64,000 nucleotides of DNA from Bradyrhizobium sp. JYMT SZCCT0428. GTDB taxonomy: Bacteria; Pseudomonadota; Alphaproteobacteria; Rhizobiales; Xanthobacteraceae. Both the position numbers and the translations under genes were made by a program. Below the pieces are notes generated by a model. It was not told the origin of the DNA. It saw only the letters and a list, made by a program, of their open reading frames with translations, and did no database searches. Positions 1 to 64,000 of this stretch are shown here, in pieces. Location of the stretch: NCBI RefSeq assembly GCF_018131075.1, contig NZ_JAFCLS010000014.1, positions 1-64,000 on the forward strand. Reading direction: 5' to 3'. How positions within the stretch are numbered: the stretch's first letter is position 1; each line of letters opens with the position of its first letter.

Positions 1-337
1 CGGGTTGCGGTGGACGCTGATGTCGCGAAGACGTAACGCGACAAAGGCGTACGGCAAAACCGTGTGGTCCTGGCGCCCGTTGCCGGCGTCAAGCTGTCGA
101 AGAAGCGCGAGCGGAAACGACAGCGACGGAGTCAACCCAGAACTCGTCTCCGGGGAGATCACGGCATAAGCCGTAAAGCCATTGCGCAGGGAAGGCCGGG
201 TGTTCTCCGCTGCCCTGTATGCTCGTGTGCAGCATTTCTTGTGCAAACCGCACACGGGACCGCGGGTGCAGCGCGCACCCGGTCTTCCCTGCGCCCTCTC
301 ATGAGAGGGCAAGGAATTTCTGGCAAAGCTCGGGCGC
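1..337 (+). repeat. Dispersed structured repeat, copy A (cut by window start)
   Basis: About 337 bases that recur in the same orientation at 62855-63192 with only scattered differences. The core is a 111-base nested hairpin at 184-294: outer arms 184-202 and 276-294 pair with one mismatch, an inner stem pairs 208-213 with 268-273, and the apical stem pairs 224-230 with 250-256. A second small hairpin follows (294-311, arms around TCATGA). The reading frame through the unit is not kept between copies (one-base length change near 140), so this is not a protein gene. I recall this kind of unit as a dispersed repeat of Bradyrhizobium genomes; that is memory, not a search. Confidence 0.85.
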
Positions 338-412
338 TGTGCGTCGCGAGAATGCGAAGCTACATCTGCTGTTTGAAAATTGAATCGGGAATGCTGCGAC
401 ACGAAAGGTGCG

Positions 413-515
413 CTCCCTCCCCCCTTGCGGGGGAGGGCGGGGGAGAGGGGTAAGCCACGAGCACCGCCGTTGCCGCCACCCCTCTCCCTAACCCTCCCCC
501 GCAAGGGGGGAGAGG
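413..515. repeat. GC-rich intergenic palindrome (CCCTCTCCC type)
   Basis: Two inverted arms rich in CCCTCTCCC and CCCCGCAAGGGG surround a short centre. The same type of unit is seen at 43510-43668 and 49878-50040. It lies downstream of the acyl-CoA dehydrogenase gene that ends at 557, so it probably forms a hairpin at the end of that transcript. Confidence 0.8.
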
Positions 516-556
516 ACGCAGCGTTCGCCGGGACGACGAGCAAAGCTATGCGACGC

Positions 557-1789
557 CTACAGCAAATCCCCGCCCACAGCGCTCGCCGTCGTGCCGTGCT
601 CACGGAACGCCTTGATGACGTTCTTGCCGATCTTCCACCGGTGCACCTCGTCCGGACCGTCGACCAGCCGCTGCGAGCGCACCTGCGTGTACCATTTGGC
701 GAGCGGGGTATCCTGGCTGAAGCCGAGCGCGCCGTGGAGCTGGATCGCGGTGTCGATCACCTTGTGAACCATGTGCGCATGGTAGACCTTGGCGATCGAG
801 TTCTCCTGCCGGATATCGAGACCCTTCTCCGCCTTGTAGGCGATATGCAGCAGCATCAAGCGGCCGATATAGAGCTGCTCGGCGCAGTCGGCGAGCATGA
901 ACTGCACGGCCTGGCGGTCGGCGAGCAACTGGCCGAAGGTCGAGCGTTTGGTGATGTGGCCGACCGCCATGTCGAGCGCGCGCTGCGCCTTGGCGACGTT
1001 GTGCATGCCGTGGCGAAGCCGGCCATAGGCGAGGCGATGCTGGCCCATATTGAAACCGTTGCCTTCGCCGCCGAGCAGATTGTCGGCCGGCACTTTCAAA
1101 TCCTTGATCTCGATCTCGGAGTGGCCGCCATGGATCGCGTCGGCATGCGGTCCCTCGATCGCCATGTTGGCGACGTTGCGTTTGATCTTGTAGCCGGGGT
1201 TCGGCAGTTCGACGATGAACGTCGAGTGCTGCTTGTGGCGCGGCGCGTTCGGATCGGTTCTGGCCACCACCAGCGCCATGTCGGCGACGCTGGCCGAGGA
1301 CGAAAACCATTTCTCGCCGTTGAGGATGTAATTCTCGTTGCCGTCCTTCACCGCCGTGGTCTGCATGCCGGTGGCGTCGGCGCCGGCGGCCTTTTCGGTC
1401 ATCGAAAAGCAGATGCGCTTTTCGCCGTTGAGCAGGGGTTTAAGGAACTTCTCCTTCTGATATTCCGTGCCGTGGGCCAATATCGTCATCATCGAGGCGT
1501 CGTCGGGGCCCTGCGTGTTCATCGACAGCGCGCCCAGCATGCTCTCGCCGAGCTCCATCTGCACCAGCGCGTTGGCCAGTGGGCCGAGGCCCATGCCGCC
1601 ATATTCCTTCGGCACCCACGGGCACCACAGGCCCTGCGCGCGGGCCTTCTTGCGCAGCGGCCCGAGCACTTCAGCGAGCGGCTTGGTATCGAGTTCCTTT
1701 TCCGCGGGGATGCACTCGTCCTGCACCCATTTGCGGACCTTCTCGCGGATCGCCTTGGCTTCGGCCGGAATCTCGAAATCGATCGACAT
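557..1789 (-). CDS. Acyl-CoA dehydrogenase family protein
   Basis: A 410-residue FAD enzyme that would oxidise an acyl-CoA at the alpha-beta bond and pass electrons to ETF. The start is at MSIDFEIP (1789); the frame stays open upstream to 1873 but adds a non-conserved leader. N-terminal helical domain, then the FAD signature around [14 protein letters not shown], then a C-terminal helical domain with [12 protein letters not shown] and [14 protein letters not shown] near the end. That ending resembles the ACAD10/ACAD11-like branch, whose substrates are often long-chain or hydroxylated acyl-CoAs; the actual substrate cannot be read here. It is divergent from the hydrolase gene at 1910, so the two could share a 120-base promoter region. 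Confidence 0.88.
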
Positions 1790-1909
1790 GGCACTTCCTC
1801 GCTTTTTGGTTCTTGTTGGGCAGACTTGATGAATGGCATAAACCCGGGACGTGCCAGCGGCAACGCCAAACAATGTTTAAAGCAGCGCGGGCACAAGGGA
1901 GCGCTCACC

Positions 1910-2812
1910 ATGCCCGATCTTGCCGATCTGTTTCCCGGCTACGCCTCCGAATGGATCAACACGTCGGCGGGCCGCATTTTCGCCCGCGTCGGCGGCAAGG
2001 GGCCGCCGCTGTTGCTGCTGCACGGCTTTTCGTCCACGCATGTGATGTGGCATCCGGTAGCATCACAACTGGCTGATAAGTTCACGCTGATCATCGCCGA
2101 CCTGCCGGGCTATGGCTGGTCGGACATGCCGCGCACCGACGAACACCACACGCCCTACACCAAGCGCGCGATGGCGAAGGTGATGGTCGAGGCGATGGAG
2201 CAGCTCGGCCATGTGCATTTCGCGCTCGCCGGCCACGACCGTGGCGGACGTGTGTCGTACCGGCTCGCGCTCGATCATCCCGGCCGGCTGTCGAAACTCG
2301 CCGTGCTCGATATCGCGCCGACTTATGACTACTGGGAGAAGCTGAACCGGCTCTCCGCGCTGAAAATTTATCATTGGGCGTTTCTGGCGCAGCCGCATCC
2401 GCTGCCGGAAACGCTGATCGACGGCCATGGCGAATTCTTCCTCAGGCAGAAGATGGCGAGCCAGACCAAGAGCCAGACGCTCGACGCCATCGACCCGCGC
2501 GCGCTGGAGCATTATCTCGCGCCATTCCGCGATCCCGCCCGCGTCCACGCGATGTGCGAAGACTACCGCGCCGGCGCCTATGCCGACTATGAGATCGACA
2601 AGGCCGATTTCGACGCCGGCAAGAAGATCACGATTCCGATGCTGGCGCTGTGGGGCGATGCCGGCGTCGCCAGCGCCGCGACCACCCCGCTCGACACCTG
2701 GAAGAAGTGGGCGACCAACGTGCAGGGCGCGCCGCTCGACAGCGGGCATTTCTTGCCGGAGGAGAATCCGGACGTGACGGCGAAGTTGCTGAGGGAGTTT
2801 TTCACTGGCTAG
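1910..2812 (+). CDS. Fluoroacetate dehalogenase-like alpha/beta hydrolase
   Basis: A 300-residue hydrolase starting at [10 protein letters not shown] (1910); the open frame reaches back to 380 but that part is antisense to the acyl-CoA dehydrogenase. From memory it is collinear and highly similar to the R. palustris fluoroacetate dehalogenase (FAcD, RPA1163). The nucleophile D110 in GHDRGGR, carboxylate-binding R111 and R114, D134, H280 in SGHFLPEE, and the fluoride-pocket residues H155, W156 and Y219 are all present at the same numbers. Two differences stand out: HGFSS instead of HGFPQ at the oxyanion loop, and Q at position 185 where the characterised enzyme has W. It would hydrolyse a haloacetate or similar alpha-substituted acid; substrate not proven. 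Confidence 0.85.
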
Positions 2813-2816
2813 TCAT

Positions 2817-2908
2817 TGCCGTCATTGCGAGGAGCAAAGCGACGAAGCAATCCATCCATCCGTTATGCCGGGCCATGGATTGTTTCGCTTCGCGCGCAAT
2901 GACGGGAA
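2817..2908. repeat. Intergenic inverted repeat (GTCATTGCGAGGAGC type)
   Basis: Outer arms begin GTCATTGCGAGGAGCAAAGC and end with the complement GCGCGCAATGAC; inner arms read AATCCATCC and CCATGGATTG. The unit sits between the convergent hydrolase and tadA genes, so it can act as a hairpin at both transcript ends. No coding capacity. Confidence 0.75.
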
Positions 2909-2918
2909 GCGGGGTCGG

Positions 2919-3377
2919 CTACCGCCTCACCCTAAAGAAATCCTTCAGCAGCGTCGCCGCCTCGGTCTCGCCGACCGACGAATACACTTCCGGCACGTGA
3001 TGGCAGGTCGGCTGCGCAAAGAACCGCACGCCGGAATCGACGGCGCCGCCCTTGGGGTCGGCGGCGCCGTAATACAGCCGCCGGATCCGCGCAAACGAGA
3101 TCGCGCCGGCGCACATCGTACAGGGCTCGAGGGTGACATAGAGGTCGCAATCGACCAGCCGCTCGGTCCCGATGGCGTCCGCGGCCTGCCGGATCGCCAA
3201 AACTTCGGCATGGGCGGTCGGATCGCGGTCGGTCAGGGTCCGGTTGCCGGCGGTGGCGATGACCTCATAACCCCGGACAATGACGCATCCGATCGGAACT
3301 TCGCCCGCCTTGGCGGCATTTTTGGCCGTTTTGAGCGCCAAATCCATGAAAGAAGGGGCAGTCATCCCTCGTATCAT
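2919..3377 (-). CDS. tadA: tRNA-specific adenosine deaminase TadA
   Basis: A 152-residue zinc deaminase that converts A34 to inosine in tRNA-Arg(ACG). The zinc and proton-shuttle motif HAE lies at residues 56-58 and PCTMC (C86, C89) follows with normal spacing. Length is typical. An alternative start at M5 (3365) is possible; I took 3377 because an AGG lies upstream at a usable distance. It is divergent from the pseudouridine synthase gene at 3531, and both act on RNA used in translation. Confidence 0.93.
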   Translation of the reverse strand: MIRGMTAPSFMDLALKTAKNAAKAGEVPIGCVIVRGYEVIATAGNRTLTDRDPTAHAEVLAIRQAADAIGTERLVDCDLYVTLEPCTMCAGAISFARIRRLYYGAADPKGGAVDSGVRFFAQPTCHHVPEVYSSVGETEAATLLKDFFRVRR

Positions 3378-3530
3378 CGGAAGAAACCTGCTACTAGAAG
3401 CGCCTTCAGCAAACGTGGATACCGGTTTTGCGTGAGATTGCGCCTTGAGCCAAGTGCGCGCGCGTTACCGCTATGACAGCCGATCCACATCCGCCTGATC
3501 GCCATTTCAGCTACGAACGAGAGACTATTC

Positions 3531-5705
3531 ATGCCCCGCGACAACGACAAAGACAACGATTCCCGCGGCCGGCGTGATCGCCCCGGTGGTGGCCGCCCCT
3601 CGGGCGGCCAAGGCCGCGCCGGCGCTAGTAAGGGCCGCTCGGGCGCGGCGAGGGGTCCGGAGAAGAAATTCGCCAAGCGTGGCTTTGCCGGGAAAAGTGA
3701 CGGCGACAAGCGCGACGGCGAGCGGCGTCCCTATGCCGGCAAATCCGACGGCGCGCGGTCGTTCGACAAGAAGCCTTATGCCGGCGGGGCTAAGCCCTAC
3801 GCCGGCAAGCGCGACGGCGATCGTCCGCCGCGCCGCGATTTCGACGCGCCGCGCCCGCCGCGTGGCGACCGGCCGTTCCGCGATCGCAGCGAGGGCGGTG
3901 ATCGTCCGCCGCGCTTCAACCGGGATGACCGTCCCCGTGGCGACCGGCCGTTTACCAGCCGTCCGTCCCGTGGTGACGACGGCGAAAAGCGCTCGTTCAA
4001 GCCGCGCGAGGACCGTGGCGGCGAGAAGCGCCCGTACACGCCGCGTGGCGACCGCCCGAACTTCAATCGCGACGACCGTCCGCCGCGCCGGGACCGCGAG
4101 GGCGGCCCTCGGGACCGTGACGATGCGCGTCCGGCGGCGCGATTCGGCGAAAAGAAATTCGGCGAGAAGCGTCCCTACACTCCGCGTGGCGAGGGTGCCA
4201 GCGAGAAGCGGCCGTATACGCCGCGTGGTGAAGGTTTCCGCAAAGACGGCGACCGTCCTCGCGGCGATCGTCCGGAGCGAAAATTCGGCGGCGACAAGAA
4301 ATTCTCCTCGCGTGGCGCGCCCGACCGCGGGCCGCGCAAGAGCTTCGGTGCCGATCGCAGCGATTCAAAGCCGTGGCAGAAGCGCGAGGATCGTGGCGAG
4401 CGCGATGCGCGTCCCGCCCGTGACGGCGCGCGCAGTTTCGACAAGCCGCGCTTCGACCGTTCCCGCGACGACCGCGGCGGTGACGAGCGTCCGCGCTTCT
4501 CGCGTTCGCGCGAGGATCGTCCCGCCGGCGATCGTCCGAAGTTCGACCGACCGCGTCAGCGGCCCGAGGGCCGCACCGACTGGCAGGAGCATCCGCGCAG
4601 TGAGCCGGGTGACGAACGTCCGCGCCGCGAGAACGAGGACGACAGCAGGATCTTTGCAAAACGTCCGGCGTTCGGCGGCCGTGGCGCTTATCGCGAGCGC
4701 AAGACCGAATTCGAAAAGCGCGGGCCGCAGCCGCCGAAGGTCAAGAAGTCAGGTGAGCGCATCGCCAAGGTGGTGTCGCGCGCCGGCCTGGCCTCGCGCC
4801 GCGACGCCGAGGAATGGATCACGCAAGGCCGCGTCAGCGTCAACGGCCGCGTCATCAATTCGCCGGCGCTCGACGTCACCGCCAACGATGTAATCACCGT
4901 CGATGGCAAGCCGTTGCCGCCGCGCGAGCGCACGCGCCTCTTCATGTTTCACAAGCCGCGTGGCCTGATGACGACGCATGCTGATCCGGAAGGACGACCG
5001 ACGGTATTCGACAATCTGCCCGAAGGCCTGCCGCGGCTGATCTCGATCGGCCGGCTCGATTTCAATACCGAGGGCCTGCTGCTGCTGACCAATGATGGCG
5101 GGCTGGCGCGCGCGCTCGAACTGCCCGACACCGGCTGGCTGCGGCGCTACCGCGTCCGCGCCCATGGCGAAGTCACGCAGGCGCAGCTCGATGAACTCAA
5201 GAAAGGCGTCGAGGTCGACGGCGTCAAATACGGCTCGATCGACGCGACGCTGGAGCGCGACCAGGGCGCCAATGTCTGGCTGGTGTTTGCGATCCGCGAA
5301 GGCAAGAACCGCGAAGTGCGCAACGTGATGGCGCATCTCGGCCTCGAGGTGAACCGGCTGATCCGCGTCTCCTACGGCCCGTTCCAACTCGGCGAACTCG
5401 CCGAAGGCCAGGTCGAGGAAGTCAAAACCCGCGTGCTGCGCGAACAGCTCGGCGAGAAGATCGCCGAGTTGGCAGGCGCCGACTTCAACCGGCCGATGCC
5501 GGGTGACAAGGAGCCAACGCCTCCCAAGCCGGTGACCCAGCGAGGCGTGATCGCCGACCGCAAGGGTCGCCGCGTGCTGGTGCAGCGCACCGGCAGCGAG
5601 GAAGCCCGCGCGCGCAACGAGGAAGAGGCCAACGGCTACGGCCCGCCGCGCCGCCCGCAGCGCGGCTATCACGGCAAGCGCGATCTGAAGCCGCGGGACG
5701 AGTAG
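3531..5705 (+). CDS. rluB: RluB-type 23S rRNA pseudouridine synthase with long disordered N-terminal arm
   Basis: A 724-residue protein whose enzyme part is only the last 300 residues. Residues 1 to about 405 are low complexity, rich in R, G, D, K and P, with three near copies of EKRPYTPRG (around 4021, 4165 and 4204). From about residue 408 there is an S4 RNA-binding domain (ERIAKVVSRAGLASRR), then the RsuA/RluB catalytic domain with GRLDFNTEGLLLL, the catalytic D being residue 510. The family usually modifies U2605 of 23S rRNA. A short basic tail with RRPQRGYHGKR ends the protein. It is followed 7 bases later by rsmD, so the two are likely co-transcribed. Confidence 0.9.
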   Translation: MPRDNDKDNDSRGRRDRPGGGRPSGGQGRAGASKGRSGAARGPEKKFAKRGFAGKSDGDKRDGERRPYAGKSDGARSFDKKPYAGGAKPYAGKRDGDRPPRRDFDAPRPPRGDRPFRDRSEGGDRPPRFNRDDRPRGDRPFTSRPSRGDDGEKRSFKPREDRGGEKRPYTPRGDRPNFNRDDRPPRRDREGGPRDRDDARPAARFGEKKFGEKRPYTPRGEGASEKRPYTPRGEGFRKDGDRPRGDRPERKFGGDKKFSSRGAPDRGPRKSFGADRSDSKPWQKREDRGERDARPARDGARSFDKPRFDRSRDDRGGDERPRFSRSREDRPAGDRPKFDRPRQRPEGRTDWQEHPRSEPGDERPRRENEDDSRIFAKRPAFGGRGAYRERKTEFEKRGPQPPKVKKSGERIAKVVSRAGLASRRDAEEWITQGRVSVNGRVINSPALDVTANDVITVDGKPLPPRERTRLFMFHKPRGLMTTHADPEGRPTVFDNLPEGLPRLISIGRLDFNTEGLLLLTNDGGLARALELPDTGWLRRYRVRAHGEVTQAQLDELKKGVEVDGVKYGSIDATLERDQGANVWLVFAIREGKNREVRNVMAHLGLEVNRLIRVSYGPFQLGELAEGQVEEVKTRVLREQLGEKIAELAGADFNRPMPGDKEPTPPKPVTQRGVIADRKGRRVLVQRTGSEEARARNEEEANGYGPPRRPQRGYHGKRDLKPRDE

Positions 5706-5712
5706 TTGCGCT

Positions 5713-6288
5713 ATGCGTGTCGTCGGCGGACGGTTGAAGGGTCGTAATCTGGCCTCGCCCTCATCGCGCGAGATCCGTCCCACCGCGGATCGCTTGCGCG
5801 AGTCCGTGTTCAACATCCTCGTCCACGCCTATGACGATCCGGTCGAAGGCGCGCGCGTGCTCGACCTGTTCGCGGGCACCGGCGCGCTCGGCATCGAGGC
5901 GACCTCGCGTGGCGCATCATTCACGCTGTTCGTCGACAATGGCGCCGAGGCGCGGGCGCTCTTGCGCAACAATGTCGAGGCGCTGGGGCTTGGCGGCGTG
6001 ACAAAAGTCTATCGCCGCGACGCCACCAATCTCGGCCCCGCGCATCCGATGGAGCCGTTCTCGCTGGTGTTCCTCGATCCGCCCTACGGAAAGGGACTCG
6101 CGGATAAAGCGCTGGCCTCGTTGCGCGAGGGCGGCTGGCTGAGAGCCGGTGCGTTGCTGGTGGTGGAAGAGGCGAAGGCCGCGGCATTCGCGGCGCCTGA
6201 GGGATTCGAGGAGCTGGAGCGGCGGGCGTATGATGATACGGAGTTCGTGTTCCTGAAGGCGAAGTTGGGCGGATTGAGCGAAGCGTAA
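5713..6288 (+). CDS. rsmD: 16S rRNA (guanine(966)-N2)-methyltransferase RsmD
   Basis: A 191-residue SAM-dependent enzyme. It opens with MRVVGGRLKGR, the usual RsmD N-terminus, has the SAM loop LFAGTGALGIE (residues 52-62) and the base-flipping motif DPPYG at 122-126. It sits 7 bases after the pseudouridine synthase gene, giving an rRNA modification pair. Length and order of motifs fit the family. Confidence 0.93.
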   Translation: MRVVGGRLKGRNLASPSSREIRPTADRLRESVFNILVHAYDDPVEGARVLDLFAGTGALGIEATSRGASFTLFVDNGAEARALLRNNVEALGLGGVTKVYRRDATNLGPAHPMEPFSLVFLDPPYGKGLADKALASLREGGWLRAGALLVVEEAKAAAFAAPEGFEELERRAYDDTEFVFLKAKLGGLSEA

Positions 6289-6342
6289 TCCGCCTTCAGG
6301 CTCGCAAAATCGGTGGATTACGCTTCGCTAATCCACCCTACA
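6263..6342. repeat. Inverted repeat between convergent rsmD and mutL
   Basis: Arms GCGGATTGAGCGAAGCGTAA and its complement (GGTGGATTACGCTTCGCTAA with CCACC) pair across a short centre. The left arm overlaps the last codons of rsmD. Related units of the GTAGGATGGG type occur at 50986-51081. It probably serves as a two-sided transcript end. Confidence 0.7.
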
Positions 6343-6348
6343 GTTCCG

Positions 6349-8160
6349 CTATCTCCGCCCGAACAGCTTCTCGATATCCGACAGCTTCAATTCGACATAG
6401 GTCGGGCGGCCGTGGTTGCACTGGCCGGAGTTCGGCGTGTCTTCCATCTCGCGCAGCAGCGCGTTCATCTCTTCCGGCTTGAGGCGGCGGCCGGCGCGAA
6501 CCGAGCCGTGACAGGCCATGGTGGCGGCGACGTGCATCAGCCGGCGCTCCAGCGGCAGTGCCTCATCCCATTCCGCCATATGCTCGGCGAGATCGCGCAA
6601 GAGTCCCGCGGCATTGGCCTTGCCGAGCAGCGACGGCGTCTCGCGCACTGCGACCGCGCCGGGGCCAAAGGAATCGATCGCCAGCCCGAACGTCGCCAGT
6701 TCCAGAGAACGATCGAGCAGCTTCTCGACTGTGGCCTCGTCGAGTTCGACGATCTCGGGGATCAGCAATATCTGCCGCTGCACGCCGTTCTTCGCCAGCG
6801 AGGCCTTCAGCTTCTCATAGACGATGCGCTCATGGGCGGCGTGCTGGTCGACCACGATCAACCCGTCGCGGGTCTGCGACACGATATAGGTCTCGTGGAT
6901 CTGCGTTCGTGCCGCGCCGAGCGGGCGATCCAGCATGTCGGCAGCGGGTTGCGCCTCGAAGCGCACATCGGCCGTCGGCGTGCCGACATCGAACGCGGCC
7001 TGTCCCGGCTCAGCGAAGGCCGGCGCCGCCGAACCGGTGAAGGAGGGCATCGGTCCTGTCGGATAGGAAGGCGAGTTTCGCCAGTCCCAATTGCCTGGGC
7101 GCGGCGCGAAGGATGGACGGAACGAAGCGAGCGCAGCGCCATCGGTATTCGCAGCCGTGCGCCGGCCTTCGCGGGCGAGGCCGTCCTTCAGCGCATGCAC
7201 GATCAGCGCACGGACCAGGCCGGCGTTGCGGAACCGGACCTCGGTCTTGGCGGGATGCACGTTGGCATCGACTTCCTGCGGCTCCAGCGTCACGAACAGC
7301 GCGACGACCGGATGTCGGTCGCGCGGCAGATAGTCGGAATAGGCCGCGCGCACCGCGCCGAGGATCAGCTTGTCGCGCACCGGGCGGCCATTGACGAACA
7401 GATATTGCCCGAGCGCATTGGCCCGCGTCAGCGAGGGGGCGGCGGCAAAACCTTCGACCACCACGCCTTCGCGCTCGCTGCGCACTTCGATCGCGCTGGA
7501 ACGGAAATCCGCCCCCAAAATATCGCCGAGCCGCGTCAGCCGGCCCGGAGCACCGGGCAGTGCTGCGGCCCAGGTCACCGGCGCGCGTTCCTCGCCGGCC
7601 AGCGTAAAGGCGATGTCGGGCCGCGCCATTGCCAGCCTTCGCACCACTTCGCGGATCGCTTCGGCTTCGGTGCGGTCGGTCTTGAGGAATTTCAGCCGCG
7701 CCGGCGTCGCATAAAAGAGATCGCTGACTTCGACGCGGGTGCCCTGGCTCAGCGCCGCCGGCATGATCGGTGACTTCGCGCCGCCTTCGACCGACAGCGA
7801 CCAGGCGTGCGGCTCGGTGGCGTGACGCGTGGTGATGCCAAGCTTCGCCACCGCGCCGATCGAGGGCAGCGCCTCGCCGCGGAATCCCAGCGTGCGAATC
7901 CGCAGCAGGTCCTCGTCGTCGAGCTTGGAGGTGGCGTGGCGATCGACCGCCAGCGCCAGGTCGGCATGGGTCATGCCGCTGCCGTCGTCGGTGATGCCGA
8001 TCCGTCGCCGGCCGCCGCCGTCGGTGAAGATATCGACCCGGCTGGCGCCGGCGTCGATGGCGTTCTCGACCAGTTCCTTGACCACGCTTGCAGGCCGTTC
8101 CACCACCTCGCCGGCGGCGATGCGGTTGACGACCTGTTCTGGGAGCTGGCGGACGGGCAT
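6349..8160 (-). CDS. mutL: DNA mismatch repair protein MutL (endonuclease-type)
   Basis: A 603-residue MutL. The N-terminal GHKL ATPase has ELVENAIDAG, DDGSGM and GFRGEALPS; the C-terminal dimerisation domain holds DQHAAHERIVYE at residues 438-449, which fits the nicking endonuclease motif DQHA(X)2E(X)4E, plus ACHGSVRAGRRL and CNHGRP near the end. The last is a variant of the usual CPHGRP. Endonuclease-type MutL is expected in bacteria without MutH. A linker of about 90 residues between the domains is rich in P, A and S. It is convergent with rsmD. Confidence 0.95.
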   Translation of the reverse strand: MPVRQLPEQVVNRIAAGEVVERPASVVKELVENAIDAGASRVDIFTDGGGRRRIGITDDGSGMTHADLALAVDRHATSKLDDEDLLRIRTLGFRGEALPSIGAVAKLGITTRHATEPHAWSLSVEGGAKSPIMPAALSQGTRVEVSDLFYATPARLKFLKTDRTEAEAIREVVRRLAMARPDIAFTLAGEERAPVTWAAALPGAPGRLTRLGDILGADFRSSAIEVRSEREGVVVEGFAAAPSLTRANALGQYLFVNGRPVRDKLILGAVRAAYSDYLPRDRHPVVALFVTLEPQEVDANVHPAKTEVRFRNAGLVRALIVHALKDGLAREGRRTAANTDGAALASFRPSFAPRPGNWDWRNSPSYPTGPMPSFTGSAAPAFAEPGQAAFDVGTPTADVRFEAQPAADMLDRPLGAARTQIHETYIVSQTRDGLIVVDQHAAHERIVYEKLKASLAKNGVQRQILLIPEIVELDEATVEKLLDRSLELATFGLAIDSFGPGAVAVRETPSLLGKANAAGLLRDLAEHMAEWDEALPLERRLMHVAATMACHGSVRAGRRLKPEEMNALLREMEDTPNSGQCNHGRPTYVELKLSDIEKLFGRR

Positions 8161-8404
8161 GGGCTTCGTTCAGGGACCGATTCTGGGCTTGCCGCATTCT
8201 AGGCTGCCGTGACGGCAAATGCATTGGGCGGCGACCGAATCGGTTCCCGCTGGGGATGGGCACTGACTATCACATTGAAGATGCTGATGTTCGGCGCCGC
8301 AACGCGGAGCTCGCGAGAGCTTTCGCTGTCCACGACGTGGGATTGTGAGGTCGCCTGCGCAGGTATATCGTTTAGAAAAGTTATAAACTGACGGGAGGAC
8401 TGCC

Positions 8405-8737
8405 ATGTGCCAGCTGTTCGCGCACCAGCCGCAACGCGACTACGAATCGCAGACCCGATCGCTGCGGATCGGTGGCCATTGCACCTCGATCCGGCTGGAA
8501 ATGTCGTTCTGGGACACGCTGGAGGAGATCGCGGCGAAGGAGGGAATGAGCCTCGCGAAATTCCTTACCAAGCTGCACAACGAAGTCCTCGACCACCATG
8601 GCGAGGTCAACAATTTTGCGTCGCTGCTGCGGTGCTCGTGTCTGATCTATCGCTCCAGAAGTGCGGTGGCGGTGAGTGCCGCGGCGATCGCGGAGTTTGG
8701 CGGCACTGCGCCCGTCATTCTCGACGCGGCCGAGTAG
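8405..8737 (+). CDS. Ribbon-helix-helix domain protein (RHH_4 type)
   Basis: A 110-residue protein preceded by a good GGGAGG ribosome site. The centre, GGHCTSIRLEMSFWDTLEEIAAKEG followed by MSLAKFLTKLHNEV, looks like the alphaproteobacterial RHH_4 ribbon-helix-helix family: a beta strand carrying SIRLE then two helices. Such proteins are presumed small DNA-binding dimers; the target is unknown. The C-terminal third ending in VILDAAE has no motif I recognise. Confidence 0.75.
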   Translation: MCQLFAHQPQRDYESQTRSLRIGGHCTSIRLEMSFWDTLEEIAAKEGMSLAKFLTKLHNEVLDHHGEVNNFASLLRCSCLIYRSRSAVAVSAAAIAEFGGTAPVILDAAE

Positions 8738-8757
8738 AGTTCACGCACTTCAAATGG

Positions 8758-8788
8758 AATGCGGCCCTGTCCGGGACAGGACCGCATT
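8758..8788. terminator. Likely bidirectional hairpin terminator
   Basis: AATGCGG-CCTGTC pairs with GACAGGACCGCATT across a GG loop. It lies between the convergent ribbon-helix-helix and GMC oxidoreductase genes. There is no long T run, so termination strength is uncertain. Confidence 0.6.
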
Positions 8789-8801
8789 GTTATTCGCGCA
8801 G

Positions 8802-10370
8802 CTAGATTTCCTTGCGTTGCATCGCACCTGCGATGTGATCCGCCTGCCGGATCGCCAATGAGACGATCGTAAGCGTCGGATTGCAGGCAGCGCCGCTGGT
8901 GAACTGGCTGCCGTCGGAAATGAACAGATTCTTGATGTCGTGCGTCCGGCCGAACTTGTTGACCACGCCATCCCTTGGCTTCTCGCTCATCCGGTTGGTG
9001 CCCAGATTGTGGGTGCTGGGATAGGGCGGCGTCGGGTAGGTCACCGTGGCGCCGATCGCCTCGTAGACGGCGGCGCCCTGCTTGTAGGCGTGATTGCGCA
9101 TCGCGATGTCGTTGGGATGGTCGTCGAAATGCACACTCGCCACCGCCATGCCGAACTTGTCCTTGGCCTTGGGATCCAGCGTGATGCGGTTGGTTTCCTG
9201 CGGCATGTCCTCGCCGACCAGCCACATGCCGGCCATGCGCGGATAGGCCTCCATCGCGGCTGAGAACGGCCGTCCCCACGCGCCCGGATTGAGGAACGCC
9301 GCCATGAAGGGCACACCGATCGACAACGTTTCCATCTCGTAACCGCCGACGAACCCACGCTTTGGATTGTTGGTGGCCTCATCCCGGATGATGCCGGCCA
9401 TCGTGGTGCCGCGATACATATGCACCGACTTCTCGAACGCCGCGTAGACGCTGCCGGTCATGTGCCGCATGTAGTTGCGGCCGACCTGGCCGGATGAATT
9501 GGCAAGACCGTCGGGGAACATGGTCGATGCGCTGTTGAGCAACAGACGCGGGCTCTCGATCGAGTTGCCGGCAACCGCCACCACGCGCGCCTTCTGGCGT
9601 TGCATCGCGCCTGACGCGTCGGCATAGACGACGCCGGTCACTTTGCCCGACGCATCGTGCTCGATCTTGATCGCCATGCTGTTGGGCCGCACCTCGAGAT
9701 TCCCGGTGTCTTCACCCTTTGGAATCTCGGTATAGAGCGTCGACCACTTCGCACCGGACTTGCAGCCCTGGAAGCAGAATCCGATCTGCTGGCAGGCGGC
9801 GCGCCCATCGCGGGGCTCGCTGTTGATGGCCATGTTGCCCGTATGCACGGTCTTGTAGCCGAGCTTCCTGGCGCCGGCCTCGAGCACCCTGAAATTATTG
9901 TTGCCGGGCAGGCCGGGAATGCCGTTGGTGCGCGTCACGCCCATCTTGTCTTCGGCCTTGGCGTACCATGGCTCCATTTCGGCGAGCGTGATCGGCCAGT
10001 CCAGCAGGTTCGCGCCGGGCAATCCGCCATAGGTCGTCTTCACCTTGAATTCGTGCTCGTCGAAACGCAGCGACGCCCCGGCCCAGTGGGTCGTCGAGCC
10101 ACCGACGGCCTTGACGATCCAGGCCGGCAGGTTGGCGAAGTCCTTGGCGACCCGCCAGCTTCCCGACGTGGTGCGCATGTCGGTCCATGCGAGCTGGGTA
10201 AAGCTCTCCCATTCGTCGTTGACGAAGTCATGGTTCTCGATGCGGGCGCCGGCTTCGAGGATCACGACCTTGACGCCCTTCTGTGCAAGTTCATTGCCCA
10301 ATGTTCCGCCGCCGGCGCCTGAGCCCACGATCACCACCACGCCGCTGTCATTCAGATCGAATTTTGCCAT
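8802..10370 (-). CDS. GMC-family FAD oxidoreductase (gluconate 2-dehydrogenase alpha-like)
   Basis: A 522-residue flavoprotein starting at MAKFDLND (10370) behind a GGAGGAAA site; the open frame upstream is not used. It has the FAD Rossmann motif VIVGSGAGGGTLGNELAQ at the N-terminus, GNSIESPRLLLNSAS in the middle and THNLGTNRMSEKPRDGVV near the C-terminus, as in GMC oxidoreductases of the sugar/polyol dehydrogenase branch. It follows directly the gene for the small Tat-exported subunit 3 (10412-10960), its usual partner. No cytochrome c subunit is adjacent, so the electron acceptor is unclear. Substrate (gluconate, sorbitol or another polyol) is not readable. Confidence 0.85.
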   Translation of the reverse strand: MAKFDLNDSGVVVIVGSGAGGGTLGNELAQKGVKVVILEAGARIENHDFVNDEWESFTQLAWTDMRTTSGSWRVAKDFANLPAWIVKAVGGSTTHWAGASLRFDEHEFKVKTTYGGLPGANLLDWPITLAEMEPWYAKAEDKMGVTRTNGIPGLPGNNNFRVLEAGARKLGYKTVHTGNMAINSEPRDGRAACQQIGFCFQGCKSGAKWSTLYTEIPKGEDTGNLEVRPNSMAIKIEHDASGKVTGVVYADASGAMQRQKARVVAVAGNSIESPRLLLNSASTMFPDGLANSSGQVGRNYMRHMTGSVYAAFEKSVHMYRGTTMAGIIRDEATNNPKRGFVGGYEMETLSIGVPFMAAFLNPGAWGRPFSAAMEAYPRMAGMWLVGEDMPQETNRITLDPKAKDKFGMAVASVHFDDHPNDIAMRNHAYKQGAAVYEAIGATVTYPTPPYPSTHNLGTNRMSEKPRDGVVNKFGRTHDIKNLFISDGSQFTSGAACNPTLTIVSLAIRQADHIAGAMQRKEI

Positions 10371-10411
10371 TTGGATTTCCTCCTCACCGCTGTTTGTTGA
10401 GTTGCCTGGGC

Positions 10412-10960
10412 CTAGACCTTCGGCAGCCAGTCGATGTCGGCGAAGCCACGTTTGATGTAGCCGCCATGCTCCGCGGAGGAACCTTCGTAACCGAACTTCG
10501 GCCACAGCTCTTTTTGGTTGTAGAGCGAGACGACGAGGTCGCCACGAATCTTCTGGAAGAATGCGGTCTGCTCGATCCGCTGCAGCAACACCACGCGGTC
10601 CGCTTCCCAGGGCACTTGGGCATAGGCGACCTTGTGTCGGTCGTTGGCGTCCTGATCCAGCCTCGTGACGCCGTCATTGATCAGCGACTTCACCGCCGGG
10701 TCCTTCGCCGCCTTGCCGTCCCATGGCTTGATCGCGGTGATGTAATAGCTGTCGCCGAGAAAATCGTGCGGATAGATATCGCGCGCCATCTTGACCAGCG
10801 TCTTGAGTGTCGCAGGGGTCAACGACGTGGCGTCGTCGGCCCAGGCTTCCCCAATGCCGAGACCTGTGCTGGTCGCAATCGCAACGGCCGGTACGGCGGT
10901 TGCCGCGCCTTGGAGAAAGATGCGGCGATTGTATTTGCTTCGACGATCGACTTCTCTCAT
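10412..10960 (-). CDS. Gluconate 2-dehydrogenase subunit 3 family protein, Tat-exported
   Basis: A 182-residue small subunit. The N-terminus has a twin-arginine type signal, NRRIFLQGAATAVPAVAIA, ending before ADDATS. The remainder matches the subunit 3 family in length and pattern (ARDIYPHDFLGDSYY, WPKFGYEGSS). I chose the ATG at 10960 over 10972 because GGAGG sits 5 bases before it. It is 41 bases upstream of the GMC gene and in the same direction; the small subunit carries the folded flavoprotein through the Tat system in known three-subunit enzymes. Confidence 0.82.
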   Translation of the reverse strand: MREVDRRSKYNRRIFLQGAATAVPAVAIATSTGLGIGEAWADDATSLTPATLKTLVKMARDIYPHDFLGDSYYITAIKPWDGKAAKDPAVKSLINDGVTRLDQDANDRHKVAYAQVPWEADRVVLLQRIEQTAFFQKIRGDLVVSLYNQKELWPKFGYEGSSAEHGGYIKRGFADIDWLPKV

Positions 10961-10992
10961 GGGTTCCTCCATTGAACGTTTATTGATTGCGA

Positions 10993-11388
10993 CTAACCGA
11001 AGCGGCCACCCCGCTGGATCACTTCGATCTTGTAACCGTCGGGGTCGGTGACGAAGAAAAAGCGCGCCAGCGTCCGGCCGTCATGCTTGAAGTCGCGCAA
11101 CGGTCCGGGAGATAGTTTTTCTCGTTCAAACCTGACGTGTTCGGCATCGACGTCGTCGACAACAACGGCGAGATGGCCGTAGCCATCGCCGAGGGAGTAG
11201 GGCTCCTTGCGATCGTAATTGACGGTCAGTTCGACCTCGAAGGGCGAGGAGGGATGGCGCAGATAGATCAGCGCAAAATCCGGAAACTTAAGATGATCGG
11301 CGACTTCGAGCCCGAAGGCGCGCGCGTAAAAGTCCAGCGACTTCGCCTCGTCGAACACGCGGATCATCGAATGAACGGGTTTTGCCAT
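10993..11388 (-). CDS. Glyoxalase I-like (VOC family) protein
   Basis: A 131-residue protein of the vicinal oxygen chelate fold with two beta-alpha-beta-beta-beta units: HSMIRVFDEAKSLDFYARAFG at the start and FFFVTDPDGYKIEVIQR at the end. Candidate metal ligands are H6, E51, H72 and E122 by position, as in lactoylglutathione lyases. It lies upstream of the GMC module in the same direction, so it may be co-transcribed, possibly to remove methylglyoxal; substrate is inferred from family only. Confidence 0.82.
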   Translation of the reverse strand: MAKPVHSMIRVFDEAKSLDFYARAFGLEVADHLKFPDFALIYLRHPSSPFEVELTVNYDRKEPYSLGDGYGHLAVVVDDVDAEHVRFEREKLSPGPLRDFKHDGRTLARFFFVTDPDGYKIEVIQRGGRFG

Positions 11389-11638
11389 TCAGTTCAGCTC
11401 CTTTGGGCAGGCGATGATGGCCGTTCGCGTCCATAGAATTTAGGTCGCTGTCCGGAAGCGGTGGTAGTAGCGGGCTGTTTCACGGCAGAACAAAAGCGGC
11501 CATGCTGCGGGTCGGGTTCCAGCAACGGGCGAGATCGGGGCGCTAAAAAAACTTGCCGGTCGGCGAACCGAAAGCTCGGCGGGGCGGCTCTACGACACGA
11601 GAACGCATGAGTTCTCTCGTGAAATCAAAGGAGCTAGT

Positions 11639-11845
11639 ATGTTCTATCGCTAGAATCTGCCGGGCTGGGAGCGGGCCATGCGGACCGTCGGAGGCATCCT
11701 GATGATCGCGTACGGGCTGATGGCAATGTCAGGCACGACATCAGGCTATTTGATCGCCGCTACCGGAGCGGTCGCGATCGCGACCGGATTCTTCGGCTTT
11801 TGCCCGATGTGCGCCATGGTCGGCCGCCGGCTGCCCTCGCCATGA
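11639..11845 (+). pseudogene. DUF2892 (YgaP-like) small membrane protein gene with in-frame TAG at codon 5
   Basis: A strong site (AAAGGAG, 5 bases before ATG) precedes ATG-TTC-TAT-CGC-TAG-AAT-CTG-CCG-GGC-TGG. Apart from the TAG at 11651-11653, the frame runs 68 codons with NLPGWERAMRTVGG, a hydrophobic stretch and FGFCPMC near the end, which is the DUF2892 pattern; the family normally begins MFYRKNLPGWER, so an AAG lysine codon has become TAG. Translation could restart at ATG 11678 and give a 55-residue protein that keeps the hydrophobic part and both cysteines. The TGA stop (11843) overlaps the ATG of the sigma factor gene (11842). Confidence 0.75.
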
Positions 11846-12375
11846 CTGCGCTGGTCCGGACCAGCCGCTGCGATCCCGCCCTGGTCGAGGCGGCGCGGGG
11901 CGGGGACGCCGATGCGCTGGTGTCGCTGCTATCAGCGGCCCAGCCTGACGTCCGTCGCTACGCGGCGCGCAATTGCCGCGCAGCCGACATCGACGATGCG
12001 GTTCAGGAAACGCTGCTGCTGCTGTACCGGCGCGTCGGCACGCTGCGGGCGGTGACGTCGTTTTCGGCGTGGCTGTTCGCGGTCGCGCGGCGCGCCTGTC
12101 TGCGGCTCTTGCGCCGGTCCATCGGGATGGCCGGCGCGCCGGCGGAAGACACCGAGGCGCGCCTGGCGCACTCGCGTCCCGAAGACCTTCGCATCGATCT
12201 TTCGCGTGCCATCCAGTCGCTGCCCGCGCATTATCGCGAAGTGATCCTGCTGCGCGACATCGAGGAATTGTCGATTGAGGAGATCGCCTGCGTGCTCGGC
12301 CTCTCTCGTGAAAGCGTCAAGGCCCGCATTCACCGCGCGCGGATCATGATCCGGGAATTTTTGATTCGCGACTGA
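11842..12375 (+). CDS. ECF-type RNA polymerase sigma factor
   Basis: A 177-residue sigma-70 family protein with only regions 2 and 4. Region 2 contains DIDDAVQETLLLLYRRVG and FSAWLFAVARRACLRLLRR; region 4 contains IEEIACVLGLSRESVKARIHRARIM, a helix-turn-helix. Its ATG overlaps the TGA of the DUF2892 frame (ATGA), which chooses this start over 11800. No anti-sigma factor gene is adjacent, so control may be by another route, or the small membrane protein upstream may take part. Target promoters not identified. Confidence 0.9.
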   Translation: MTALVRTSRCDPALVEAARGGDADALVSLLSAAQPDVRRYAARNCRAADIDDAVQETLLLLYRRVGTLRAVTSFSAWLFAVARRACLRLLRRSIGMAGAPAEDTEARLAHSRPEDLRIDLSRAIQSLPAHYREVILLRDIEELSIEEIACVLGLSRESVKARIHRARIMIREFLIRD

Positions 12376-12582
12376 CGCAGGTTCCACGCGCCGCATATTG
12401 GGTCGATCCGTGGCCAAGTTTTCGCGAAATTGCCCCGAAATCCCTAAACGAAGACCACACGGCGCGGATTGTCTGGTGCGTGCGCCGTTCGCGACAAATT
12501 GCTCTGTGCGATGGGCAGGTCCGGACGGATGGCGCATGCAACAACCGAACCGCTCATCGCGAATCAAACCCAGGAGAACTGA

Positions 12583-12879
12583 ATGAAGTTAGTGAAAACC
12601 TCGGCGATCGCGCTTACCATCTCGGCCATGGTGGCCGGTCCCGTGCTGGCGCAGGGTGCCTCGTCTGATAGCAAGATCCGCGGCGGCGTGCAGGGCAAGA
12701 GCCAGATGCAGGGCGGGGCAGCGGCCACCGACGACGAGGAACTCAGTGCGCAGCCGGGTGCCACCGGACAGAAGGCCGCGAAGACCGGTGCGAAGGGCAC
12801 AGTCGGCGCCGGCAGTGGCGCGGCCAAGGGCACTGGCGGTGCAGCCGGCGATACCGCGACCGGCGGCAAGCGCTACTAG
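12583..12879 (+). CDS. Small secreted low-complexity protein
   Basis: A 98-residue protein with a clear signal peptide (MKLVKTSAIALTISAMVAGP, cleavage probably after VLAQG or LAQ). The mature part is G, A, K and T rich (GAKGTVGAGSGAAKGTGG) and looks disordered. AGGAGAA precedes the ATG. It follows the sigma factor gene by 207 bases and is followed by a terminator, so it is probably its own unit. Function unknown. Confidence 0.7.
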   Translation: MKLVKTSAIALTISAMVAGPVLAQGASSDSKIRGGVQGKSQMQGGAAATDDEELSAQPGATGQKAAKTGAKGTVGAGSGAAKGTGGAAGDTATGGKRY

Positions 12880-12910
12880 TACCGCGCGCGCTTCAGCAGA
12901 CTACGATTTG

Positions 12911-12941
12911 GAAACTCCGGTCGCGCGGCGGCCGGAGTTTT
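12911..12941. terminator. Hairpin terminator after the small secreted protein gene
   Basis: AAACTCCGG pairs with CCGGAGTTT across an 11-base GC-rich loop, 30 bases after the stop at 12879 and before the convergent arfB stop at 12952. Only four T follow on the plus strand; the complementary strand also has TTT, so it may serve both genes. Confidence 0.65.
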
Positions 12942-12951
12942 GCAGCGCGGA

Positions 12952-13371
12952 TCAGTCGTCGAAGCGCACCGCGCCGCGCTTCGACTTGACGTCGCTGCGG
13001 CTCTTCTTGCCCTCCAGTCGCCGTTGTTTGGATCCGAAAGTCGGCTTGGTGGCGCGCCGCGGCACCGGCCTCACCATGGCTTCGCGTAACAATTCGAGCA
13101 GCCGGTCGATGGCGTCGGCGCGGTTGCGTTCCTGGGTACGAAAGCGCTGGGCGTGGATCACGATCACGCCTTCCTTGGTCATGCGCTGGCCGGCGAGCCG
13201 GTTGAGCCGTAGAGCGGCGTCTTCCGGCAGCGTGATCTTGCGCGTGTCGAAACGCAATTGCGCGGCGGTCGAGAGCTTGTTGACATTCTGCCCGCCCGGA
13301 CCGGAGGCGCGGACAAAGCCGATCTCGATGTCGTTCTCTTCAATTGAAAGGTCGCGGGAGACCCGCAGCAT
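12952..13371 (-). CDS. arfB: Alternative ribosome-rescue peptidyl-tRNA hydrolase ArfB
   Basis: A 139-residue stop-codon-independent release factor homolog. The start is MLRVSRDLSI (13371); the upstream open frame is made from a palindromic repeat. The GGQ motif that hydrolyses peptidyl-tRNA is in ASGPGGQNVNKLST (near residues 24-37), and the C-terminal tail is strongly basic (RRLEGKKSRSDVKSKRG), as needed to occupy the empty mRNA channel. It rescues ribosomes stalled without a stop codon. Confidence 0.93.
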   Translation of the reverse strand: MLRVSRDLSIEENDIEIGFVRASGPGGQNVNKLSTAAQLRFDTRKITLPEDAALRLNRLAGQRMTKEGVIVIHAQRFRTQERNRADAIDRLLELLREAMVRPVPRRATKPTFGSKQRRLEGKKSRSDVKSKRGAVRFDD

Positions 13372-13388
13372 GGCGTTCACCGGGGAGT

Positions 13389-13516
13389 CGTCATGCCCGG
13401 GCCTGTCCCGGGCATCCACGTCTTAGTCGGTGTCGATCAAAAAGAAAACGTGGATGGCCGGGCATAGGCGAGCGGAAGCGACGCCGTCCCTTGGACCGCT
13501 ATGCCCGGCCATGACG
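13389..13516. repeat. Intergenic palindrome (CGTCATGCCCGG type)
   Basis: Outer arms CGTCATGCCCGGGCCTG and GCCCGGCCATGACG; an inner pair has ATCCACGTCTT and AACGTGGATGGCCGGGCAT. The same type occurs at 23331-23455, 35689-35843 and 45933-46045. It lies between arfB (upstream side) and the end of an M16 gene. Confidence 0.85.
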
Positions 13517-13535
13517 ATGAAAAAGCCGGCGGAGC

Positions 13536-14909
13536 TCAGTTCGCCTTGGGCGGCGGCGCGGCAACAGCCGGCTGGGCGGCGGCTTGCGGGGCGCGGCCGA
13601 CGATCACGGTGAGCAGGCCCTTGCCCCACAGCCGCTGTGCGGCCTTCTTGGCGTCGTCGAGCGTCACGGCGTCGACGAGGGCGTTGCGCCGTTCGATGTA
13701 ATCAATCGGAAGCTTGTCGAGCTGGTATTGCAGCAGCGCCGCGGCGAGCTTCGAGGAGGTGTCGAGCGCCAGCATCTGCGAGCCCTTCAGATAGGACTTG
13801 GCTTCGTCGAGTTCCTTCTGGGTCGGTCCGTCCTCGGCGATTCGGCGGATCTCCTTTTCAATGGCATCGACCGTTTCACCGGCGCGGTCGGCGCGGGTGC
13901 CGGTATTGCCCACGAACAGGGCGGAGCGGTCCATCCAGAGCAGGGATTGAGAGATCGAATAAGCCAGCCCGCGTTTCTCGCGGACTTCCTTGTAAAGCCG
14001 CGACGATGATCCGCCACCGAGGATGTGGTTCACGACATAGCCGGCCATGAAATCCGGATCATGGCGGCGGATGCCGGGACCGCCGAACGTGACCACGGTT
14101 TGCGGCACGTCGAGCGGAACGAAGGCGCGCTGCGGCGGTTGGGCGGCCTGGATTTCGGCGACCGGCGTCAGGCTGGCTTTGGCCGGCAATCCGCCGAACG
14201 TCTTGTCCAGGAGTTTGCCGAGCGTGTCGGCGTCGACATCGCCGACCACGGATATCCGCAGCGTGTCCTTGGCGATGATGCGGCCGGCATAGGCCTTCAT
14301 GTCCGACACGTCGATCTTGGGCACGCTGTCCAGCGTGCCGTTGGACGGACGGCCATAGGGATGATCGCCGAACGAGACTTCCAGGAACTTGCGGCTCGCC
14401 AGCGAGGAGGGGTTGGTGGTCTCGCGCCGCAGACTGGAGATCACCTGCGCGCGGATGCGCTCGACGTCGGCGGCGTCGAAACGTGCCGAGGTCAATGCCA
14501 GCTGCAACAGGTTGAAGGCCTCGTCCTTGTTGTCCTTGAGCATGCGCAGCGAGCCGCGGAAATAATCCCGCGTCGATGAGAAGCTGAGCTCGATGGCGCG
14601 GCGATCAAGCCGCTCGTGAAAGGTCTTGGAGTCGAGATCGGCGGCACCTTCGTCGAGCAGGCCGGCGACCAGATTGCCGGTGCCGGGCTTGTCGGCCGGG
14701 TCCTGGCTCGAGCCGCCGCGGAAGGCATATTCCATCGCGATCAGGGGCACGGTGGCGTCCTGCACGAACCAGGCTTCAATGCCGCCGGGTGACACCAGGC
14801 GCTGGATTTTTGCGGCGGCGTGCGATGATGCCGAAGTCAGCAACAGCAGTGCCGCGAGGGCGGCAATGGCTGATGTGAAGCGCTGCGCGCCAATCGAAAA
14901 ATGGATCAC
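13536..14909 (-). CDS. M16 family peptidase-like protein, catalytically degenerate subunit
   Basis: A 457-residue partner of the next gene. It starts with GTG at 14909, whose GTGA overlaps the stop of the upstream M16 gene. A signal peptide (TSAIAALAALLLLTSASSHA) indicates export. It has the M16 fold but no HxxEH zinc motif: the corresponding place reads VAGLLDEGAADLDS. The RY-containing substrate region near the C-terminus is kept (EKRGLAYSISQS). In bacterial M16B pairs one chain is catalytic and the other, like this, supplies substrate-binding residues. The C-terminal 20 residues are A, P and Q rich. Confidence 0.88.
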   Translation of the reverse strand: MIHFSIGAQRFTSAIAALAALLLLTSASSHAAAKIQRLVSPGGIEAWFVQDATVPLIAMEYAFRGGSSQDPADKPGTGNLVAGLLDEGAADLDSKTFHERLDRRAIELSFSSTRDYFRGSLRMLKDNKDEAFNLLQLALTSARFDAADVERIRAQVISSLRRETTNPSSLASRKFLEVSFGDHPYGRPSNGTLDSVPKIDVSDMKAYAGRIIAKDTLRISVVGDVDADTLGKLLDKTFGGLPAKASLTPVAEIQAAQPPQRAFVPLDVPQTVVTFGGPGIRRHDPDFMAGYVVNHILGGGSSSRLYKEVREKRGLAYSISQSLLWMDRSALFVGNTGTRADRAGETVDAIEKEIRRIAEDGPTQKELDEAKSYLKGSQMLALDTSSKLAAALLQYQLDKLPIDYIERRNALVDAVTLDDAKKAAQRLWGKGLLTVIVGRAPQAAAQPAVAAPPPKAN

Positions 14910-16297
14910 GAGCGCTTCTCCTCGCGTTTCGGCGTGGGGTCCTTGATCAGATAACCCGTCACCGAACGCTTCTTGTCGAGCCATTTCTGGGCGGCGTCAC
15001 GGACCTGTTCGGCGGTGACGGCGCGGATGCGATCAGGCCAGCTGCGGATGTCCTCGATGCTCAGGCCGGTGGTGAGCGCGCCGCCATACCAGCGCGCCAG
15101 CGTCGCCTGATTGTCCTGCGCGTAGATCGCCTCCGCGATCAGCTGGGTCTTGACGCGTTCGATATCCTCGGCGCGGGCGGGATTTTGGATGACGTCCGTT
15201 ATCACGTCGTCGATCGCCTGCTCGACTGCCGAGAACTCCACGCCGGGTTTCGGCGAAACCGAGATCGAGAATTGCGACGGATCGAGCGAGGTGCCCTGAT
15301 AGCCGGCGCCGGCGTTGATCGCGAGCGGACGGTCGATCACCAGCGCGCGGTAGAGATAGGAGTTGGAGCCGCCGCCCATCAGTTGCGCAAGCACGTCGAG
15401 CGCCGGGCTTTCGCCGGCGGCCGCGGTCGTGGAGGAGGGAACGAGGTAATAGCGCCGCAGGCCGGGCTGTTCGACACGGGGATCGGACAGCGTCACGGTG
15501 CGCGGTGCTGCGGGCACCGGCTCTTGCGGACGAGTACGCTGCGCGGGAATCGCCGGCTGCGCGGGGATCGCGCCATAGGCGCGCTCCACCATCGGGCGGA
15601 TCTCCTTGGCATCGACATCGCCGGCAATCACCAGGGTGGCGTTGTTCGGCGCGTAGAAGCGCTTGTAGAACGCCAGCGCGTCCTCGCGGTCGAGCTTCTC
15701 GATCTCCTGTCGCCAGCCGATCACCGGGCGGCCATAGGGATGGTTGAGATACAGCGCGGCCATCATCTGTTCGTTCAGCCGCGCGTCCGGGTTGTTGGCG
15801 ACCCGCATGTTGTATTCCTCGAGCACGACGTCGCGCTCGGGCAAAACATTTTCGTCCTTCAGAATGAGGCCGGTCATGCGGTCGGCCTCGAATTCCATCA
15901 TCCGGCCTAGCTGGTCGCGCGGCACGCGCTGGAAATAGCCGGTATAGTCGACCGAAGTGAAGGCGTTTTCGTTGCCGCCGATCCGGCGCACGGTTTCGGA
16001 GAATTCGCCGGCGGGATGCTTGGCGGTGCCCTTGAACATCAAATGCTCGAGGAAATGCGCCAGTCCTGACTTGCCCGGCGTCTCGTCGGCGGAGCCGACC
16101 TTGTACCAGATCATCTGCGTCACGACGGGAGTGCGGTGATCGGGGATCACCACCACCTGCAGGCCGTTGCCGAGCGTGAAGCTGGCGGGTCGCTCCGACG
16201 TCACCGTGGTCTGGGCCGGCGCGTCGCTGCTGGAAAAAGCGATTGTCGAAATCAAAACGGCAGCGAGCGAAACGGCAAAGCGATGTGGGGACATCAT
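14906..16297 (-). CDS. M16 family zinc metallopeptidase, catalytic subunit
   Basis: A 463-residue exported peptidase. After a signal peptide ending near SSDAPAQ, the inverted zinc motif HFLEHLMFKGT is present, with the downstream glutamate in the ENAFTSVDYTGYF to EFEADRM region. The C-terminal domain has the substrate-binding RP/Y region. It is translationally coupled to the inactive partner by a 4-base overlap. Such pairs act in the periplasm on peptides or misfolded proteins. It follows the lspA and envelope protein genes in the same direction. Confidence 0.9.
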   Translation of the reverse strand: MMSPHRFAVSLAAVLISTIAFSSSDAPAQTTVTSERPASFTLGNGLQVVVIPDHRTPVVTQMIWYKVGSADETPGKSGLAHFLEHLMFKGTAKHPAGEFSETVRRIGGNENAFTSVDYTGYFQRVPRDQLGRMMEFEADRMTGLILKDENVLPERDVVLEEYNMRVANNPDARLNEQMMAALYLNHPYGRPVIGWRQEIEKLDREDALAFYKRFYAPNNATLVIAGDVDAKEIRPMVERAYGAIPAQPAIPAQRTRPQEPVPAAPRTVTLSDPRVEQPGLRRYYLVPSSTTAAAGESPALDVLAQLMGGGSNSYLYRALVIDRPLAINAGAGYQGTSLDPSQFSISVSPKPGVEFSAVEQAIDDVITDVIQNPARAEDIERVKTQLIAEAIYAQDNQATLARWYGGALTTGLSIEDIRSWPDRIRAVTAEQVRDAAQKWLDKKRSVTGYLIKDPTPKREEKRS

Positions 16298-16450
16298 GAC
16301 CTATCTGGAAGCCCGAACCCAAGCGTTCGGGACAATGCCGCGGCATCGTATACCGCGGGTACCACGCCTGATGTCACGATGCAGAGAGCAAAGCGCCTGA
16401 CGGTACCAACAGCGGTCCTCACCGGTGAGGGCGCGGAGCCGAAATTGGCG

Positions 16451-17173
16451 TCAGCGTTCCTTGCCCGTCATGACGTCGTAGTTCTTGTTCAGCGATTCCT
16501 TGGGCCCGGTGCCGTAGGCATAGTTCGGCGAGGGCGTCTGGTACCCAGCCGGAGGCTCGACCAGCGACTGCCGTGGCGGTTCGCCCTTGAACTCCGCCGA
16601 CTCGGCCTTGTTGCCCTTGAACATACCGAACAAGCCGCCTTCATAGCCGAGCTGCGATGGGCTCAGCTGCGGGGCGTTGTTGGTGGTGCCCGGCTGGATC
16701 GGATCGTTGCTGGTGCGGGCGGGCGCGGCGGTTCTGCCGACGTTGAGTTCGGACGGCGACAGAGCTCGAGCCGATTGGGAGGTGTCCTTGTTCTCTTTCT
16801 TGCGGGCCGCGATCGCAGCCTTGCGGCGCGCCTCGTCCGGATCCTTTGGCCAGTTCGGCGCGTTCGCTGCGGCCGAGGCGGCCGGCTGCGGCAGATCGAG
16901 TTTCGGGGGCACCACCAGCGGGGAACGCTCGCGGTATTCGATGCCCTTGCTTTCCATGTTCTTGCCGCCGAGGCCGCTCATGATGTTGCCGATGATCTTT
17001 TCCTCGAAGGTCCTGTCGTCTTCGTCATCGTCATCGGCCGCGCGCACGGGACCGGCGGCCATCACGAGGCCGACGCCAAGGGCAATGGCGGCGAACCGCA
17101 TCGCCCGCGTCAGCGAGGTTGTCTGCACCATCCAGAAGCTGGCTTCGGTCTCGCGCATCGCGCTCGTTCCCAT
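16451..17173 (-). CDS. Conserved exported protein between lspA and the M16 pair
   Basis: A 240-residue protein with a hydrophobic N-terminal segment (AMRFAAIALGVGLVMAAGP) and an acidic run right after it (ADDDDEDD). The rest is P, A and N rich with the phrase ERSPLVVPPKLDLPQP. By position between lspA and two M16 genes, and by that phrase, it resembles the DUF3035 envelope proteins found there in other alphaproteobacteria; this is inference. The start could also be M15 (17131). Function unknown. Confidence 0.7.
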   Translation of the reverse strand: MGTSAMRETEASFWMVQTTSLTRAMRFAAIALGVGLVMAAGPVRAADDDDEDDRTFEEKIIGNIMSGLGGKNMESKGIEYRERSPLVVPPKLDLPQPAASAAANAPNWPKDPDEARRKAAIAARKKENKDTSQSARALSPSELNVGRTAAPARTSNDPIQPGTTNNAPQLSPSQLGYEGGLFGMFKGNKAESAEFKGEPPRQSLVEPPAGYQTPSPNYAYGTGPKESLNKNYDVMTGKER

Positions 17174-17264
17174 TCAAATTTCCGCAAAACTTGCCGGGCT
17201 GGCCTTGAGGCACAATCCCGTGTTTGCAAGGCAATATGCCGCCAACGGCCCGTATCGACCGGGA

Positions 17265-17762
17265 TCAGGGCGCTTTTGCGGCGGGTACCCCCAGGAAGGA
17301 ATCATACAATAGGGCTGCTACCCCGGCAACAATGGCCACATCCGCAAGGTTAAACACGTACCAATTGAAGGTATTTCCCCCGATCTGGACGTGGAAAAGG
17401 GCAAAATCGACCACCGCGCCATAGGCGACCCGGTCGATGGCGTTACCAACAGCCCCGCCGATGATCAGGCCGAGCGCCACGGTGGCCAGCCAATTGCGCG
17501 AGTGGGCCATCCAGACCGCCAGAACGACCACGGCCACCGCCTTGATCGCGGTCAGGATGGCCTGGGCCAGGAAGCCGTCGTTCTGGAACCAGCCGAAGCT
17601 GATCCCGGGATTCATGTGCAGCGCCAGGTCGAAGAACGGCGTGACCGTTACCCTACCCCGATGTTCGATATCGAACACGAACAGCAGCCAGAGTTTCGAG
17701 GCCTGGTCGAGCACCAGGGCTGCGACGGCGGCGATGATGCCGGGGCGGAGGTGAGGGCTCAT
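17265..17762 (-). CDS. lspA: Lipoprotein signal peptidase LspA
   Basis: A 165-residue inner-membrane aspartyl peptidase that removes signal peptides from prolipoproteins. Start MSPHLRPG (17762); upstream sequence belongs to a palindromic repeat. Four hydrophobic segments, with DQASKLW early, and both catalytic aspartates in GNAIDRVAYGAVVDF and FNLADVAI. It is in the usual cluster with ileS, 180 bases away and separated only by a repeat. Confidence 0.94.
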   Translation of the reverse strand: MSPHLRPGIIAAVAALVLDQASKLWLLFVFDIEHRGRVTVTPFFDLALHMNPGISFGWFQNDGFLAQAILTAIKAVAVVVLAVWMAHSRNWLATVALGLIIGGAVGNAIDRVAYGAVVDFALFHVQIGGNTFNWYVFNLADVAIVAGVAALLYDSFLGVPAAKAP

Positions 17763-17789
17763 GGCACTGAAGCCGCCGCAAAAACAGGT

Positions 17790-17914
17790 GTCGTCCCCGC
17801 GAACGCGGGGACCCATACACCGTGTCGCTTCTGCCCTGAAAGGTCTTCGTTCATCGACTGTTGTCTACTACGGACGCCGGTGGTTATGGGTCCCTGCGTT
17901 CGCAGGGACGACGA
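17790..17914. repeat. Intergenic palindrome (GGGTCCCTGCGTTCGCAGGGACGAC type)
   Basis: Outer arms GTCGTCCCCGCGAACGCGGG and GGTCCCTGCGTTCGCAGGGA surround an inner part with CACCG and GGTGG. Related copies lie at 38203-38325, 46296-46417, 47877-48003 and 63244-63365. It fills the gap between ileS and lspA and would be transcribed if they form one operon. Confidence 0.88.
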
Positions 17915-17942
17915 TAGAATCTTAGACTCGCACTCCAGAATC

Positions 17943-20900
17943 CTAGACACCCACTCCGAGTACTTTCCACTCCCGCAGCGCCTGCGCGTCGCGGGGGGAG
18001 ACATCGGGATATTCGGCGTCGTCGCCCACGGTCGGCAGGATCTTCCACGACCGCGCGCATTTGGTGCCGACGGCCTTTTCGACCACGACCGCGACGCCGG
18101 GAACGTCGGCGAGGGTGAAGGCCGCGGCCGGCGCGTCGTCATTGGTCACCATCGCGTTCGAGGTGATGCACACTTCGGCCAGATCGACGTCGAACAGCGT
18201 GTTGAAGATCGCCTTGTCCGACACATAGACCAGGGGCGAAGCTTCCAGCGACGAGCCGATGTTCTTGGCGGCGCGTTCGAGTTCGAGTGCGCCGGTGACG
18301 ACGCGTCTGACGTCGCGAATGGTTTCCCATTTCGCAGCCAGGGCATCGTCGCGGAATGAACCCAGATCTGTCGGGAACAGCGTCAGGTGCACCGAGGGCT
18401 CGGCGCCCGGCCGGTACATCCGCCAGGCTTCGTCGGTCGTGAAGCTCAGCACCGGGGCCAGCCATTTCAGGATCGAGTCGCAGATGATGTCGATCGTGGT
18501 CAGCGCCGCCTTGCGCACCGGAGACGACGGCGCGTCGCAATACAGCACGTCTTTCCGGATGTCGAAATAGAACGCCGACAGTTCGGTGTTCATGAACGCC
18601 GACAGGCTGGCGACAACCGTCTTGTAATCGAACTCGGCATAGGCCTGCCGCACGATCGCGGCTTGTCCGCCGAGTTGATGCAGCATCAGCCGCTCGAGTT
18701 CCGGCATCTCCTCATGCGCGACCGCGTCACGGGACTTGAAGTGGTGCAGCGTGCCGAGCATCCAGCGGATCGAGTTGCGCAGCTTCTTGTAGGTCTCGAC
18801 GGTGTTTTTCAGGATTTCCGCCCCGATGCGCTGGTCGTCGGCATAATCGGTCGAACAGACCCACAGCCGCAAAATATCTGCGCCGGAATCCTTCATCACC
18901 TTTTGCGGCTCGACGGTGTTGCCGAGCGACTTCGACATCTTGCGGCCGTTCTCATCCAGCGTGAAGCCGTGCGTCAGCACCACGTCATACGGCGCGCGGC
19001 CGCGGGTGCCGCAGCTTTCCAGCAGCGAGGAATGAAACCAGCCGCGATGCTGGTCTGAGCCTTCCAGATACATCACGGTGTCCTCGCCGCCATCGACCTT
19101 GCGGACGATGTTGCCGAGCGTCGGAAAATTCTGGTGGTCTTCCAGCACGAAAGCGTGCGTCGAGCCGGAATCGAACCAGACGTCGCAGATGTCATCGACC
19201 TTCTTCCAGTCTTCGCCGGCACGGGATCCGAGAAAGCGTTCGCGGGCGCCGTCCATGTACCAGGCGTCGGCGCCTTCCTCCATGAAGGCCTCGGCGATGC
19301 GCTGGTTGACGATTTCGTCCTGCAGGATTTCGGCGGAGCCGTCGCCCTTTTCGCGCACGAACACCGCGATCGGCACGCCCCAGGCGCGCTGGCGGGAGAT
19401 CACCCAGTCGGGGCGGCCGGCGATCATGCCGTTGATGCGGTTTTGCCCGGCGGGCGGCACCCATTGCGTCACCGAGATCGCATGCAGCGCGCGGGCGCGC
19501 AGCGTATCGCCGGGCTTGGCCTTGCCGTTGTCGGCGATGTCCTTGTCCATCGCGATGAACCATTGCGGCGTGTTGCGGAAGATCACCGGCTTCTTCGAGC
19601 GCCAGGAATGCGGATACTGATGTTTGAGGCGGCCGCGCGCCAAGAGCTTGCCGCCTTCGATCAGCACCTTGATCACGGCCTCGTTGGCGTCGCCCTTTTC
19701 GCCCTTGTCGTTGATCACGCGCTTGCCGGTGAAGCCCGGGGCGTGGTCGGTGAAGGCGCCGTTCTCGTCGACGGTATAGGGGATCGCGGTATTGATGCCG
19801 CGGCTGTCGAGTTCGCGCGCATTCGCCATCCAGGCGTCGAAGTCTTCGCGGCCGTGGCCGGGCGCGGTGTGCACGAAGCCGGTGCCGGTGTCGTCGGTGA
19901 CGTGGTCGCCGGGCAGCAGCGGCACGGTGAATTCGTATCCGCCGCTGAAGCCCTTCAGCGGATGGGCGCATTCCACCGCGTCGAGCGTGTCGGCCGGCAG
20001 CTCGCGCACCTTCTTGTAGGCGGTGACGCGCGCCTGCTTGAACACGCTCTCGGCGAGCGCATCGGCGAGGATCAGGAGGTCGCCGTTCTTGGCCCAATTG
20101 TCCGCAGGCGCGTCGGTGACCTCAAACAGACCGTAGGCGATCTTCGGCGAGAAGCTGATGGCGCGGTTGCCGGGCAGCGTCCATGGCGTCGTGGTCCAGA
20201 TCACGACGGACGCATTGGCCAGCGCGCCATGCGCCGGCGAGGTCACCGGAAACTTCACCCACACCGTATCCGAGGTGTAGTCCTCATATTCCACCTCGGC
20301 CTCGGCGAGCGCGGTCTTCTCCACCACGCTCCACATCACGGGCTTGGAGCCGCGATAGAGCGTGCCGTTGGCGGCGAACTTCATCAGTTCGCGCGCGATC
20401 TGGGCTTCGGCGGGATAGCTCATGGTGGCGTAGGGATGATCCCAGTCGCCGATGATGCCGAGCCGCTTGAACTCTTCGCGCTGCACGTTGAGCCAGTGCG
20501 TCGCATAGGCGCGGCATTCCTTGCGGAACGCCACCATCGCCGTGGAGTCGCGGAAGTCGGGTTTCGGCTTGCCCTTGGAGCGGTAGTTCTCTTCCTCGAT
20601 CTTCCATTCGATCGGCAGGCCGTGACAGTCCCAGCCCGGCACATAGTTGGAATCGAAGCCGAGCATCTGCTGGCTCTTGGTCACGACGTCCTTGAGGATC
20701 TTGTTCAGCGCGTGGCCGATATGGATATTGCCGTTGGCGTAGGGCGGGCCGTCATGCAGCACGAATTTCGGTCGCCCGTCGGCGGCCTCGCGCAGCCTCT
20801 CGTAGAGACCGATCTTGTTCCAGTGGCTGAGGATTTCCGGCTCGAGCTTGGGCAGGCCGGCGCGCATTGGGAATTCCGTCAGCGGCAGGAACAGGGTCTT

Positions 20901-20951
20901 GGAATAGTCTGGTCCTTCGGACTTTTCGGACTTTTGCGGTTTTTCGGACAT
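17943..20951 (-). CDS. ileS: Isoleucyl-tRNA synthetase
   Basis: A 1002-residue class I synthetase. HIGH is at residues 77-80 ([10 protein letters not shown]) and KMSKS at 671-675; the editing domain contains [11 protein letters not shown]. The C-terminal zinc ribbon seen in E. coli IleS is degenerate: C965 is followed by S968 instead of C (KCARSWK), and the second CxxC is replaced by VSPR at about 984-987. Length otherwise normal. It lies upstream of lspA in the common alphaproteobacterial order ribF-ileS-lspA. Confidence 0.96.
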
Positions 20952-21143
20952 GAATGCTCTGGTTTGGCTGAAAAGGCGCGAGATACGCTGGTCATTCGCG
21001 GGGTAAACGGGGAAATCCCGGTCTTGCGCCGAGCCAAGGCTCAGGCGGAAGCCGGGCCGCTAATGGGGATGGTGCGCCGCGCAAACATGGGCTTTCCATA
21101 GCAGCCGGAAGCGGAAATCGCAAAGCCCCGCAGGGCCCGCAGC

Positions 21144-21698
21144 TCAGGACGACCGTTTCGGCCTTGCCGGGTTTCCCGTGACGGTCACTTCAGCGCCGAC
21201 GTCGCGCGTGACCACGCTGCCGGCGCCGATCACGGCTCCGTCGCCGATGGTGACACCGGGCAGGATAATGGCACCGCCGCCGATCCAGACGTCGCTGCCG
21301 ATCCGGACCGGGCGCCCGAATTCGAGGCCCTCGCGCCGTGTCCTGGCGTCGCGGGGATGGTCGGCCGCGTAAATCTGTACGGCGGGCCCGATCTGGGTGC
21401 GGTCGCCGATCGAGACCTCGACGACATCAAGGATGACGCAGTTGAAGTTCATGAACACGCCGTCGCCGAGGCGGATGTTGTAGCCGTAGTCGCAAAAGAA
21501 CGGCGGCCGGATCACGGCATCCTTGCCGACATGGCCGAGGCGTTCGCGGAGCAACGCGTGCCGTTCCGAGACCGGCTGCGCCAGCGCCGCATTGTAGCGC
21601 GCCAGCCAGGCCTTGTTGACGGCCTGTTCGGCGCCGAGTTCGGCGTCGGGGCGATACAATTCGCCCGCGAGCATCTTTTGCTTTTCGCTTCTGCTCAA
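21144..21698 (-). CDS. Maltose/galactoside O-acetyltransferase family protein
   Basis: A 184-residue left-handed beta-helix acetyltransferase. The N-terminal Mac domain has KQKMLAGELYRPDAEL; hexapeptide repeats follow (IGDRTQIGPAVQIYAADHP, IGSDVWIGGGAIILPGVTIG, VIGAGSVVT), including the catalytic-type histidine in AADHP. It would transfer acetyl from acetyl-CoA to a sugar hydroxyl. Its ATG overlaps the TGA of ribF (ATGA), so it is translationally coupled to ribF although the functions seem unrelated. Confidence 0.88.
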   Translation of the reverse strand: MSRSEKQKMLAGELYRPDAELGAEQAVNKAWLARYNAALAQPVSERHALLRERLGHVGKDAVIRPPFFCDYGYNIRLGDGVFMNFNCVILDVVEVSIGDRTQIGPAVQIYAADHPRDARTRREGLEFGRPVRIGSDVWIGGGAIILPGVTIGDGAVIGAGSVVTRDVGAEVTVTGNPARPKRSS

Positions 21699-22666
21699 TC
21701 GATCGCTCCAAGCTTCGGAAACGCATCGGGCGCGGCTGCGAGCGCCGCGCGGGCCCGGGCGCTGTCGTCGTCCATCTGGCGGATCAACGCCTCGATGCCG
21801 TCGAATTTAAGTTCATCGCGGATGAAGGCGATGAAGGCGACGTCGAGCACGGAGCCATAGAGATCGCCCTTGAAGTCGAACAGGAACACTTCCAGCAGCG
21901 GCGCGCCATTGTCGAAGGTCGGACGGCGGCCATAGCTCGCCACGCCGTTCAATCGCTCGGTTCCGCGCCCGACGCGCACCGCATAGATGCCGTGCTTGAG
22001 CGCGCAATTCTTGTCGAGGCGGATGTTGGCGGTGGGATAGCCGAGGTCGCGGCCGCGCTTCTCGCCATGGATCACCTCGCCGGTCGCAAACCACGGTCCG
22101 CCCAGCATCGCGGTGGCGTCGTCGATCTGGCCCTCCGCCAGCGCCATGCGGATCGCGCTGGAGGACACCGGCCGCTCGGCGATGTCGACATGGGCCTGGA
22201 CGTCGACCTCGATCCCGAGCCGCGGCGCCTCGCTGACCAGAAGGCTCGGCGAGCCGACCCGGCCCTTGCCGAAATGGAAGTCGTAGCCGACCGCGATCCC
22301 GCTGATGCCGAGCCGGCCGATCAGGTCATGGTGAATGAAATCTTGCGCCGACGTTCCGGCGCGGCCCTTGTCGAAGGTCATCACCACGGCGCCGGCGAGC
22401 CCGGTGGCGGCCAAGAGCCGGAGCTTGTTGGTCTCGTCCGTGAGACGGAATTGCGGGCTGTTCGGGCTGAAAAAGCTGCGCGGATGCGGCTCGAAGGTCA
22501 CCGCAAAAGCCGGTTTTCCGTGGGCGCGCCCCATGTTCAGCGCGGCTGATATCACGGCCCGGTGACCGAGATGGACGCCGTCGAAATTGCCCATGGCGAC
22601 CACCGCCCCCTTGGGGATATCGGCGGCGGGGGTGGTGTCTCGAATAACGGTAAAACCAGTTGTCAT
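21695..22666 (-). CDS. ribF: Bifunctional riboflavin kinase / FAD synthetase
   Basis: A 323-residue enzyme that makes FMN and then FAD. Start MTTGFTVIRD (22666). The N-terminal nucleotidyl transferase domain has MGNFDGVHLGHRAVI and a HGKPAFAVTFEPHP loop; the C-terminal kinase domain has GRDLGYPTANI and FDNGAPLLEVFLFDF. No FMN riboswitch is seen upstream, unlike ribH2 in this window. Coupled to the downstream acetyltransferase and placed upstream of ileS. Confidence 0.94.
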   Translation of the reverse strand: MTTGFTVIRDTTPAADIPKGAVVAMGNFDGVHLGHRAVISAALNMGRAHGKPAFAVTFEPHPRSFFSPNSPQFRLTDETNKLRLLAATGLAGAVVMTFDKGRAGTSAQDFIHHDLIGRLGISGIAVGYDFHFGKGRVGSPSLLVSEAPRLGIEVDVQAHVDIAERPVSSSAIRMALAEGQIDDATAMLGGPWFATGEVIHGEKRGRDLGYPTANIRLDKNCALKHGIYAVRVGRGTERLNGVASYGRRPTFDNGAPLLEVFLFDFKGDLYGSVLDVAFIAFIRDELKFDGIEALIRQMDDDSARARAALAAAPDAFPKLGAID

Positions 22667-22909
22667 GTGACGGATTCTTGCAGGATTCTTGCCGATTCTA
22701 AAAAGACCGTGGGCCGCGATGCGCGCGGCCGGACCGTGACGCGGGGGCGCGGGCGAAGTCAAGCCGGACGGCTTTGGTTCAAAACCGAGGCAATCCACCT
22801 GCGCCCGATTAACGCGCTGTTTAACGCCTTGATGCTAGGGGTGGGGCGAGGACTGCGGGTCGCGCAGGCCTGCCGATATTTAGTGACCTAAGCGTTAGTG
22901 GGGGAAGAG

Positions 22910-23305
22910 ATGGCGGTTGATTTGTCGATGTCGGTTCTGGTGGTCGATGACTACAACACCATGATCCGCATCATCCGAAATCTTTTGAAGCAGCTCGGCT
23001 TTGAGAATATCGACGATGCCAGCGACGGTTCGGAAGCGCTGAACAAGATGCGCGGCAAGAAATACGGGCTCGTGATTTCCGACTGGAACATGGAGCCGAT
23101 GACCGGCTACGACTTGCTCAAGGAAGTCCGTGCCGATCCTAACCTCGCCACCACGCCCTTCATCATGATCACGGCGGAATCCAAAACCGAGAACGTGATC
23201 GCGGCCAAGAAGGCCGGTGTGAACAATTACATCGTCAAGCCGTTCAACGCGGCGACGCTGAAGACCAAGATCGAGGCGGTCTTCCCGGACATGGCGACGG
23301 CGTAA
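22910..23305 (+). CDS. cheY: CheY-like single-domain response regulator
   Basis: A 131-residue receiver domain with no output domain. The acidic pair is D13-D14, the phospho-acceptor D58 (VISDWN), T88 in FIMIT and K110 in YIVKPFN. Start is the ATG at 22910 (MAVDLSMS); a GTG four codons upstream is also open. The sequence is close to E. coli-type CheY, which binds the flagellar motor. It stands alone on the plus strand between minus-strand genes, with no chemotaxis neighbours. Confidence 0.9.
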   Translation: MAVDLSMSVLVVDDYNTMIRIIRNLLKQLGFENIDDASDGSEALNKMRGKKYGLVISDWNMEPMTGYDLLKEVRADPNLATTPFIMITAESKTENVIAAKKAGVNNYIVKPFNAATLKTKIEAVFPDMATA

Positions 23306-23330
23306 GGCGCTAGCCACAAGCACTAATTTT

Positions 23331-23455
23331 CGTCATGCCCGGCCTTGTGCCGGGCATCCACGTCTTTGGCACCGCGAGTCTGTAAAGACGTGGATGGCCG
23401 GCATAGGCGAGCATAAGCGACGCCGTCCTTCAGACGGCTGTGCCCGGCCATGACG
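23331..23455. repeat. Intergenic palindrome (CGTCATGCCCGG type)
   Basis: Outer arms CGTCATGCCCGGCC and GCCCGGCCATGACG, with inner arms CATCCACGTCTTT and AAAGACGTGGATGGCC. A shared block GACGCCGTCCTTCAGACGGC is a small hairpin by itself and recurs in the copy at 45933-46045. It lies between the convergent cheY and HAD hydrolase genes. Confidence 0.87.
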
Positions 23456-23491
23456 GTGTGTTGAAAGTAGCTGGTATTCAGTCTCCCACGA

Positions 23492-24346
23492 CTACCACTT
23501 CAGCTCCCGCATCAGCGCCTTTGGCGGATGGCCGAACAATTCCCTGACCGAGGCCGGGTCCAGCTGGTCGATGCCTTCGAATTCCTCGGAATGGATGCCG
23601 CGGGTCACGAACAGGCAGTCGATGCCGAAACCCAATGCCCCGGTGAGGTCGGTGCGGACGGAATCGCCGATCGCCAGCACCCGGTCGAGCGGGGCGGCGT
23701 GGCCGCGGTGTTCGGCGGCGAGCGCCATCGCGCGTTCATAGATCGGCCGGTGCGGCTTGCCGTAGAAGATCACCTCGCCGCCGAGTTCGCGATAGAGCTC
23801 GGCGATCGCGCCCGCACAATAGATCAGCCGGTCGCCGCGTTCGACGACGATGTCAGGGTTGGCGCAGATCAGCGGCAGCTTGCGCTCGCGCGCCTGCAGC
23901 ATCATCGCGCGATAATCTTCAGCCGATTCGGTTTCGTCGTCGAACGGTCCGGTGCAGACGATGTAATCAGCCTGTTCGAGCGGAGCCATCACCGGATCAA
24001 GGCCGCGGTAGATCGAATTGTCGCGCTCCGGACCGAGCCAGAAAACCTTCTGTCCCGGATGGTCGGCGACAAACAGCCGGGTCAGATCGCCGGAAGAGAC
24101 GATCGCGTCATAGATCTCGTCGGCGACGCCGAGCTTGCGCAACTGCCGCTGCACCGAATCGGCGGGCCGCGGCGCGTTGGTAATGAGGATGACGGTGCCG
24201 CCGCGCTGGCGAAAGGTGTGCAGCGCCGCACAAGCCTCGGGAAATGCCTCGAGCCCATTGTGCACCACGCCCCAGATATCGGAGAGGATGACTTCCACGC
24301 CATCGACGAGGTCGCTCAGGTTTTCGACGAACCGGAGTGTGGTCAT
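23492..24346 (-). CDS. HAD superfamily class IIA hydrolase (TIGR01459 type)
   Basis: A 284-residue phosphatase-like protein. HAD motif I is degenerate: VEVILSDIWGVVHNGLEAFPEA keeps the first aspartate (DIWG) but lacks the second aspartate of DxD; motif II is ILITNAPRP, motif III K is in YGKPHRPIYERA and motif IV is AIGDSVRTDLTGA. The same DxWGVxH pattern is typical of this subfamily. It sits near ribF in many alphaproteobacteria, here separated from it by cheY. Substrate unknown. Confidence 0.82.
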   Translation of the reverse strand: MTTLRFVENLSDLVDGVEVILSDIWGVVHNGLEAFPEACAALHTFRQRGGTVILITNAPRPADSVQRQLRKLGVADEIYDAIVSSGDLTRLFVADHPGQKVFWLGPERDNSIYRGLDPVMAPLEQADYIVCTGPFDDETESAEDYRAMMLQARERKLPLICANPDIVVERGDRLIYCAGAIAELYRELGGEVIFYGKPHRPIYERAMALAAEHRGHAAPLDRVLAIGDSVRTDLTGALGFGIDCLFVTRGIHSEEFEGIDQLDPASVRELFGHPPKALMRELKW

Positions 24347-24361
24347 GACATCGGGCGCCGG

Positions 24362-25837
24362 TTAGCCCGGACCGGCGGCGCGGCGCGCCAGCGCGGCATT
24401 GCCGGTCGCCCGTGTCGAAGGTTCGATCGCCGGGCTTGCGACGGGAGCAGGGGGGCTTGCAGGCGGGCTTGGGCCATTGGAACCATTGGTGCTGTTCGAA
24501 GTCGCCCCGCCGGTAGCAGATGCCCCCTCGGGCCGCAACGGCCGGGGCGGCGCGAACAGGAAGCCCTGGCCAAACCGCACGTCGAAATCCAAGAGATCGA
24601 CCACCGCGCGCTCGCCCTCGATCTTTTCGGCAATCAGGTCGATGCCGAAGCGGCCGAGCAGATCCGACAGGTCAGAGGGGTGAATGTCCGACGTCGAGCT
24701 CTGCCTGGGATCGAGCAGCAGCGCCGCCGGTACCTTGATGAAGCGGACGCCGCGGTCGGCGAGTTCCCGCGGTTCGATCCGGAGGTCGCTGACATGGTCG
24801 ATCGAGAAACGATAGCCGCGCTGCGACAGCGCCGCCAGATGCTCGGTCTCGGTCGGACCGAGGTTGCGGAACGTGGCCTGCTTGAACTCGAGCACGAAGG
24901 ACGGCGCCAGCGCGCGATTGGCTTCGAGGAAGTCGAGGCATTGCGCGAAGGTCGTGGGATTGGCCAGCGTCGCGGCGGAGACGTTGCAGAACACGCCGAC
25001 ATCCTTGTTGCGCACCATCAGGCGGCGCAGCACCTGCACACAGCGCAACATCACCATGTGATCGATGCGCCCCATCAGGCCGCCGGCTTCGGCGGTGGCG
25101 ATGAAATCGTCGGCGGCAAGAATCTGGTCGTTGTCGTCGCGCAGCCGCGTCACCGCCTCGTAGAAGCGCACCTTGCGCTGCGGCAGCGTCACCATCGGCT
25201 GCAGATAGATGTCGAGCCGGTTCTCCTCGATGGCGTTCTTCACCGCGGCGAGAAGCTGCGGCTGGCTGCGCGCGGCGGCTTCGGCGACGGTCGGCGCGGC
25301 TGATGGTGCCGGCCTGGCGACGACGGGCGGCGCTGCGGATTCGGTGGATAATGGCGGTGAGGTTTGCGGCTCGGCGACGGGCGCAGCCACGATCGCGGCT
25401 GGTGCCGGCGCCGGTGGCGCTGCCGCCGCGCCCGAGGCAATCAGATCCTCATGGCTGGCGACGGAGACCGCGAGCTGCTTGACCAGCACGCCGAGTTCGT
25501 TGATCTCGCCGACCACGGCCTGGATGCGGTCGCTGCTGGCGGAAGTCGCCGACACCACGCGGCCCTCGACGGCCGCGAGCCGGCGGCCGAATTCGGCGAC
25601 CTGGCGGGCGAGGTCGGCGGTGCCGCGGGACAGGTCCGCGATCTGGCTGCCGACATCGGAGCGATCGCGCAGCCGCATCGAAACCGCGTTGTAGAGGATC
25701 AGGAAGGTCAGCGCCGTCAGCGCCACGATCGCGGATTCGGTTCCGCTGATGCCGGCGACCGCATGCAGAACCAGGCCAAGCGAGGCTGCGACCAGCACCA
25801 TGCAGATGGCGATAAAAATCGTCGAAATGCGAATCAT
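24362..25837 (-). CDS. Membrane-anchored protein with degenerate EAL domain
   Basis: A 491-residue protein: two N-terminal membrane segments (TIFIAICMVLVAASLGLVL and SAIVALTALTFLILYNAV), a coiled region, a P/A-rich linker, then an EAL domain from about residue 215 to 440. The signature reads E227-A-V instead of EAL, and the DDFGTG metal motif reads IDHVSDL (D347, then H348 in place of the second D). N in FCNVSAATL, E in LEFKQ, K in FIKVP and Q in FGQGFLF remain. Loss of the second aspartate argues against c-di-GMP hydrolysis and for a binding or scaffold role. The last 50 residues are S, P and A rich. Confidence 0.82.
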   Translation of the reverse strand: MIRISTIFIAICMVLVAASLGLVLHAVAGISGTESAIVALTALTFLILYNAVSMRLRDRSDVGSQIADLSRGTADLARQVAEFGRRLAAVEGRVVSATSASSDRIQAVVGEINELGVLVKQLAVSVASHEDLIASGAAAAPPAPAPAAIVAAPVAEPQTSPPLSTESAAPPVVARPAPSAAPTVAEAAARSQPQLLAAVKNAIEENRLDIYLQPMVTLPQRKVRFYEAVTRLRDDNDQILAADDFIATAEAGGLMGRIDHMVMLRCVQVLRRLMVRNKDVGVFCNVSAATLANPTTFAQCLDFLEANRALAPSFVLEFKQATFRNLGPTETEHLAALSQRGYRFSIDHVSDLRIEPRELADRGVRFIKVPAALLLDPRQSSTSDIHPSDLSDLLGRFGIDLIAEKIEGERAVVDLLDFDVRFGQGFLFAPPRPLRPEGASATGGATSNSTNGSNGPSPPASPPAPVASPAIEPSTRATGNAALARRAAGPG

Positions 25838-25971
25838 GTCGCGCGCTACGCCTTCAGGTCCGAACTACCCCCGCCCGGGAAAACGCTGGTGTCGTCAGGC
25901 ATCGTCCGGTTTGCGCTCCCCCAAGCGCAATAACCTTACCATCAATGTTGATTCGCAGGTCTAGTGTTCTT

Positions 25972-27093
25972 TCAGGAGGCTGGAACCGCCGGTCCCAGCG
26001 TATCGGCCATGGTGGCGCCGCGGCTGCCCATCGGCTTTGGGTGGCCGACGGTGGTATCGACAGCGGTCTGGTGCTCGATTTCCGAATTCAGTTCCGCTCC
26101 GAACAGCACGACGATGGCCGACATCCACATCCACATCATCAGGCCGATGGCGGCGCCGAGCGAACCGTAGGTCGCATTGTAGTCGCCGAATTTCGACAGA
26201 TACCAGGACAGCGCCGCGGAACCGGCGATCCACAGCAGGGCGGCGAGCAGCGTGCCGACACTGAGCCATTTCCACTGCGCCGGCCGCCGGCTCGGTCCGT
26301 ATCGGTAGAGAACGCCGAGCGCCGCCAGCAGGACCGCGAACAATAATGGCCAACGCGCCAGGCTCACGATGAACAGGATGTCCGGAGGCAGGCCCAGATG
26401 ATGGAGCGCCAAAGGAAACGCCACCACGGCGCCGACCATCAACAACAGCGCCGCGATCCCGCCGACGGTGAAGGCCAGCGAGATCAGGTTCAACCTGATG
26501 AAGCTGCGCTTCTCGCGTTCTCCATCGACCGCGTTGAGGGCGTCGATCACGGCCTTGACCCCCGCGTTGGCGCTCCAGATTGCAAGGGCGAGGCCGAACA
26601 GGAAGGCTCCGCCGAGCGCAGTGCTGCCTTTGTCGAGCACCCGCGCAATCTGGTCCTGCACGATCTGGAATGAGCCTTCCGGCAGCATCAGCGCCAGCGT
26701 CTGCAGATTGGCGCCGATGGTCGAGGGATCGGCGAACAGGCCATAGGAGGAAACCAGCGCCGTTACGGCGGGAAACACCGCGAGCAGGCCGAAGAAGACC
26801 ACGCCTGCCGCCGTGGCGAGCAGGCGGTCGTCATTGGCCTGCTCATAGGTACGCCACAGAATGTCTTTCCAGCCGGCCCAGGGAATGCTGAACGGGCTGC
26901 GCGCGCGCCGCCCGCGGCCGGGTTGCGAGAGTTCGCGTGTAAAGTCGCTACCTTTCGCGGCCGCCGGATCGGTCACTGGATTGGCGTGTTCAGGCTCGGA
27001 CGTTAGGAAATAGCGCTGCGCGGTCAGGATCACGAGCGTGGTGGCCGCGATCAGGATCAGATTATCCGTATGTTCGGCGCGGGCGCGGGACAT
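25972..27093 (-). CDS. YihY/BrkB family inner-membrane protein
   Basis: A 373-residue protein with about six hydrophobic segments in the YihY/BrkB pattern (DRLLATAAGVVFFGLLAVFP, TALVSSYGLF, LWSANAGVKAVIDALN-like motif, and GAAIGLMMWMWMSAIVVLFGAELNSE). An extra N-terminal 90 residues start with a membrane-like segment (NLILIAATTLVILTAQRYFL). The ATG overlaps the TGA of the holin-like gene by one base (TGATG). Role unknown; the family was once called ribonuclease BN by mistake. Confidence 0.85.
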   Translation of the reverse strand: MSRARAEHTDNLILIAATTLVILTAQRYFLTSEPEHANPVTDPAAAKGSDFTRELSQPGRGRRARSPFSIPWAGWKDILWRTYEQANDDRLLATAAGVVFFGLLAVFPAVTALVSSYGLFADPSTIGANLQTLALMLPEGSFQIVQDQIARVLDKGSTALGGAFLFGLALAIWSANAGVKAVIDALNAVDGEREKRSFIRLNLISLAFTVGGIAALLLMVGAVVAFPLALHHLGLPPDILFIVSLARWPLLFAVLLAALGVLYRYGPSRRPAQWKWLSVGTLLAALLWIAGSAALSWYLSKFGDYNATYGSLGAAIGLMMWMWMSAIVVLFGAELNSEIEHQTAVDTTVGHPKPMGSRGATMADTLGPAVPAS

Positions 27094-27671
27094 CAGATTC
27101 CCGCGTGTCGTGCCTGCTGCCGCCGACGCACCGCCGCGTAGCCCAGCAAGCTTGCCATCAGGATCAAGCCGATTTGCACGTTTCTACTGTCGTGTCCGGA
27201 CCGGTCCCGTCGGCTCCGATGTCCCACTGGCACCGCGGGGGCTTGCAGGATCGCCGCGGCCGTGTCCCGGACGGCCTCGATCTGGTCGGGCTTGACGGGG
27301 CTGGCCTTGATCGCCATCCGCAAACGGCTGGTGAGCGACGGGAACTGCGGCGCAGGACGCTTGAGCTTGATGACGGCTACAGCGGCGCAGATGCCGGCGA
27401 TGACCGCGAGCAGGCCGCCAATGGCGCCGAACGCCCAAAATTGTCCGTAGTTGATTTCAACCCAGCGAAACAGCGCTGCTGTGCCGACCAGGAGCGCCGC
27501 GATCAGAAAAATACCGGCGGCCGCGAAGAGACCGGCGGCAATCGCGTAGGAGGTGACGGTGCCGGTGGCCTGGTCGGTCCGGTCGCGCAGATAGGATTGC
27601 GTCGCGCGCTTGATCTGGTTGAGCTTCAGCGCAATGCCAGCGCGCAACAAGCCGCTCGAAGGCCCGGGCAT
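27093..27671 (-). CDS. Holin superfamily III-like membrane protein
   Basis: A 192-residue protein with two adjacent membrane segments (AAGLFAAAGIFLIAALLVGTA and WAFGAIGGLLAVIAGICAAVAVI) in the middle, and a third near the C-terminus (VQIGLILMASLLGYAAV). The layout resembles the YqjE / phage-holin-3 superfamily that often accompanies YqjD-type and BrkB proteins. Translationally coupled to the BrkB gene, so they probably act together in the envelope. Confidence 0.7.
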   Translation of the reverse strand: MPGPSSGLLRAGIALKLNQIKRATQSYLRDRTDQATGTVTSYAIAAGLFAAAGIFLIAALLVGTAALFRWVEINYGQFWAFGAIGGLLAVIAGICAAVAVIKLKRPAPQFPSLTSRLRMAIKASPVKPDQIEAVRDTAAAILQAPAVPVGHRSRRDRSGHDSRNVQIGLILMASLLGYAAVRRRQQARHAGI

Positions 27672-27765
27672 GTCCGCATTTCCTCTATCGGCGAGGCATG
27701 ATTGCCTCCGCCATGATTGAACGCGGCTTGTTTTCGAATGTTCCGGAAGTGACTTACGCCAGCGC

Positions 27766-28740
27766 CTAAAGATCGTCGGCCGTAATGTAGAAAACTTCGG
27801 CTTCCGAATCCTCGGTGTCGAGCCACATCAGCGGTAACTGCGGATAGGCTGCTTCAAGCGCGGGCCGGCAACGGCCGATCTCGCAGAGCAGCCCGCCATC
27901 CGGCGTCAGATGCTGTTTGGCCTCGTCGAGGATGCGCCTGACGATGTCGAGCCCGTCAGCGCCGCCGTCGAAGGCGAGTTTCGGTTCGGCACGGCATTCG
28001 CGCGGCAGAGCGGCCATGCCCTCGGCGTCGACATAGGGCGGATTTGAAATGATGAGGTCATAGCGCTTGTCGCCCAGCGGCTTGAACAGGTCGCCGCGGT
28101 GCAGGTTAAGGCGATGTTGCAGCCCGTAATCGGCAACATTGTGCGCGGCGACATCAAGCGCGTCTTTTGAAATATCGACGGCGTCGATTTCGGCGTTGGG
28201 GAAGCTCCGGCTGGCCAGGATGGCGAGGCAGCCCGAGCCGGTGCAGAGGTCGAGCACATTTTCCACCACTGCCGGGTCCGCGATCAGCGAACCTCCGGTC
28301 ACGTCGTCGTCACCGCCAAAATGCGAATCCAGCAATTCGCCGATGAACGAGCGCGGCACGATGGTGCGCGCGTCCACATAGAACGGCAGGCCGCGCATGT
28401 AGATCTTGTTGACGAGATAGGCGGTCGGCGTCCGCGTGGTGACGCGGCGCTCGATCAGGCTGACGATCTTTTTGCCTTCGGCGACCGTGACCCGCGCGGT
28501 CGCGAACGCTTCGAACTGGTCGGGGTGAAGATGCAGGGTTTCGCAAACCAGGAACGCCGCTTCCGATACCGGATCGGTGGTGCCATGCGCGAATGCCAGA
28601 TCGGCTTCGATAAAGCGGCTCACCGCAAAGCGCACGAAATCCAGCAGCGTCAGCAATTCGCCGGCACCGACTTTTGGGAATTTCGGCTTGGTGGATTTCG
28701 GCAGACCGCGTTTGACGGGCGTCTTGCTGGGTTTGGCCAT
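27766..28740 (-). CDS. prmB: Ribosomal protein L3 glutamine methyltransferase PrmB
   Basis: A 324-residue SAM enzyme that methylates a glutamine of L3. It has FYVDARTIVPRSFIGELLD, the SAM loop VLDLCTGSGCLAIL and the NPPY motif (ISNPPYVDAEGMAALP). The DAEGMAALP continuation after NPPY is characteristic of PrmB rather than PrmC. A basic leader of about 25 residues (KTPVKRGLPKSTKPKFP) precedes the domain. The ATG overlaps the TGA of moaE by one base. Confidence 0.9.
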   Translation of the reverse strand: MAKPSKTPVKRGLPKSTKPKFPKVGAGELLTLLDFVRFAVSRFIEADLAFAHGTTDPVSEAAFLVCETLHLHPDQFEAFATARVTVAEGKKIVSLIERRVTTRTPTAYLVNKIYMRGLPFYVDARTIVPRSFIGELLDSHFGGDDDVTGGSLIADPAVVENVLDLCTGSGCLAILASRSFPNAEIDAVDISKDALDVAAHNVADYGLQHRLNLHRGDLFKPLGDKRYDLIISNPPYVDAEGMAALPRECRAEPKLAFDGGADGLDIVRRILDEAKQHLTPDGGLLCEIGRCRPALEAAYPQLPLMWLDTEDSEAEVFYITADDL

Positions 28741-29207
28741 CAGGATTTGGTCCAGCGCGCCGCGGCGTCGTCGTCATGGCCGCGCGCGTCGATCCAGCTC
28801 GTTCCCTTCGCGCTTTCCTCGCGCTTCCAGAACGGCGCATTGGCCTTCAGATAATCCATCAGGAATTCCGCCGCCTGAAACGCCGCCTGGCGGTGCGCCG
28901 ACGCCGCCAGCACCAGCACGATGTTCTCGCCCGGCGTGATGCGTCCGACGCGATGCACCACGGTGAGGCCGGTCAGCGGCCAGCGCGACATCGCTTCGTC
29001 GGTGTGCCGCTTGATTTCGGCCTCCGCCATGCCGGGATAGTGCTCGAGCGTCAGTGCCGCGATCGGCTCGCCATTCTCGCTGCCGCGGCAGATGCCGCTG
29101 AACGTCACCACCGCGCCGACATCGCTGCGGCCCTTGGTCAGCGCCGCAATCTCCTGCGCGATGTCGAAATCGGCTTGCTGGATGCGGATGGTCGCGGCGG
29201 CGGTCAT
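28740..29207 (-). CDS. moaE: Molybdopterin synthase catalytic subunit MoaE
   Basis: A 155-residue subunit that inserts two sulfurs from MoaD into cyclic pyranopterin. Start MTAAATIRIQQ (29207); the longer open frame upstream overlaps moaD and is not used. Motifs: GAVVTFSGICR, LEHYPGMAEAEI, HRVGRITPGE and the catalytic lysine region KANAPFWKREE. It lies 71 bases after moaD and is coupled to prmB. Confidence 0.94.
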   Translation of the reverse strand: MTAAATIRIQQADFDIAQEIAALTKGRSDVGAVVTFSGICRGSENGEPIAALTLEHYPGMAEAEIKRHTDEAMSRWPLTGLTVVHRVGRITPGENIVLVLAASAHRQAAFQAAEFLMDYLKANAPFWKREESAKGTSWIDARGHDDDAAARWTKS

Positions 29208-29278
29208 GAAGCTTTCTTCTCTTGACGCGTTTTCTTGACGCGAACCGGTACCCACTTCGCTCGAAAACGCTATGTTAA

Positions 29279-29530
29279 TCAACCGCCGGTCATCGGCGGA
29301 AAGAACGCGATCTCGCGGGCGCCTGATATCATCGCATCCGATTTCACATGGGTATGGTCGATCGCGGCGCGGATCACTTTCGGCTTCTCGAACGCGTAAG
29401 CATAGGTCTCGCCGCGCTCGGAGAGCCAGCCGATCAAATCGTCCACCGTGCGCACGGCGGCCGGCGGGTCGACCATTTCCTCCGAAATGCCGATCCGTTC
29501 GCGCACCCAGGCGAAATATTTGACCCTCAT
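29279..29530 (-). CDS. moaD: Molybdopterin synthase sulfur carrier subunit MoaD
   Basis: An 83-residue ubiquitin-like protein ending in FFPPMTGG; the C-terminal GG is activated by MoeB and carries the thiocarboxylate used by MoaE. MRVKYFAWVRERIG is the usual N-terminus. Its ATG overlaps the stop of pgsA (ATGA). Confidence 0.94.
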   Translation of the reverse strand: MRVKYFAWVRERIGISEEMVDPPAAVRTVDDLIGWLSERGETYAYAFEKPKVIRAAIDHTHVKSDAMISGAREIAFFPPMTGG

Positions 29531-30141
29531 CCCTCATCCTCCTTGATGAGGTGGTGGATGCCGGCGCGGAAATAATCATAGCCGGTATAGATCGTGACGA
29601 TCGCCGACGTCCACAGCAGGGCGATCCCGATCATGGTGGTCGGGGAGAAAATCTGTTCGCCCGCTTCACCGGCGATCAGAAAGCCGATCGCGACCAGCTG
29701 GACGGTGGTCTTCCATTTCGCGAGCTTGGTTACGGGGACGCTGACCCGGAGCGCCGCGAGGTATTCCCGCAAGCCCGAGACCAGGATTTCGCGGCACAGG
29801 ATCACGATGGCGGCCCACAGCGTCCAGCCATGGATGCTGTTGTCGGCGGCCAGCATCAACAGGCAGGACGCCACCAGCAATTTGTCGGCGATCGGATCGA
29901 GCATACGGCCGAAGGCGGATTGCTGGTCCCACATCCGTGCATAATAGCCATCGAGAACGTCGGTCACGGCGGCGGCGATAAAGATCGCCAGCGCCACCCA
30001 GCGCAGCCAGAGTGGGCCGTCCATGATGGATTGGGCATAGACGCAGCCGACCACCACCGGGATGGCGGCGATACGGGCATAGGTCAGGATATTCGGGAGG
30101 GACAGGCTCTTGGACTGGCCCTTGGTGGTTGCGATGTTCAT
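29527..30141 (-). CDS. pgsA: CDP-diacylglycerol-glycerol-3-phosphate 3-phosphatidyltransferase
   Basis: A 204-residue inner-membrane enzyme for the committed step to phosphatidylglycerol. The CDP-alcohol phosphotransferase motif is DVLDGYYARMWDQQ to FGRMLDPIADK, with all four aspartates. Start at ATG 30141 (MNIATTKGQ); a TTG at 30153 is an alternative. Located downstream of uvrC and overlapping moaD by four bases, a common uvrC-pgsA-moaD-moaE order in this group. Confidence 0.93.
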   Translation of the reverse strand: MNIATTKGQSKSLSLPNILTYARIAAIPVVVGCVYAQSIMDGPLWLRWVALAIFIAAAVTDVLDGYYARMWDQQSAFGRMLDPIADKLLVASCLLMLAADNSIHGWTLWAAIVILCREILVSGLREYLAALRVSVPVTKLAKWKTTVQLVAIGFLIAGEAGEQIFSPTTMIGIALLWTSAIVTIYTGYDYFRAGIHHLIKEDEG

Positions 30142-30255
30142 CCGTCTTACCAATACCGCTCAGGCGTGAAGGTCAACCGTGCAGGCCCCAGATGATCGGT
30201 CGCAGGCGACGGCCAAATGAAACGCCCAGGTGAACCTCATGTGAATCGGCTCCCT

Positions 30256-32370
30256 TTAACCCGGTTGCGCATGGAAAAACTCGAAAATCTTGCGGGCGCT
30301 TTCGGCGCTGACCCCTGGAACCTTGCCAAGGTCGGCGATCGAGGCCCGCTCGATTTCCTTCAGCGTTCCAAAGTGATGCAGCAAGGCACGTTTGCGTGAC
30401 GGGCCGATGCCCGGAATCTCCTGCAAACCCGCTTCGCGGATGTCCTTTTTGCGCAATTTGCGGTGCGATCCGATCACGAAACGATGCGCCTCGTCGCGCA
30501 GCCGCTGGATGAAATACAGCACGGGATCGCGCGGTTCGAGCTTGATCGCCTCGCGGTCCGGCATGAACAACGTTTCCCGGCCGGCGTCGCGGTCCGGCCC
30601 CTTGGCCACGGCCAACAGCGTGACTTGCGTCAGTCCCAGGGTCTCGAAGATCTGCCTTGCCGCGTTGAGCTGGCCGCGGCCGCCGTCGATAATCACCAGA
30701 TCGGGCCATTGCGGAAACGAATCATCGTCGGCCTTGATCTCGGCTTTTGCTTTGGCGGTATCTTCTTCCGGCGGTTTCAACAGCCGCTTGAAGCGCCGCT
30801 CCAGCACCTCGCGCATCATCGCGTAATCGTCGCCGGGCGTCAGGCCTTCCGACTTGATGTTGAACTTGCGGTACTGGTTCTTGATGAATCCGTCGGGTCC
30901 CGCCACGATCATCGCGCCGACCGCGTTGGTGCCCTGGATGTGGCTGTTGTCGTAGACCTCGATGCGCTTGGGCGCATGCGGCAGCCCGAGCGTGGTGACC
31001 ATGCCCTCCAGCAGGCGGCCTTGGGTCGCGGTATCGCTGAGCTTGCGGCCGAGCGCCTCGCGGGCGTTGGTCAGCGCGTGCGCGACCAGCTCCTTTTTCT
31101 CGCCGCGCTTCGGCGTCGAGACTTCGACCTTGAAACCGGCCTTGACGGCGAGCGCGTCCGCCAGCAGCGCGCTTTCCTCGATCTCGTGCGACAGCAGGAT
31201 CAGTTTCGGCGGCGGCTTGTCGTCGTAGAATTGCGCCAGGAACGAGGCCAGCACTTCCTCCGGCGTGAAGGATTTCTCCGCGCGCGGGAAATAGGCGCGG
31301 TTGCCCCAGTTCTGGCCGGTGCGGAAGAAGAACACCTCGACGCAGGAATAGCCGCCCTCCTGGTGGATGGCGAACACGTCGGCCTCTTCCACGGTGCGCG
31401 GATTGATGCCCTGCTGCGACTGGATCGCCGAGAGTGCGGCGAGGCGGTCGCGGTAGAGTGCGGCTGTCTCGAATTCGAGTTCGGCGGACGCCTTCTCCAT
31501 CTCGCCGGCCAGTTCTTTTTTGACGAGATGGCTGCGGCCGGACAGGAAGTCGCCCGCCTCACGCACCAGCTCGGTATAGCCGGGGAAATCGATCTCGCGG
31601 GTGCAGGGGCCGGAGCAGCGGCGGATTTGATAGAGCAGGCAGGGCCGGGTGCGGCTCTCGAAGAAACCGTCGGTGCAGGAGCGGATCAAAAACGCGCGCT
31701 GCAGCGCCGTGATGGTGCGGTTGACAGCGCCGGCGTTGGCGAACGGCCCGAAATACCGTCCCGGCCGCGACTGCGCGCCGCGATGCTTGAGGATCTGCGG
31801 CGCCCAGTGGTCGCCGGTGATCAGGATATAGGGAAACGACTTGTCGTCGCGCAGTTGCACGTTGAAGCGCGGCCGCAGCTGCTTGATCAGATTGGCCTCG
31901 AGCAGCAGCGCCTCGGTCTCCGTCGTGGTCGAGATGATCTCGACCGCAACGGTGGCCGCGATCATGCGCAGGATCCGCGCCGGCAGCGGCGCGTTGACGC
32001 GGGCGTAGGAGGCCAGCCGCTTGCGGACGTTCTTGGCCTTGCCGACGTAAAGCACGTCATTGCCGGTGTTGAGCATGCGGTAGACCCCGGGCGAGGTCGG
32101 CGCCAGGCGCACGGCATTTTCGATCGCGGCATGGCCGACCGCGAGCGGGCCTTCGGCCACCGCCTCGGCTGTTTCCTCGGCGGTTTCCTCCGCCGGTTCC
32201 GGCAGGCGGGCCTCGTCTTCGTCCTCGGCCGCCGACGTCGCCGGATCGAGATCGGCGGAGCCAAGCTCCTGCGCAGGGTCCTTTGCAAGGTCCTTTGGGA
32301 GCAAATCCGGCCGGGAACCCCGCCGCGGCTTGCCCGGAGCTTTCGGATGGTCGGTAGAATCGTGATCCAT
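30256..32370 (-). CDS. uvrC: Excinuclease ABC subunit C
   Basis: A 704-residue nucleotide excision repair nuclease. After an unusually long acidic, disordered leader of about 85 residues ([19 protein letters not shown]), the GIY-YIG domain appears ([20 protein letters not shown]), then a UVR-type region, the RNase H-like C-terminal nuclease domain ([28 protein letters not shown]) and tandem helix-hairpin-helix motifs ([18 protein letters not shown] and [12 protein letters not shown]). Positioned upstream of pgsA. Confidence 0.96.
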
Positions 32371-32590
32371 GGGCCTAAATTAAGCGCTGCTGGCCGGCAT
32401 CGCCAGCGTGCCGGCGCCAACCGAGGCCACGCCGGGTAACACATTCTTAAGACTGATGATCGGGCGGTAAGAGGGCTTAACAACCCTTTAACTTAAAACT
32501 CTCGATAAATCTTACAGGAAAAAAGTGGAATTCCGTAACCAAGCCGGCCTCGGCCGGAAGGGTGCGGCTGTTGCGTGGTGGAGTTGAGTG

Positions 32591-33214
32591 ATGGGCAGCT
32601 TTGTTTTGCGGGCGCTGGCGGTGGTCGCCGCAGCCTGGACGATGTCGGCGCAGGCGGCCGACATGAATTACGGATCGCGCGCGCCCTATACCGTCAATCA
32701 GCCGCTCAACGCCTATAGCTGGGCGGGGCCCTATCTCGGCGGCAATCTCGGCTATGCCTGGGGCTCTGTCGACAACAACCCGACCAAGCCGTCGGGCTTC
32801 GCGGGCGGCGTGCAGGCCGGCTACAATTTTCAGAACGGGCCGTGGGTGTTCGGCCTCGAGGGTGATATCAACGCGACCGGCGCGGCCGACACCTTCGCGC
32901 CGTGGAAGTTCTCCAACCCCTGGTTCGGCACGCTGCGCGGCCGGGTCGGCTACGCCTTCAACAACGTGATGTTCTACGGCACCGGCGGTCTTGCCTTCGG
33001 CGAACTGCGCGCCACCACGTTCGGCCTGTCGGAATCACACACCACGGCGGGCTGGACCGCGGGCGTCGGCGCTGAAATGGGCTTTGCGCCGAACTGGAGC
33101 GCCAAGGTCGAATATCTCTATGTCGACCTCTCCAACACCAATTTTGTCATCACCGGCGCATCGAACGGCTACAGCTTCGGGCTGATCCGCGCGGGCGTGA
33201 ACTACCGCTTCTGA
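32591..33214 (+). CDS. Outer-membrane beta-barrel protein (Omp25/Omp31-like)
   Basis: A 207-residue porin-like protein with a signal peptide ending AQA-ADMN. The mature part alternates short beta segments (YSWAGPYLGGNLGYAWG, FAGGVQAGYNFQNGPWVFGL, VGYAFNNVMFYGTGGLAFG, KVEYLYVDLSN) and ends in the terminal F (AGVNYRF) recognised by the BAM machinery. Common in many copies in Bradyrhizobium. The AT-rich upstream region (32440-32540) probably holds its promoter, divergent from uvrC. A strong terminator follows. Confidence 0.9.
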   Translation: MGSFVLRALAVVAAAWTMSAQAADMNYGSRAPYTVNQPLNAYSWAGPYLGGNLGYAWGSVDNNPTKPSGFAGGVQAGYNFQNGPWVFGLEGDINATGAADTFAPWKFSNPWFGTLRGRVGYAFNNVMFYGTGGLAFGELRATTFGLSESHTTAGWTAGVGAEMGFAPNWSAKVEYLYVDLSNTNFVITGASNGYSFGLIRAGVNYRF

Positions 33215-33251
33215 GATCAAGAAAACGCAAAGAAACCATCTGTTGCAGCCT

Positions 33252-33282
33252 CCCGGCAGCCACAAGCTGCCGGGATTTTTTT
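33252..33282 (+). terminator. Rho-independent terminator after the beta-barrel gene
   Basis: Perfect 9-base stem CCCGGCAGC / GCTGCCGGG with loop CACAA, followed by A and seven T. It lies 37 bases after the stop codon at 33214. This is the clearest intrinsic terminator in the window. Confidence 0.95.
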
Positions 33283-33323
33283 GTCTCGTGGACAGTGCGC
33301 GGCGGCACGCCTAAAATTCGTCG

Positions 33324-34163
33324 ATGCAGCCGGGGCAGCCAAGTCTGACCGCGTTGGGCGCCGCCCGCTTGCGCGCGGCGCATCAGGTGCTGGATAACGC
33401 ATCGATCCTTCGGGATCCGCTGGCGTTACGCATTCTCGGTGACGATATCCAGGTCTCGCTCGACCATGCCCGGGCCCACACGTCCGGGCCACGGTTGCGC
33501 TGGTTCATCGCCGCGCGCTCGCGCATCTCGGAAGCAGCGCTGACGGAAGCGGTGACTAATGGTGCGACGCAGCTCGTGGTGCTCGGCGCAGGGCTCGATA
33601 TGCTCGCCTACCGGACGCCCCTCGCGGGCGGCCTGCGAATTTTCGAGGTCGATTTTCCCGCCACCCAAGCACGCAAGCGCGAGATGCTGGCCGCCGCGGC
33701 AATCGCCGTGCCGGACACGCTGACCTATGTCGGGATAGATTTCGAACGGCAGACATTGGCCGAAGCGCTGGACGCCGCAGGCTTTGTCGCCGCCAAACGC
33801 AGCTTCTTCAGCTGGCTCGGCGTGGTGCCCTATCTGACCGAGACCGCGGTGTTCTCGACGCTCGGCTATATCGCGCAGCTCGAAGGCGGCGCTGAAGTTG
33901 TGTTCGACTACGTCAATCCCGCAAACTCGGTCGCACCGGCTGGCCGCGCCGCACATCAAGCGCTTGCCGAGCGGGTGGCCGCGGCCGGCGAAAGCCTTCA
34001 GAGCTATTTCGACACCGCGCCGCTTTGCGCCCGCATGAGCGAGATCGGCTTTCGGCATGTCGATGATGTCGGCCCTGACAGGATCGCGGCGCGGTTCTTC
34101 CCCGAGAGCGAACGTGACGCACCGGCGCGCGGCGGCCACATCATGCATGCCTCCACGTTCTGA
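33324..34163 (+). CDS. Class I SAM-dependent methyltransferase (TIGR00027 type)
   Basis: A 279-residue protein of the leucine carboxyl methyltransferase-like family. It begins MQPGQPSLTALGAARLRAAHQ and has RDPLALRILGDD, the SAM motif LVVLGAGLDMLAYR, FEVDFPATQARKREML and SWLGVVPYLTETAV, all typical of TIGR00027. Substrate unknown; many relatives make secondary metabolites or modify lipids in actinobacteria. It stands alone with no operon partner. Confidence 0.82.
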   Translation: MQPGQPSLTALGAARLRAAHQVLDNASILRDPLALRILGDDIQVSLDHARAHTSGPRLRWFIAARSRISEAALTEAVTNGATQLVVLGAGLDMLAYRTPLAGGLRIFEVDFPATQARKREMLAAAAIAVPDTLTYVGIDFERQTLAEALDAAGFVAAKRSFFSWLGVVPYLTETAVFSTLGYIAQLEGGAEVVFDYVNPANSVAPAGRAAHQALAERVAAAGESLQSYFDTAPLCARMSEIGFRHVDDVGPDRIAARFFPESERDAPARGGHIMHASTF

Positions 34164-34245
34164 GCCGCGCCTCGCGCTCAGCGGGATTTGGTGCAGGCAA
34201 AACTTCAGTTCGCTTTCACCGAGAAGCTTCAGCTCTCGCGTCAGC

Positions 34246-34461
34246 TTACGATGAAATCACCAGGTTGACCGCCTTGGGGCCTTTGCCCTTCTTGTCCGGT
34301 TCAACCTCGAATGTAATGCGCTGTCCTTCAGTCAAATCCTTCAATCCGGCCCGCTCAACGGCAGTGATGTGAACGAACACGTCGCGGCCGCCGTCATCGG
34401 GCTTGATGAAGCCGTAGCCGCGTTCTCCATTGAAGAACTTGACTGTACCAGTCATGGCCAT
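34246..34461 (-). CDS. Cold shock protein (CspA family)
   Basis: A 71-residue OB-fold RNA chaperone. Start MAMTGTVKFFNGERG (34461) behind GGGAGGAGTTTTCCCG; the open frame upstream is leader sequence. RNP1 is GYGFIKP and RNP2 is DVFVHIT. A gene-free upstream stretch of about 315 bases (34462-34776) could hold a long 5' leader of the kind that gives temperature control in other csp genes. Confidence 0.93.
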   Translation of the reverse strand: MAMTGTVKFFNGERGYGFIKPDDGGRDVFVHITAVERAGLKDLTEGQRITFEVEPDKKGKGPKAVNLVISS

Positions 34462-34776
34462 CGGGAAAACTCCTCCCCCGCATTGCACTGCCGCTACGCG
34501 CAATTCGCGTATCGGCCGACCGGACATTCGTTGTCGGAAGCTTGGCCACCTGAACCGATCGGGTCACGCACCGATCAGTCTGGATTTTTTTTTAGGCCTT
34601 GATCACTCCGCCGCAACCATTCGCGGAAGCGGAACGTAAAGCCAGTCATAACAACTGAGCATAATACGGTTCCGCGCAAATTGACTATGGCTCAATCGCA
34701 CTTTTCGGCCCAATGCACTGCCTTGAAGGCTTACCTCGAAAGGCTTGCTTTCAAGGTTTGCGTTCAAGGCGAGCCT
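34462..34776. other. Gene-free gap between rlmJ and the cold shock gene
   Basis: 315 bases with no supportable gene. On the minus strand this is the leader and promoter region of the cold shock gene: it contains an A9 run (34586-34594 read on the minus strand), several AT-rich parts, and three repeats of TTCAAGG within 34740-34790 next to the rlmJ stop. I cannot place a promoter with confidence. Confidence 0.5.
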
Positions 34777-35637
34777 TCAAGGTTTGGGCGTCTCAAGCCT
34801 GAACCGGCCGGCGCCGCCCTGGCCGAGCGGTTTTTCCAGTTCGGGTAAAATGGTCTTCAGATCGCCCGCGAGCGTCCACGGCGGGTTGACGATCAGAAGC
34901 CCGGTGGAGGTGAGGGGACCGCCGGCCTGCTGCGGTGCGACGCTGAATTCGAGCCGCAGACATTTCCCGGCCGGCTTGCCGGTCTCAGCCACGGCGGCGA
35001 CATGCCGCGCCAGGCCGTCGGTGATGCGCCTGCTCTTGACCGGATACCACAAGAGATAGCTGCCGGTCGGCCACTTCGCATAGGCCTCGGCAAAGCCGTC
35101 GGCGAGCTTTTCGAACTCATCCTTTTGCTCGAACGAAGGGTCGATCAGCACGAGGCCGCGCCGCTCGTTCGGTGGCACGAAGGCGGGCAACGCCGTCCAG
35201 CCGTCGAGATCGACCACGCGGGCCTGGGTGTCGCGGCGCAGCGCATCGATCAATTGCTTGTGGGCTTTCGGCTCGATCTCGCACGCCGTGAGGCGGTCCT
35301 GCGGCCGCAGCAGCGCGCGCGCGATCAAGGGCGACCCGGGATAGGCTTTCAGCTCGGCTTGCGCGTTGAAAGCCCTGACGATGTCGAGATAGGGCGCCAC
35401 CAGCGGCAACGCATTTTCCGAGAACCTCGCCTGCATCACCCGCGCGATGCCGGTCAGCCATTCGCCGCTGCGGCGGGCCTCGTCGCCGGACAGGTCGTAG
35501 CGGCCGGCGCCGGCATGGGTGTCGATGACGCGAAAGGCGGCGGGCTTTTCCTGCAGATAGATCAGCATCCGCACCAGCACGATGTGCTTGATGACATCGG
35601 CAAAGCCGCCGGCATGAAAGGCGTGTCGGTAGTTCAT
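34777..35637 (-). CDS. rlmJ: 23S rRNA (adenine(2030)-N6)-methyltransferase RlmJ
   Basis: A 286-residue methyltransferase starting at MNYRHAFHAGGFADVIKH (35637), the family's fixed N-terminus; the longer open frame upstream comes from a palindromic repeat. The N6-adenine motif IV reads LIDPSFEQKDEF, a DPSF variant of DPPY usual in RlmJ. Its stop codon is at 34777; the following csp gene is 315 bases away. Confidence 0.93.
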   Translation of the reverse strand: MNYRHAFHAGGFADVIKHIVLVRMLIYLQEKPAAFRVIDTHAGAGRYDLSGDEARRSGEWLTGIARVMQARFSENALPLVAPYLDIVRAFNAQAELKAYPGSPLIARALLRPQDRLTACEIEPKAHKQLIDALRRDTQARVVDLDGWTALPAFVPPNERRGLVLIDPSFEQKDEFEKLADGFAEAYAKWPTGSYLLWYPVKSRRITDGLARHVAAVAETGKPAGKCLRLEFSVAPQQAGGPLTSTGLLIVNPPWTLAGDLKTILPELEKPLGQGGAGRFRLETPKP

Positions 35638-35688
35638 GGGAGAATTCAAGAGCCGTTCGAGAAGACGTCTACGTCTACGTCTTCTACT

Positions 35689-35843
35689 CGTCATGGCCGG
35701 GCATAGTAAGTCTGCTGCGCAGACTACGTAAACTTGTCTGCGCTCCCGGCCATCCACGTCTTTGATCACCAGACGAAAGAAGACGTGGATGCCCGGGTCA
35801 TCCAGCGCGAAGACGCGCTTCGCGCTTCTGCCCGGGCATGACG
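35689..35843. repeat. Intergenic palindrome (CGTCATGCCCGG type, longest copy)
   Basis: Outer arms CGTCATGGCCGGGCAT and GCCCGGGCATGACG; inner arms GGCCATCCACGTCTTTG and AAGACGTGGATGCCCGGG. An added centre carries TAAGTCTGCTGCGCAGACTA, itself palindromic, and CGCGAAGACGCGCTTCGCG. Lies between RNase T2 (ends 35852) and rlmJ (starts 35637). Confidence 0.83.
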
Positions 35844-35851
35844 ACTGAGGA

Positions 35852-36535
35852 TCAACTCCCCCGCACCGGCGGCATCACGACCTCGTCGCGGCGGCAGGCG
35901 CGGCGGTCGATTTCCTCGCAGGAGCGGAATTGCAGGTCCTTGCTCATGCAGACCCTGACTTCGCTGAGCCGCCGGCTGCTGCAGACGACCGAAATCGCCG
36001 AGCTGCTCAGGCCGGGATTGACCTTGATGAAGGCTGCCTCGAGCGCCTCGGGGGCGATCGTCTTCGATTCCGACAATTGCAGGAATTCCTCGGGGATCTT
36101 CACCGCCGCGCGGGCTTTGCGGATGTTCTCGAAATAGGCCCGCGCGCCAAGGCCGGAACAGGTGCCGTGCTTGTCCCATTCGTTGAAGATCAGCCCGGGC
36201 GCCGGCATCAGGTCCAGCATCGACGTCATGATGTTGCGGTCGAGCCGGGGCGACGGCCGCTGGCAATATTCGGGAAAGCCGCGCTCATATTGCGGCCACA
36301 GGCCGTGGACCACGAAGGAAAACGGGCGCTCGCACTGGATCTGCGCCGAACGGCCGCTATTGCCGCGTTCGGAGGCGGCCTCGCAGAAGGACGGCGACCA
36401 CGATAGGGCCAGCACGTAGAAATCGAACTCGCCAGGGGCGTTCTGCCGGCGGTCCTGCGCGGCGGCGTGGCTCGCGGTGACCAAAACAAGTGCCAGCGAA
36501 ATCAGCAGCCGCGAAACAATGACCGATGAAAACAT
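35852..36535 (-). CDS. Ribonuclease T2 family protein, exported
   Basis: A 227-residue secreted endoribonuclease. Start MFSSVIVSR (36535) gives a clean signal peptide ending SHAAA-QDR. Both catalytic blocks are present: CAS1 FVVHGLWPQYERG and CAS2 FNEWDKHGTCSG, plus the SWSPSFCEAA region; the two histidines and the glutamate are intact. Cysteines fit the usual disulfides (C in SFC, YCQ, GTC, VVC, VCM, SCEE, RAC). It would degrade RNA in the periplasm or outside. Confidence 0.92.
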   Translation of the reverse strand: MFSSVIVSRLLISLALVLVTASHAAAQDRRQNAPGEFDFYVLALSWSPSFCEAASERGNSGRSAQIQCERPFSFVVHGLWPQYERGFPEYCQRPSPRLDRNIMTSMLDLMPAPGLIFNEWDKHGTCSGLGARAYFENIRKARAAVKIPEEFLQLSESKTIAPEALEAAFIKVNPGLSSSAISVVCSSRRLSEVRVCMSKDLQFRSCEEIDRRACRRDEVVMPPVRGS

Positions 36536-36689
36536 CAAACGCTCCCTTACGCGCAAAGCATGACGGTACTCGATCACCCGAGCCTAACAGGGAACCGGAA
36601 CATTTCAAGAACAAAAATGGCATTAGGCGCGAATCGGGTGGCGCCGGCCACCGCGATCGAAAAATCCAGGCAGGAAGCTGGGGGTAAGC

Positions 36690-37148
36690 TTAAGGCCGAG
36701 CGGCCTTGCAGCCGGGGTTATAGGCCCAGTTGCGGTCCAGCCCGGTGACGCACCATTCGACACCCTGGCCAAAGCCGGCAAAGCCGCCATCCTCGACGAT
36801 CGAATAGTGCACGTTGCGCACCTTGCCGTCGCTCAGCATCACGTCGCCGGTGCAATAGCGGCGCGGAATGTTGTCGGATTGCCAGGGCCGGAACGTGGTT
36901 TCGTGGACCCGGCCGTAGGCGGTGATGGTCAGGGACGAATTCCAGAAGGTGCTTTCCTTCTCGCGGAACTGCGAAATGATGGTCGGCAGCGCTGATTCGC
37001 ACGGCGCGACCCGCCCGTCATAGCGGGGACCGGACAGCCAGAAATTCAATTCCAGCGGATTGGCGGCCTGCGCCGACTGGCCGAATGCCAGGACGGCGAG
37101 CGCCGCGGCCAGACCGAGTGTTTTCAACGATGTGAAGAGGGTGCGCAT
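36690..37148 (-). CDS. Small exported protein of unknown function
   Basis: A 152-residue protein with a signal peptide (MRTLFTSLKTLGLAAALAVL, cleavage near AQAAN). Four cysteines in the mature part (APCESAL, RRYCTGD, VEWCVTG, NPGCKA) suggest two disulfides in the periplasm. Contains ITAYGRVHETTFRPWQ and YSIVEDGGFAGFGQG. I do not recognise a characterised family. Divergent from the 96-residue exported protein at 37314 across 165 bases. Confidence 0.75.
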   Translation of the reverse strand: MRTLFTSLKTLGLAAALAVLAFGQSAQAANPLELNFWLSGPRYDGRVAPCESALPTIISQFREKESTFWNSSLTITAYGRVHETTFRPWQSDNIPRRYCTGDVMLSDGKVRNVHYSIVEDGGFAGFGQGVEWCVTGLDRNWAYNPGCKAARP

Positions 37149-37313
37149 GGGAATTCCGCCGGTCATCCAACCGTCAGGACCGTGCCGTGAAGCCCGGACG
37201 AGGTCAAGTGCAGCGCGGCAACACCTTGCAGACAAGTAGGGGTTCGGCCGTAACCCATTCTTTTCACAGCCGCCAGCGCACTCTATGGTGGCCCCAGCGA
37301 AATGGAGTCGGCG

Positions 37314-37604
37314 ATGCAGAGAATTGGGGCCGCGTGCCTGGTTGCGATGTGCGGGATGCTGGCGGCTGCGCCGGCGCAAGCCGACTGGGTGCCGCCGTTC
37401 AAGGGCAATGATACCGGCGGCATTATCGCCTATTCGCTGGCCAGGCAGGCGGATGCGCGCCAGCTCGCGGTCGATCACTGCGCCGGCTACGGCAAGGTGG
37501 TGAAATTCCTCGCGGTGCAGCCCTATGACGGCGGATACGTCTCCTTTGCCTGCCGCTGGGTGCCCTATGGGGCCAACGCGCGGCCGCTGCGCACGCTCTA
37601 CTGA
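37314..37604 (+). CDS. Small exported protein of unknown function
   Basis: A 96-residue protein with a signal peptide (MQRIGAACLVAMCGMLAAAP-AQA). Mature part of about 73 residues, NDTGGIIAYSLARQADARQLA and CAGYGKVVKFLAV, two cysteines and aromatic end. GGAG lies about 6 bases upstream of the ATG at 37314; a GTG-type longer start at 37302 is open too. Followed 39 bases later by the DUF3617 gene in the same direction. Confidence 0.72.
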   Translation: MQRIGAACLVAMCGMLAAAPAQADWVPPFKGNDTGGIIAYSLARQADARQLAVDHCAGYGKVVKFLAVQPYDGGYVSFACRWVPYGANARPLRTLY

Positions 37605-37643
37605 GCCGGACCTGAACGCCTGATCCACCAGGGGAGCGCGAGC

Positions 37644-38189
37644 ATGGCGCGACAGCTTGATTCATTTTGTCTGGCGCTTGGCCTGCTCGCGGTGTGGCCT
37701 GCGAGCCATGCCGGCGCCGTCGAGCTGCCGGTGCGCAAGGCCGGCCTGTGGGAAATGAAGGTGGTGCAGACCGGCTCGCCGGTGCCCGAGATGACGATGC
37801 AGCAGTGCACCGACGCCACCACGGACAAGGATATGAGCACCTCGTTCTCGCCGATGGCCAAGGACGTCTGCTCGAAAAACGATACCCAGAAGACCGCGAC
37901 CGGCTACGTCACCGATTCCGTCTGCGGCTCGGGCGGCATGTCGGTCAAGTCGCGTGCCGAAATCACCGGCGATTTCAACTCCGCCTACACCGTGAAGTCG
38001 ACCTCGAACAGCACGGGCGCTCCGGCCGGCGTGCCGCGCGATTCCACGACCACGATCGAGGCGAAGTGGTTAGGGGCCTGCAAGGCCGATCAAAAGCCCG
38101 GCGACATCATCATGCCCGGCGGCATGAAGATAAATCTCAAGGACATGGAAAAGCTGAAGGGGCTTATTCCGAAGCAGCCGCCGAAGTAA
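37644..38189 (+). CDS. DUF3617 family exported protein
   Basis: A 181-residue protein with a signal peptide ending near ASHAGAVE. The mature part begins with the DUF3617 hallmark VRKAGLWEMKVVQ and has paired cysteines (QQCTDAT, DVCSKND, DSVCGSGG, GACKAD). Role unknown; the family is widespread in proteobacterial periplasms. Likely in one unit with the preceding small gene. Confidence 0.82.
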   Translation: MARQLDSFCLALGLLAVWPASHAGAVELPVRKAGLWEMKVVQTGSPVPEMTMQQCTDATTDKDMSTSFSPMAKDVCSKNDTQKTATGYVTDSVCGSGGMSVKSRAEITGDFNSAYTVKSTSNSTGAPAGVPRDSTTTIEAKWLGACKADQKPGDIIMPGGMKINLKDMEKLKGLIPKQPPK

Positions 38190-38202
38190 CGAGGCAGAAC
38201 TT

Positions 38203-38325
38203 GTCGTCCCTGCGAACGCAGGGACCCATACGCCGCGGCCGATATTGTTGAAAAAGGCAGATAACGACCGCCGGATAAACCAACATCCGCTGGTGGTTAT
38301 GGGTCCCTGCGTTCGCAGGGACGAC
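38203..38325. repeat. Intergenic palindrome (GGGTCCCTGCGTTCGCAGGGACGAC type)
   Basis: Outer arms GTCGTCCCTGCGAACGCAGG and CCTGCGTTCGCAGGGACGAC are a perfect inverted pair; between them lie the short complementary parts CCGC and GCGG. It separates the convergent DUF3617 and histidine kinase genes. Confidence 0.9.
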
Positions 38326-38340
38326 AACGCTCTTTCTTTC

Positions 38341-39726
38341 CTAAACCGGCACCCTGACCGCCGCGCGCAATCCACCCATCGGGCTGTCGCCGAGCGTGAT
38401 GTCGCCGCCATGCGAGCGGGCGATATCGCGGGCGATTGCCAGGCCAAGGCCGGTGCCGCCTTCGTCCTGGTTGCGGGCGTCGTCGAGCCGCAGGAACGGC
38501 TTGAATACTTCCTCGCGCATGTTGGCCGGAATGCCCGGTCCATCGTCGTCGATCGTGACCGTCAGATAGCGGTGGTCGCGATGGCCGGTGATCGAAATCG
38601 TGTTGGCGTGCCGCGCGGCATTCGAGACGAGGTTGGCGAGGCAGCGCTTGAACGAGGCCGGTTTCACGGTCACCACCGGCAGGCCGTGGAACGCCACGGT
38701 CGCGGTATGGCCGTGGCGCTCGGCATCGCTGCGCAATTCCTCCAGCGCCATCGACATGTCGGTCGGCTGCGCGACCTCGCCGCTGTCGCCGCGGGCAAAG
38801 GCGAGATAGGCCTCGAGCATCGCGGACATCTCGTCGACGTCCTTGCGCATGCCGTCGACCTCGGGAATGTCGCCGATCAGCGCGAGCTCGAGCTTGAAAC
38901 GGGTCAGGATGGTGCGCAGATCGTGGCTGACGCCGGCGAGCATCGCGGTGCGTTGCTCGATCGAACGCTCGATGCGCGCCTTCATCTCCAGGAACGCCTG
39001 CGCCGCGCGCCGCACTTCCCGCGCGCCGCGGGGGCGGAAGTTCGGCGCCTCGCGGCCCTTGCCGAAACTTTCGGCGGCGTCGGCGAGCCGCAGGATCGGC
39101 CTGATCTGGTTGCGCAGGAACAGCACCGCGACGATCAACAGGATCGAGGACGTCCCCAGCATCCAGAAGATGAAGATCTCCGAATTGGAGGCATAGGCCG
39201 CGCTTCGTTGCGCGAAGATGCGCATCACAGCGTCATCGAGCTGAATGCGGATTTCAACAAGGTTGGATTTGCCGACGGTATCGATCCAGAACGGCCGGCC
39301 GATCTGGCGGCCAATCTGAACCGAGAGCGTCTGGTCGAGCAGCGAGAAGAACGGTTTTGGCCCGGGCGGCGGCATGTCGCCGACGGGGAGAAAATCGACC
39401 ACCAATTGCAGCCGCTGCCCGATCCGGCGCAGCTGCGCGCGATCCTTGTCCTGCGGATAGCCCTTGTAGACGTCGATCAGGCTCGCGATGTCCTGCACCA
39501 CCGCGGCCGACAGGCGCCGCGTCACCGTGTTCCAGTGCCGCTCCATGAACACGAACGCGACCACGGTCTGCAGCACCACCATCGGCACGATCATGATCAG
39601 CAGCGCGCGGGCGTAGAGGCCGGTCGGCATCCAGCCCTTGAACGCGTTGCCCATCCAGCCATTGGCCTTGGAGACCCGGCCGGCGGCGGTGCGGATCAGC
39701 GTGAGGCCGGTGTCGAGCGTGCTCAT
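38341..39726 (-). CDS. Sensor histidine kinase (EnvZ/OmpR-type)
   Basis: A 461-residue membrane kinase starting at MSTLDTGLTL (39726). Two membrane segments (ALLIMIVPMVVLQTVVAFVF and SEIFIFWMLGTSSILLIVAVLFL) frame a periplasmic domain of about 110 residues; then HAMP, the H-box AGVSHDLRTILTRF with H268, N box NLVSNAARHA, and G boxes DDGPGIP and GTGLGLAIA. It is 19 bases after the response regulator gene, so it is its likely partner. Confidence 0.93.
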   Translation of the reverse strand: MSTLDTGLTLIRTAAGRVSKANGWMGNAFKGWMPTGLYARALLIMIVPMVVLQTVVAFVFMERHWNTVTRRLSAAVVQDIASLIDVYKGYPQDKDRAQLRRIGQRLQLVVDFLPVGDMPPPGPKPFFSLLDQTLSVQIGRQIGRPFWIDTVGKSNLVEIRIQLDDAVMRIFAQRSAAYASNSEIFIFWMLGTSSILLIVAVLFLRNQIRPILRLADAAESFGKGREAPNFRPRGAREVRRAAQAFLEMKARIERSIEQRTAMLAGVSHDLRTILTRFKLELALIGDIPEVDGMRKDVDEMSAMLEAYLAFARGDSGEVAQPTDMSMALEELRSDAERHGHTATVAFHGLPVVTVKPASFKRCLANLVSNAARHANTISITGHRDHRYLTVTIDDDGPGIPANMREEVFKPFLRLDDARNQDEGGTGLGLAIARDIARSHGGDITLGDSPMGGLRAAVRVPV

Positions 39727-39745
39727 CGCGCTTGGTTCGTTTGGA

Positions 39746-40519
39746 TCACGGCGACGCCACCAGGCGATAGCCGATGCCGCGCACCGCCTGCAGGAACAAC
39801 GGATTGGCCGGATCTTTTTCGATCTTGCGGCGCAGCCGGTTGATCTGCACGTCGACGGCGCGCTCATTGACGGTGCCGCCGCCGGTCAGCGCCGCGCGCG
39901 GCACGGTCTCGCCGGGGCTCAGGCTCAGGATGCGCAGCATCTCGCGCTCCCGGTCCGTCAAATGGATGATCTCCTCGCCCTCGCGCAGCTCGCCGCGTTC
40001 GAGATGATAGACGTAGGGCCCGAATGCGATCTGCTCCAGCGTCTCCACTGGCGGCGTCGCGGTGCGTTTGAGGATGTTGCCGATCCGCAAGACCAGTTCG
40101 CGCGGCTCGAACGGCTTGGCCACATAATCGTCGGCGCCGATCTGCAGGCCTTCGATCCGGGCTTCCGCCTCATGGCGCGCCGTCAGCATGATGATCGGCA
40201 CCGAGGAGGAGGTGCGGATGAAGCGGGCGAGATCGAAACCGGTTTCGCCGGGCATCATGACGTCGAGGATCAGAAGGTCGAAATGCAGGCCGAGCAGCTT
40301 GGCGCGGGCGTCGGTGGCGCTCGCCGCGGTCGTGACGCGATAGCCCTCGCCGGACAGGAAGCGCGACAGCAAGTCGCGAATACGGCGGTCGTCATCGACC
40401 AGCAGCAGATGCGGGGCGTCGTCGGCCATTTGCCGCGGCGTCCGCACAGTGGCTGCGGCGATGGTTGGGCTGGCAGTTGCGTTTGGAATTCCGTTTGGGG
40501 TTATTTGGGCCACGGTCAC
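39746..40519 (-). CDS. OmpR-family response regulator (PetR-like)
   Basis: A 257-residue regulator. The receiver has acidic residues in LLVDDDRR, phospho-acceptor D86 (LLILDVMMPG), T in MLTARHE and K in YVAKPFEPREL; the C-terminal winged helix ends GIGYRLVA. It starts with GTG at 40519, whose GTGA overlaps the stop of the MarR gene; M31 (40429) is the other candidate and gives a standard-length N-terminus. A MarR gene coupled to an OmpR-type gene recalls petP-petR of Rhodobacter capsulatus. Confidence 0.9.
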   Translation of the reverse strand: MTVAQITPNGIPNATASPTIAAATVRTPRQMADDAPHLLLVDDDRRIRDLLSRFLSGEGYRVTTAASATDARAKLLGLHFDLLILDVMMPGETGFDLARFIRTSSSVPIIMLTARHEAEARIEGLQIGADDYVAKPFEPRELVLRIGNILKRTATPPVETLEQIAFGPYVYHLERGELREGEEIIHLTDREREMLRILSLSPGETVPRAALTGGGTVNERAVDVQINRLRRKIEKDPANPLFLQAVRGIGYRLVASP

Positions 40520-41067
40520 TCCCTTGGCTTCTTTCCGCTGCCGAAGATCGTCTCCAGCACCTTGTCCGGGTCGTCGCGATCGATCATCGCGCGCAGGAAC
40601 TGCCGCAGCACTTCCTGGCCGGCGGTATCGATGTCCTGCATGGCGCGGTTGATGCGATCGGTCTGCAGCCCGGCGAGCTTGCCCACCAGGGCCTCGCCCT
40701 TCGCCGTGGCGTAGAGAAGGCGCTGCCTGCGGTCGTTATTGCCGGTCTTTTGCACGATATAGCCTTCGTCCAGCAACTGCTTGAGCACCCGGCCAAGCGA
40801 CTGCTTGGTGATGCGCAATACGTCCAGGAGGTCGGCGACCTTGAGGCCCGGGTAGCGGTGGACGAAATGCATCACCCGGTGATGGGCGCGGCCGAACCCG
40901 AACGCCTCGAGCTCATGGTCGGCGTCGCCGACGAAGTCACGATAGGCGAAGAACAGGAGCTCGATGATATCCCAGCGCAATTCGCCCGCGCGCGGGGCCG
41001 GGGACACCCCGTCAGGCCCCCTCGAATCAGGGTCACCGGCGGGCCTCGAGAAATTTATGTCAGTCAT
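40516..41067 (-). CDS. MarR-family regulator (PetP-like)
   Basis: A 183-residue winged-helix repressor-type protein starting at MTDINFSRP (41067) or at M in the open frame at 41109. The DNA-binding part contains LKVADLLDVLRITKQSLGRVLKQL, a helix-turn-helix, and the wing DEGYIVQKTGNNDRRQRLLYATAKG, a clear MarR pattern. A loop of P, D and R (RPAGDPDSRGPDGVSPAPRAGE) precedes it. It is translationally coupled to the response regulator downstream. Ligand unknown. Confidence 0.88.
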   Translation of the reverse strand: MTDINFSRPAGDPDSRGPDGVSPAPRAGELRWDIIELLFFAYRDFVGDADHELEAFGFGRAHHRVMHFVHRYPGLKVADLLDVLRITKQSLGRVLKQLLDEGYIVQKTGNNDRRQRLLYATAKGEALVGKLAGLQTDRINRAMQDIDTAGQEVLRQFLRAMIDRDDPDKVLETIFGSGKKPRE

Positions 41068-41410
41068 GTTGACATATCTTGGGTTCAATGTTACAAAACT
41101 GCCAGCCACGACGAAACTTTAAGTCGTTTCGGCCATGGCAACGTAAGGGGCGGCCGGAGTAAGCCAGCGATGGCGGCAACGGCCGCGAATTGGACTACCG
41201 TGCGATTGTCGAGCGGCATTTGCGCAAACATACTGGACTTCGGCACTCCGCAAAAGCGTGTCCTCAAGGGACTTGCCAGCGATGGAAACCAGCGGCAAGG
41301 CCGGTGGTGGCGAAGTTCGGACCAATCAAGCAAGCAGGCTTGACGAAACGGGCCTGTGCCAGGAAACGCACCAGTTCCGACAGCAGTAAGCAAGGGCGGG
41401 AAGCAAGACA

Positions 41411-42487
41411 ATGAGTTTGAAATTCGAAATCCGGCCAACGGCTACTCCGACGTCCGAGCAGGAGCGCACGGCAAAGCTCGTGGACCCCGGCTTCGGCCGG
41501 ATCTTCACCGATCACATGGCGATCGTCCGCTACAATCAGGGCAAGGGCTGGCATGACGCGCGGGTCGAATCCCGCGCCAATTTTCCGCTCGATCCGGCCG
41601 CCGCCGTCCTGCACTACGCGCAGGAGATTTTCGAGGGCCTCAAGGCCTACAAGCGCGACAACGGCGTGAACCTGTTCCGCCCTGACGCCAATGCGAGGCG
41701 CTTCAGGAATTCGGCCGAGCGCATGGCGATGGCGCCGATCCCCGAGGACGTCTTCATCGAAGCGGTCGAGCAGCTGGTGCGCATCGACAGCGCCTGGATA
41801 CCCGGCGGCGAGGGCAGCCTCTATTTGCGGCCCTTCATGATCGCGAGCGAGACCTTTCTCGGCGTCAAGCCTTCTTCCGAGTACATCTTCGCCGTCATCG
41901 CCTCGCCGGTCGGCGCCTATTTCAAGGGCGGACCTGCACCGGTGTCGATCTGGGTGTCGGAGAACTACACGCGTGCTGCGATCGGCGGCACCGGCGCCGT
42001 CAAATGCGGCGGCAATTACGCCGCCAGCCTGCGCGCGCAGGCCGAGGCGATCGAGCACGGCTGCGACCAGGTGGTGTTCCTCGATGCGGTCGAGCGCCGC
42101 AACATCGAGGAACTCGGCGGCATGAACGTCTTCTTCGTGTTCGACGACGGCTCGCTGCTGACGCCGCCGCTCGGCACCATCCTGCCCGGCATTACGCGGG
42201 ATTCGATCATTGCGCTGGCGAAGGACTCCGGCACCCGCGTGCGCGAGGAGACCTACACGATTGACCAGTGGCGCAGCGATGCTGCCAGCGGAAAGCTGAA
42301 GGAAGCGTTCGCCTGCGGCACGGCCGCTGTGATCTCGCCGATCGGCAAGGTGCGTTCGACGAGCGGCGATTTCCTCATCAGCGGCGGCGCGGCCGGCCCC
42401 GTCGCGATGGGGATGCGCAAGAAGCTGGTCGATATCCAGTACGGCCGTGCGGAAGACCCGCACGAGTGGATCCGAAAGGTCCTGTAA
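41411..42487 (+). CDS. ilvE: Branched-chain amino acid aminotransferase, BCAT type
   Basis: A 358-residue class IV PLP enzyme of the longer, eukaryote-like branch. It has MAIVRYNQGKGWHDARVESR, FEGLKAYKRDNG, RPDANARRFRNSA and the PLP-lysine context GAVKCGGNYAASLRAQ with K198. It transfers the amino group between glutamate and Val/Leu/Ile keto acids. A second, shorter aminotransferase of the same class follows 121 bases later. The 300 bases upstream hold no clear attenuator that I can see. Confidence 0.92.
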   Translation: MSLKFEIRPTATPTSEQERTAKLVDPGFGRIFTDHMAIVRYNQGKGWHDARVESRANFPLDPAAAVLHYAQEIFEGLKAYKRDNGVNLFRPDANARRFRNSAERMAMAPIPEDVFIEAVEQLVRIDSAWIPGGEGSLYLRPFMIASETFLGVKPSSEYIFAVIASPVGAYFKGGPAPVSIWVSENYTRAAIGGTGAVKCGGNYAASLRAQAEAIEHGCDQVVFLDAVERRNIEELGGMNVFFVFDDGSLLTPPLGTILPGITRDSIIALAKDSGTRVREETYTIDQWRSDAASGKLKEAFACGTAAVISPIGKVRSTSGDFLISGGAAGPVAMGMRKKLVDIQYGRAEDPHEWIRKVL

Positions 42488-42608
42488 CCGGCGGCGGATT
42501 TATTCCGCCGTCTCTTGAGACAAGCAGCGTTTCATTTGATCTGAGCACGGGGCCGCGCACGCCTCGCGGAGGCGCGCGCGCGTGCGCGGTCAAAATGGGA
42601 GAGAGGCC

Positions 42609-43499
42609 ATGGGAATTTCCTTCGACAAGATCGATGGTGTGATCTGGTACGATGGCAAGCTTGTGCCGTGGGCTGATGCCAACGTCCATGTGCTGACCCA
42701 CGGGCTGCATTACGCGAGCTGCGTGTTCGAGGGCGAGCGCGCCTATGGCGGCAGGGTGTTCAAGAGCACGGAACATTCCGAGCGGCTGAAGAACTCGGCC
42801 AACATCCTCGATTTCGAGATTCCGTATTCGGTCGCCGAGATCGATGCCGCCAAGCAGCTGGTGATCGACGAGAACAATCTGCCTGATGCCTATCTTCGTC
42901 CGATCGCCTGGCGCGGTTCGGAGATGATGGGCGTGTCGGCGTCATCAAACACCATTCATCTGGCGATCGCCGCTTGGGATTGGCCGAGCTATTTCGATCC
43001 GGCCACCAAGATGAAGGGCATCCGCATGGGCCTTGCCGAATACCGGCGCCCCGATCCGATGACGATCCCGGCGATGGCGAAGGCCTCCGGTCTCTACATG
43101 ATCTGCACCATCCCAAAGCATAAGGCGGAGCGTGCCGGCTATGCCGACGCCATGATGCTGGATTGGCAGGGGCGGGTCGCCGAATGCACCGGCGCCAACA
43201 TCTTCTTCATCGAGGATGGCAAGATCCACACCCCGATCGCCGACTGCTTCCTCGCCGGCATCACCCGCGCCACCGCAATCGACCTCGCGCAGCGTCGCGG
43301 CATCGAAGTGATCGAACGCCGCATCATGCCGGAAGAACTTTCGGGCTTTACGGAATGCTTCATTACCGGCACCGCCGCCGAAATCACCCCGGTGGCTGAA
43401 ATCGCCGAGTGGAAGTTCACGCCCGGCAAGATTTCGGAACAACTGATGGCGGATTTTGCGGTCGAAGTGCAGCCGAAAGGCAAGGCCGTCGCGGCGTAA
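42609..43499 (+). CDS. ilvE: Branched-chain amino acid aminotransferase, IlvE short type
   Basis: A 296-residue class IV PLP enzyme starting at MGISFDKIDG (42609) after GGGAGAGAGG. It has LTHGLHYASCVFEGERAYGG, YLRPIAWRG, the PLP lysine K158 in MAKASGLYMIC and ECTGANIFFIEDG. This is the E. coli-size IlvE branch and is not a close paralog of the gene before it, since lengths and lysine contexts differ. Which of the two is the main housekeeping enzyme cannot be told. Confidence 0.92.
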   Translation: MGISFDKIDGVIWYDGKLVPWADANVHVLTHGLHYASCVFEGERAYGGRVFKSTEHSERLKNSANILDFEIPYSVAEIDAAKQLVIDENNLPDAYLRPIAWRGSEMMGVSASSNTIHLAIAAWDWPSYFDPATKMKGIRMGLAEYRRPDPMTIPAMAKASGLYMICTIPKHKAERAGYADAMMLDWQGRVAECTGANIFFIEDGKIHTPIADCFLAGITRATAIDLAQRRGIEVIERRIMPEELSGFTECFITGTAAEITPVAEIAEWKFTPGKISEQLMADFAVEVQPKGKAVAA

Positions 43500-43509
43500 G
43501 GCGGGAGCG

Positions 43510-43668
43510 CTCTCTCACTCCCTCGCCCCGCTCTTGCGGGGAGAGGGTGGGGTGAGGGGCTCTCTCCGCAAATTCTGAAGATAATGGTGAGACCTGTACC
43601 CCCTCACCCGGATCACATCTTCGATGTGATCCGACCTCTCCCCGCAAGCGGGGCGAGGTAAGGAAGCG
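43510..43668. repeat. GC-rich intergenic palindrome (CCCTCTCCC type)
   Basis: Outer arms CCTCGCCCCGCTCTTGCGGG and CCGCAAGCGGGGCGAGG; inner arms CTCACCC repeated on both sides, with a centre CACATCTTCGATGTG that is itself a hairpin. A closely related copy lies at 49878-50040. Confidence 0.85.
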
Positions 43669-43745
43669 CAGCGCCCCCGCAGCCCATGAACTGTTTCGCC
43701 CCCTTGCGCGACCAACTCCCGGATTTGCGGATAGCGGTGCGCGAA

Positions 43746-44273
43746 ATGGTGACAATGACCTCAATCCTCTCGACATGCTCGAAATGCGTCGTGGCGGCCG
43801 CCTTCGCGGCGGCGCTTGCGGTTCTCGGCTCCCCCACAACGAGTGTCAGGGCCGAAGACCGCTCCCCGGTGATCGACTTTCGCAATGGCGACCCGGAGAT
43901 CAATGCCGCGATCGCGCAGGCGCGTTCCACGCTGCCGAAATTCTGGGCCTCCTACGACGCGCCAAAACCGTCGGAGACCGGTCACTCTCTCAAGGCGCGG
44001 TTTCCATATCCGAACAACAGCGGCGAACATATCTGGATGGCCGAGGTGAAGAAGATTGGAAACGGCCGCTATTCGGGCAGGTTCGCCAATGCGCCGCGCC
44101 ATTTGCCGGGCAAGCGGGCCGGCGACCTGGCCGAGTTCAGGGTGGCTGACATCTCGGATTGGATGTTCTTGCGGAACGGCAAGATCGTCGGCGGCGAGAC
44201 CATCCGGCCGATGCTGAAAAAGATGTCGAAGGCCGACGCCGATGCGCTGCGCGCCAGGATGGAAACCCCATGA
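43746..44273 (+). CDS. Exported DUF2314 domain protein
   Basis: A 175-residue protein starting at MVTMTSILST (43746), with a signal peptide ending TSVRA-EDR. The DUF2314 domain fills the rest: INAAIAQARSTLPKFWASYD, KARFPYPNNSGEHIWMAEV, GKRAGDLAEFRVADISDWMFL. Function of the family is not established. Longer starts up to 43686 are open but add a non-signal leader. Confidence 0.8.
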   Translation: MVTMTSILSTCSKCVVAAAFAAALAVLGSPTTSVRAEDRSPVIDFRNGDPEINAAIAQARSTLPKFWASYDAPKPSETGHSLKARFPYPNNSGEHIWMAEVKKIGNGRYSGRFANAPRHLPGKRAGDLAEFRVADISDWMFLRNGKIVGGETIRPMLKKMSKADADALRARMETP

Positions 44274-44414
44274 ACGCCGGGCAGGACGTTCTGGTCAAAA
44301 CCGGCCCGGTGGGCTAAGTGCGAGGGATGGGCCGAGCCAAGAGCCCCCTGTTTTTCCCGGTGAGTGCGGCGCCCGAAGCGGCTTTGCCCACCCTACACAA
44401 GTTGCAACGCCGCC

Positions 44415-45929
44415 ATGAACGATAAACCCAAAAAGCCCCAGAAGCTGAAGGCGCGCCTGCCGCGCGGGCTGGAGGATCGAGGTCCCGCTGCGATCTCGGC
44501 GACACGGCAGATGGTCGAGAAAATCCGCGAAGTCTATGAGCGCTATGGTTTTGAGCCGGTGGAAACCCCGGCGATGGAATTTACCGACGCGCTCGGCAAA
44601 TTCCTGCCCGACCAGGACCGGCCCAACGAAGGCGTGTTCTCGTTCCAGGACGACGACGAGCAGTGGATCTCGCTGCGCTACGATTTGACCGCGCCGCTGG
44701 CGCGCTATGTCGCGGAAAATTTTGACTCGCTGCCAAAACCCTATCGTTCCTATCGTTTCGGGTGGGTGTTCCGCAACGAGAAGCCGGGTCCGGGTCGCTT
44801 CCGTCAGTTCATGCAGTTCGACGCCGACACCGTCGGCGCGCCGACGCCGGCCGCCGACGCCGAGATGTGCATGATGGCGGCGGACACCATGGAAGCGCTC
44901 GGCATTCCCCGCGGCAGCTATGTGGTGAAGGTCAACAACCGCAAGGTCCTCGACGGGGCGCTCGAAGCGATCGGCCTCGGCGGCGAGGAGAATGCCGGAC
45001 GCCGGCTCACGGTGCTGCGCGCCATCGACAAGCTAGACAAATTTTCCGCCGACGAAGTTCGCAAGTTGCTCGGTCCCGGACGATGGGATGGAGGCGAAGA
45101 AGGCAAGGGCGACTTCACAAACGGAGCCGGCCTGAGCGCCGCGGACGCCGACATCGTTTTGGCCGTCACGCAAAAACGCGACGACTGGAAAGAGGCAATT
45201 GCCGCCGCGGATGCTTATCTCGCCAGGAGCGACGTGGGTCAGGCCGGCGTCAGCGAGTTGGAGGAGATTGCCAAACTGGTCACAGCCTCCGGTTACGCAT
45301 CGGATCGCATCCGTATCGACCCTTCCGTCGTCCGCGGTCTCGAATATTACACCGGTGCAGTCTACGAAGTTGAGCTGCTGCTGGAGACCAAGGACGAAAA
45401 AGGCCGTCCGGTGCGTTTCGGCTCGGTCGGCGGCGGCGGGCGCTATGACGGTCTCGTCTCGCGCTTCCGCGGCGAACCCGTTCCTGCAACCGGCTTCTCC
45501 ATCGGCGTGTCGCGGCTGCAGGCGGCGCTGACACTGATCGGCAAGGTCGACACCAAGCCCGCTGTCGGACCTGTTGTCGTCACCGTGTTCGGCGGCGAAA
45601 TCGCCGATTACCAGAAAATGGTCGCGACGCTGCGCAACGCTGGTATCCGCGCGGAACTATATCTTGGAAACCCGAAGCACAGCCTCGGCCAGCAGATGAA
45701 ATATGCCGACCGGCGCAACGCGCCCTGTGCGATCATCCAGGGCTCGGACGAGCGGGCCAACGGCAAGGTTCAGCTCAAGGACCTCATCCTCGGAGCGGGC
45801 TTGACCGAGATCAAGGACCGCGAGGAATATCTGAAGAAGCAGTCCGAGGCCCAATACGAGGTCGATGCAAGCAAGCTCGTCGACGCCGTGCGCGAAGTTC
45901 TGGCGCGCCATGACGTGAAGTGGAATTAG
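44415..45929 (+). CDS. hisS: Histidyl-tRNA synthetase
   Basis: A 504-residue class II synthetase starting at [10 protein letters not shown] (44415). Motifs: [12 protein letters not shown] near the start, [16 protein letters not shown] (motif 1/2 region), [32 protein letters not shown] (histidine A motif) and GGGGRYDGL with GFSIGVSRL at motif 3, and an anticodon-binding C-terminal domain. Somewhat longer than the E. coli protein because of insertions near residues 200-260. No operon partner. Confidence 0.95.
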
Positions 45930-45932
45930 GTC

Positions 45933-46045
45933 TGTCATACGCGGGCTTGACCCGCGTATCCATCTTCCTTGAAAAGGGATGGATTGCCGGGCATAGGCGA
46001 GCGGAAGCGACGCCGTCCTTCAGACGGCTATGCCCGGCAATGACA
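45933..46045. repeat. Intergenic palindrome (CGTCATGCCCGG type, divergent copy)
   Basis: Outer arms TGTCATACGCGGG and TGCCCGGCAATGACA pair imperfectly; inner arms GTATCCATC and GGATGGATTGCC. The right half shares GGCGAGCGGAAGCGACGCCG and the CCTTCAGACGG hairpin with the 23.4 kb copy. Lies 4 bases after hisS and just before the tautomerase gene, so it is probably transcribed. Confidence 0.8.
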
Positions 46046-46083
46046 GTGTGCAAGTACAGCAAGAGCAAAGGGAGAAGAAAAAA

Positions 46084-46287
46084 ATGCCCGAGATCACCGT
46101 GAGCATGGCCGCCGGCCGCACCGACGAGCAGAAGGCCGGCATGATGCGCGACATCACGCAGGCGCTGGTCAAGAACCTCGGCGTCGATGCCGATGCAGTC
46201 GTGATCCAGATCAACGAAGCGCCGCTCGCCCACAAGATGAAGGGCGGCAAGACGTTCGTCGAACGCGCGGCCGCGGCGAAGAAGTAG
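46084..46287 (+). CDS. 4-oxalocrotonate tautomerase family protein
   Basis: A 67-residue small tautomerase. The start MPEITVSMAAG leaves P2 as the N-terminal catalytic base after Met removal, and the conserved basic positions are in GRTDEQKAGMMRDI. AAGGGAGAAG gives a good ribosome site and selects this start over 46030. Possible substrates range from 2-hydroxymuconate to other enols; no degradation genes lie nearby. Confidence 0.88.
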   Translation: MPEITVSMAAGRTDEQKAGMMRDITQALVKNLGVDADAVVIQINEAPLAHKMKGGKTFVERAAAAKK

Positions 46288-46295
46288 TTTCATCC

Positions 46296-46417
46296 GTCGT
46301 CCCTGCGAACGCAGGGACCCCTAACCACCGGCATTGATTGTTAGGCAAAGCTGGAGCTCCAGCTAGCTGCTACAATGGACATTTATGGTTATGGGTCCCG
46401 GCTCAAGGCCGGGACGA
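46296..46417. repeat. Intergenic palindrome (GGGTCCCTGCGTTCGCAGGGACGAC type)
   Basis: Left arm GTCGTCCCTGCGAACGCAGG, right arm GGGTCCCGGCTCAAGGCCGG then GACGAC; the tips differ in the hairpin core (GCGAACGC versus GCTCAAGGC), while TAACCACCGG faces the complementary GGTTATG on the right. Between the tautomerase and thioesterase genes. Confidence 0.84.
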
Positions 46418-46440
46418 CACCGGTTTTGTGGAAACGATCC

Positions 46441-46836
46441 ATGGACGCACGCGGAATCATAAAGATCGGTATGAGCGCCGAGCGCACGCTGGTGGTGCCG
46501 CCGGAGCGGACGGTCGGGCATTTCGTGCCTGATATGCCGATGGTCTATGCGACGCCGATGATGATCCTGGAAATGGAGATGGCATCGGGCGATGCCGTCC
46601 GGGACCATCTTCAGCCGGGCTGGATCACGGTCGGCACCGAGGTCGATATCCGCCATATCGGCGCTTCGCTGGTCGGCTCATTGGTGCGGACCACGGCGAA
46701 AGTGGTCGCGGTAGAGCGCCGCGTGATCCGCTTCGAGGTCGAGGCCTTTGAGGGCGAGCGCAAGATCGGCGACGGCCGCCACGCCCGCGGCCTCGTCAAT
46801 GTCGAGATGTTTAATAAGCGCTTGGGCGCGAAGTAG
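46441..46836 (+). CDS. FlK-like acyl-CoA thioesterase (hotdog fold)
   Basis: A 131-residue hotdog protein starting at MDARGIIKIG (46441). It aligns end to end with fluoroacetyl-CoA thioesterase FlK of Streptomyces cattleya as I recall it: VVPPERTVGHFVP, YATPMMI, LEMEMA, DIRHIG and EMFNKRLG. The FlK catalytic residues T42, E50 and H76 correspond to T38, E46 and H72 with identical spacing (8 and 26). Many family members with these residues act on ordinary acyl-CoAs, so the fluorinated substrate is not implied by residues alone. Confidence 0.85.
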   Translation: MDARGIIKIGMSAERTLVVPPERTVGHFVPDMPMVYATPMMILEMEMASGDAVRDHLQPGWITVGTEVDIRHIGASLVGSLVRTTAKVVAVERRVIRFEVEAFEGERKIGDGRHARGLVNVEMFNKRLGAK

Positions 46837-46849
46837 CTTCACCCACTGC

Positions 46850-47022
46850 CGTCATCCCCGCGCAATGGCTTCGCCATTGTCGCTGGAGGTGCGAGCCTTG
46901 CGGTGCATTTGCACCGCTGGGCGAGCCTCGAAGGATGGACCACGGGCTGTGTCCATCCTTCGAGGCGCGCAAGAGCGCGCACCTCCCGAGCGAACGCAAG
47001 TGCGTTCGTCCGGGGATGACGA
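46850..47022. repeat. Complex intergenic inverted repeat
   Basis: Outer arms CGTCATCCCCG and CGGGGATGACG. Inside are several self-complementary blocks: CAATGGCTTCGCCATTG, TGCATTTGCA, GGATGGACCACG facing TGTGTCCATCC, GCGCGCAAGAGCGCGC and ACGCAAGTGCGT. It lies between the convergent thioesterase and proC genes. Only one copy in this window. Confidence 0.8.
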
Positions 47023-47029
47023 CCGGAAT

Positions 47030-47860
47030 TTACTTCGCCAGGTCCTTCGAGCGCTGCGTCGCCGCGGCCACGGCGCGCGTCATCAGCTTCTGCATTCCGT
47101 CAGAACCCATCAGCACTTCGAGCGCGGCCGCGGTGGTGCCGCCGGGCGAGGTGACGTTCTGGCGCAAGGTCGCCGACGAAAGATCCGAGCGATGCAGCAG
47201 CTCGCCGGAGCCGGCGACGGTTTCGCGGGCGAGCTTGGTCGCAAGCTCCTCCGGCAGGCCAGCCGCGACACCGGCGCGTGCGAGTTCTTCGGCGAGCAGG
47301 AACACGTAGGCCGGCCCCGAGCCGGAGACGGCGGTCACCGCGTCCATCAGGCTTTCCTTCTCGACCCATTCGACCGAGCCCGCCGCGCGCAGCAGCGCGT
47401 CGGCGATCGCGCGCTGCGCGGCGCTGACTTTCCTGGCGGCGACCGCAACCGTGATGCCGCGGCCGATCGCGGCCGGCGTGTTCGGCATGGCGCGAACCAC
47501 ACTACCGCCGACGACCGCTTCGAGCACAGCAATCGGCGTGCCCGCCATGATCGAGACCACCAGCGTCGACGATCCCGTGAACGATTTCAGCGCCGCACCG
47601 GCCTCGCGAAAGGATTGCGGCTTCACCGCGACCACCAGCGTGTCGACCTCGCCGACATCCTTGGCCGTCGGGTTGAGCCGAATGCCCTGCGCCGCCAGCG
47701 CGTTGATCTCTTGGGAAGGATGCGGCTCGATCACCACGACGCGCCGGGGATCGAGCCCCTGCGCCAGCCAGCCGGTCAGCATCGCGCCGCCCATCTTGCC
47801 GGCTCCCGCGAGCGCGATGGTGCCGTGGACGTTTTTGAGTGCGTTGGTTGTTGACGACAT
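47030..47860 (-). CDS. proC: Pyrroline-5-carboxylate reductase
   Basis: A 276-residue NAD(P)H enzyme for the last step of proline synthesis. The Rossmann motif is ALAGAGKMGGAMLTGW near the N-terminus, RAMPNTPAAIGRGIT in the middle, AVSGSGPAYVFLLAEEL and DLSSATLRQNVTSPGGTTAAAL at the C-terminal signature. Start at MSSTTNALK (47860); a second M two codons upstream (47866) is possible. A YbjN-family gene lies upstream in the same direction. Confidence 0.95.
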   Translation of the reverse strand: MSSTTNALKNVHGTIALAGAGKMGGAMLTGWLAQGLDPRRVVVIEPHPSQEINALAAQGIRLNPTAKDVGEVDTLVVAVKPQSFREAGAALKSFTGSSTLVVSIMAGTPIAVLEAVVGGSVVRAMPNTPAAIGRGITVAVAARKVSAAQRAIADALLRAAGSVEWVEKESLMDAVTAVSGSGPAYVFLLAEELARAGVAAGLPEELATKLARETVAGSGELLHRSDLSSATLRQNVTSPGGTTAAALEVLMGSDGMQKLMTRAVAAATQRSKDLAK

Positions 47861-47876
47861 GTGCAAATACTCTCTC

Positions 47877-48003
47877 GTCGTCCCTGCGAACGCGGGGACC
47901 CATAACCACAGCCGTTTCTAGTGAAGCGAAGCAGTGGCCACAAGCAGTTTGCTTAAGCCATTGAGGCCACGGCGTATGGGTCCCTGCGTTCGCAGGGACG
48001 ACG
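47877..48003. repeat. Intergenic palindrome (GGGTCCCTGCGTTCGCAGGGACGAC type)
   Basis: Outer arms GTCGTCCCTGCGAACGCGGG and CCTGCGTTCGCAGGGACGAC; the middle contains AAGCAGTGGCCACAAGCAG. It sits between proC and the YbjN gene, both on the minus strand. Confidence 0.88.
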
Positions 48004-48016
48004 ATAGAGGAGGGAT

Positions 48017-48517
48017 CTACGCCTCGCCCTCGGTATCAAACATCGCCGCGCTCATGGCTTCCGCGGCGGTCTTGCCGGCCCAGACCACGAACTGGAACGC
48101 GGGGTAATAGCGTTCGCAGGCGTGGATGGCGCCGACCAGCATGGCTTCGCATTGCGCGGTCGAGGCGGTGAGCCCGTTCGGCAATACCAGGGCCTGCCGG
48201 TACATGATCATGCCGGTATGGGTCCAGATGTCGAAATGGCCGATCCATAATTGCTCGTTGATCGCAGCGATCAGCCGCTGCACCTCGGGCCGGCGCGCGG
48301 GTGGAATCTTCATATCGAAGGCGCAGGCCAGATGCAGCGCCTCGATCTCGGCCATCCAGGTAAAGGAGAGCTGATAGTCGGTCCAGTCGCCCTTGGAGAC
48401 GATGGTCACCTCGTCTTCACCGGAACGCTCATACGCCCAGTTGTTGTCGCTGGCGATGTCCTCGACAACCGCGAGCGGGTTGTTCGGGGAATCGATAATG
48501 CCTTCGAGGAGGGACAT
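48017..48517 (-). CDS. YbjN domain protein
   Basis: A 166-residue cytoplasmic protein starting at MSLLEGIIDSPNNPLAV (48517) behind a GGAATG-containing leader. The YbjN fold region contains WAYERSGEDEVTIVSKGDW, LSFTWMAEIEALHLACAF, LIAAINEQLWIGHFDIW and MVGAIHACERYYPAFQFV-like helices. In Rhizobiales this gene commonly precedes proC. Proposed roles are chaperone-like or stress related; not established. Confidence 0.85.
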   Translation of the reverse strand: MSLLEGIIDSPNNPLAVVEDIASDNNWAYERSGEDEVTIVSKGDWTDYQLSFTWMAEIEALHLACAFDMKIPPARRPEVQRLIAAINEQLWIGHFDIWTHTGMIMYRQALVLPNGLTASTAQCEAMLVGAIHACERYYPAFQFVVWAGKTAAEAMSAAMFDTEGEA

Positions 48518-49029
48518 TCCGTCTCGACCTTGCCATTTCACGTGAGTTGATACGCACAACGGGGACCAGCGCGCGCGGAAGCTGATGCGTCGCGGCCGAC
48601 TGCAATCCCCTGATCGTTCCTGACCTTGTTCTTGATCGTCCCGAGGCTTGCCGGCTCAAGTGATGTGATTTGCGGAATCTGCGCAACCGACCCCGGAGTC
48701 CGTCCACAGCCAATGCGCAGGCCGTCCACAGCTCTTCGTGGTCGTAATTATTAATTTGAGAACAAATCGGAATCGGATTCTGTGGATTGGAGTCGTCCGC
48801 CACCGGAAGAGCACCGGCCCGCCACAATGGTTAATTTTTTCTTAACCTGAATTGACAGCCGCTTTGCTCAAGGCGCATATTTTTCCACAGGGTGGATACG
48901 ACCCGCCGCTTGCGCCCTTCGAGGGTACGGTGAACGTATCACGCCGTTCGAGGCCTCCTTTGCCCAGCGAACGAGTCAGTAACGCAAGCGCCTGACACAT
49001 CTTGTTCGCCAATGCAGAGGAGTTATCCC
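48518..49029. other. Gene-free gap upstream of the YbjN and Lon-N genes
   Basis: 512 bases, divergent promoter space. The part from 48740 to 48900 is clearly richer in A and T than its surroundings. TTGACA at 48852-48857 followed 17 bases later by GCATAT is a possible sigma-70 promoter for the plus-strand gene at 49030, with a weak -10. Two TCCACAG motifs occur (48714 and 48893) that resemble part of a DnaA box, but there is no cluster. Nothing coding is supportable. Confidence 0.45.
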
Positions 49030-49845
49030 ATGCGCGATTTTCGCGATGCCAAGGCTATGGCGCATTCGTTGCGCGAAGCTCTCAAGGCCAAATCGGTTTC
49101 TCTCACCCACAGCGAAAGCCTGGAACTTGTCGCCAGGACGTTGGGCCTGCCCGACTGGAATCATCTCGCCGCGCGAATTGAGTCGAGCCTGCCTCTCGTT
49201 CCGTCCGGTGCGACAAATACGGTTAGCGTCGCGGCAGGCGCGGGCATCCCGATCGTGCCGATGCGGGATCTGGTCGTGTTTCCGCAGATGGTCGCGCCGA
49301 TTTTCGTCGGGCGCGAAAAAACCCGGCGCGCGATCGAGCGCGCGCTGGCGACGGACCGCCGCGTGCTCGTGGTCACGCAGCGGAGCTCGGGCGACGACGA
49401 TCCGCAACTGGATGCGCTCTATCCGGTCGGCGTCACCGCAGCCTTGATCAATCGCGTGGTGATGACCGACGGAACGCTCAAGCTGGCGATCTCCGGCCTC
49501 GAACGCGCCGCGGTCGGCAAACCGGTCGCGGAAGAATTTCTGGCGGCCGAGATCGCACCGATCGAAGAGAGCAACGGCCAGAGCGACAAGGCCGTTTTGC
49601 TGTCGCGCCTTGTCCTCGACGCCTACCGGATGTTCGCCAATGTCGATTACTCCCATGTGCCGCCGCAGCTGCAGGCGCGTCTCCACCTTCCTGACATCGG
49701 AGACCCCAGCCTGCTGGCCGACACCGTCGCGCCGCTGCTGCCGGTCAGCATCGCGCAGCGGCAGCAGCTGTTGGAAACCAGCGACGTCACCGCGCGGCTT
49801 GAGGCGATCCTTGACCTGATCAAGGCGGCGCAAAAGGCGGCCTGA
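49030..49845 (+). CDS. Orphan Lon substrate-binding domain protein with glyoxalase-related N-terminal domain
   Basis: A 271-residue protein starting at MRDFRDAKAMAH behind AGGAG. Residues 1-55 (SLREALKAKSVSLTHSESLEL, then VARTLGLPDWNHLAARI) match the small helical glyoxalase-related domain. From about residue 72 the Lon N-terminal domain begins, IPIVPMRDLVVFPQMVAPIF and VGREKTRRAIERAL, and continues to LLPVSIAQRQQLLETSDVTARLEAILDLI. There is no AAA module and no Ser-Lys protease domain, so it can bind but not degrade by itself. It may recruit or shield Lon substrates; inference only. Confidence 0.85.
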   Translation: MRDFRDAKAMAHSLREALKAKSVSLTHSESLELVARTLGLPDWNHLAARIESSLPLVPSGATNTVSVAAGAGIPIVPMRDLVVFPQMVAPIFVGREKTRRAIERALATDRRVLVVTQRSSGDDDPQLDALYPVGVTAALINRVVMTDGTLKLAISGLERAAVGKPVAEEFLAAEIAPIEESNGQSDKAVLLSRLVLDAYRMFANVDYSHVPPQLQARLHLPDIGDPSLLADTVAPLLPVSIAQRQQLLETSDVTARLEAILDLIKAAQKAA

Positions 49846-49877
49846 GGTTGAATGCGAAGTGGCCGGTGCTCTCTTGC

Positions 49878-50040
49878 TTACCTCGCCCCGCCTGCGGGGA
49901 GAGGTCGGATCGCACTTGCGATCCGGGTGAGGGGGTACAGGTCTTTCAATCGGCACAAGCGTTCGCGGAGAGAGCCCCTCACCCCAACCCTCTAAGAGCG
50001 AGCTTCGCTCGTCTCGACCCCGCAAAGCGCGGGGGAAGGG
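49878..50040. repeat. GC-rich intergenic palindrome (CCCTCTCCC type)
   Basis: Left half CCTCGCCCCGCCTGCGGGGA and GAGGTCGGATCGCACTTGCG share words with the 43.5 kb copy; right half has GAGAGCCCCTCACCCCAAC and then an inserted AGCGAGCTTCGCTCG hairpin. It precedes the FMN riboswitch by about 130 bases. Confidence 0.83.
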
Positions 50041-50167
50041 AGAAGCGTAGGCTGCCCTGTCCCGCCGTCATGGGGATCATGCAGATTCCCGGTGCTGATG
50101 GAGCTTGCCGATGCCGCGGCCTTTGGTCATATTTGCCGACAGGTCGTCCATTCCGGGCGGCCGATGT

Positions 50168-50318
50168 TCTCAGGGCGGGGTGAAAATCCCCACCGGCGGT
50201 AAGGGTGACGTAGCCCAAGCCCGCGAGCGCCTTCTTCTCGGACTTCCATGGGGAAGAAGGGTCAGCAGATTCGGTGTGATTCCGAAGCCGACGGTTAAAG
50301 TCCGGATGAAAGAGAACG
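50168..50318 (+). promoter_or_regulatory. FMN riboswitch (RFN element)
   Basis: All conserved blocks are seen in order: GGGCGGGGTGAAAATCCCC, ACCGGCGGTAA, AGCCCGCGAGCG, a variable hairpin (CTTCTTCTCGG to GGGAAGAAGG), CAGATTCGGTGTGATTCCG, AAGCCGACGGTTAAAGTC and CGGATGAAAGAGAACGG. The ribH2 ATG follows 76 bases after the element. On FMN binding it is expected to shut off ribH2 expression. The sequence from 50320 to 50390 includes a C/G-rich stretch that could form the switching hairpin, but no T run is present, so control is probably at translation. Confidence 0.96.
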
Positions 50319-50393
50319 GTTGCGGCGGCCCGCTTTTGCGTGGGTCAATCGTCGTTCCGTGTGCCCTGATTCTGGTCCTGAAAGAGGAAAGCC

Positions 50394-50984
50394 ATGAATC
50401 AGATGTTGCAAGAGCCTGAAGCCCAAATCCAACAAGCCCAAACAGTGGAATCCGAGGTTAGGGTTCCCGACACGCCCGAGCGCCCGCCGGCGCCCGTGCA
50501 TCCGCGTTTCGTCAAGCCGCAGCGGGTCGCCTTCGTGCAGGCGTCCTGGCACCGCGACGTGGTCGAGGAATGCCGCATCGCCTTCCTCGAAGAGATCGAG
50601 GCGCGCCATATCTCGCGCGCGCAGGTCGACCTGTTCGAGGTGCCGGGGTCGTTCGAGATCCCGCTGCATGCGCAACTGCTCGCCAAGACGCGGCGCTACA
50701 CCGCGATCGTGGCGGCGGGGCTGGTGGTCGACGGCGGCATCTACCGCCACGAATTCGTCGCCGACACCGTGATCAAGGCGCTGATGGATGTGCAGCTGAA
50801 GACCGAAGTGCCGATCTTCTCGGCGGTGCTGACGCCGCAGCAGTTCCACGAAAGCGCCGTGCACCACGATTTCTTCCGCAAGCATTTCGTCATCAAGGGC
50901 ATCGAAGTCGCCGAAGCCTGCGCCAACACCCTGCACAGCCTGGAGCGGCTGCGCGGCCAAGTCGCGGCGGGGATTACGGGATAA
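50394..50984 (+). CDS. ribH2: 6,7-dimethyl-8-ribityllumazine synthase, RibH2 type
   Basis: A 196-residue lumazine synthase under an FMN riboswitch. The core begins at QRVAFVQASWHRDVVEE; other blocks are VDLFEVPGSFEIPLHAQLL, TAIVAAGLVVDGGIYRHEF and VPIFSAVLTPQQFHES. The substitutions AGLVVDGGIYRHEF for the usual GCVIRGxTxHxD pattern, and a 40-residue leader rich in Q, E and P, mark it as the type II enzyme (decameric RibH2) known from Rhizobiales. It condenses the pyrimidinedione with dihydroxybutanone phosphate. A classical ribH1 is presumably elsewhere. Confidence 0.93.
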   Translation: MNQMLQEPEAQIQQAQTVESEVRVPDTPERPPAPVHPRFVKPQRVAFVQASWHRDVVEECRIAFLEEIEARHISRAQVDLFEVPGSFEIPLHAQLLAKTRRYTAIVAAGLVVDGGIYRHEFVADTVIKALMDVQLKTEVPIFSAVLTPQQFHESAVHHDFFRKHFVIKGIEVAEACANTLHSLERLRGQVAAGITG

Positions 50985-50985
50985 G

Positions 50986-51081
50986 GTCCGTAGGATGGGT
51001 AGAGCGTAAGCGAAACCCATCATCTCACCTCGTCGCAAGTCATTGATGGGTTTCGCTAGCGCTCTACCCATCCTACGACCA
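50986..51081. repeat. Inverted repeat (GTAGGATGGGTAGAGC type)
   Basis: Arms GGTCCGTAGGATGGGTAGAG and CTCTACCCATCCTACGACC pair, and AGCGAAACCCATCA pairs with TGATGGGTTTCGCT inside. It follows the ribH2 stop immediately, so it can be the hairpin end of that transcript. A looser relative (GGTGGGCTAAG with GCCCACCCTAC) lies at 44310-44397. Confidence 0.87.
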
Positions 51082-51151
51082 GGCCGCGGCGGCGATGTAT
51101 GCCGCCGCGACCGCAAATAGAAAAAATCAAAGCAGGAAACGGGAGGCCATC

Positions 51152-51961
51152 ATGACCGGACAAAATCCACCCGATTGGCTTGGCCTGACAGGCCGCGTGT
51201 GCGTGGTGACGGGCGGAGGCGGCGGCATCGGCCGCGCCACGGCGCTCAGCCTTGCGCAGGCCGGCGCCCGCGTCGCGGCGATCGACCTCGATGAGCGCGG
51301 CCTTGAGACCACGCGCAGTGAGCTGCGCCAGTTCGGCGCCGGGCATTTCGTCGGGCGCTGCGACACCGCGAATGCCGAGAGCGTCGCCGGCGTGTCCGAG
51401 GCGGTCGAGCAATCGCTCGGGCCATGCAGCGTGCTCGTCAACACCGCCGCGGTGCTGCGGCCGGGTGGTCTTGAGAATCTGACGCTGGCCGAATGGAACG
51501 CGGTGCTGTCGGTGAATCTCACCGGCTACTTCCTCTGCGCGCAAAGCTTCGGCCGGCAGATGCGTAAATCCGGGAGCGGCAGCATCGTTCACGTGTCGTC
51601 GATTGCCGGCAGCCATGCGCAGGGCCAGAGCGGCGCCTACAGTGTCAGCAAGGCCGGCGTCATCATGCTCTCGCGCCAGCTCGCCAGCGAATGGGGACCG
51701 CAGGGGATCAGAAGCAACGTCGTTAGCCCCGGCATGGTGATCACGCCGATGAGCCAGGCGTTCTACGATACGCCCGGCGTCACCGAACGCCGATCCGCCG
51801 TGGTGCCGTTACGGCGGGTCGGCCTGCCGCAGGATATCGCGGATGCGATCCTCTATCTCGCCAGCGACCGCTCGTCCTACGTCAACGGCGACGAGATCAC
51901 CGTCGACGGCGGCTATGCCAACATGTTGATGAATTTGGTGCCGCGGCCGGGATTTGAGTGA
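51152..51961 (+). CDS. SDR-family oxidoreductase
   Basis: A 269-residue NAD(P)-dependent short-chain dehydrogenase starting at MTGQNPPDWL (51152) after GGGAGG. Cofactor motif TGGGGGIG at residues 20-27 and acidic AIDLDERG after the second strand suggests NAD preference; catalytic S150, Y163 and K167 (GAYSVSKAG). C-terminal VNGDEITVDGGYANMLM. Substrate unknown. It stands 530 bases before the PQQ dehydrogenase operon in the same direction and could act on its products, but a shared transcript is unlikely. Confidence 0.9.
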   Translation: MTGQNPPDWLGLTGRVCVVTGGGGGIGRATALSLAQAGARVAAIDLDERGLETTRSELRQFGAGHFVGRCDTANAESVAGVSEAVEQSLGPCSVLVNTAAVLRPGGLENLTLAEWNAVLSVNLTGYFLCAQSFGRQMRKSGSGSIVHVSSIAGSHAQGQSGAYSVSKAGVIMLSRQLASEWGPQGIRSNVVSPGMVITPMSQAFYDTPGVTERRSAVVPLRRVGLPQDIADAILYLASDRSSYVNGDEITVDGGYANMLMNLVPRPGFE

Positions 51962-52493
51962 CGAAGAGGTGGTCTTGCGCCCCCTCATGCACTGCTGATC
52001 TCTCAATCGCGCTCGTTCGATTTGTGCGATGCGCGACGCGTTCTGCGCAATGCTGTCGCTCGTCTGCTCGCGTGCGGTCTTTCAGCTTAGGGTTGCCAAA
52101 TCCGACCGTGCTCCACAAAAAAACAACAATCCGGTCAGCTAATGGCGTGGCGCATCGAGGGACATGTCATGGTGCACCGCACCGACGTCGCCGGGGACCG
52201 TGTGGGGCAGGCAAGCCCCGGCAATGACCGCGTGTGCCGCGCTGCACTGAAATCGTCCCCGCCTCGAGAACAATCCTTCGCCCCGACCAATTCTTCATTC
52301 GGACCAATGCCCGCTTCTCAGTCAGGCGGCATGAAGTGCTGCCGTCTCACGACGGCAGTCCCGCCGGTCCATGCCATCCATCTCGAACTGCCGACCCCAT
52401 GAGGCTTTGAACACCAGAACAGAACACCAGAACATCCTGCAAGCGTCGCGAAGAAAATTCGACCCAACAAACAAACACAAAGGGAGGATGCAG
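51962..52493. other. Gene-free gap before the PQQ dehydrogenase operon
   Basis: 532 bases without a supportable gene. It holds small open frames without good starts, GGCAGGCAAGCCCCGGCAATGA-like repeat debris around 52207-52230, and a hairpin CTGCCGTC-TCAC-GACGGCAG at 52340-52359. The operon promoter must lie here; I cannot place it. Confidence 0.5.
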
Positions 52494-54230
52494 ATGATTT
52501 TCTACGGACGATCTGTTGTCGGTTGCGCCGCGCTGGCGGTGGCTGCCCAAGTCGCTGTCACTGTCAGCGTCTCACCGGCGCGCGCCCAGAACGCTGCGGC
52601 GCTCAATGCCGAGGCGACCATGAACGACTGGCCGACCTATCACGGCACGTACAAGTCTTACCATTACAGCGGGCTCGACCAGATCAACGCCGGCAACGTC
52701 AAGAATCTCGAAGTCGCCTGGATGCATTTCCCGGAGCGCGCCACCCGCGGCCTGCAGTCAACGCCGCTGGCCCTTGACGGCGTGCTGTATTATTCGGGCT
52801 CCTACAGCCGCGTCTACGCGCTTGATGGCGCGACCGGCAAGACGATCTGGGCCTATGCGCCGGAGCTCGACGAGGAGCTGGTCGCCAAGCAGACGCACTC
52901 GCCCTACAACCGCGGCATCGCCATCGGAGGCGGCAATCTCTATGTCGGCACCGTCGACGGGCGCCTGATCGCGCTCGATCTGAAGACCGGCAAATCGGTG
53001 TGGGACACCAAGCTGCTGGATTCCAAGAAGGTGACCGTCGGCTTCACCGGCGCGCCGCTGGTGGTCAAGGACATGGTGATCATTGGTGCGCAGGGCGGCG
53101 AGTGGACCGGTCGCGGACCGATCTTCGGCGTCGACGGCAAGACCGGCCAGAAGAAATGGGAATTCTTCACGGTGGCCGGCACCGAAGAGGCGATGAAGAC
53201 CTGGGGCGGCGAGTCCTGGCGGACCGGCGGCGGCGGCGGCTGGATGCCCGGAACCTATGACCCGGAAACCAATTCGGTGTGGTGGGGCACCGCCAACCCG
53301 GCGCCGCTCTACGACTGGTCGGGTGCGGACTGGAAGAAGAGCGGACCGCGGCCGGGCGACAATCTCTACACGACATCGGTCATCGCGCTCGATCCCGATA
53401 CCGGCAAGCTCAAATTCTATCATCAGGAGCTGCCGCACGATGCCTGGGACTTCGACTCTTCCGTCGGCGAGTTCGTCATGCTCGAGCGCGGCGGCAAGAA
53501 GCTCGTCGTGCACGCCAACAAGAGCGGATACGTCTTCGTCTATGACCGTTCCAACGCCAAGGTCGAGAACGTCTGGGCGCTGGTAAAGAACATCAACTTC
53601 GTCAAGAGCATCGATCCGAAGACCGGCGAACTGATCGGTCGCCGCGACCTCGTCGAAGGCAAGGTCGACCCGCCACTGTGCCCGGCCATCGCCGGCGGCA
53701 TCAGCTGGAACTCCGGCGCCTACAGCCCCAAGAACGGGCTGTTCTACCGGATCGGGCAGGAGTGGTGCATGGAGATGAGCGTCGAGAAGACCACGCCGAT
53801 CCTGGAGCCGATGGCCCAGCTCAACATCGGCGCCACGTTCAAGATCGTGGCGCCGCCGGACGGGCCCGCCCGTGGTCATCTCAGCGCCCGCGATCCGGTC
53901 ACCGGCGCCAAGAAGTGGGAGGTCGCCTACAAGCAGCCGCCGCTCGCCAGCGTTCTGGCCACCGCGGGCAATCTGGTATTCGTGCCGGACGCCGAAGGCA
54001 TCGTGCACGCCTACAATGCCGACACCGGCGAAGAGCTCTGGTCGCGCAACAACGGCATGGGGCACAACGCCGGCATCATCAGCTACATGGCCGGTGGCAA
54101 GCAGTATGTCGCCGTGCCGGCGGGCTGGGGCAGCCTGGTGGCCGACGAGTTCGTCGCGCTCTATGGCGAGCCCTTCAAGAGCATGTCGAAGAATACCGGC
54201 GCTATGATCGTCTACACGCTCAGACAATGA
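52494..54230 (+). CDS. PQQ-dependent alcohol dehydrogenase, methanol/ethanol family
   Basis: A 578-residue periplasmic quinoprotein. The start at 52494 (MIFYGRSVVG) lies 6 bases after GGGAGG; the ATG at 52488 is too close to that site. Signal peptide ends SPARA-Q. The eight-bladed propeller shows repeated tryptophan docking words (YALDGATGKTIWAY, IALDLKTGKSVWD, VDGKTGQKKWEF, HAYNADTGEELW). The active-site region GGGGGWMPGTYDPETN, NPAPLYDW, RPGDNLYTTSVIALDPDTG and LPHDAWDFDSS fits the family. The vicinal cysteine pair of methanol dehydrogenases is absent: the position before NRG reads T134-H135. Whether calcium or a lanthanide is used cannot be decided here. Confidence 0.9.
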   Translation: MIFYGRSVVGCAALAVAAQVAVTVSVSPARAQNAAALNAEATMNDWPTYHGTYKSYHYSGLDQINAGNVKNLEVAWMHFPERATRGLQSTPLALDGVLYYSGSYSRVYALDGATGKTIWAYAPELDEELVAKQTHSPYNRGIAIGGGNLYVGTVDGRLIALDLKTGKSVWDTKLLDSKKVTVGFTGAPLVVKDMVIIGAQGGEWTGRGPIFGVDGKTGQKKWEFFTVAGTEEAMKTWGGESWRTGGGGGWMPGTYDPETNSVWWGTANPAPLYDWSGADWKKSGPRPGDNLYTTSVIALDPDTGKLKFYHQELPHDAWDFDSSVGEFVMLERGGKKLVVHANKSGYVFVYDRSNAKVENVWALVKNINFVKSIDPKTGELIGRRDLVEGKVDPPLCPAIAGGISWNSGAYSPKNGLFYRIGQEWCMEMSVEKTTPILEPMAQLNIGATFKIVAPPDGPARGHLSARDPVTGAKKWEVAYKQPPLASVLATAGNLVFVPDAEGIVHAYNADTGEELWSRNNGMGHNAGIISYMAGGKQYVAVPAGWGSLVADEFVALYGEPFKSMSKNTGAMIVYTLRQ

Positions 54231-54312
54231 CAGTGGCGCGGGCGGCAGGGATCTCCTTGCCGCCCTGGCCGGTCAATACGTTGTCGCTCTTGCGATCAAT
54301 ACGGATGCTGGA

Positions 54313-54666
54313 ATGCGAATACCGTTGCTGATTGTTTCGGCCATCATCTGGCCATTTCTGTCGACCGGCGCGTTAGCCCAACAGTCCTCCCCGGTGGGCG
54401 CGGCAAATCCGCTGCCGCAAGCCGAAGCCTCGCCTGATGACATCGAGGGCGGGAAAATGTTCGCCACCACCTGCGGCTTCTGTCACCAGGAGGGCGGCCG
54501 CCATGCGGGCAGGGGTCCGAAGCTGTCGAAGTCCGAGCGCAGCGACGAATACCTCGTCGAGCGCATCAAGAAGGGCAAGGTCGGCGCCATGCCCGCCTAT
54601 GGTTCGGTGTTCAGTGACGGCCAGATCATCGCGATCCTGGCCTACATCAGAGGGCTTGATGACTGA
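54313..54666 (+). CDS. Periplasmic c-type cytochrome for the PQQ dehydrogenase
   Basis: A 117-residue monohaem cytochrome with a signal peptide ending ALAQQ. The haem motif CGFCH is at residues 54-58 and the distal methionine is M93 (GAMPAYG). It lies 82 bases after the quinoprotein and overlaps the next gene by 8 bases, so it is the probable electron acceptor (XoxG-like by position). Shorter than most XoxG proteins. Confidence 0.9.
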   Translation: MRIPLLIVSAIIWPFLSTGALAQQSSPVGAANPLPQAEASPDDIEGGKMFATTCGFCHQEGGRHAGRGPKLSKSERSDEYLVERIKKGKVGAMPAYGSVFSDGQIIAILAYIRGLDD

Positions 54667-55456
54667 AGCGGCGTGGAAACCGCGAGATCGCCTCTCGCGA
54701 TACGCGGCAGGCCTCGCACTGATGATGCTGTGGAACGCGCCGGCGGATGCCCGCTCGCTGGAGGCCGTCCTCGAGCGCGGTGCGTTGGCGCTCTGCGCCA
54801 GTCCCAACGCGCTGCCGTTTGCCAGCAAGTCCGGACCGGTCCCGGGATTTCAGATCGAACTCGGCGAAAAAATTGCCGAGCAACTCGGGGTCAAGCTGAC
54901 GCGGGAGTGGGTGATCAGCGCGATCCAGTATCGCCGCGCCGACTGCGACCTCGTGCTCGACGTCATCGCCCGCAAGGATACGCCGCCCGCCGGCGGTGTG
55001 CGGACGTCGCGTCCCTACCATCGCAGCGGCGTCGTGCTCGCGGTGCGCGGCGATTCACAGGCCTCCTCGCTGGCCGGTCTCGGTCCCGATCAGCGGGTCG
55101 GGGTACCCGTCGGCTCGGTGGTCTCGATGACGCTCGCCAAGGGCGGCGCCGCCACATCTCCGTTCGCCTTCGAGGACGATATCGTTGCGGCGCTCGCCAA
55201 TCGCGAGATCGAGGCCGCCGCCGTCACCCCGATGACGGTCGGCTGGTTCAACCTGCAGCACGCCGACAGGCCGCTCCGGCTGATTCCGGCGTTCGGCGAC
55301 GATCAGGATCTGAACTGGAATATTGCCGCCGGGCTGCTGCGCCCCGACGACATGCTGCGCGCGCGTGTCGATGCGGCGATCGAGGCCCTGCTGGCGGACG
55401 GCACCATCGCGCGGATTTATGCCCGCTACGGCATCGAGCTGCGAGTGCCGCAGTGA
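54659..55456 (+). CDS. XoxJ/MoxJ-like periplasmic substrate-binding protein
   Basis: A 265-residue exported protein starting at MTEAAWKPRD (54659), overlapping the cytochrome gene by 8 bases. Signal segment AAGLALMMLWNAPADARS, then an extracellular solute-binding fold: ALCASPNALPFASKSGPVPG, FQIELGEKIAEQLGVKL, DLVLDVIARKD, VPVGSVVSMTLAKGG, ending IARIYARYGIELRVPQ. The family is found with PQQ alcohol dehydrogenases (MxaJ, XoxJ) and is thought to help the quinoprotein mature. The last 25 codons occur again at 59294-59369. Confidence 0.88.
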   Translation: MTEAAWKPRDRLSRYAAGLALMMLWNAPADARSLEAVLERGALALCASPNALPFASKSGPVPGFQIELGEKIAEQLGVKLTREWVISAIQYRRADCDLVLDVIARKDTPPAGGVRTSRPYHRSGVVLAVRGDSQASSLAGLGPDQRVGVPVGSVVSMTLAKGGAATSPFAFEDDIVAALANREIEAAAVTPMTVGWFNLQHADRPLRLIPAFGDDQDLNWNIAAGLLRPDDMLRARVDAAIEALLADGTIARIYARYGIELRVPQ

Positions 55457-55849
55457 GGCGCGGTATCGCGCGAGATGGCCCGCGCTTGCCCGACGGGAAG
55501 ACACTCGCGTGCTTTTACGCATCGTCGGTCAAACGACGCTGCGGGCCGTCGGGCAAAACGCCTCTGGCACTTTTCGGACCTGGATTGCCGAGCCGATGAT
55601 GTTCGTTTGCCGGGGTAATGCGGACCACACCGAGGCAGGCGCCGACTTCCGAAAATGACCACAAAGCATCAGTTATAGCGGTGTAGCGACATGTCCGGAG
55701 TCGGGTGTACACCGGAAGTGATCGGCACACGGCCAAAGTGTCGATTTTGACCGCAAACTTGGAAACGCTCGCGCGACGTCAACTCATCGGGGCAAAGCAG
55801 ACTTGCAGCCTGGCCGGCGAGGATAACGGCCCGCACGACTTCCTGTCGT
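55457..55849. other. Gene-free gap between the PQQ operon and the cyclase gene
   Basis: 393 bases with no supportable gene. It includes CCGTCGGGCAAAACGCCTCT, a word I associate with decayed Bradyrhizobium repeats, and TGTACACCGGAAGTGATCGGC. It separates the convergent XoxJ-like and cyclase genes and may be junction debris from the event that brought the cyclase gene here. Confidence 0.45.
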
Positions 55850-58800
55850 TCATGCGAGATCATCCAGCAACGCCCTCGCATTCCGCAGATCTGGGCTGTC
55901 GAACCCCTCGCTGAACCAGCCGTATATCGGCGCGACTAGGTCGTACGCCGCCTCTCGCTGGCCCTGGTGCTGCCAGAGTTGCGCCAAGACCATGGCTGTC
56001 CGCAATTCCAGAGACTTAGACTTTTGGCGTTGAGCGATCTCCATGGAGCGGCGAAGGCACGCTTCCGCATCCCCCGTCGCCCCCCTCGTGAGCAGCAGCT
56101 CACCATGCGCCTTATGGATCTCGGCCTCGAGAATCCTTTCGTGAAACGTGCGCGCATGCTCCGCGGCGACCTTGATCCAATCGAGGCCCGCCGCGATGAG
56201 GCCTGCCTTCGCACACGCATCCGCTAATCCCACGGTCCGTGTCGTAGCGAGCTTGGCGCCCAGTGCCTGCCAGTCGGCCAAGCCCCGTTCCATCTCGGCG
56301 ATACCGTCATTGGCTCGACCAAGCGCCGCGCGAGCTCGGCCTCTCGTTATCATGACGTAAGCAGTCCACTGCGGGAAACCGTACGCAGCGCAGATAGCTG
56401 AGGACTCGTCGGCGCGTTCTAATCCCCGAGAAAATTCGTGACGATCAACGTGTAGCGCGGATGCGAGGCCGAGGGTCATGGCGTGAATGAAAGGATTGGA
56501 TAGCCGCTCGGCATCGGCCAACGCCTTGCAGATCAATGTGCTCGACTTGTCCGGATAGCCGAGAAACCATAGCAGCCACGAGCCATAGGCTTGGCAGAGC
56601 ACGCTCGGATCCTCGCCGTAGACGAGGATCTCCGCGTGCGCCTTGTCGACATCCCAGAGGTCGATGGCCTGACGAAAGCTTTCCCAGCCGGACTCAAATT
56701 CGCCGCGAAGAAGCAGGGTACAGCCTTGCGCCCGATGAGCGAGCGCCCGACGCGTAGCATCGCCCTGGGCATCCGCCAGGGCCACCAATTCGGCGCTCAG
56801 CTCTTGCGCTTTCAGCAGCGGTTTTCGCAGGAATGCGCTGTTCCATAGGCCGCGCAGTGCGATAAAGCGGTGCGGAGTCTCGGTCACGCGGTCGCACAGG
56901 TCGCGCGCGCGGCCGTAAATGCCTTCGACGTCAGCGGCCATGTAGCCGCGCGCCGCGATCGTCGGCACGCCGAGGGCAATGAGCAGGTCGAGCTCCTGCC
57001 GATCTCGCTCCACTCCCGCCGATTTCGCCCCCAGCAACTCCAGTGCTTTGGTGTAATGCGTGATCGCTTCTTCGTTGGCGGAACGCGCCGCGGAGCGCCG
57101 CCCAGCCCTCAGGCCATAGGCAATGGCATCATCGATGAACCCCGCCTGCGCATAGTGATGGGCGAGAAGTTCGGGTTGGGTCTCAACGATTTGGGGCGTC
57201 AGCTCCGTGATCGCTTGAGCGATGCGGCCATGGAGCTGTCGACGCGTTGAGCGCAGGAGGCTTCGATAGGCGGCATCCTGCACGAGCGCGTGCTTGAAGA
57301 TGTAGGTCGCTTCGGGCAGCACTCCTCTGGGAAAAATCAGGTCCGCCTTGCTGAGCTGGTCGAGTGCGTCCTCCAGCGCCTTGTCGTGAACCGGCGCAAC
57401 GGCATCCAGCAGCTGGTAGGAAAACTCTCTTCCAATGGCGGCCCCGATCTGGGCGATCTCCCTCACGGACGCAAGGCGGTCGAGCCTGGCCATCAGACTG
57501 TCGTGCAGCGTTCCTGGAATCGCGAGAGGAGGCAGCGGGCCGTGCAGAACATAGCGGTCGGCGGTCTCCTTGAGGAGCCCCGATCCCAGGACTGCCTTTG
57601 TGAGCTCTTCCACGAACAGCGGCACTCCGTCGGTTTTCGCGATGATCTCGTCCCGGACGTCGGCTGGCACCACCTTGCGATTTGTTAATCTGTCGATCAT
57701 TGCCGCCACATGGCGCTGCCCCAGCCGATTCAAAGCGAGTGCTGTCACGTGGGGATAGTGGCCCCACGGCACTTCGAACTCGGGACGGAACGTGACAATC
57801 AGCAGGACCGGCCAGCGCTGCAGCCGGTCAATGGTCCGGGTAAACAAATCAAGCGTCGTCGGATCAATCCAGTGTGCATCTTCCAGGATGAACAGTACGG
57901 GGCATTGCTTCGCGAGGCCGCCGAGCAGCTCGATGAGCGCTAGTAAAGTGCGCTCCTTCTGCTCTCGCGGCGTGAGGCTGGGTGCTACGTACCGGCCCTC
58001 GAATGGCAGTGACAAGAGCGTCGCGAAGAATGGCGCAACATGACCGATCGCCGAGAACGAACGTTTTAGAACCGGTTCCAGTTTGTCGAGCTTGGTCTCA
58101 GCGGGGTCGTCAGGCGCAATCCCGGCCGCGCGCTCGAGTTGGGAAATCACGGGATAAAACGGGCTATTCGTATGATGAGGCGAACACTGATATACGATGC
58201 GCGTATGAGCCCCGTCGACGATCTTCTCCCGCAGCGCCGCGACGATCCGCGACTTGCCAATTCCGGCCTCGCCGGACAAGAGGATGACCTGACCTTCGCC
58301 ATTTTGCGCCTGAACCCAGCGGTCCATCAGAAGGTCAACCTCGCGTTCGCGGCCAAAAAAACCGGTTGCACGCTGAGCCTGCCCGGCCCCGAAGCGACTT
58401 TCGGCCGTGTGTTCGCCAACGACACGCCACGACGGAACTGGATTGGCCATTCCCTTGAGAAACCGCGAGCCGAGATCCTCGAGGTCGAATATCCTGCCGA
58501 GCAGCGGTCTCGTTCCGTCGGCGATGACAACAGCGTTCGGCTCGGCGATTCCCTGGAGGCGGGCTGCAAGGTTCGGCGTCTCGCCGATGACCACCTGCTC
58601 CTGAGAAGAACCTTCACCCAACGTCTCGCCGACCACCACAAGACCGGTGGCGATGCCCACTCGGACCTCTAGTCGCGCCTTGGTCGGCAACATCAGCTGG
58701 CTGATCACATCGACGACTGCGAGTCCCGCTCTGACGGCGCGTTCGGCATCGTCTTCATGAGCCCTCGGATAGCCGAAATAAGCCAGTACGCCGTCGCCCA

Positions 58801-59176
58801 TGAACTTCGCGATAAAGCCGTCGAATCGACGGATCGCCCGGACGCACGCGTCCTGAAACCCCCGGATAACCTCCCTCAGGTCCTCCGGATCGAGGCGACT
58901 CGAAAGCGCCGTCGAGCCGGCCATATCGCAAAACATGACCGTCAAGTGACGGCGCTCCGCGGCCAGCGGGGCCGGTCCAAGGCCCGGCGACTCCTCCGTC
59001 GCAAAGGGACCTCCTCGAACCTCCCGCACAAGCCCCACGCCACATTGGCCACAGAAGCTGGCCGTCGGCTCGTTCAGCGAGCCACAAGCGGCGCAGGTCA
59101 GCGCAAGCGGTGCTCCGCATCTGCTGCAGAACCTGTTCCCCGCCTTGCTCTCGGCCCCGCAGCTCGGACACCTCAT
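55850..59176 (-). CDS. Adenylate/guanylate cyclase - AAA ATPase - TPR regulator
   Basis: A 1108-residue multidomain protein. Residues 1-50 form two zinc ribbons (CPSCGAESKAGNRFCSRCG and TCAACGSLNEPTASFCGQCG). Residues 75-260 are a class III cyclase domain with metal aspartates D84 (FCDMAGST) and D128 (FMGDGVLAYFG). A NACHT/AAA-like ATPase follows with Walker A GEAGIGKS at 302-309 and Walker B VLFILEDAHWID. The rest is helical repeats (TPR type). Common and multicopy in Bradyrhizobium; the signal and role of most members are unknown. It is bracketed by the XoxJ gene end and a duplicate of it. Confidence 0.9.
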   Translation of the reverse strand: MRCPSCGAESKAGNRFCSRCGAPLALTCAACGSLNEPTASFCGQCGVGLVREVRGGPFATEESPGLGPAPLAAERRHLTVMFCDMAGSTALSSRLDPEDLREVIRGFQDACVRAIRRFDGFIAKFMGDGVLAYFGYPRAHEDDAERAVRAGLAVVDVISQLMLPTKARLEVRVGIATGLVVVGETLGEGSSQEQVVIGETPNLAARLQGIAEPNAVVIADGTRPLLGRIFDLEDLGSRFLKGMANPVPSWRVVGEHTAESRFGAGQAQRATGFFGREREVDLLMDRWVQAQNGEGQVILLSGEAGIGKSRIVAALREKIVDGAHTRIVYQCSPHHTNSPFYPVISQLERAAGIAPDDPAETKLDKLEPVLKRSFSAIGHVAPFFATLLSLPFEGRYVAPSLTPREQKERTLLALIELLGGLAKQCPVLFILEDAHWIDPTTLDLFTRTIDRLQRWPVLLIVTFRPEFEVPWGHYPHVTALALNRLGQRHVAAMIDRLTNRKVVPADVRDEIIAKTDGVPLFVEELTKAVLGSGLLKETADRYVLHGPLPPLAIPGTLHDSLMARLDRLASVREIAQIGAAIGREFSYQLLDAVAPVHDKALEDALDQLSKADLIFPRGVLPEATYIFKHALVQDAAYRSLLRSTRRQLHGRIAQAITELTPQIVETQPELLAHHYAQAGFIDDAIAYGLRAGRRSAARSANEEAITHYTKALELLGAKSAGVERDRQELDLLIALGVPTIAARGYMAADVEGIYGRARDLCDRVTETPHRFIALRGLWNSAFLRKPLLKAQELSAELVALADAQGDATRRALAHRAQGCTLLLRGEFESGWESFRQAIDLWDVDKAHAEILVYGEDPSVLCQAYGSWLLWFLGYPDKSSTLICKALADAERLSNPFIHAMTLGLASALHVDRHEFSRGLERADESSAICAAYGFPQWTAYVMITRGRARAALGRANDGIAEMERGLADWQALGAKLATTRTVGLADACAKAGLIAAGLDWIKVAAEHARTFHERILEAEIHKAHGELLLTRGATGDAEACLRRSMEIAQRQKSKSLELRTAMVLAQLWQHQGQREAAYDLVAPIYGWFSEGFDSPDLRNARALLDDLA

Positions 59177-59293
59177 GGGCTTCCCCGGGATGGCTCGGCC
59201 CGATCATTCTAGCACAGGCCCGACCCTCCATCACGATCCCTTGGCCAGACCATCGGGGTGAACGGCCAGGTCGTAGCGGAAGGAGCTACGACT

Positions 59294-59369
59294 CGAGACC
59301 CTGCTGGGCGATAGCACCATCGCGCGGATCTATGCGCGCTACGGCATCGAGCTGCGAGTGCCGCAGTGA
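59294..59369 (+). pseudogene. Remnant of the 3' end of a XoxJ-like gene
   Basis: 76 bases matching 55381-55456 with about eight substitutions and no gap, including the stop codon. Read in frame it gives LLGDSTIARIYARYGIEL and then RVPQ-stop, against LLADGTIARIYARYGIEL in the intact gene. Similarity fades upstream of 59290 (KELRLET). It lies just upstream of the cyclase start on the opposite strand. It is a fragment, not a functional gene. Confidence 0.85.
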
Positions 59370-59480
59370 GGCACTTTTCTGACGTAATGGGTTGAAGCAG
59401 ACCTCGCACTTGTGTGAAGCGAGATTTGAAAATGACCCACCAGAGACATTGGCTAGGGGCTTCTGTCCCGCGCTTTGCCT

Positions 59481-59699
59481 TTAGGACCACGGCGGCTCTT
59501 CGCTCGCCCCGGCTGCCTCGTGGTGGGTCGTGACACCCGCCGAACGCAACCCGGTCAGCAATACAGTTCTCACAGAGGCAGGATCAAATCCAATTTCCTT
59601 GGCGTTTGGTGGATGTGCCTCGCTGCCCTTCAATCGGAGCGCCAGGTGCAATTGCTCGCAAAGGTGCTGAACGACGAGATTGACCTGATCGTCAGTCAT
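59481..59699 (-). CDS. Small hypothetical protein
   Basis: A 72-residue protein starting at MTDDQVNLVVQHLCEQLHLA (59699), with AGGAG 9 bases upstream. The N-terminal part is a likely helix; then KEIGFDPASVRTVLLTGLRSAGV. No family recognised. The start and ribosome site look real; codon use is in line with neighbours. Confidence 0.5.
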   Translation of the reverse strand: MTDDQVNLVVQHLCEQLHLALRLKGSEAHPPNAKEIGFDPASVRTVLLTGLRSAGVTTHHEAAGASEEPPWS

Positions 59700-60175
59700 G
59701 ATCGGCTTCTCCTGCTGCCAGTTTGCACCCACCTAGGTAGCACACATCAAAATAGCCTGGCACGCGATTGGACCGCCCCAAGGATCCAGCCCACGCGATT
59801 TGCCCATCGGCGGGCCCTCTGTCGTCCATCTGTCGGGGCAGGCCGGCAGTGGCTAGCGGCGACTCGAACGACGCCTTTGACCCATTTTGGCCTGCCGAAG
59901 CGGCCTGACGACGTCCGTTCATCGAGGTAAGCGGACCTCGCAACAACGCGCGACCATAGTCCGAAAATGCCCCGGAACGGACGCGGACCGTTGGCCGCAG
60001 GCATCCCCGACAACGGAACGCCGCTGGTTCAGGCGCGTTGAAAAAGGCGAAGCAAATCCATTCTACCCGGTCGTGCGTGTGACGTCGCGGGGTGACGATT
60101 TGTCGGCTCAAGCCTTTTCCCTGACGGCGAGCGAATGTCACGCCCGGGGCTGGTCCGGTCGAACAGGTGGGAACA
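59700..60175. other. Gene-free gap before the TAXI gene
   Basis: 476 bases with several overlapping open frames but none with a good start or recognisable protein. It is probably promoter and decayed sequence. GGTGGGAACA just before 60176 is the ribosome site for the TAXI gene. Confidence 0.45.
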
Positions 60176-61366
60176 ATGAGGGTCTGCGGAGTGGTGCGGG
60201 TCGGTTTGTTGACCGCCTTCATTGCGGCGGCTTGGCTCGGCCAACCGGTCCGGGAGGGCCTCGCCCAAACCCGACCATCCGTTTCCGCGAGTGAACCCGC
60301 CAAAGCGTCTGGGCCCAAGGCAAGCGCTCCCAGGAAGGAAGCGGGAGCGGCTGTGAGCCCATACACGGCAGGATTGGTAACGGGGCCACCGCTAAGCACC
60401 GAGTTCGCCATCACGCAGGACATTGCGACCACCTTGGCCACCGGCCAGGAGACCGGCCCTCGCGGCGAGGTCGCGTTACGGGTGCTCCCGATGGTGGGAA
60501 ACGGTGGCATCCGCAACATCCTGGACGTGCTTACGCTGGCGGGTGCCGACATGGCGATCGCGCCTGTCGTCCTGGTCGACCGTCTGCGGGAGACAAGGAC
60601 GATCCCGGACATCCAGAACAAGCTCGTCTACATCACCCCGCTTTTTGTCGAAGAGTTCCATCTCCTCGCGCGCTCCGAGATCAGGAGCCTGGCGGATCTT
60701 GAGGGAAAGACGGTCAATCTCGGCGAAGAAGGCGGTGCTGCCGCGGTGCTTGGCCGTGAGGTGCTCAACCGTCTGGAGGTGAAGTTCAGCGAATTGAATT
60801 TGGGGCTGGACGCCGCGCTGGATGGGATGAGGAAGGGGCAAATCGTCGCCAGCCTGCTGGTTTCGGGAAAACCGGTCAACGCCGTGGCCCGCGCCGCGCA
60901 AATGGACGGCATTCACCTGCTGCCGATTCCCTATTCGCGGGCGCTGCAGCAAGATTATCTGCCATCGACGTTCCGCCGCGAGGATTACCCAAACCTCGTT
61001 GGGGCCGGTGAAAGCGTCGACACGATCGCGATCAAATGCGCTCTTTTCGCCTACAACTGGCCGGCCCGCAGCGAGCGGTTTCAGCTCCTGGAACATTTTG
61101 TCGAAACGCTGTTCTCGCGGTTTCCCGAATTTCTCGGTGACGCTCACCATCCCAAATGGCGCGAGGCGAATTTGCCGGAGGTGCTGCCGGGTTGGCGGCG
61201 ATTTCAACCGGCAGAGCGCTGGCTCCAGCGGCAATCGGGTGGAGAGGCCGCGCTTCGCAAGGCGTTCGGCCGGTTCCTCGAGCAAAAGCCAACCAGCAAT
61301 CCGCCGGACCGCGAAGAGTTGTTCCAGGACTTCATGCGGTGGCAGGAACGCAAGCAGGGCAGGTGA
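60176..61366 (+). CDS. TAXI-family periplasmic solute-binding protein, orphan
   Basis: A 396-residue exported protein starting at MRVCGVVRVG (60176). After a signal peptide (LLTAFIAAAWLG) comes a P, S, A and K rich spacer, then the TAXI fold: ALRVLPMVGNGGIRNILDVL, GADMAIAPVVLVDRL, VYITPLFVEEFHLLARSEI, LEGKTVNLGEEGGAAAVLG, AALDGMRKGQIVASLLVSGK. The typical opening STGGxxGxYxxLG is not obvious. No TRAP permease is adjacent, so it may serve a distant transporter or a sensor. Followed 15 bases later by a repeat-rich secreted protein gene. Confidence 0.82.
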   Translation: MRVCGVVRVGLLTAFIAAAWLGQPVREGLAQTRPSVSASEPAKASGPKASAPRKEAGAAVSPYTAGLVTGPPLSTEFAITQDIATTLATGQETGPRGEVALRVLPMVGNGGIRNILDVLTLAGADMAIAPVVLVDRLRETRTIPDIQNKLVYITPLFVEEFHLLARSEIRSLADLEGKTVNLGEEGGAAAVLGREVLNRLEVKFSELNLGLDAALDGMRKGQIVASLLVSGKPVNAVARAAQMDGIHLLPIPYSRALQQDYLPSTFRREDYPNLVGAGESVDTIAIKCALFAYNWPARSERFQLLEHFVETLFSRFPEFLGDAHHPKWREANLPEVLPGWRRFQPAERWLQRQSGGEAALRKAFGRFLEQKPTSNPPDREELFQDFMRWQERKQGR

Positions 61367-61381
61367 GATTGGGAGATCACG

Positions 61382-62023
61382 ATGCGCCATGCGCTGGTGA
61401 CCGCAGCTCTCGTCGCCTCGCTCGGATTGATTGCCGATGTGAGGCAGCCTGCCGCCCAGTTTGGCCAGCCCCAATTGAGCCAACCCCAATTGGGCCAACC
61501 GCAATTTATCCAGCCCCCGTTTGGTCAACCCCAATTTGGTCCAGCCCAAAGCGCGGCGCCGCAGGGGCTTGCACCGACCGGGGTGCAAACGGCCGACAAG
61601 GTCGGAAAAACCAAAACAGCCGCTCGCAAAGTCGGCAAAGCGCACCGGAAGCACCACGTCGTTCGTGCGCCTCCAAATCAGCGGAAGCTTGCCGAAAAGA
61701 ACGGATACAAGCGGGTCAGCGATCTCGTGAACTTCCCAAAGTTCTTTCCCAGCCTGGGCGTCGTCTTTGTCAAACCCGAAACCTTGCCGCTCGGACCATT
61801 CCTGTGCTTCGACCGCAAGGATCGCCTGGCGGCAACCGTGTATATGGTCCCGACACGAGACATCGACGATCACAAGCTATTGGAGGCGCCGGGGTTCGCT
61901 GGCGCAGCGCTTGACCACGTCAGCATCTACTTCAACCCGGGTCACCCCGGAGTGGATGTGCCGCACTATCATTTCGTGATCTGGCATGTGACCAGGAAGC
62001 AGGAAGCGCGTGTTGCAAAATGA
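61382..62023 (+). CDS. Secreted protein with QPQ(F/L)GQ repeat tract
   Basis: A 213-residue protein with a signal peptide (MRHALVTAALVASLGLIADV). Residues 26-56 form a repeat of five or six units of the type GQPQLSQPQLGQPQF, then a basic spacer (KVGKTKTAARKVGKAHRKHH). The last 115 residues look folded: FPSLGVVFVKPETLPLGPFL, VYMVPTRDIDDHKLLEAPG and VDVPHYHFVIWHVT, where PHYHFVIWH may bind a metal. I do not recognise a characterised family. In one unit with the TAXI gene by spacing. Confidence 0.75.
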   Translation: MRHALVTAALVASLGLIADVRQPAAQFGQPQLSQPQLGQPQFIQPPFGQPQFGPAQSAAPQGLAPTGVQTADKVGKTKTAARKVGKAHRKHHVVRAPPNQRKLAEKNGYKRVSDLVNFPKFFPSLGVVFVKPETLPLGPFLCFDRKDRLAATVYMVPTRDIDDHKLLEAPGFAGAALDHVSIYFNPGHPGVDVPHYHFVIWHVTRKQEARVAK

Positions 62024-62240
62024 CGCGCGCCGACGATGTTCCGTCCTTGCGACAGAAAGGATATGATGGAGCGGATATGATCCGGGACACTCAGTCCTCG
62101 GCGGCGCCGCCAGACGCATGCCCTCATGGGTTCGCCCTGGCGATGTCGAAGATGTCGGCGGACTGTGAAGTACTTTACATTACTGTGTTCTTGGCCCGGG
62201 CTAAGATGGCGGAAGGCTTCTTTCTTGAAGGAGGCATCAG

Positions 62241-62498
62241 ATGCTCGAGACAATCAAATGGAACTCCCGATATAACCCTCGCGGATGGGTGACGATGGCT
62301 GGCGCGCTCGTTGTACTCCGCGCCCTGAATGCATTGCGAAAGGGTGAAAGCAAAAGGCCGCCACTCTGGAAACACTTCGACGACACCCATCATTGGGACG
62401 CAAGCGCGGAAGAATGGGTCCCCAACGATGATCGTGATCGCGCGACGCATCATGCGTCCCGCGCGCCGAATTCCGGGACTCAAGATCCCTCTCGCTGA
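62241..62498 (+). CDS. Small hypothetical protein
   Basis: An 85-residue protein with an excellent ribosome site (AAGGAGG, 6 bases before ATG). It has one short hydrophobic helix (WVTMAGALVVLRALNAL) and a polar end with several D and H (FDDTHHWDASAEEW). Unknown function. The strong site is the main support. Confidence 0.55.
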   Translation: MLETIKWNSRYNPRGWVTMAGALVVLRALNALRKGESKRPPLWKHFDDTHHWDASAEEWVPNDDRDRATHHASRAPNSGTQDPSR

Positions 62499-62854
62499 CC
62501 GGGCCCGTCGAGCGGTGCGGGCGCGACAAGTGGCTGGATCGAGATGTGTGTGCCTGCCGGCCGCTTGATAGTGGTCAAGCGATGGGCCGGCGTGGCTCAA
62601 AGCCGCCGGGTCGTTCCATGCGGATGGCAAGCCGCCGGTGTGCGGCCGGGTTTACTCATACGAACCACCGACCTTCCCAGCCCCGTTGTTGTGCGACAAA
62701 ACAACGCGACGGGCAAATCAATTCTGATTTAAAGAAATCGTGTCAAGCCCCGAAACAAAAAATATTTCGCTTTTCGCGAAGGGCAAATCAGGGGCATGTT
62801 TGTCGCCATCCCGTCCTACTCAGAAGGGCGTCGGCCGTCGTCACGGACGTTGGA
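62499..62854. other. Gene-free gap before structured repeat copy B
   Basis: 356 bases without a supportable gene. From about 62690 (CGACAAAACAACGCGACGGG, then CAAATCAATTCTGATTTAAAG) the words match, from memory, the upstream part of the same dispersed Bradyrhizobium repeat, so copy B may really start near 62690. The window start cuts the corresponding part of copy A. Confidence 0.5.
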
Positions 62855-63192
62855 CGGGTTGCGATGGACGCTGGTTTGCGCTGAGACGATGGCGTGGACT
62901 AAGCGTACGGCAAAACCGTGTGGTCCTGGCGCCCGTTGCAGGCGTCAAGCTGTCGGGTAGGCGAGAGCTGAACGGCAGCGACGGAGTCAACCAAGAACTC
63001 GTCTCCGGGGAGATCACGGCATAAGCCGAAAAGCCATTGCGCAGGGAAGGCCGGGTGTTCACCGCTGCCCTGTATGCTCGTGTGCAGCCTTTTTAGTGCA
63101 AACCGCACACGGGACCGCGGGTGCAGCGCGCACCCGGTCTTCCCTGCGCCCTCTTATTGGAGGGTGGGAAGTTTCTGGCAAAGCTCGGGCGC
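62855..63192 (+). repeat. Dispersed structured repeat, copy B
   Basis: Matches 1-337 in the same orientation. The 111-base nested hairpin lies at 63039-63149 with arms GCGCAGGGAAGGCCGGGTG and CACCCGGTCTTCCCTGCGC. Between the two hairpin copies only four bases differ (at 206, 234, 238 and 240 in copy A numbering) and all are in predicted unpaired positions. The small hairpin after it keeps its stem while its loop changes (TCATGA to TTATTG). No open frame is shared. Confidence 0.88.
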
Positions 63193-63243
63193 ATCGCGCC
63201 GCGAGATCGCGAAAGTGTGCTCAGTGCAGCAACAAAAAACACC

Positions 63244-63365
63244 GTCGTCCCGGCCTTGAGCCGGGACCCATACGCCGCGGCCCATCAATGAGAGCGCTGA
63301 CGTTTGAGACCTTCTGCAAACAATGGCCGCCACGGCGTATGGGTCCCGGCGTTCGCCGGGACGAC
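63244..63365. repeat. Intergenic palindrome (GGGTCCCTGCGTTCGCAGGGACGAC type)
   Basis: Left arm GTCGTCCCGGCCTTGAGCCG, right arm CCCGGCGTTCGCCGGGACGA; inner arms ATACGCCGCGGCC and GGCCGCCACGGCGTAT are a good inverted pair. It lies between structured repeat B and the end of prs. Confidence 0.88.
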
Positions 63366-63375
63366 AGAAGAGACG

Positions 63376-64000
<625 letters not shown>

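Follow-up and report, generated by a model that had tools for sequence, protein, structure and literature searches.

A nested hairpin repeated in a Bradyrhizobium genome is apparently the 3′ part of an undescribed structured element that probably works as RNA

The stretch of DNA analysed here (the window) comprises 64,000 nucleotides of Bradyrhizobium sp. JYMT SZCCT0428. A 111-base nested hairpin lies near each of its ends, at 184–294 and 63039–63149. The second copy belongs to a complete repeat unit of about 529 bp, which was delimited by blastn of window 62300–63400 against 30 loci of the same genome and by boundary profiles. This unit is followed on its 3′ side by a palindrome pair of the GTCGTCCC type and then by the 3′ end of a phosphoribosyl pyrophosphate synthetase (prs) gene, whose open reading frame (63376–63999, − strand; Pfam PF14572/PF00156) continues past the window. 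One family of palindromes, GTCGTCCC..GGGACGAC, forms inverted pairs that by eye resemble REP/REPIN elements, at 17790–17919, 38202–38332, 46295–46402, 47866–48009 and 63235–63372, the last being the pair directly 3′ of the second unit. An inverted repeat, CGTAGGATGGGTAGAGCG..., is located at 50989–51077, and its motif also borders some units elsewhere in the genome. At gathering scores the sole Rfam match in the window is an FMN riboswitch (RF00050, 50162–50321, 116.1 bits); nothing is matched on the element. The features of the two units are as follows.

1–386, + strand: first unit copy, truncated on its 5′ side by the contig start, which lies within P1
161–174, + strand: hairpin ACGGCATAAGCCGT, immediately before the long hairpin; a second pairing of these bases was also seen
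184–294, + strand: long nested hairpin, first window copy
294–309, + strand: small hairpin CCCTCTCATGAGAGGG
329–350, + strand: 3′ hairpin CTCGGGCGCTGTGCGTCGCGAG
368–386, + strand: boxA-like motif GCTGTTTGAAAATTGAATC, similar to a 16S leader motif of the same genome
62691–63219, + strand: complete dispersed unit
62771–62806, + strand: region of the promoter in other genera; no promoter pattern recognised in the window copy (0 of 31 units of the genus match)
62807–62861, + strand: P1, 5′ stem-loop CATCCCGTCC ... GGACGGG (helices 1–2)
62837–62843, + strand: conserved P1 loop GTCGTCA
62860–63040, + strand: multibranch domain closed by P2, TGCGATGG with CCATTGC (helices 3–10)
63039–63149, + strand: long nested hairpin, second window copy (helices 11–13)
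63149–63164, + strand: small hairpin CCCTC/GAGGG (helix 14, 77.5% paired)
63184–63205, + strand: 3′ hairpin CTCGGGCGCATCGCGCCGCGAG (helices 16–17)

Folded on the + strand, both hairpin copies form three nested stems, with energies of −80.0 kcal/mol (184–294) and −78.2 kcal/mol (63039–63149). Compared with 200 dinucleotide shuffles of each copy, the z scores are −9.84 and −9.51, and the folds of the − strand are weaker (−66.6 and −72.1). These coordinates and folds reproduce those from which the original prediction started. The two copies differ only at 206 (T/A), 234 (A/C), 238 (C/T) and 240 (T/A), and all four positions are unpaired in the consensus structure. The prediction that every difference falls on an unpaired base therefore holds for the family fold, but not for the minimum-energy fold of the first copy taken alone, in which base 234 lies within a small additional apical stem not conserved in the family. 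The next hairpin, CCCTC/GAGGG, had also been described as keeping its stem. It does so in both window copies, but is merely 77.5% paired across 84 members. The finding of the hairpin itself stands; what was missed is its scale, as it forms one domain, apparently the 3′ part, of a structured RNA element of about 400–600 nt that has apparently not been described before.

The multibranch domain contains GTACGGC, the GTGTGGTCCTG motif, CCGGGGAGATC and ACGGC/GCCG. For the bases of the hairpin at 161–174 there is an alternative pairing, as the family consensus joins GCCG to the upstream ACGGC. In divergent members, more conserved structure was found upstream of the long hairpin. The distance between the 5′ motif and the hairpin was determined in the 47 copies of the window's genome with a recognised motif: it is 252–265 nt in nine copies, 330–346 nt in 36, and 309 and 318 nt in the remaining two. 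A tertiary pairing between TCGTC of the P1 loop and a downstream GACGA gave a covariation score that was reached by 158 of 500 shuffles; the bases vary too little. In eight loci of one genome (L386–L393, G161) an alternative domain, GGCGCCCCCGCGCC...AATGGGGG(T/C)GATGACG, is located 3′ of the hairpin, and it is found with variation in some other genera. This domain could form a C-run/G-run pseudoknot.

The consensus obtained with RNAalifold on 117 non-redundant units, a set that still held three overlapping or opposite-strand matches, consists of the P1 stem-loop, a long-range stem closing the multibranch domain, the nested hairpin and two 3′ hairpins. Covariation was analysed on a separate MAFFT alignment of 84 units, namely 83 of 86 selected units plus the window copy, the three overlapping or opposite-strand matches having been dropped. 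Over 107 pairs, 92.6% of the cells are paired, compared with 86.0% in shuffled alignments and 33.9–46.5% with slid partners. Changes on both sides are observed in 59 of the 107 pairs (shuffled mean 40.6, slid 29–40) and in 554 cells (shuffled mean 166.4, slid 83–116), and the covariation score is 0.272 (shuffled 0.162, slid 0.047–0.076). Not one of 500 shuffles reached any of the five measures. The nested hairpin, formed by helices 11–13, has 36 pairs, 17 of them changed on both sides. Because the structure was derived from the alignment used for counting, the percentage paired is favoured, and the selection of units by patterns resembling the consensus favours conserved members; one row (L218) is poorly anchored at its 5′ end. 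Among 51 divergent hairpins that were folded, the nested stems are kept and the arms are rewritten, for example from GCGCAGGGAAGGCCGG to GCGTGCGGAACGCCGG with matching 3′ arms; two of these hairpins (L080 and L222) adopt a different fold when folded alone.

Compensatory change is also seen within the window's own genome. Across 67 copies, pairing persists in 99.6% of 2678 paired cells, and 52 cells have changed on both sides, compared with a shuffled mean of 17.4 and a maximum of 27. Non-consensus bases make up 4.0% of paired positions versus 15.0% of unpaired positions in the same copies, in line with the proposal that conservation is focused on the fold. The flanks had been described as more variable than the hairpin and shifted in frame. 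In 30 copies the consensus identity is 0.975 for hairpin columns versus 0.875 for the rest of the unit, and of 487 indels relative to the window copy only 45 have a length divisible by three. The covariation within the genome and across genera supports the suggestion, made in the original prediction, of a structured RNA or a DNA hairpin acted on by a protein instead of passive repeat drift. The part of its refuting condition that called for absent covariation is thereby not fulfilled.

The two strands are not equivalent. G-U pairs occupy 293 cells in the 67 own-genome copies and A-C only three, with nine other mismatches; for the 117 units the corresponding numbers are 1526 and 264, with 883 other mismatches and 10537 Watson-Crick cells. 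The consensus fold has an energy of −252.8 in the sense direction versus −227.0 in antisense. The G-U/A-C asymmetry indicates that the + strand is the selected one, as RNA or as single-stranded DNA. Since G-T wobbles also pair in single-stranded DNA, strand-specific structure does not by itself separate these two possibilities.

A covariance model of the hairpin (R1), built from 33 sequences, was used to search for genomic copies, as had been proposed. Among the matches listed for the window's genome there are 82 sense-orientation hairpin places (E ≤ 8.7e-26; 150 of 4992 candidates scored); of the other entries among the 134, we interpret 51 as the opposite-strand counterparts of these places and the last as a separate, weak one. 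The assembly consists of 180 contigs, many of which have a unit copy at their start or end, and some copies at contig ends were possibly counted twice. By codon-score gene calls, no predicted gene covers the hairpin in 66 of 67 own-genome copies. The hairpin was detected by blastn in 90 of 98 genomes of the genus, and by R1 with stricter filters for large searches in 91 of 248 genomes of the family, representing 15 of 47 genera. A search of 297 genomes at the level of the order gave 10 positives, all from the same family. The contigs with the 5′ core, among the matches listed, are mostly from Bradyrhizobium and also from Afipia and Rhodopseudomonas. Among the 123 core-pattern matches listed in named and viral contigs, the hairpin accompanies 92 and is missing from eight, and 23 are too near an end to judge; several of the eight appear interrupted.

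No match to the element was found in phages. One partial match in plasmids and three in viral contigs all lack the hairpin; of the latter, one (L371) resembles chance and the other two carry the 5′ part. A phage or plasmid element was rejected on these grounds. In one predicted viral contig (L373, about 8500–9000) the similarity to the element ends inside the GTGTGG motif, and the breakpoint adjoins an open reading frame with an AlpA domain (PF05930, 26.9 bits, cut-off 21). A break at this place raises the possibility that proviruses use the RNA gene as an attachment site. At four further loci (L268, L273, L331 and L335) the element stops partway, resembling insertions into it; L268 runs into a reading frame that is transposase-like by eye.

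Individual sites differ between genomes. Next to prs, the hairpin is present in one congener (G014) and was not found in the 16 others that could be judged; a further genome (G012) was left out of this comparison because a contig end cuts the site. The sister genomes G312 and G084 have the hairpin next to prs and many sites in common. Three copies have left and right flanks that match different places in a sister genome, with the partners inside contigs. The flanks of L185 are split relative to L025 and L008 of the window's genome, with G084 agreeing with G312; those of L204 are split relative to L128 and L020, also of the window's genome, and those of L188 relative to L195 and L169 of G084. 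These split flanks suggest recombination between copies, and misassembly is not excluded. For 13 hand-picked pairs at shared sites, the units are 0.887 identical and the flanks about 88–97%. The partner at the same site is the closest copy in one of the 13 pairs and within the closest three in six. Average cross-genome pairs, with an identity of 0.785–0.853, lie below the site partners, indicating that the mixing of copies is partial. The 20 copies from each sister genome were drawn from the matches most like the window copy, so this comparison is biased.

Just 5′ of P1, a strict TTGAC-15/18-TATA pattern is present in 17 of 34 units from outside the window's genus and in none of 1297 control windows. 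This set combines an earlier one (14 of 31 units, 0 of 1209 control windows) with three Afipia records. The other 17 units lack the strict pattern, and one of them (L078-) is an opposite-strand match. Of 20 copies taken from G283 and G161, 19 have the 5′ core and 18 of these carry TTGAC by eye. No operator common to the promoter spacers emerged from a pattern search, whose five matches all lie at the element itself. None of 31 units from the window's genus carries the strict promoter pattern, against 2 of 1209 control windows; these units could still have a degenerate or different promoter. The expression of the window's copies is therefore the weakest link in the argument.

A motif like GCTGTTTGAAAATTGAATC is present at the 3′ end of 30 of 138 units and in none of 127 control windows (up to three substitutions), and is missing from 108 of the 138. 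A match with up to four substitutions lies 245 nt (G000) and 258 nt (G161) before 16S rRNA, at two of the four 16S loci seen; the two loci of G283 have GTTGTTTGACAAG alone, by eye. The core common to the unit tails and the 16S leader motif is GCTGTTTGA. The tail motif resembles boxA, an antitermination signal.

We interpret the element as a dispersed family of structured noncoding RNA genes that carry a promoter in related genera, and estimate the probability of this reading at roughly three in four. There are no transcript data: transcription and action as RNA are inferred from the promoter in related genera, the strand bias and the covariation. The structure, strand bias, spread, promoter pattern in other genera and partial mixing of copies are results of computation; that copies in the window's genus continue to be expressed is an inference. 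The fullest form, seen in related genera, comprises a sigma-70-type promoter, P1, the long-range stem with its multibranch domain, the nested hairpin and the 3′ hairpin, with a boxA-like tail added at the 3′ end of some copies. RNA polymerase would transcribe the + strand, and the product would fold and act as RNA, most likely by binding a protein, itself inferred, through the conserved unpaired motifs. Copies occupy intergenic DNA in any orientation and are partly mixed, apparently by recombination among themselves. The element probably works as RNA, its fold being kept while its sequence changes. The many copies, which have no neighbour in common, are also compatible with a selfish element that does nothing for the cell. 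A bolder and quite tentative possibility is a bacterial counterpart of a SINE: a promoter-bearing structured RNA gene with an rRNA-like boxA tail that has multiplied, is selected for its fold and is partly homogenised, and that either serves the cell as a multicopy RNA or uses the rRNA antitermination machinery (NusB/S10) to secure its own expression.

The same fold could instead be read in single-stranded DNA; the unit would then be a non-autonomous transposable element, and a transposase or integrase encoded elsewhere would bind its folded + strand. The high copy number, the intergenic positions in any orientation, the variable presence at the prs site and the wobble pairing available to single-stranded DNA all agree with this, as does the observation that copies are more alike within species than between species. 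The absence of a recognised promoter from the 31 units of the window's genus strengthens it further and weakens the RNA-gene reading. However, 66 copies show no clear excess of terminal inverted repeats (terminal run 4.8 versus 4.3 shuffled) and no clear target-site duplication (flank word 2.8 versus 3.2 random), and MITE features were rejected for this reason. None of the 19 downstream neighbours scanned with Pfam is a transposase, and of nine upstream neighbours scanned one is, of the IS1595 family. A clean joined empty site was not found in relatives, where differences in presence and absence are seen; the flanks of one copy (L175) have no long match in two sister genomes, and contig ends confound a candidate case (L184). 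Nor would a transposon end be expected to carry a promoter and a multibranch fold of more than 100 pairs. The strand asymmetry together with the promoter in related genera favours RNA over DNA; we consider the single-stranded DNA explanation unlikely, without being able to exclude it.

Three other explanations are less likely still. A cis-acting leader or terminator of a neighbouring gene, for example one of the boxA antitermination type, would account for the boxA-like tail of some copies and the upstream promoter in relatives, and by our reading the closest gene predicted downstream runs on the same strand at 12 of 19 loci in other genera. However, gene orientation shows no preference in the 40 own-genome copies with genes on both sides (12/10/10/8). 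The Pfam families of the 19 downstream neighbours scanned are diverse, three of these genes (at L351, L366 and L370) having no Pfam family, and only SLT_2, a lytic transglycosylase, recurs. With orientation unbiased and neighbours mostly unrelated, a leader or terminator of a particular gene was rejected as very improbable. The SLT_2 gene adjoins the element in two genera (L354 and L363; g20 and g40), so at least one site may be common to genera. A passive or REP-like repeat with no selected nucleic-acid function is suggested by the other palindromic repeats around the unit, and is ruled out in practice by the compensatory changes within the genome and across genera. Protein coding is implied by some public annotation: on a Bradyrhizobium plasmid (L406, NZ_CP100605.1) an annotated hypothetical protein runs antisense through a partial match to the 5′ domain, the only annotated partial copy seen. 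That match lacks the hairpin, however, 442 of the 487 indels are not multiples of three, and each of the six frames contains on average 2.4–3.1 stops in the 117 units. We regard coding as having next to no chance of being correct. The preferred reading remains a family of structured RNA genes.

Among Bradyrhizobium and its relatives are major soil bacteria and the symbionts of soybean. A large RNA element of conserved structure, present in dozens of copies and with no Rfam match on the loci tried, would be a missing part of the biology of these bacteria. In some genomes the copies detected number one or a few and have clear promoters, which makes the function open to testing by deletion. The element also bears on how a structured RNA gene spreads and evolves in concert, and on rearrangement at its copies.

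Comparison with known systems gave no identity. In a search of eleven loci against Rfam with E values up to 1, the matches were a tRNA and two microRNAs below threshold, and by their coordinates none falls on the element; two further loci (L384 and L386) returned no match. Known Rfam families, including OLE, ROOL, GOLLD, HEARO and the group II introns, were set aside, as none matches the element, on the loci tried, at curated or permissive thresholds. No description of it was found in searches of the open-access literature. REP and REPIN elements are CGTC-tagged short palindromes; the unit is more than ten times longer and is not a short palindrome pair, whereas the neighbouring palindromes of the window do resemble them by eye.

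The Br-REP1 and Br-REP2 repeats of Bradyrhizobium japonicum USDA 110 are, like the element, intergenic repeats of the same bacterial group. As far as the accessible portion of their description goes, they are palindromic and found in sRNA candidates of 3′ untranslated regions (PMC5082802), but at 20–40 nt they differ in size. Their published consensus is missing from the unit with eight substitutions allowed and from the window with four, and identity with them was rejected. The main text of a paper on transcription start sites in B. japonicum, in the portion available, contains neither ‘repeat’ nor ‘ncRNA’ (PMC4842269). Closer in behaviour are the mobile/repeat sequence candidates (MRSC) of a survey of GC-IGRs (PMC11109978), which, in the accessible sections, are covarying motifs in many copies with inconsistent gene orientation, frequently but not obligatorily next to transposases or integrases. 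Bradyrhizobium, Rhodopseudomonas and Nitrobacter go unmentioned in the available main text. One of them, MRSC-65-2, is described there as a single long stem with UYCCGG repeats, unlike the multidomain element with its own promoter in relatives. The element meets the MRSC criterion of many copies without consistent orientation, and on what is accessible of that survey this is the nearest available label. By size and complexity, the nearest kind, from the part of the source at hand (PMC12286853), is that of ROOL, GOLLD and OLE, which share with the element a length of several hundred nucleotides, an elaborate covarying fold and a poorly understood function. ROOL and GOLLD are described in that part as encoded by phages or prophages, often near tRNA islands, whereas copies of the element are scattered through intergenic DNA of the chromosome, 82 hairpin places being counted in a single genome among the matches listed.
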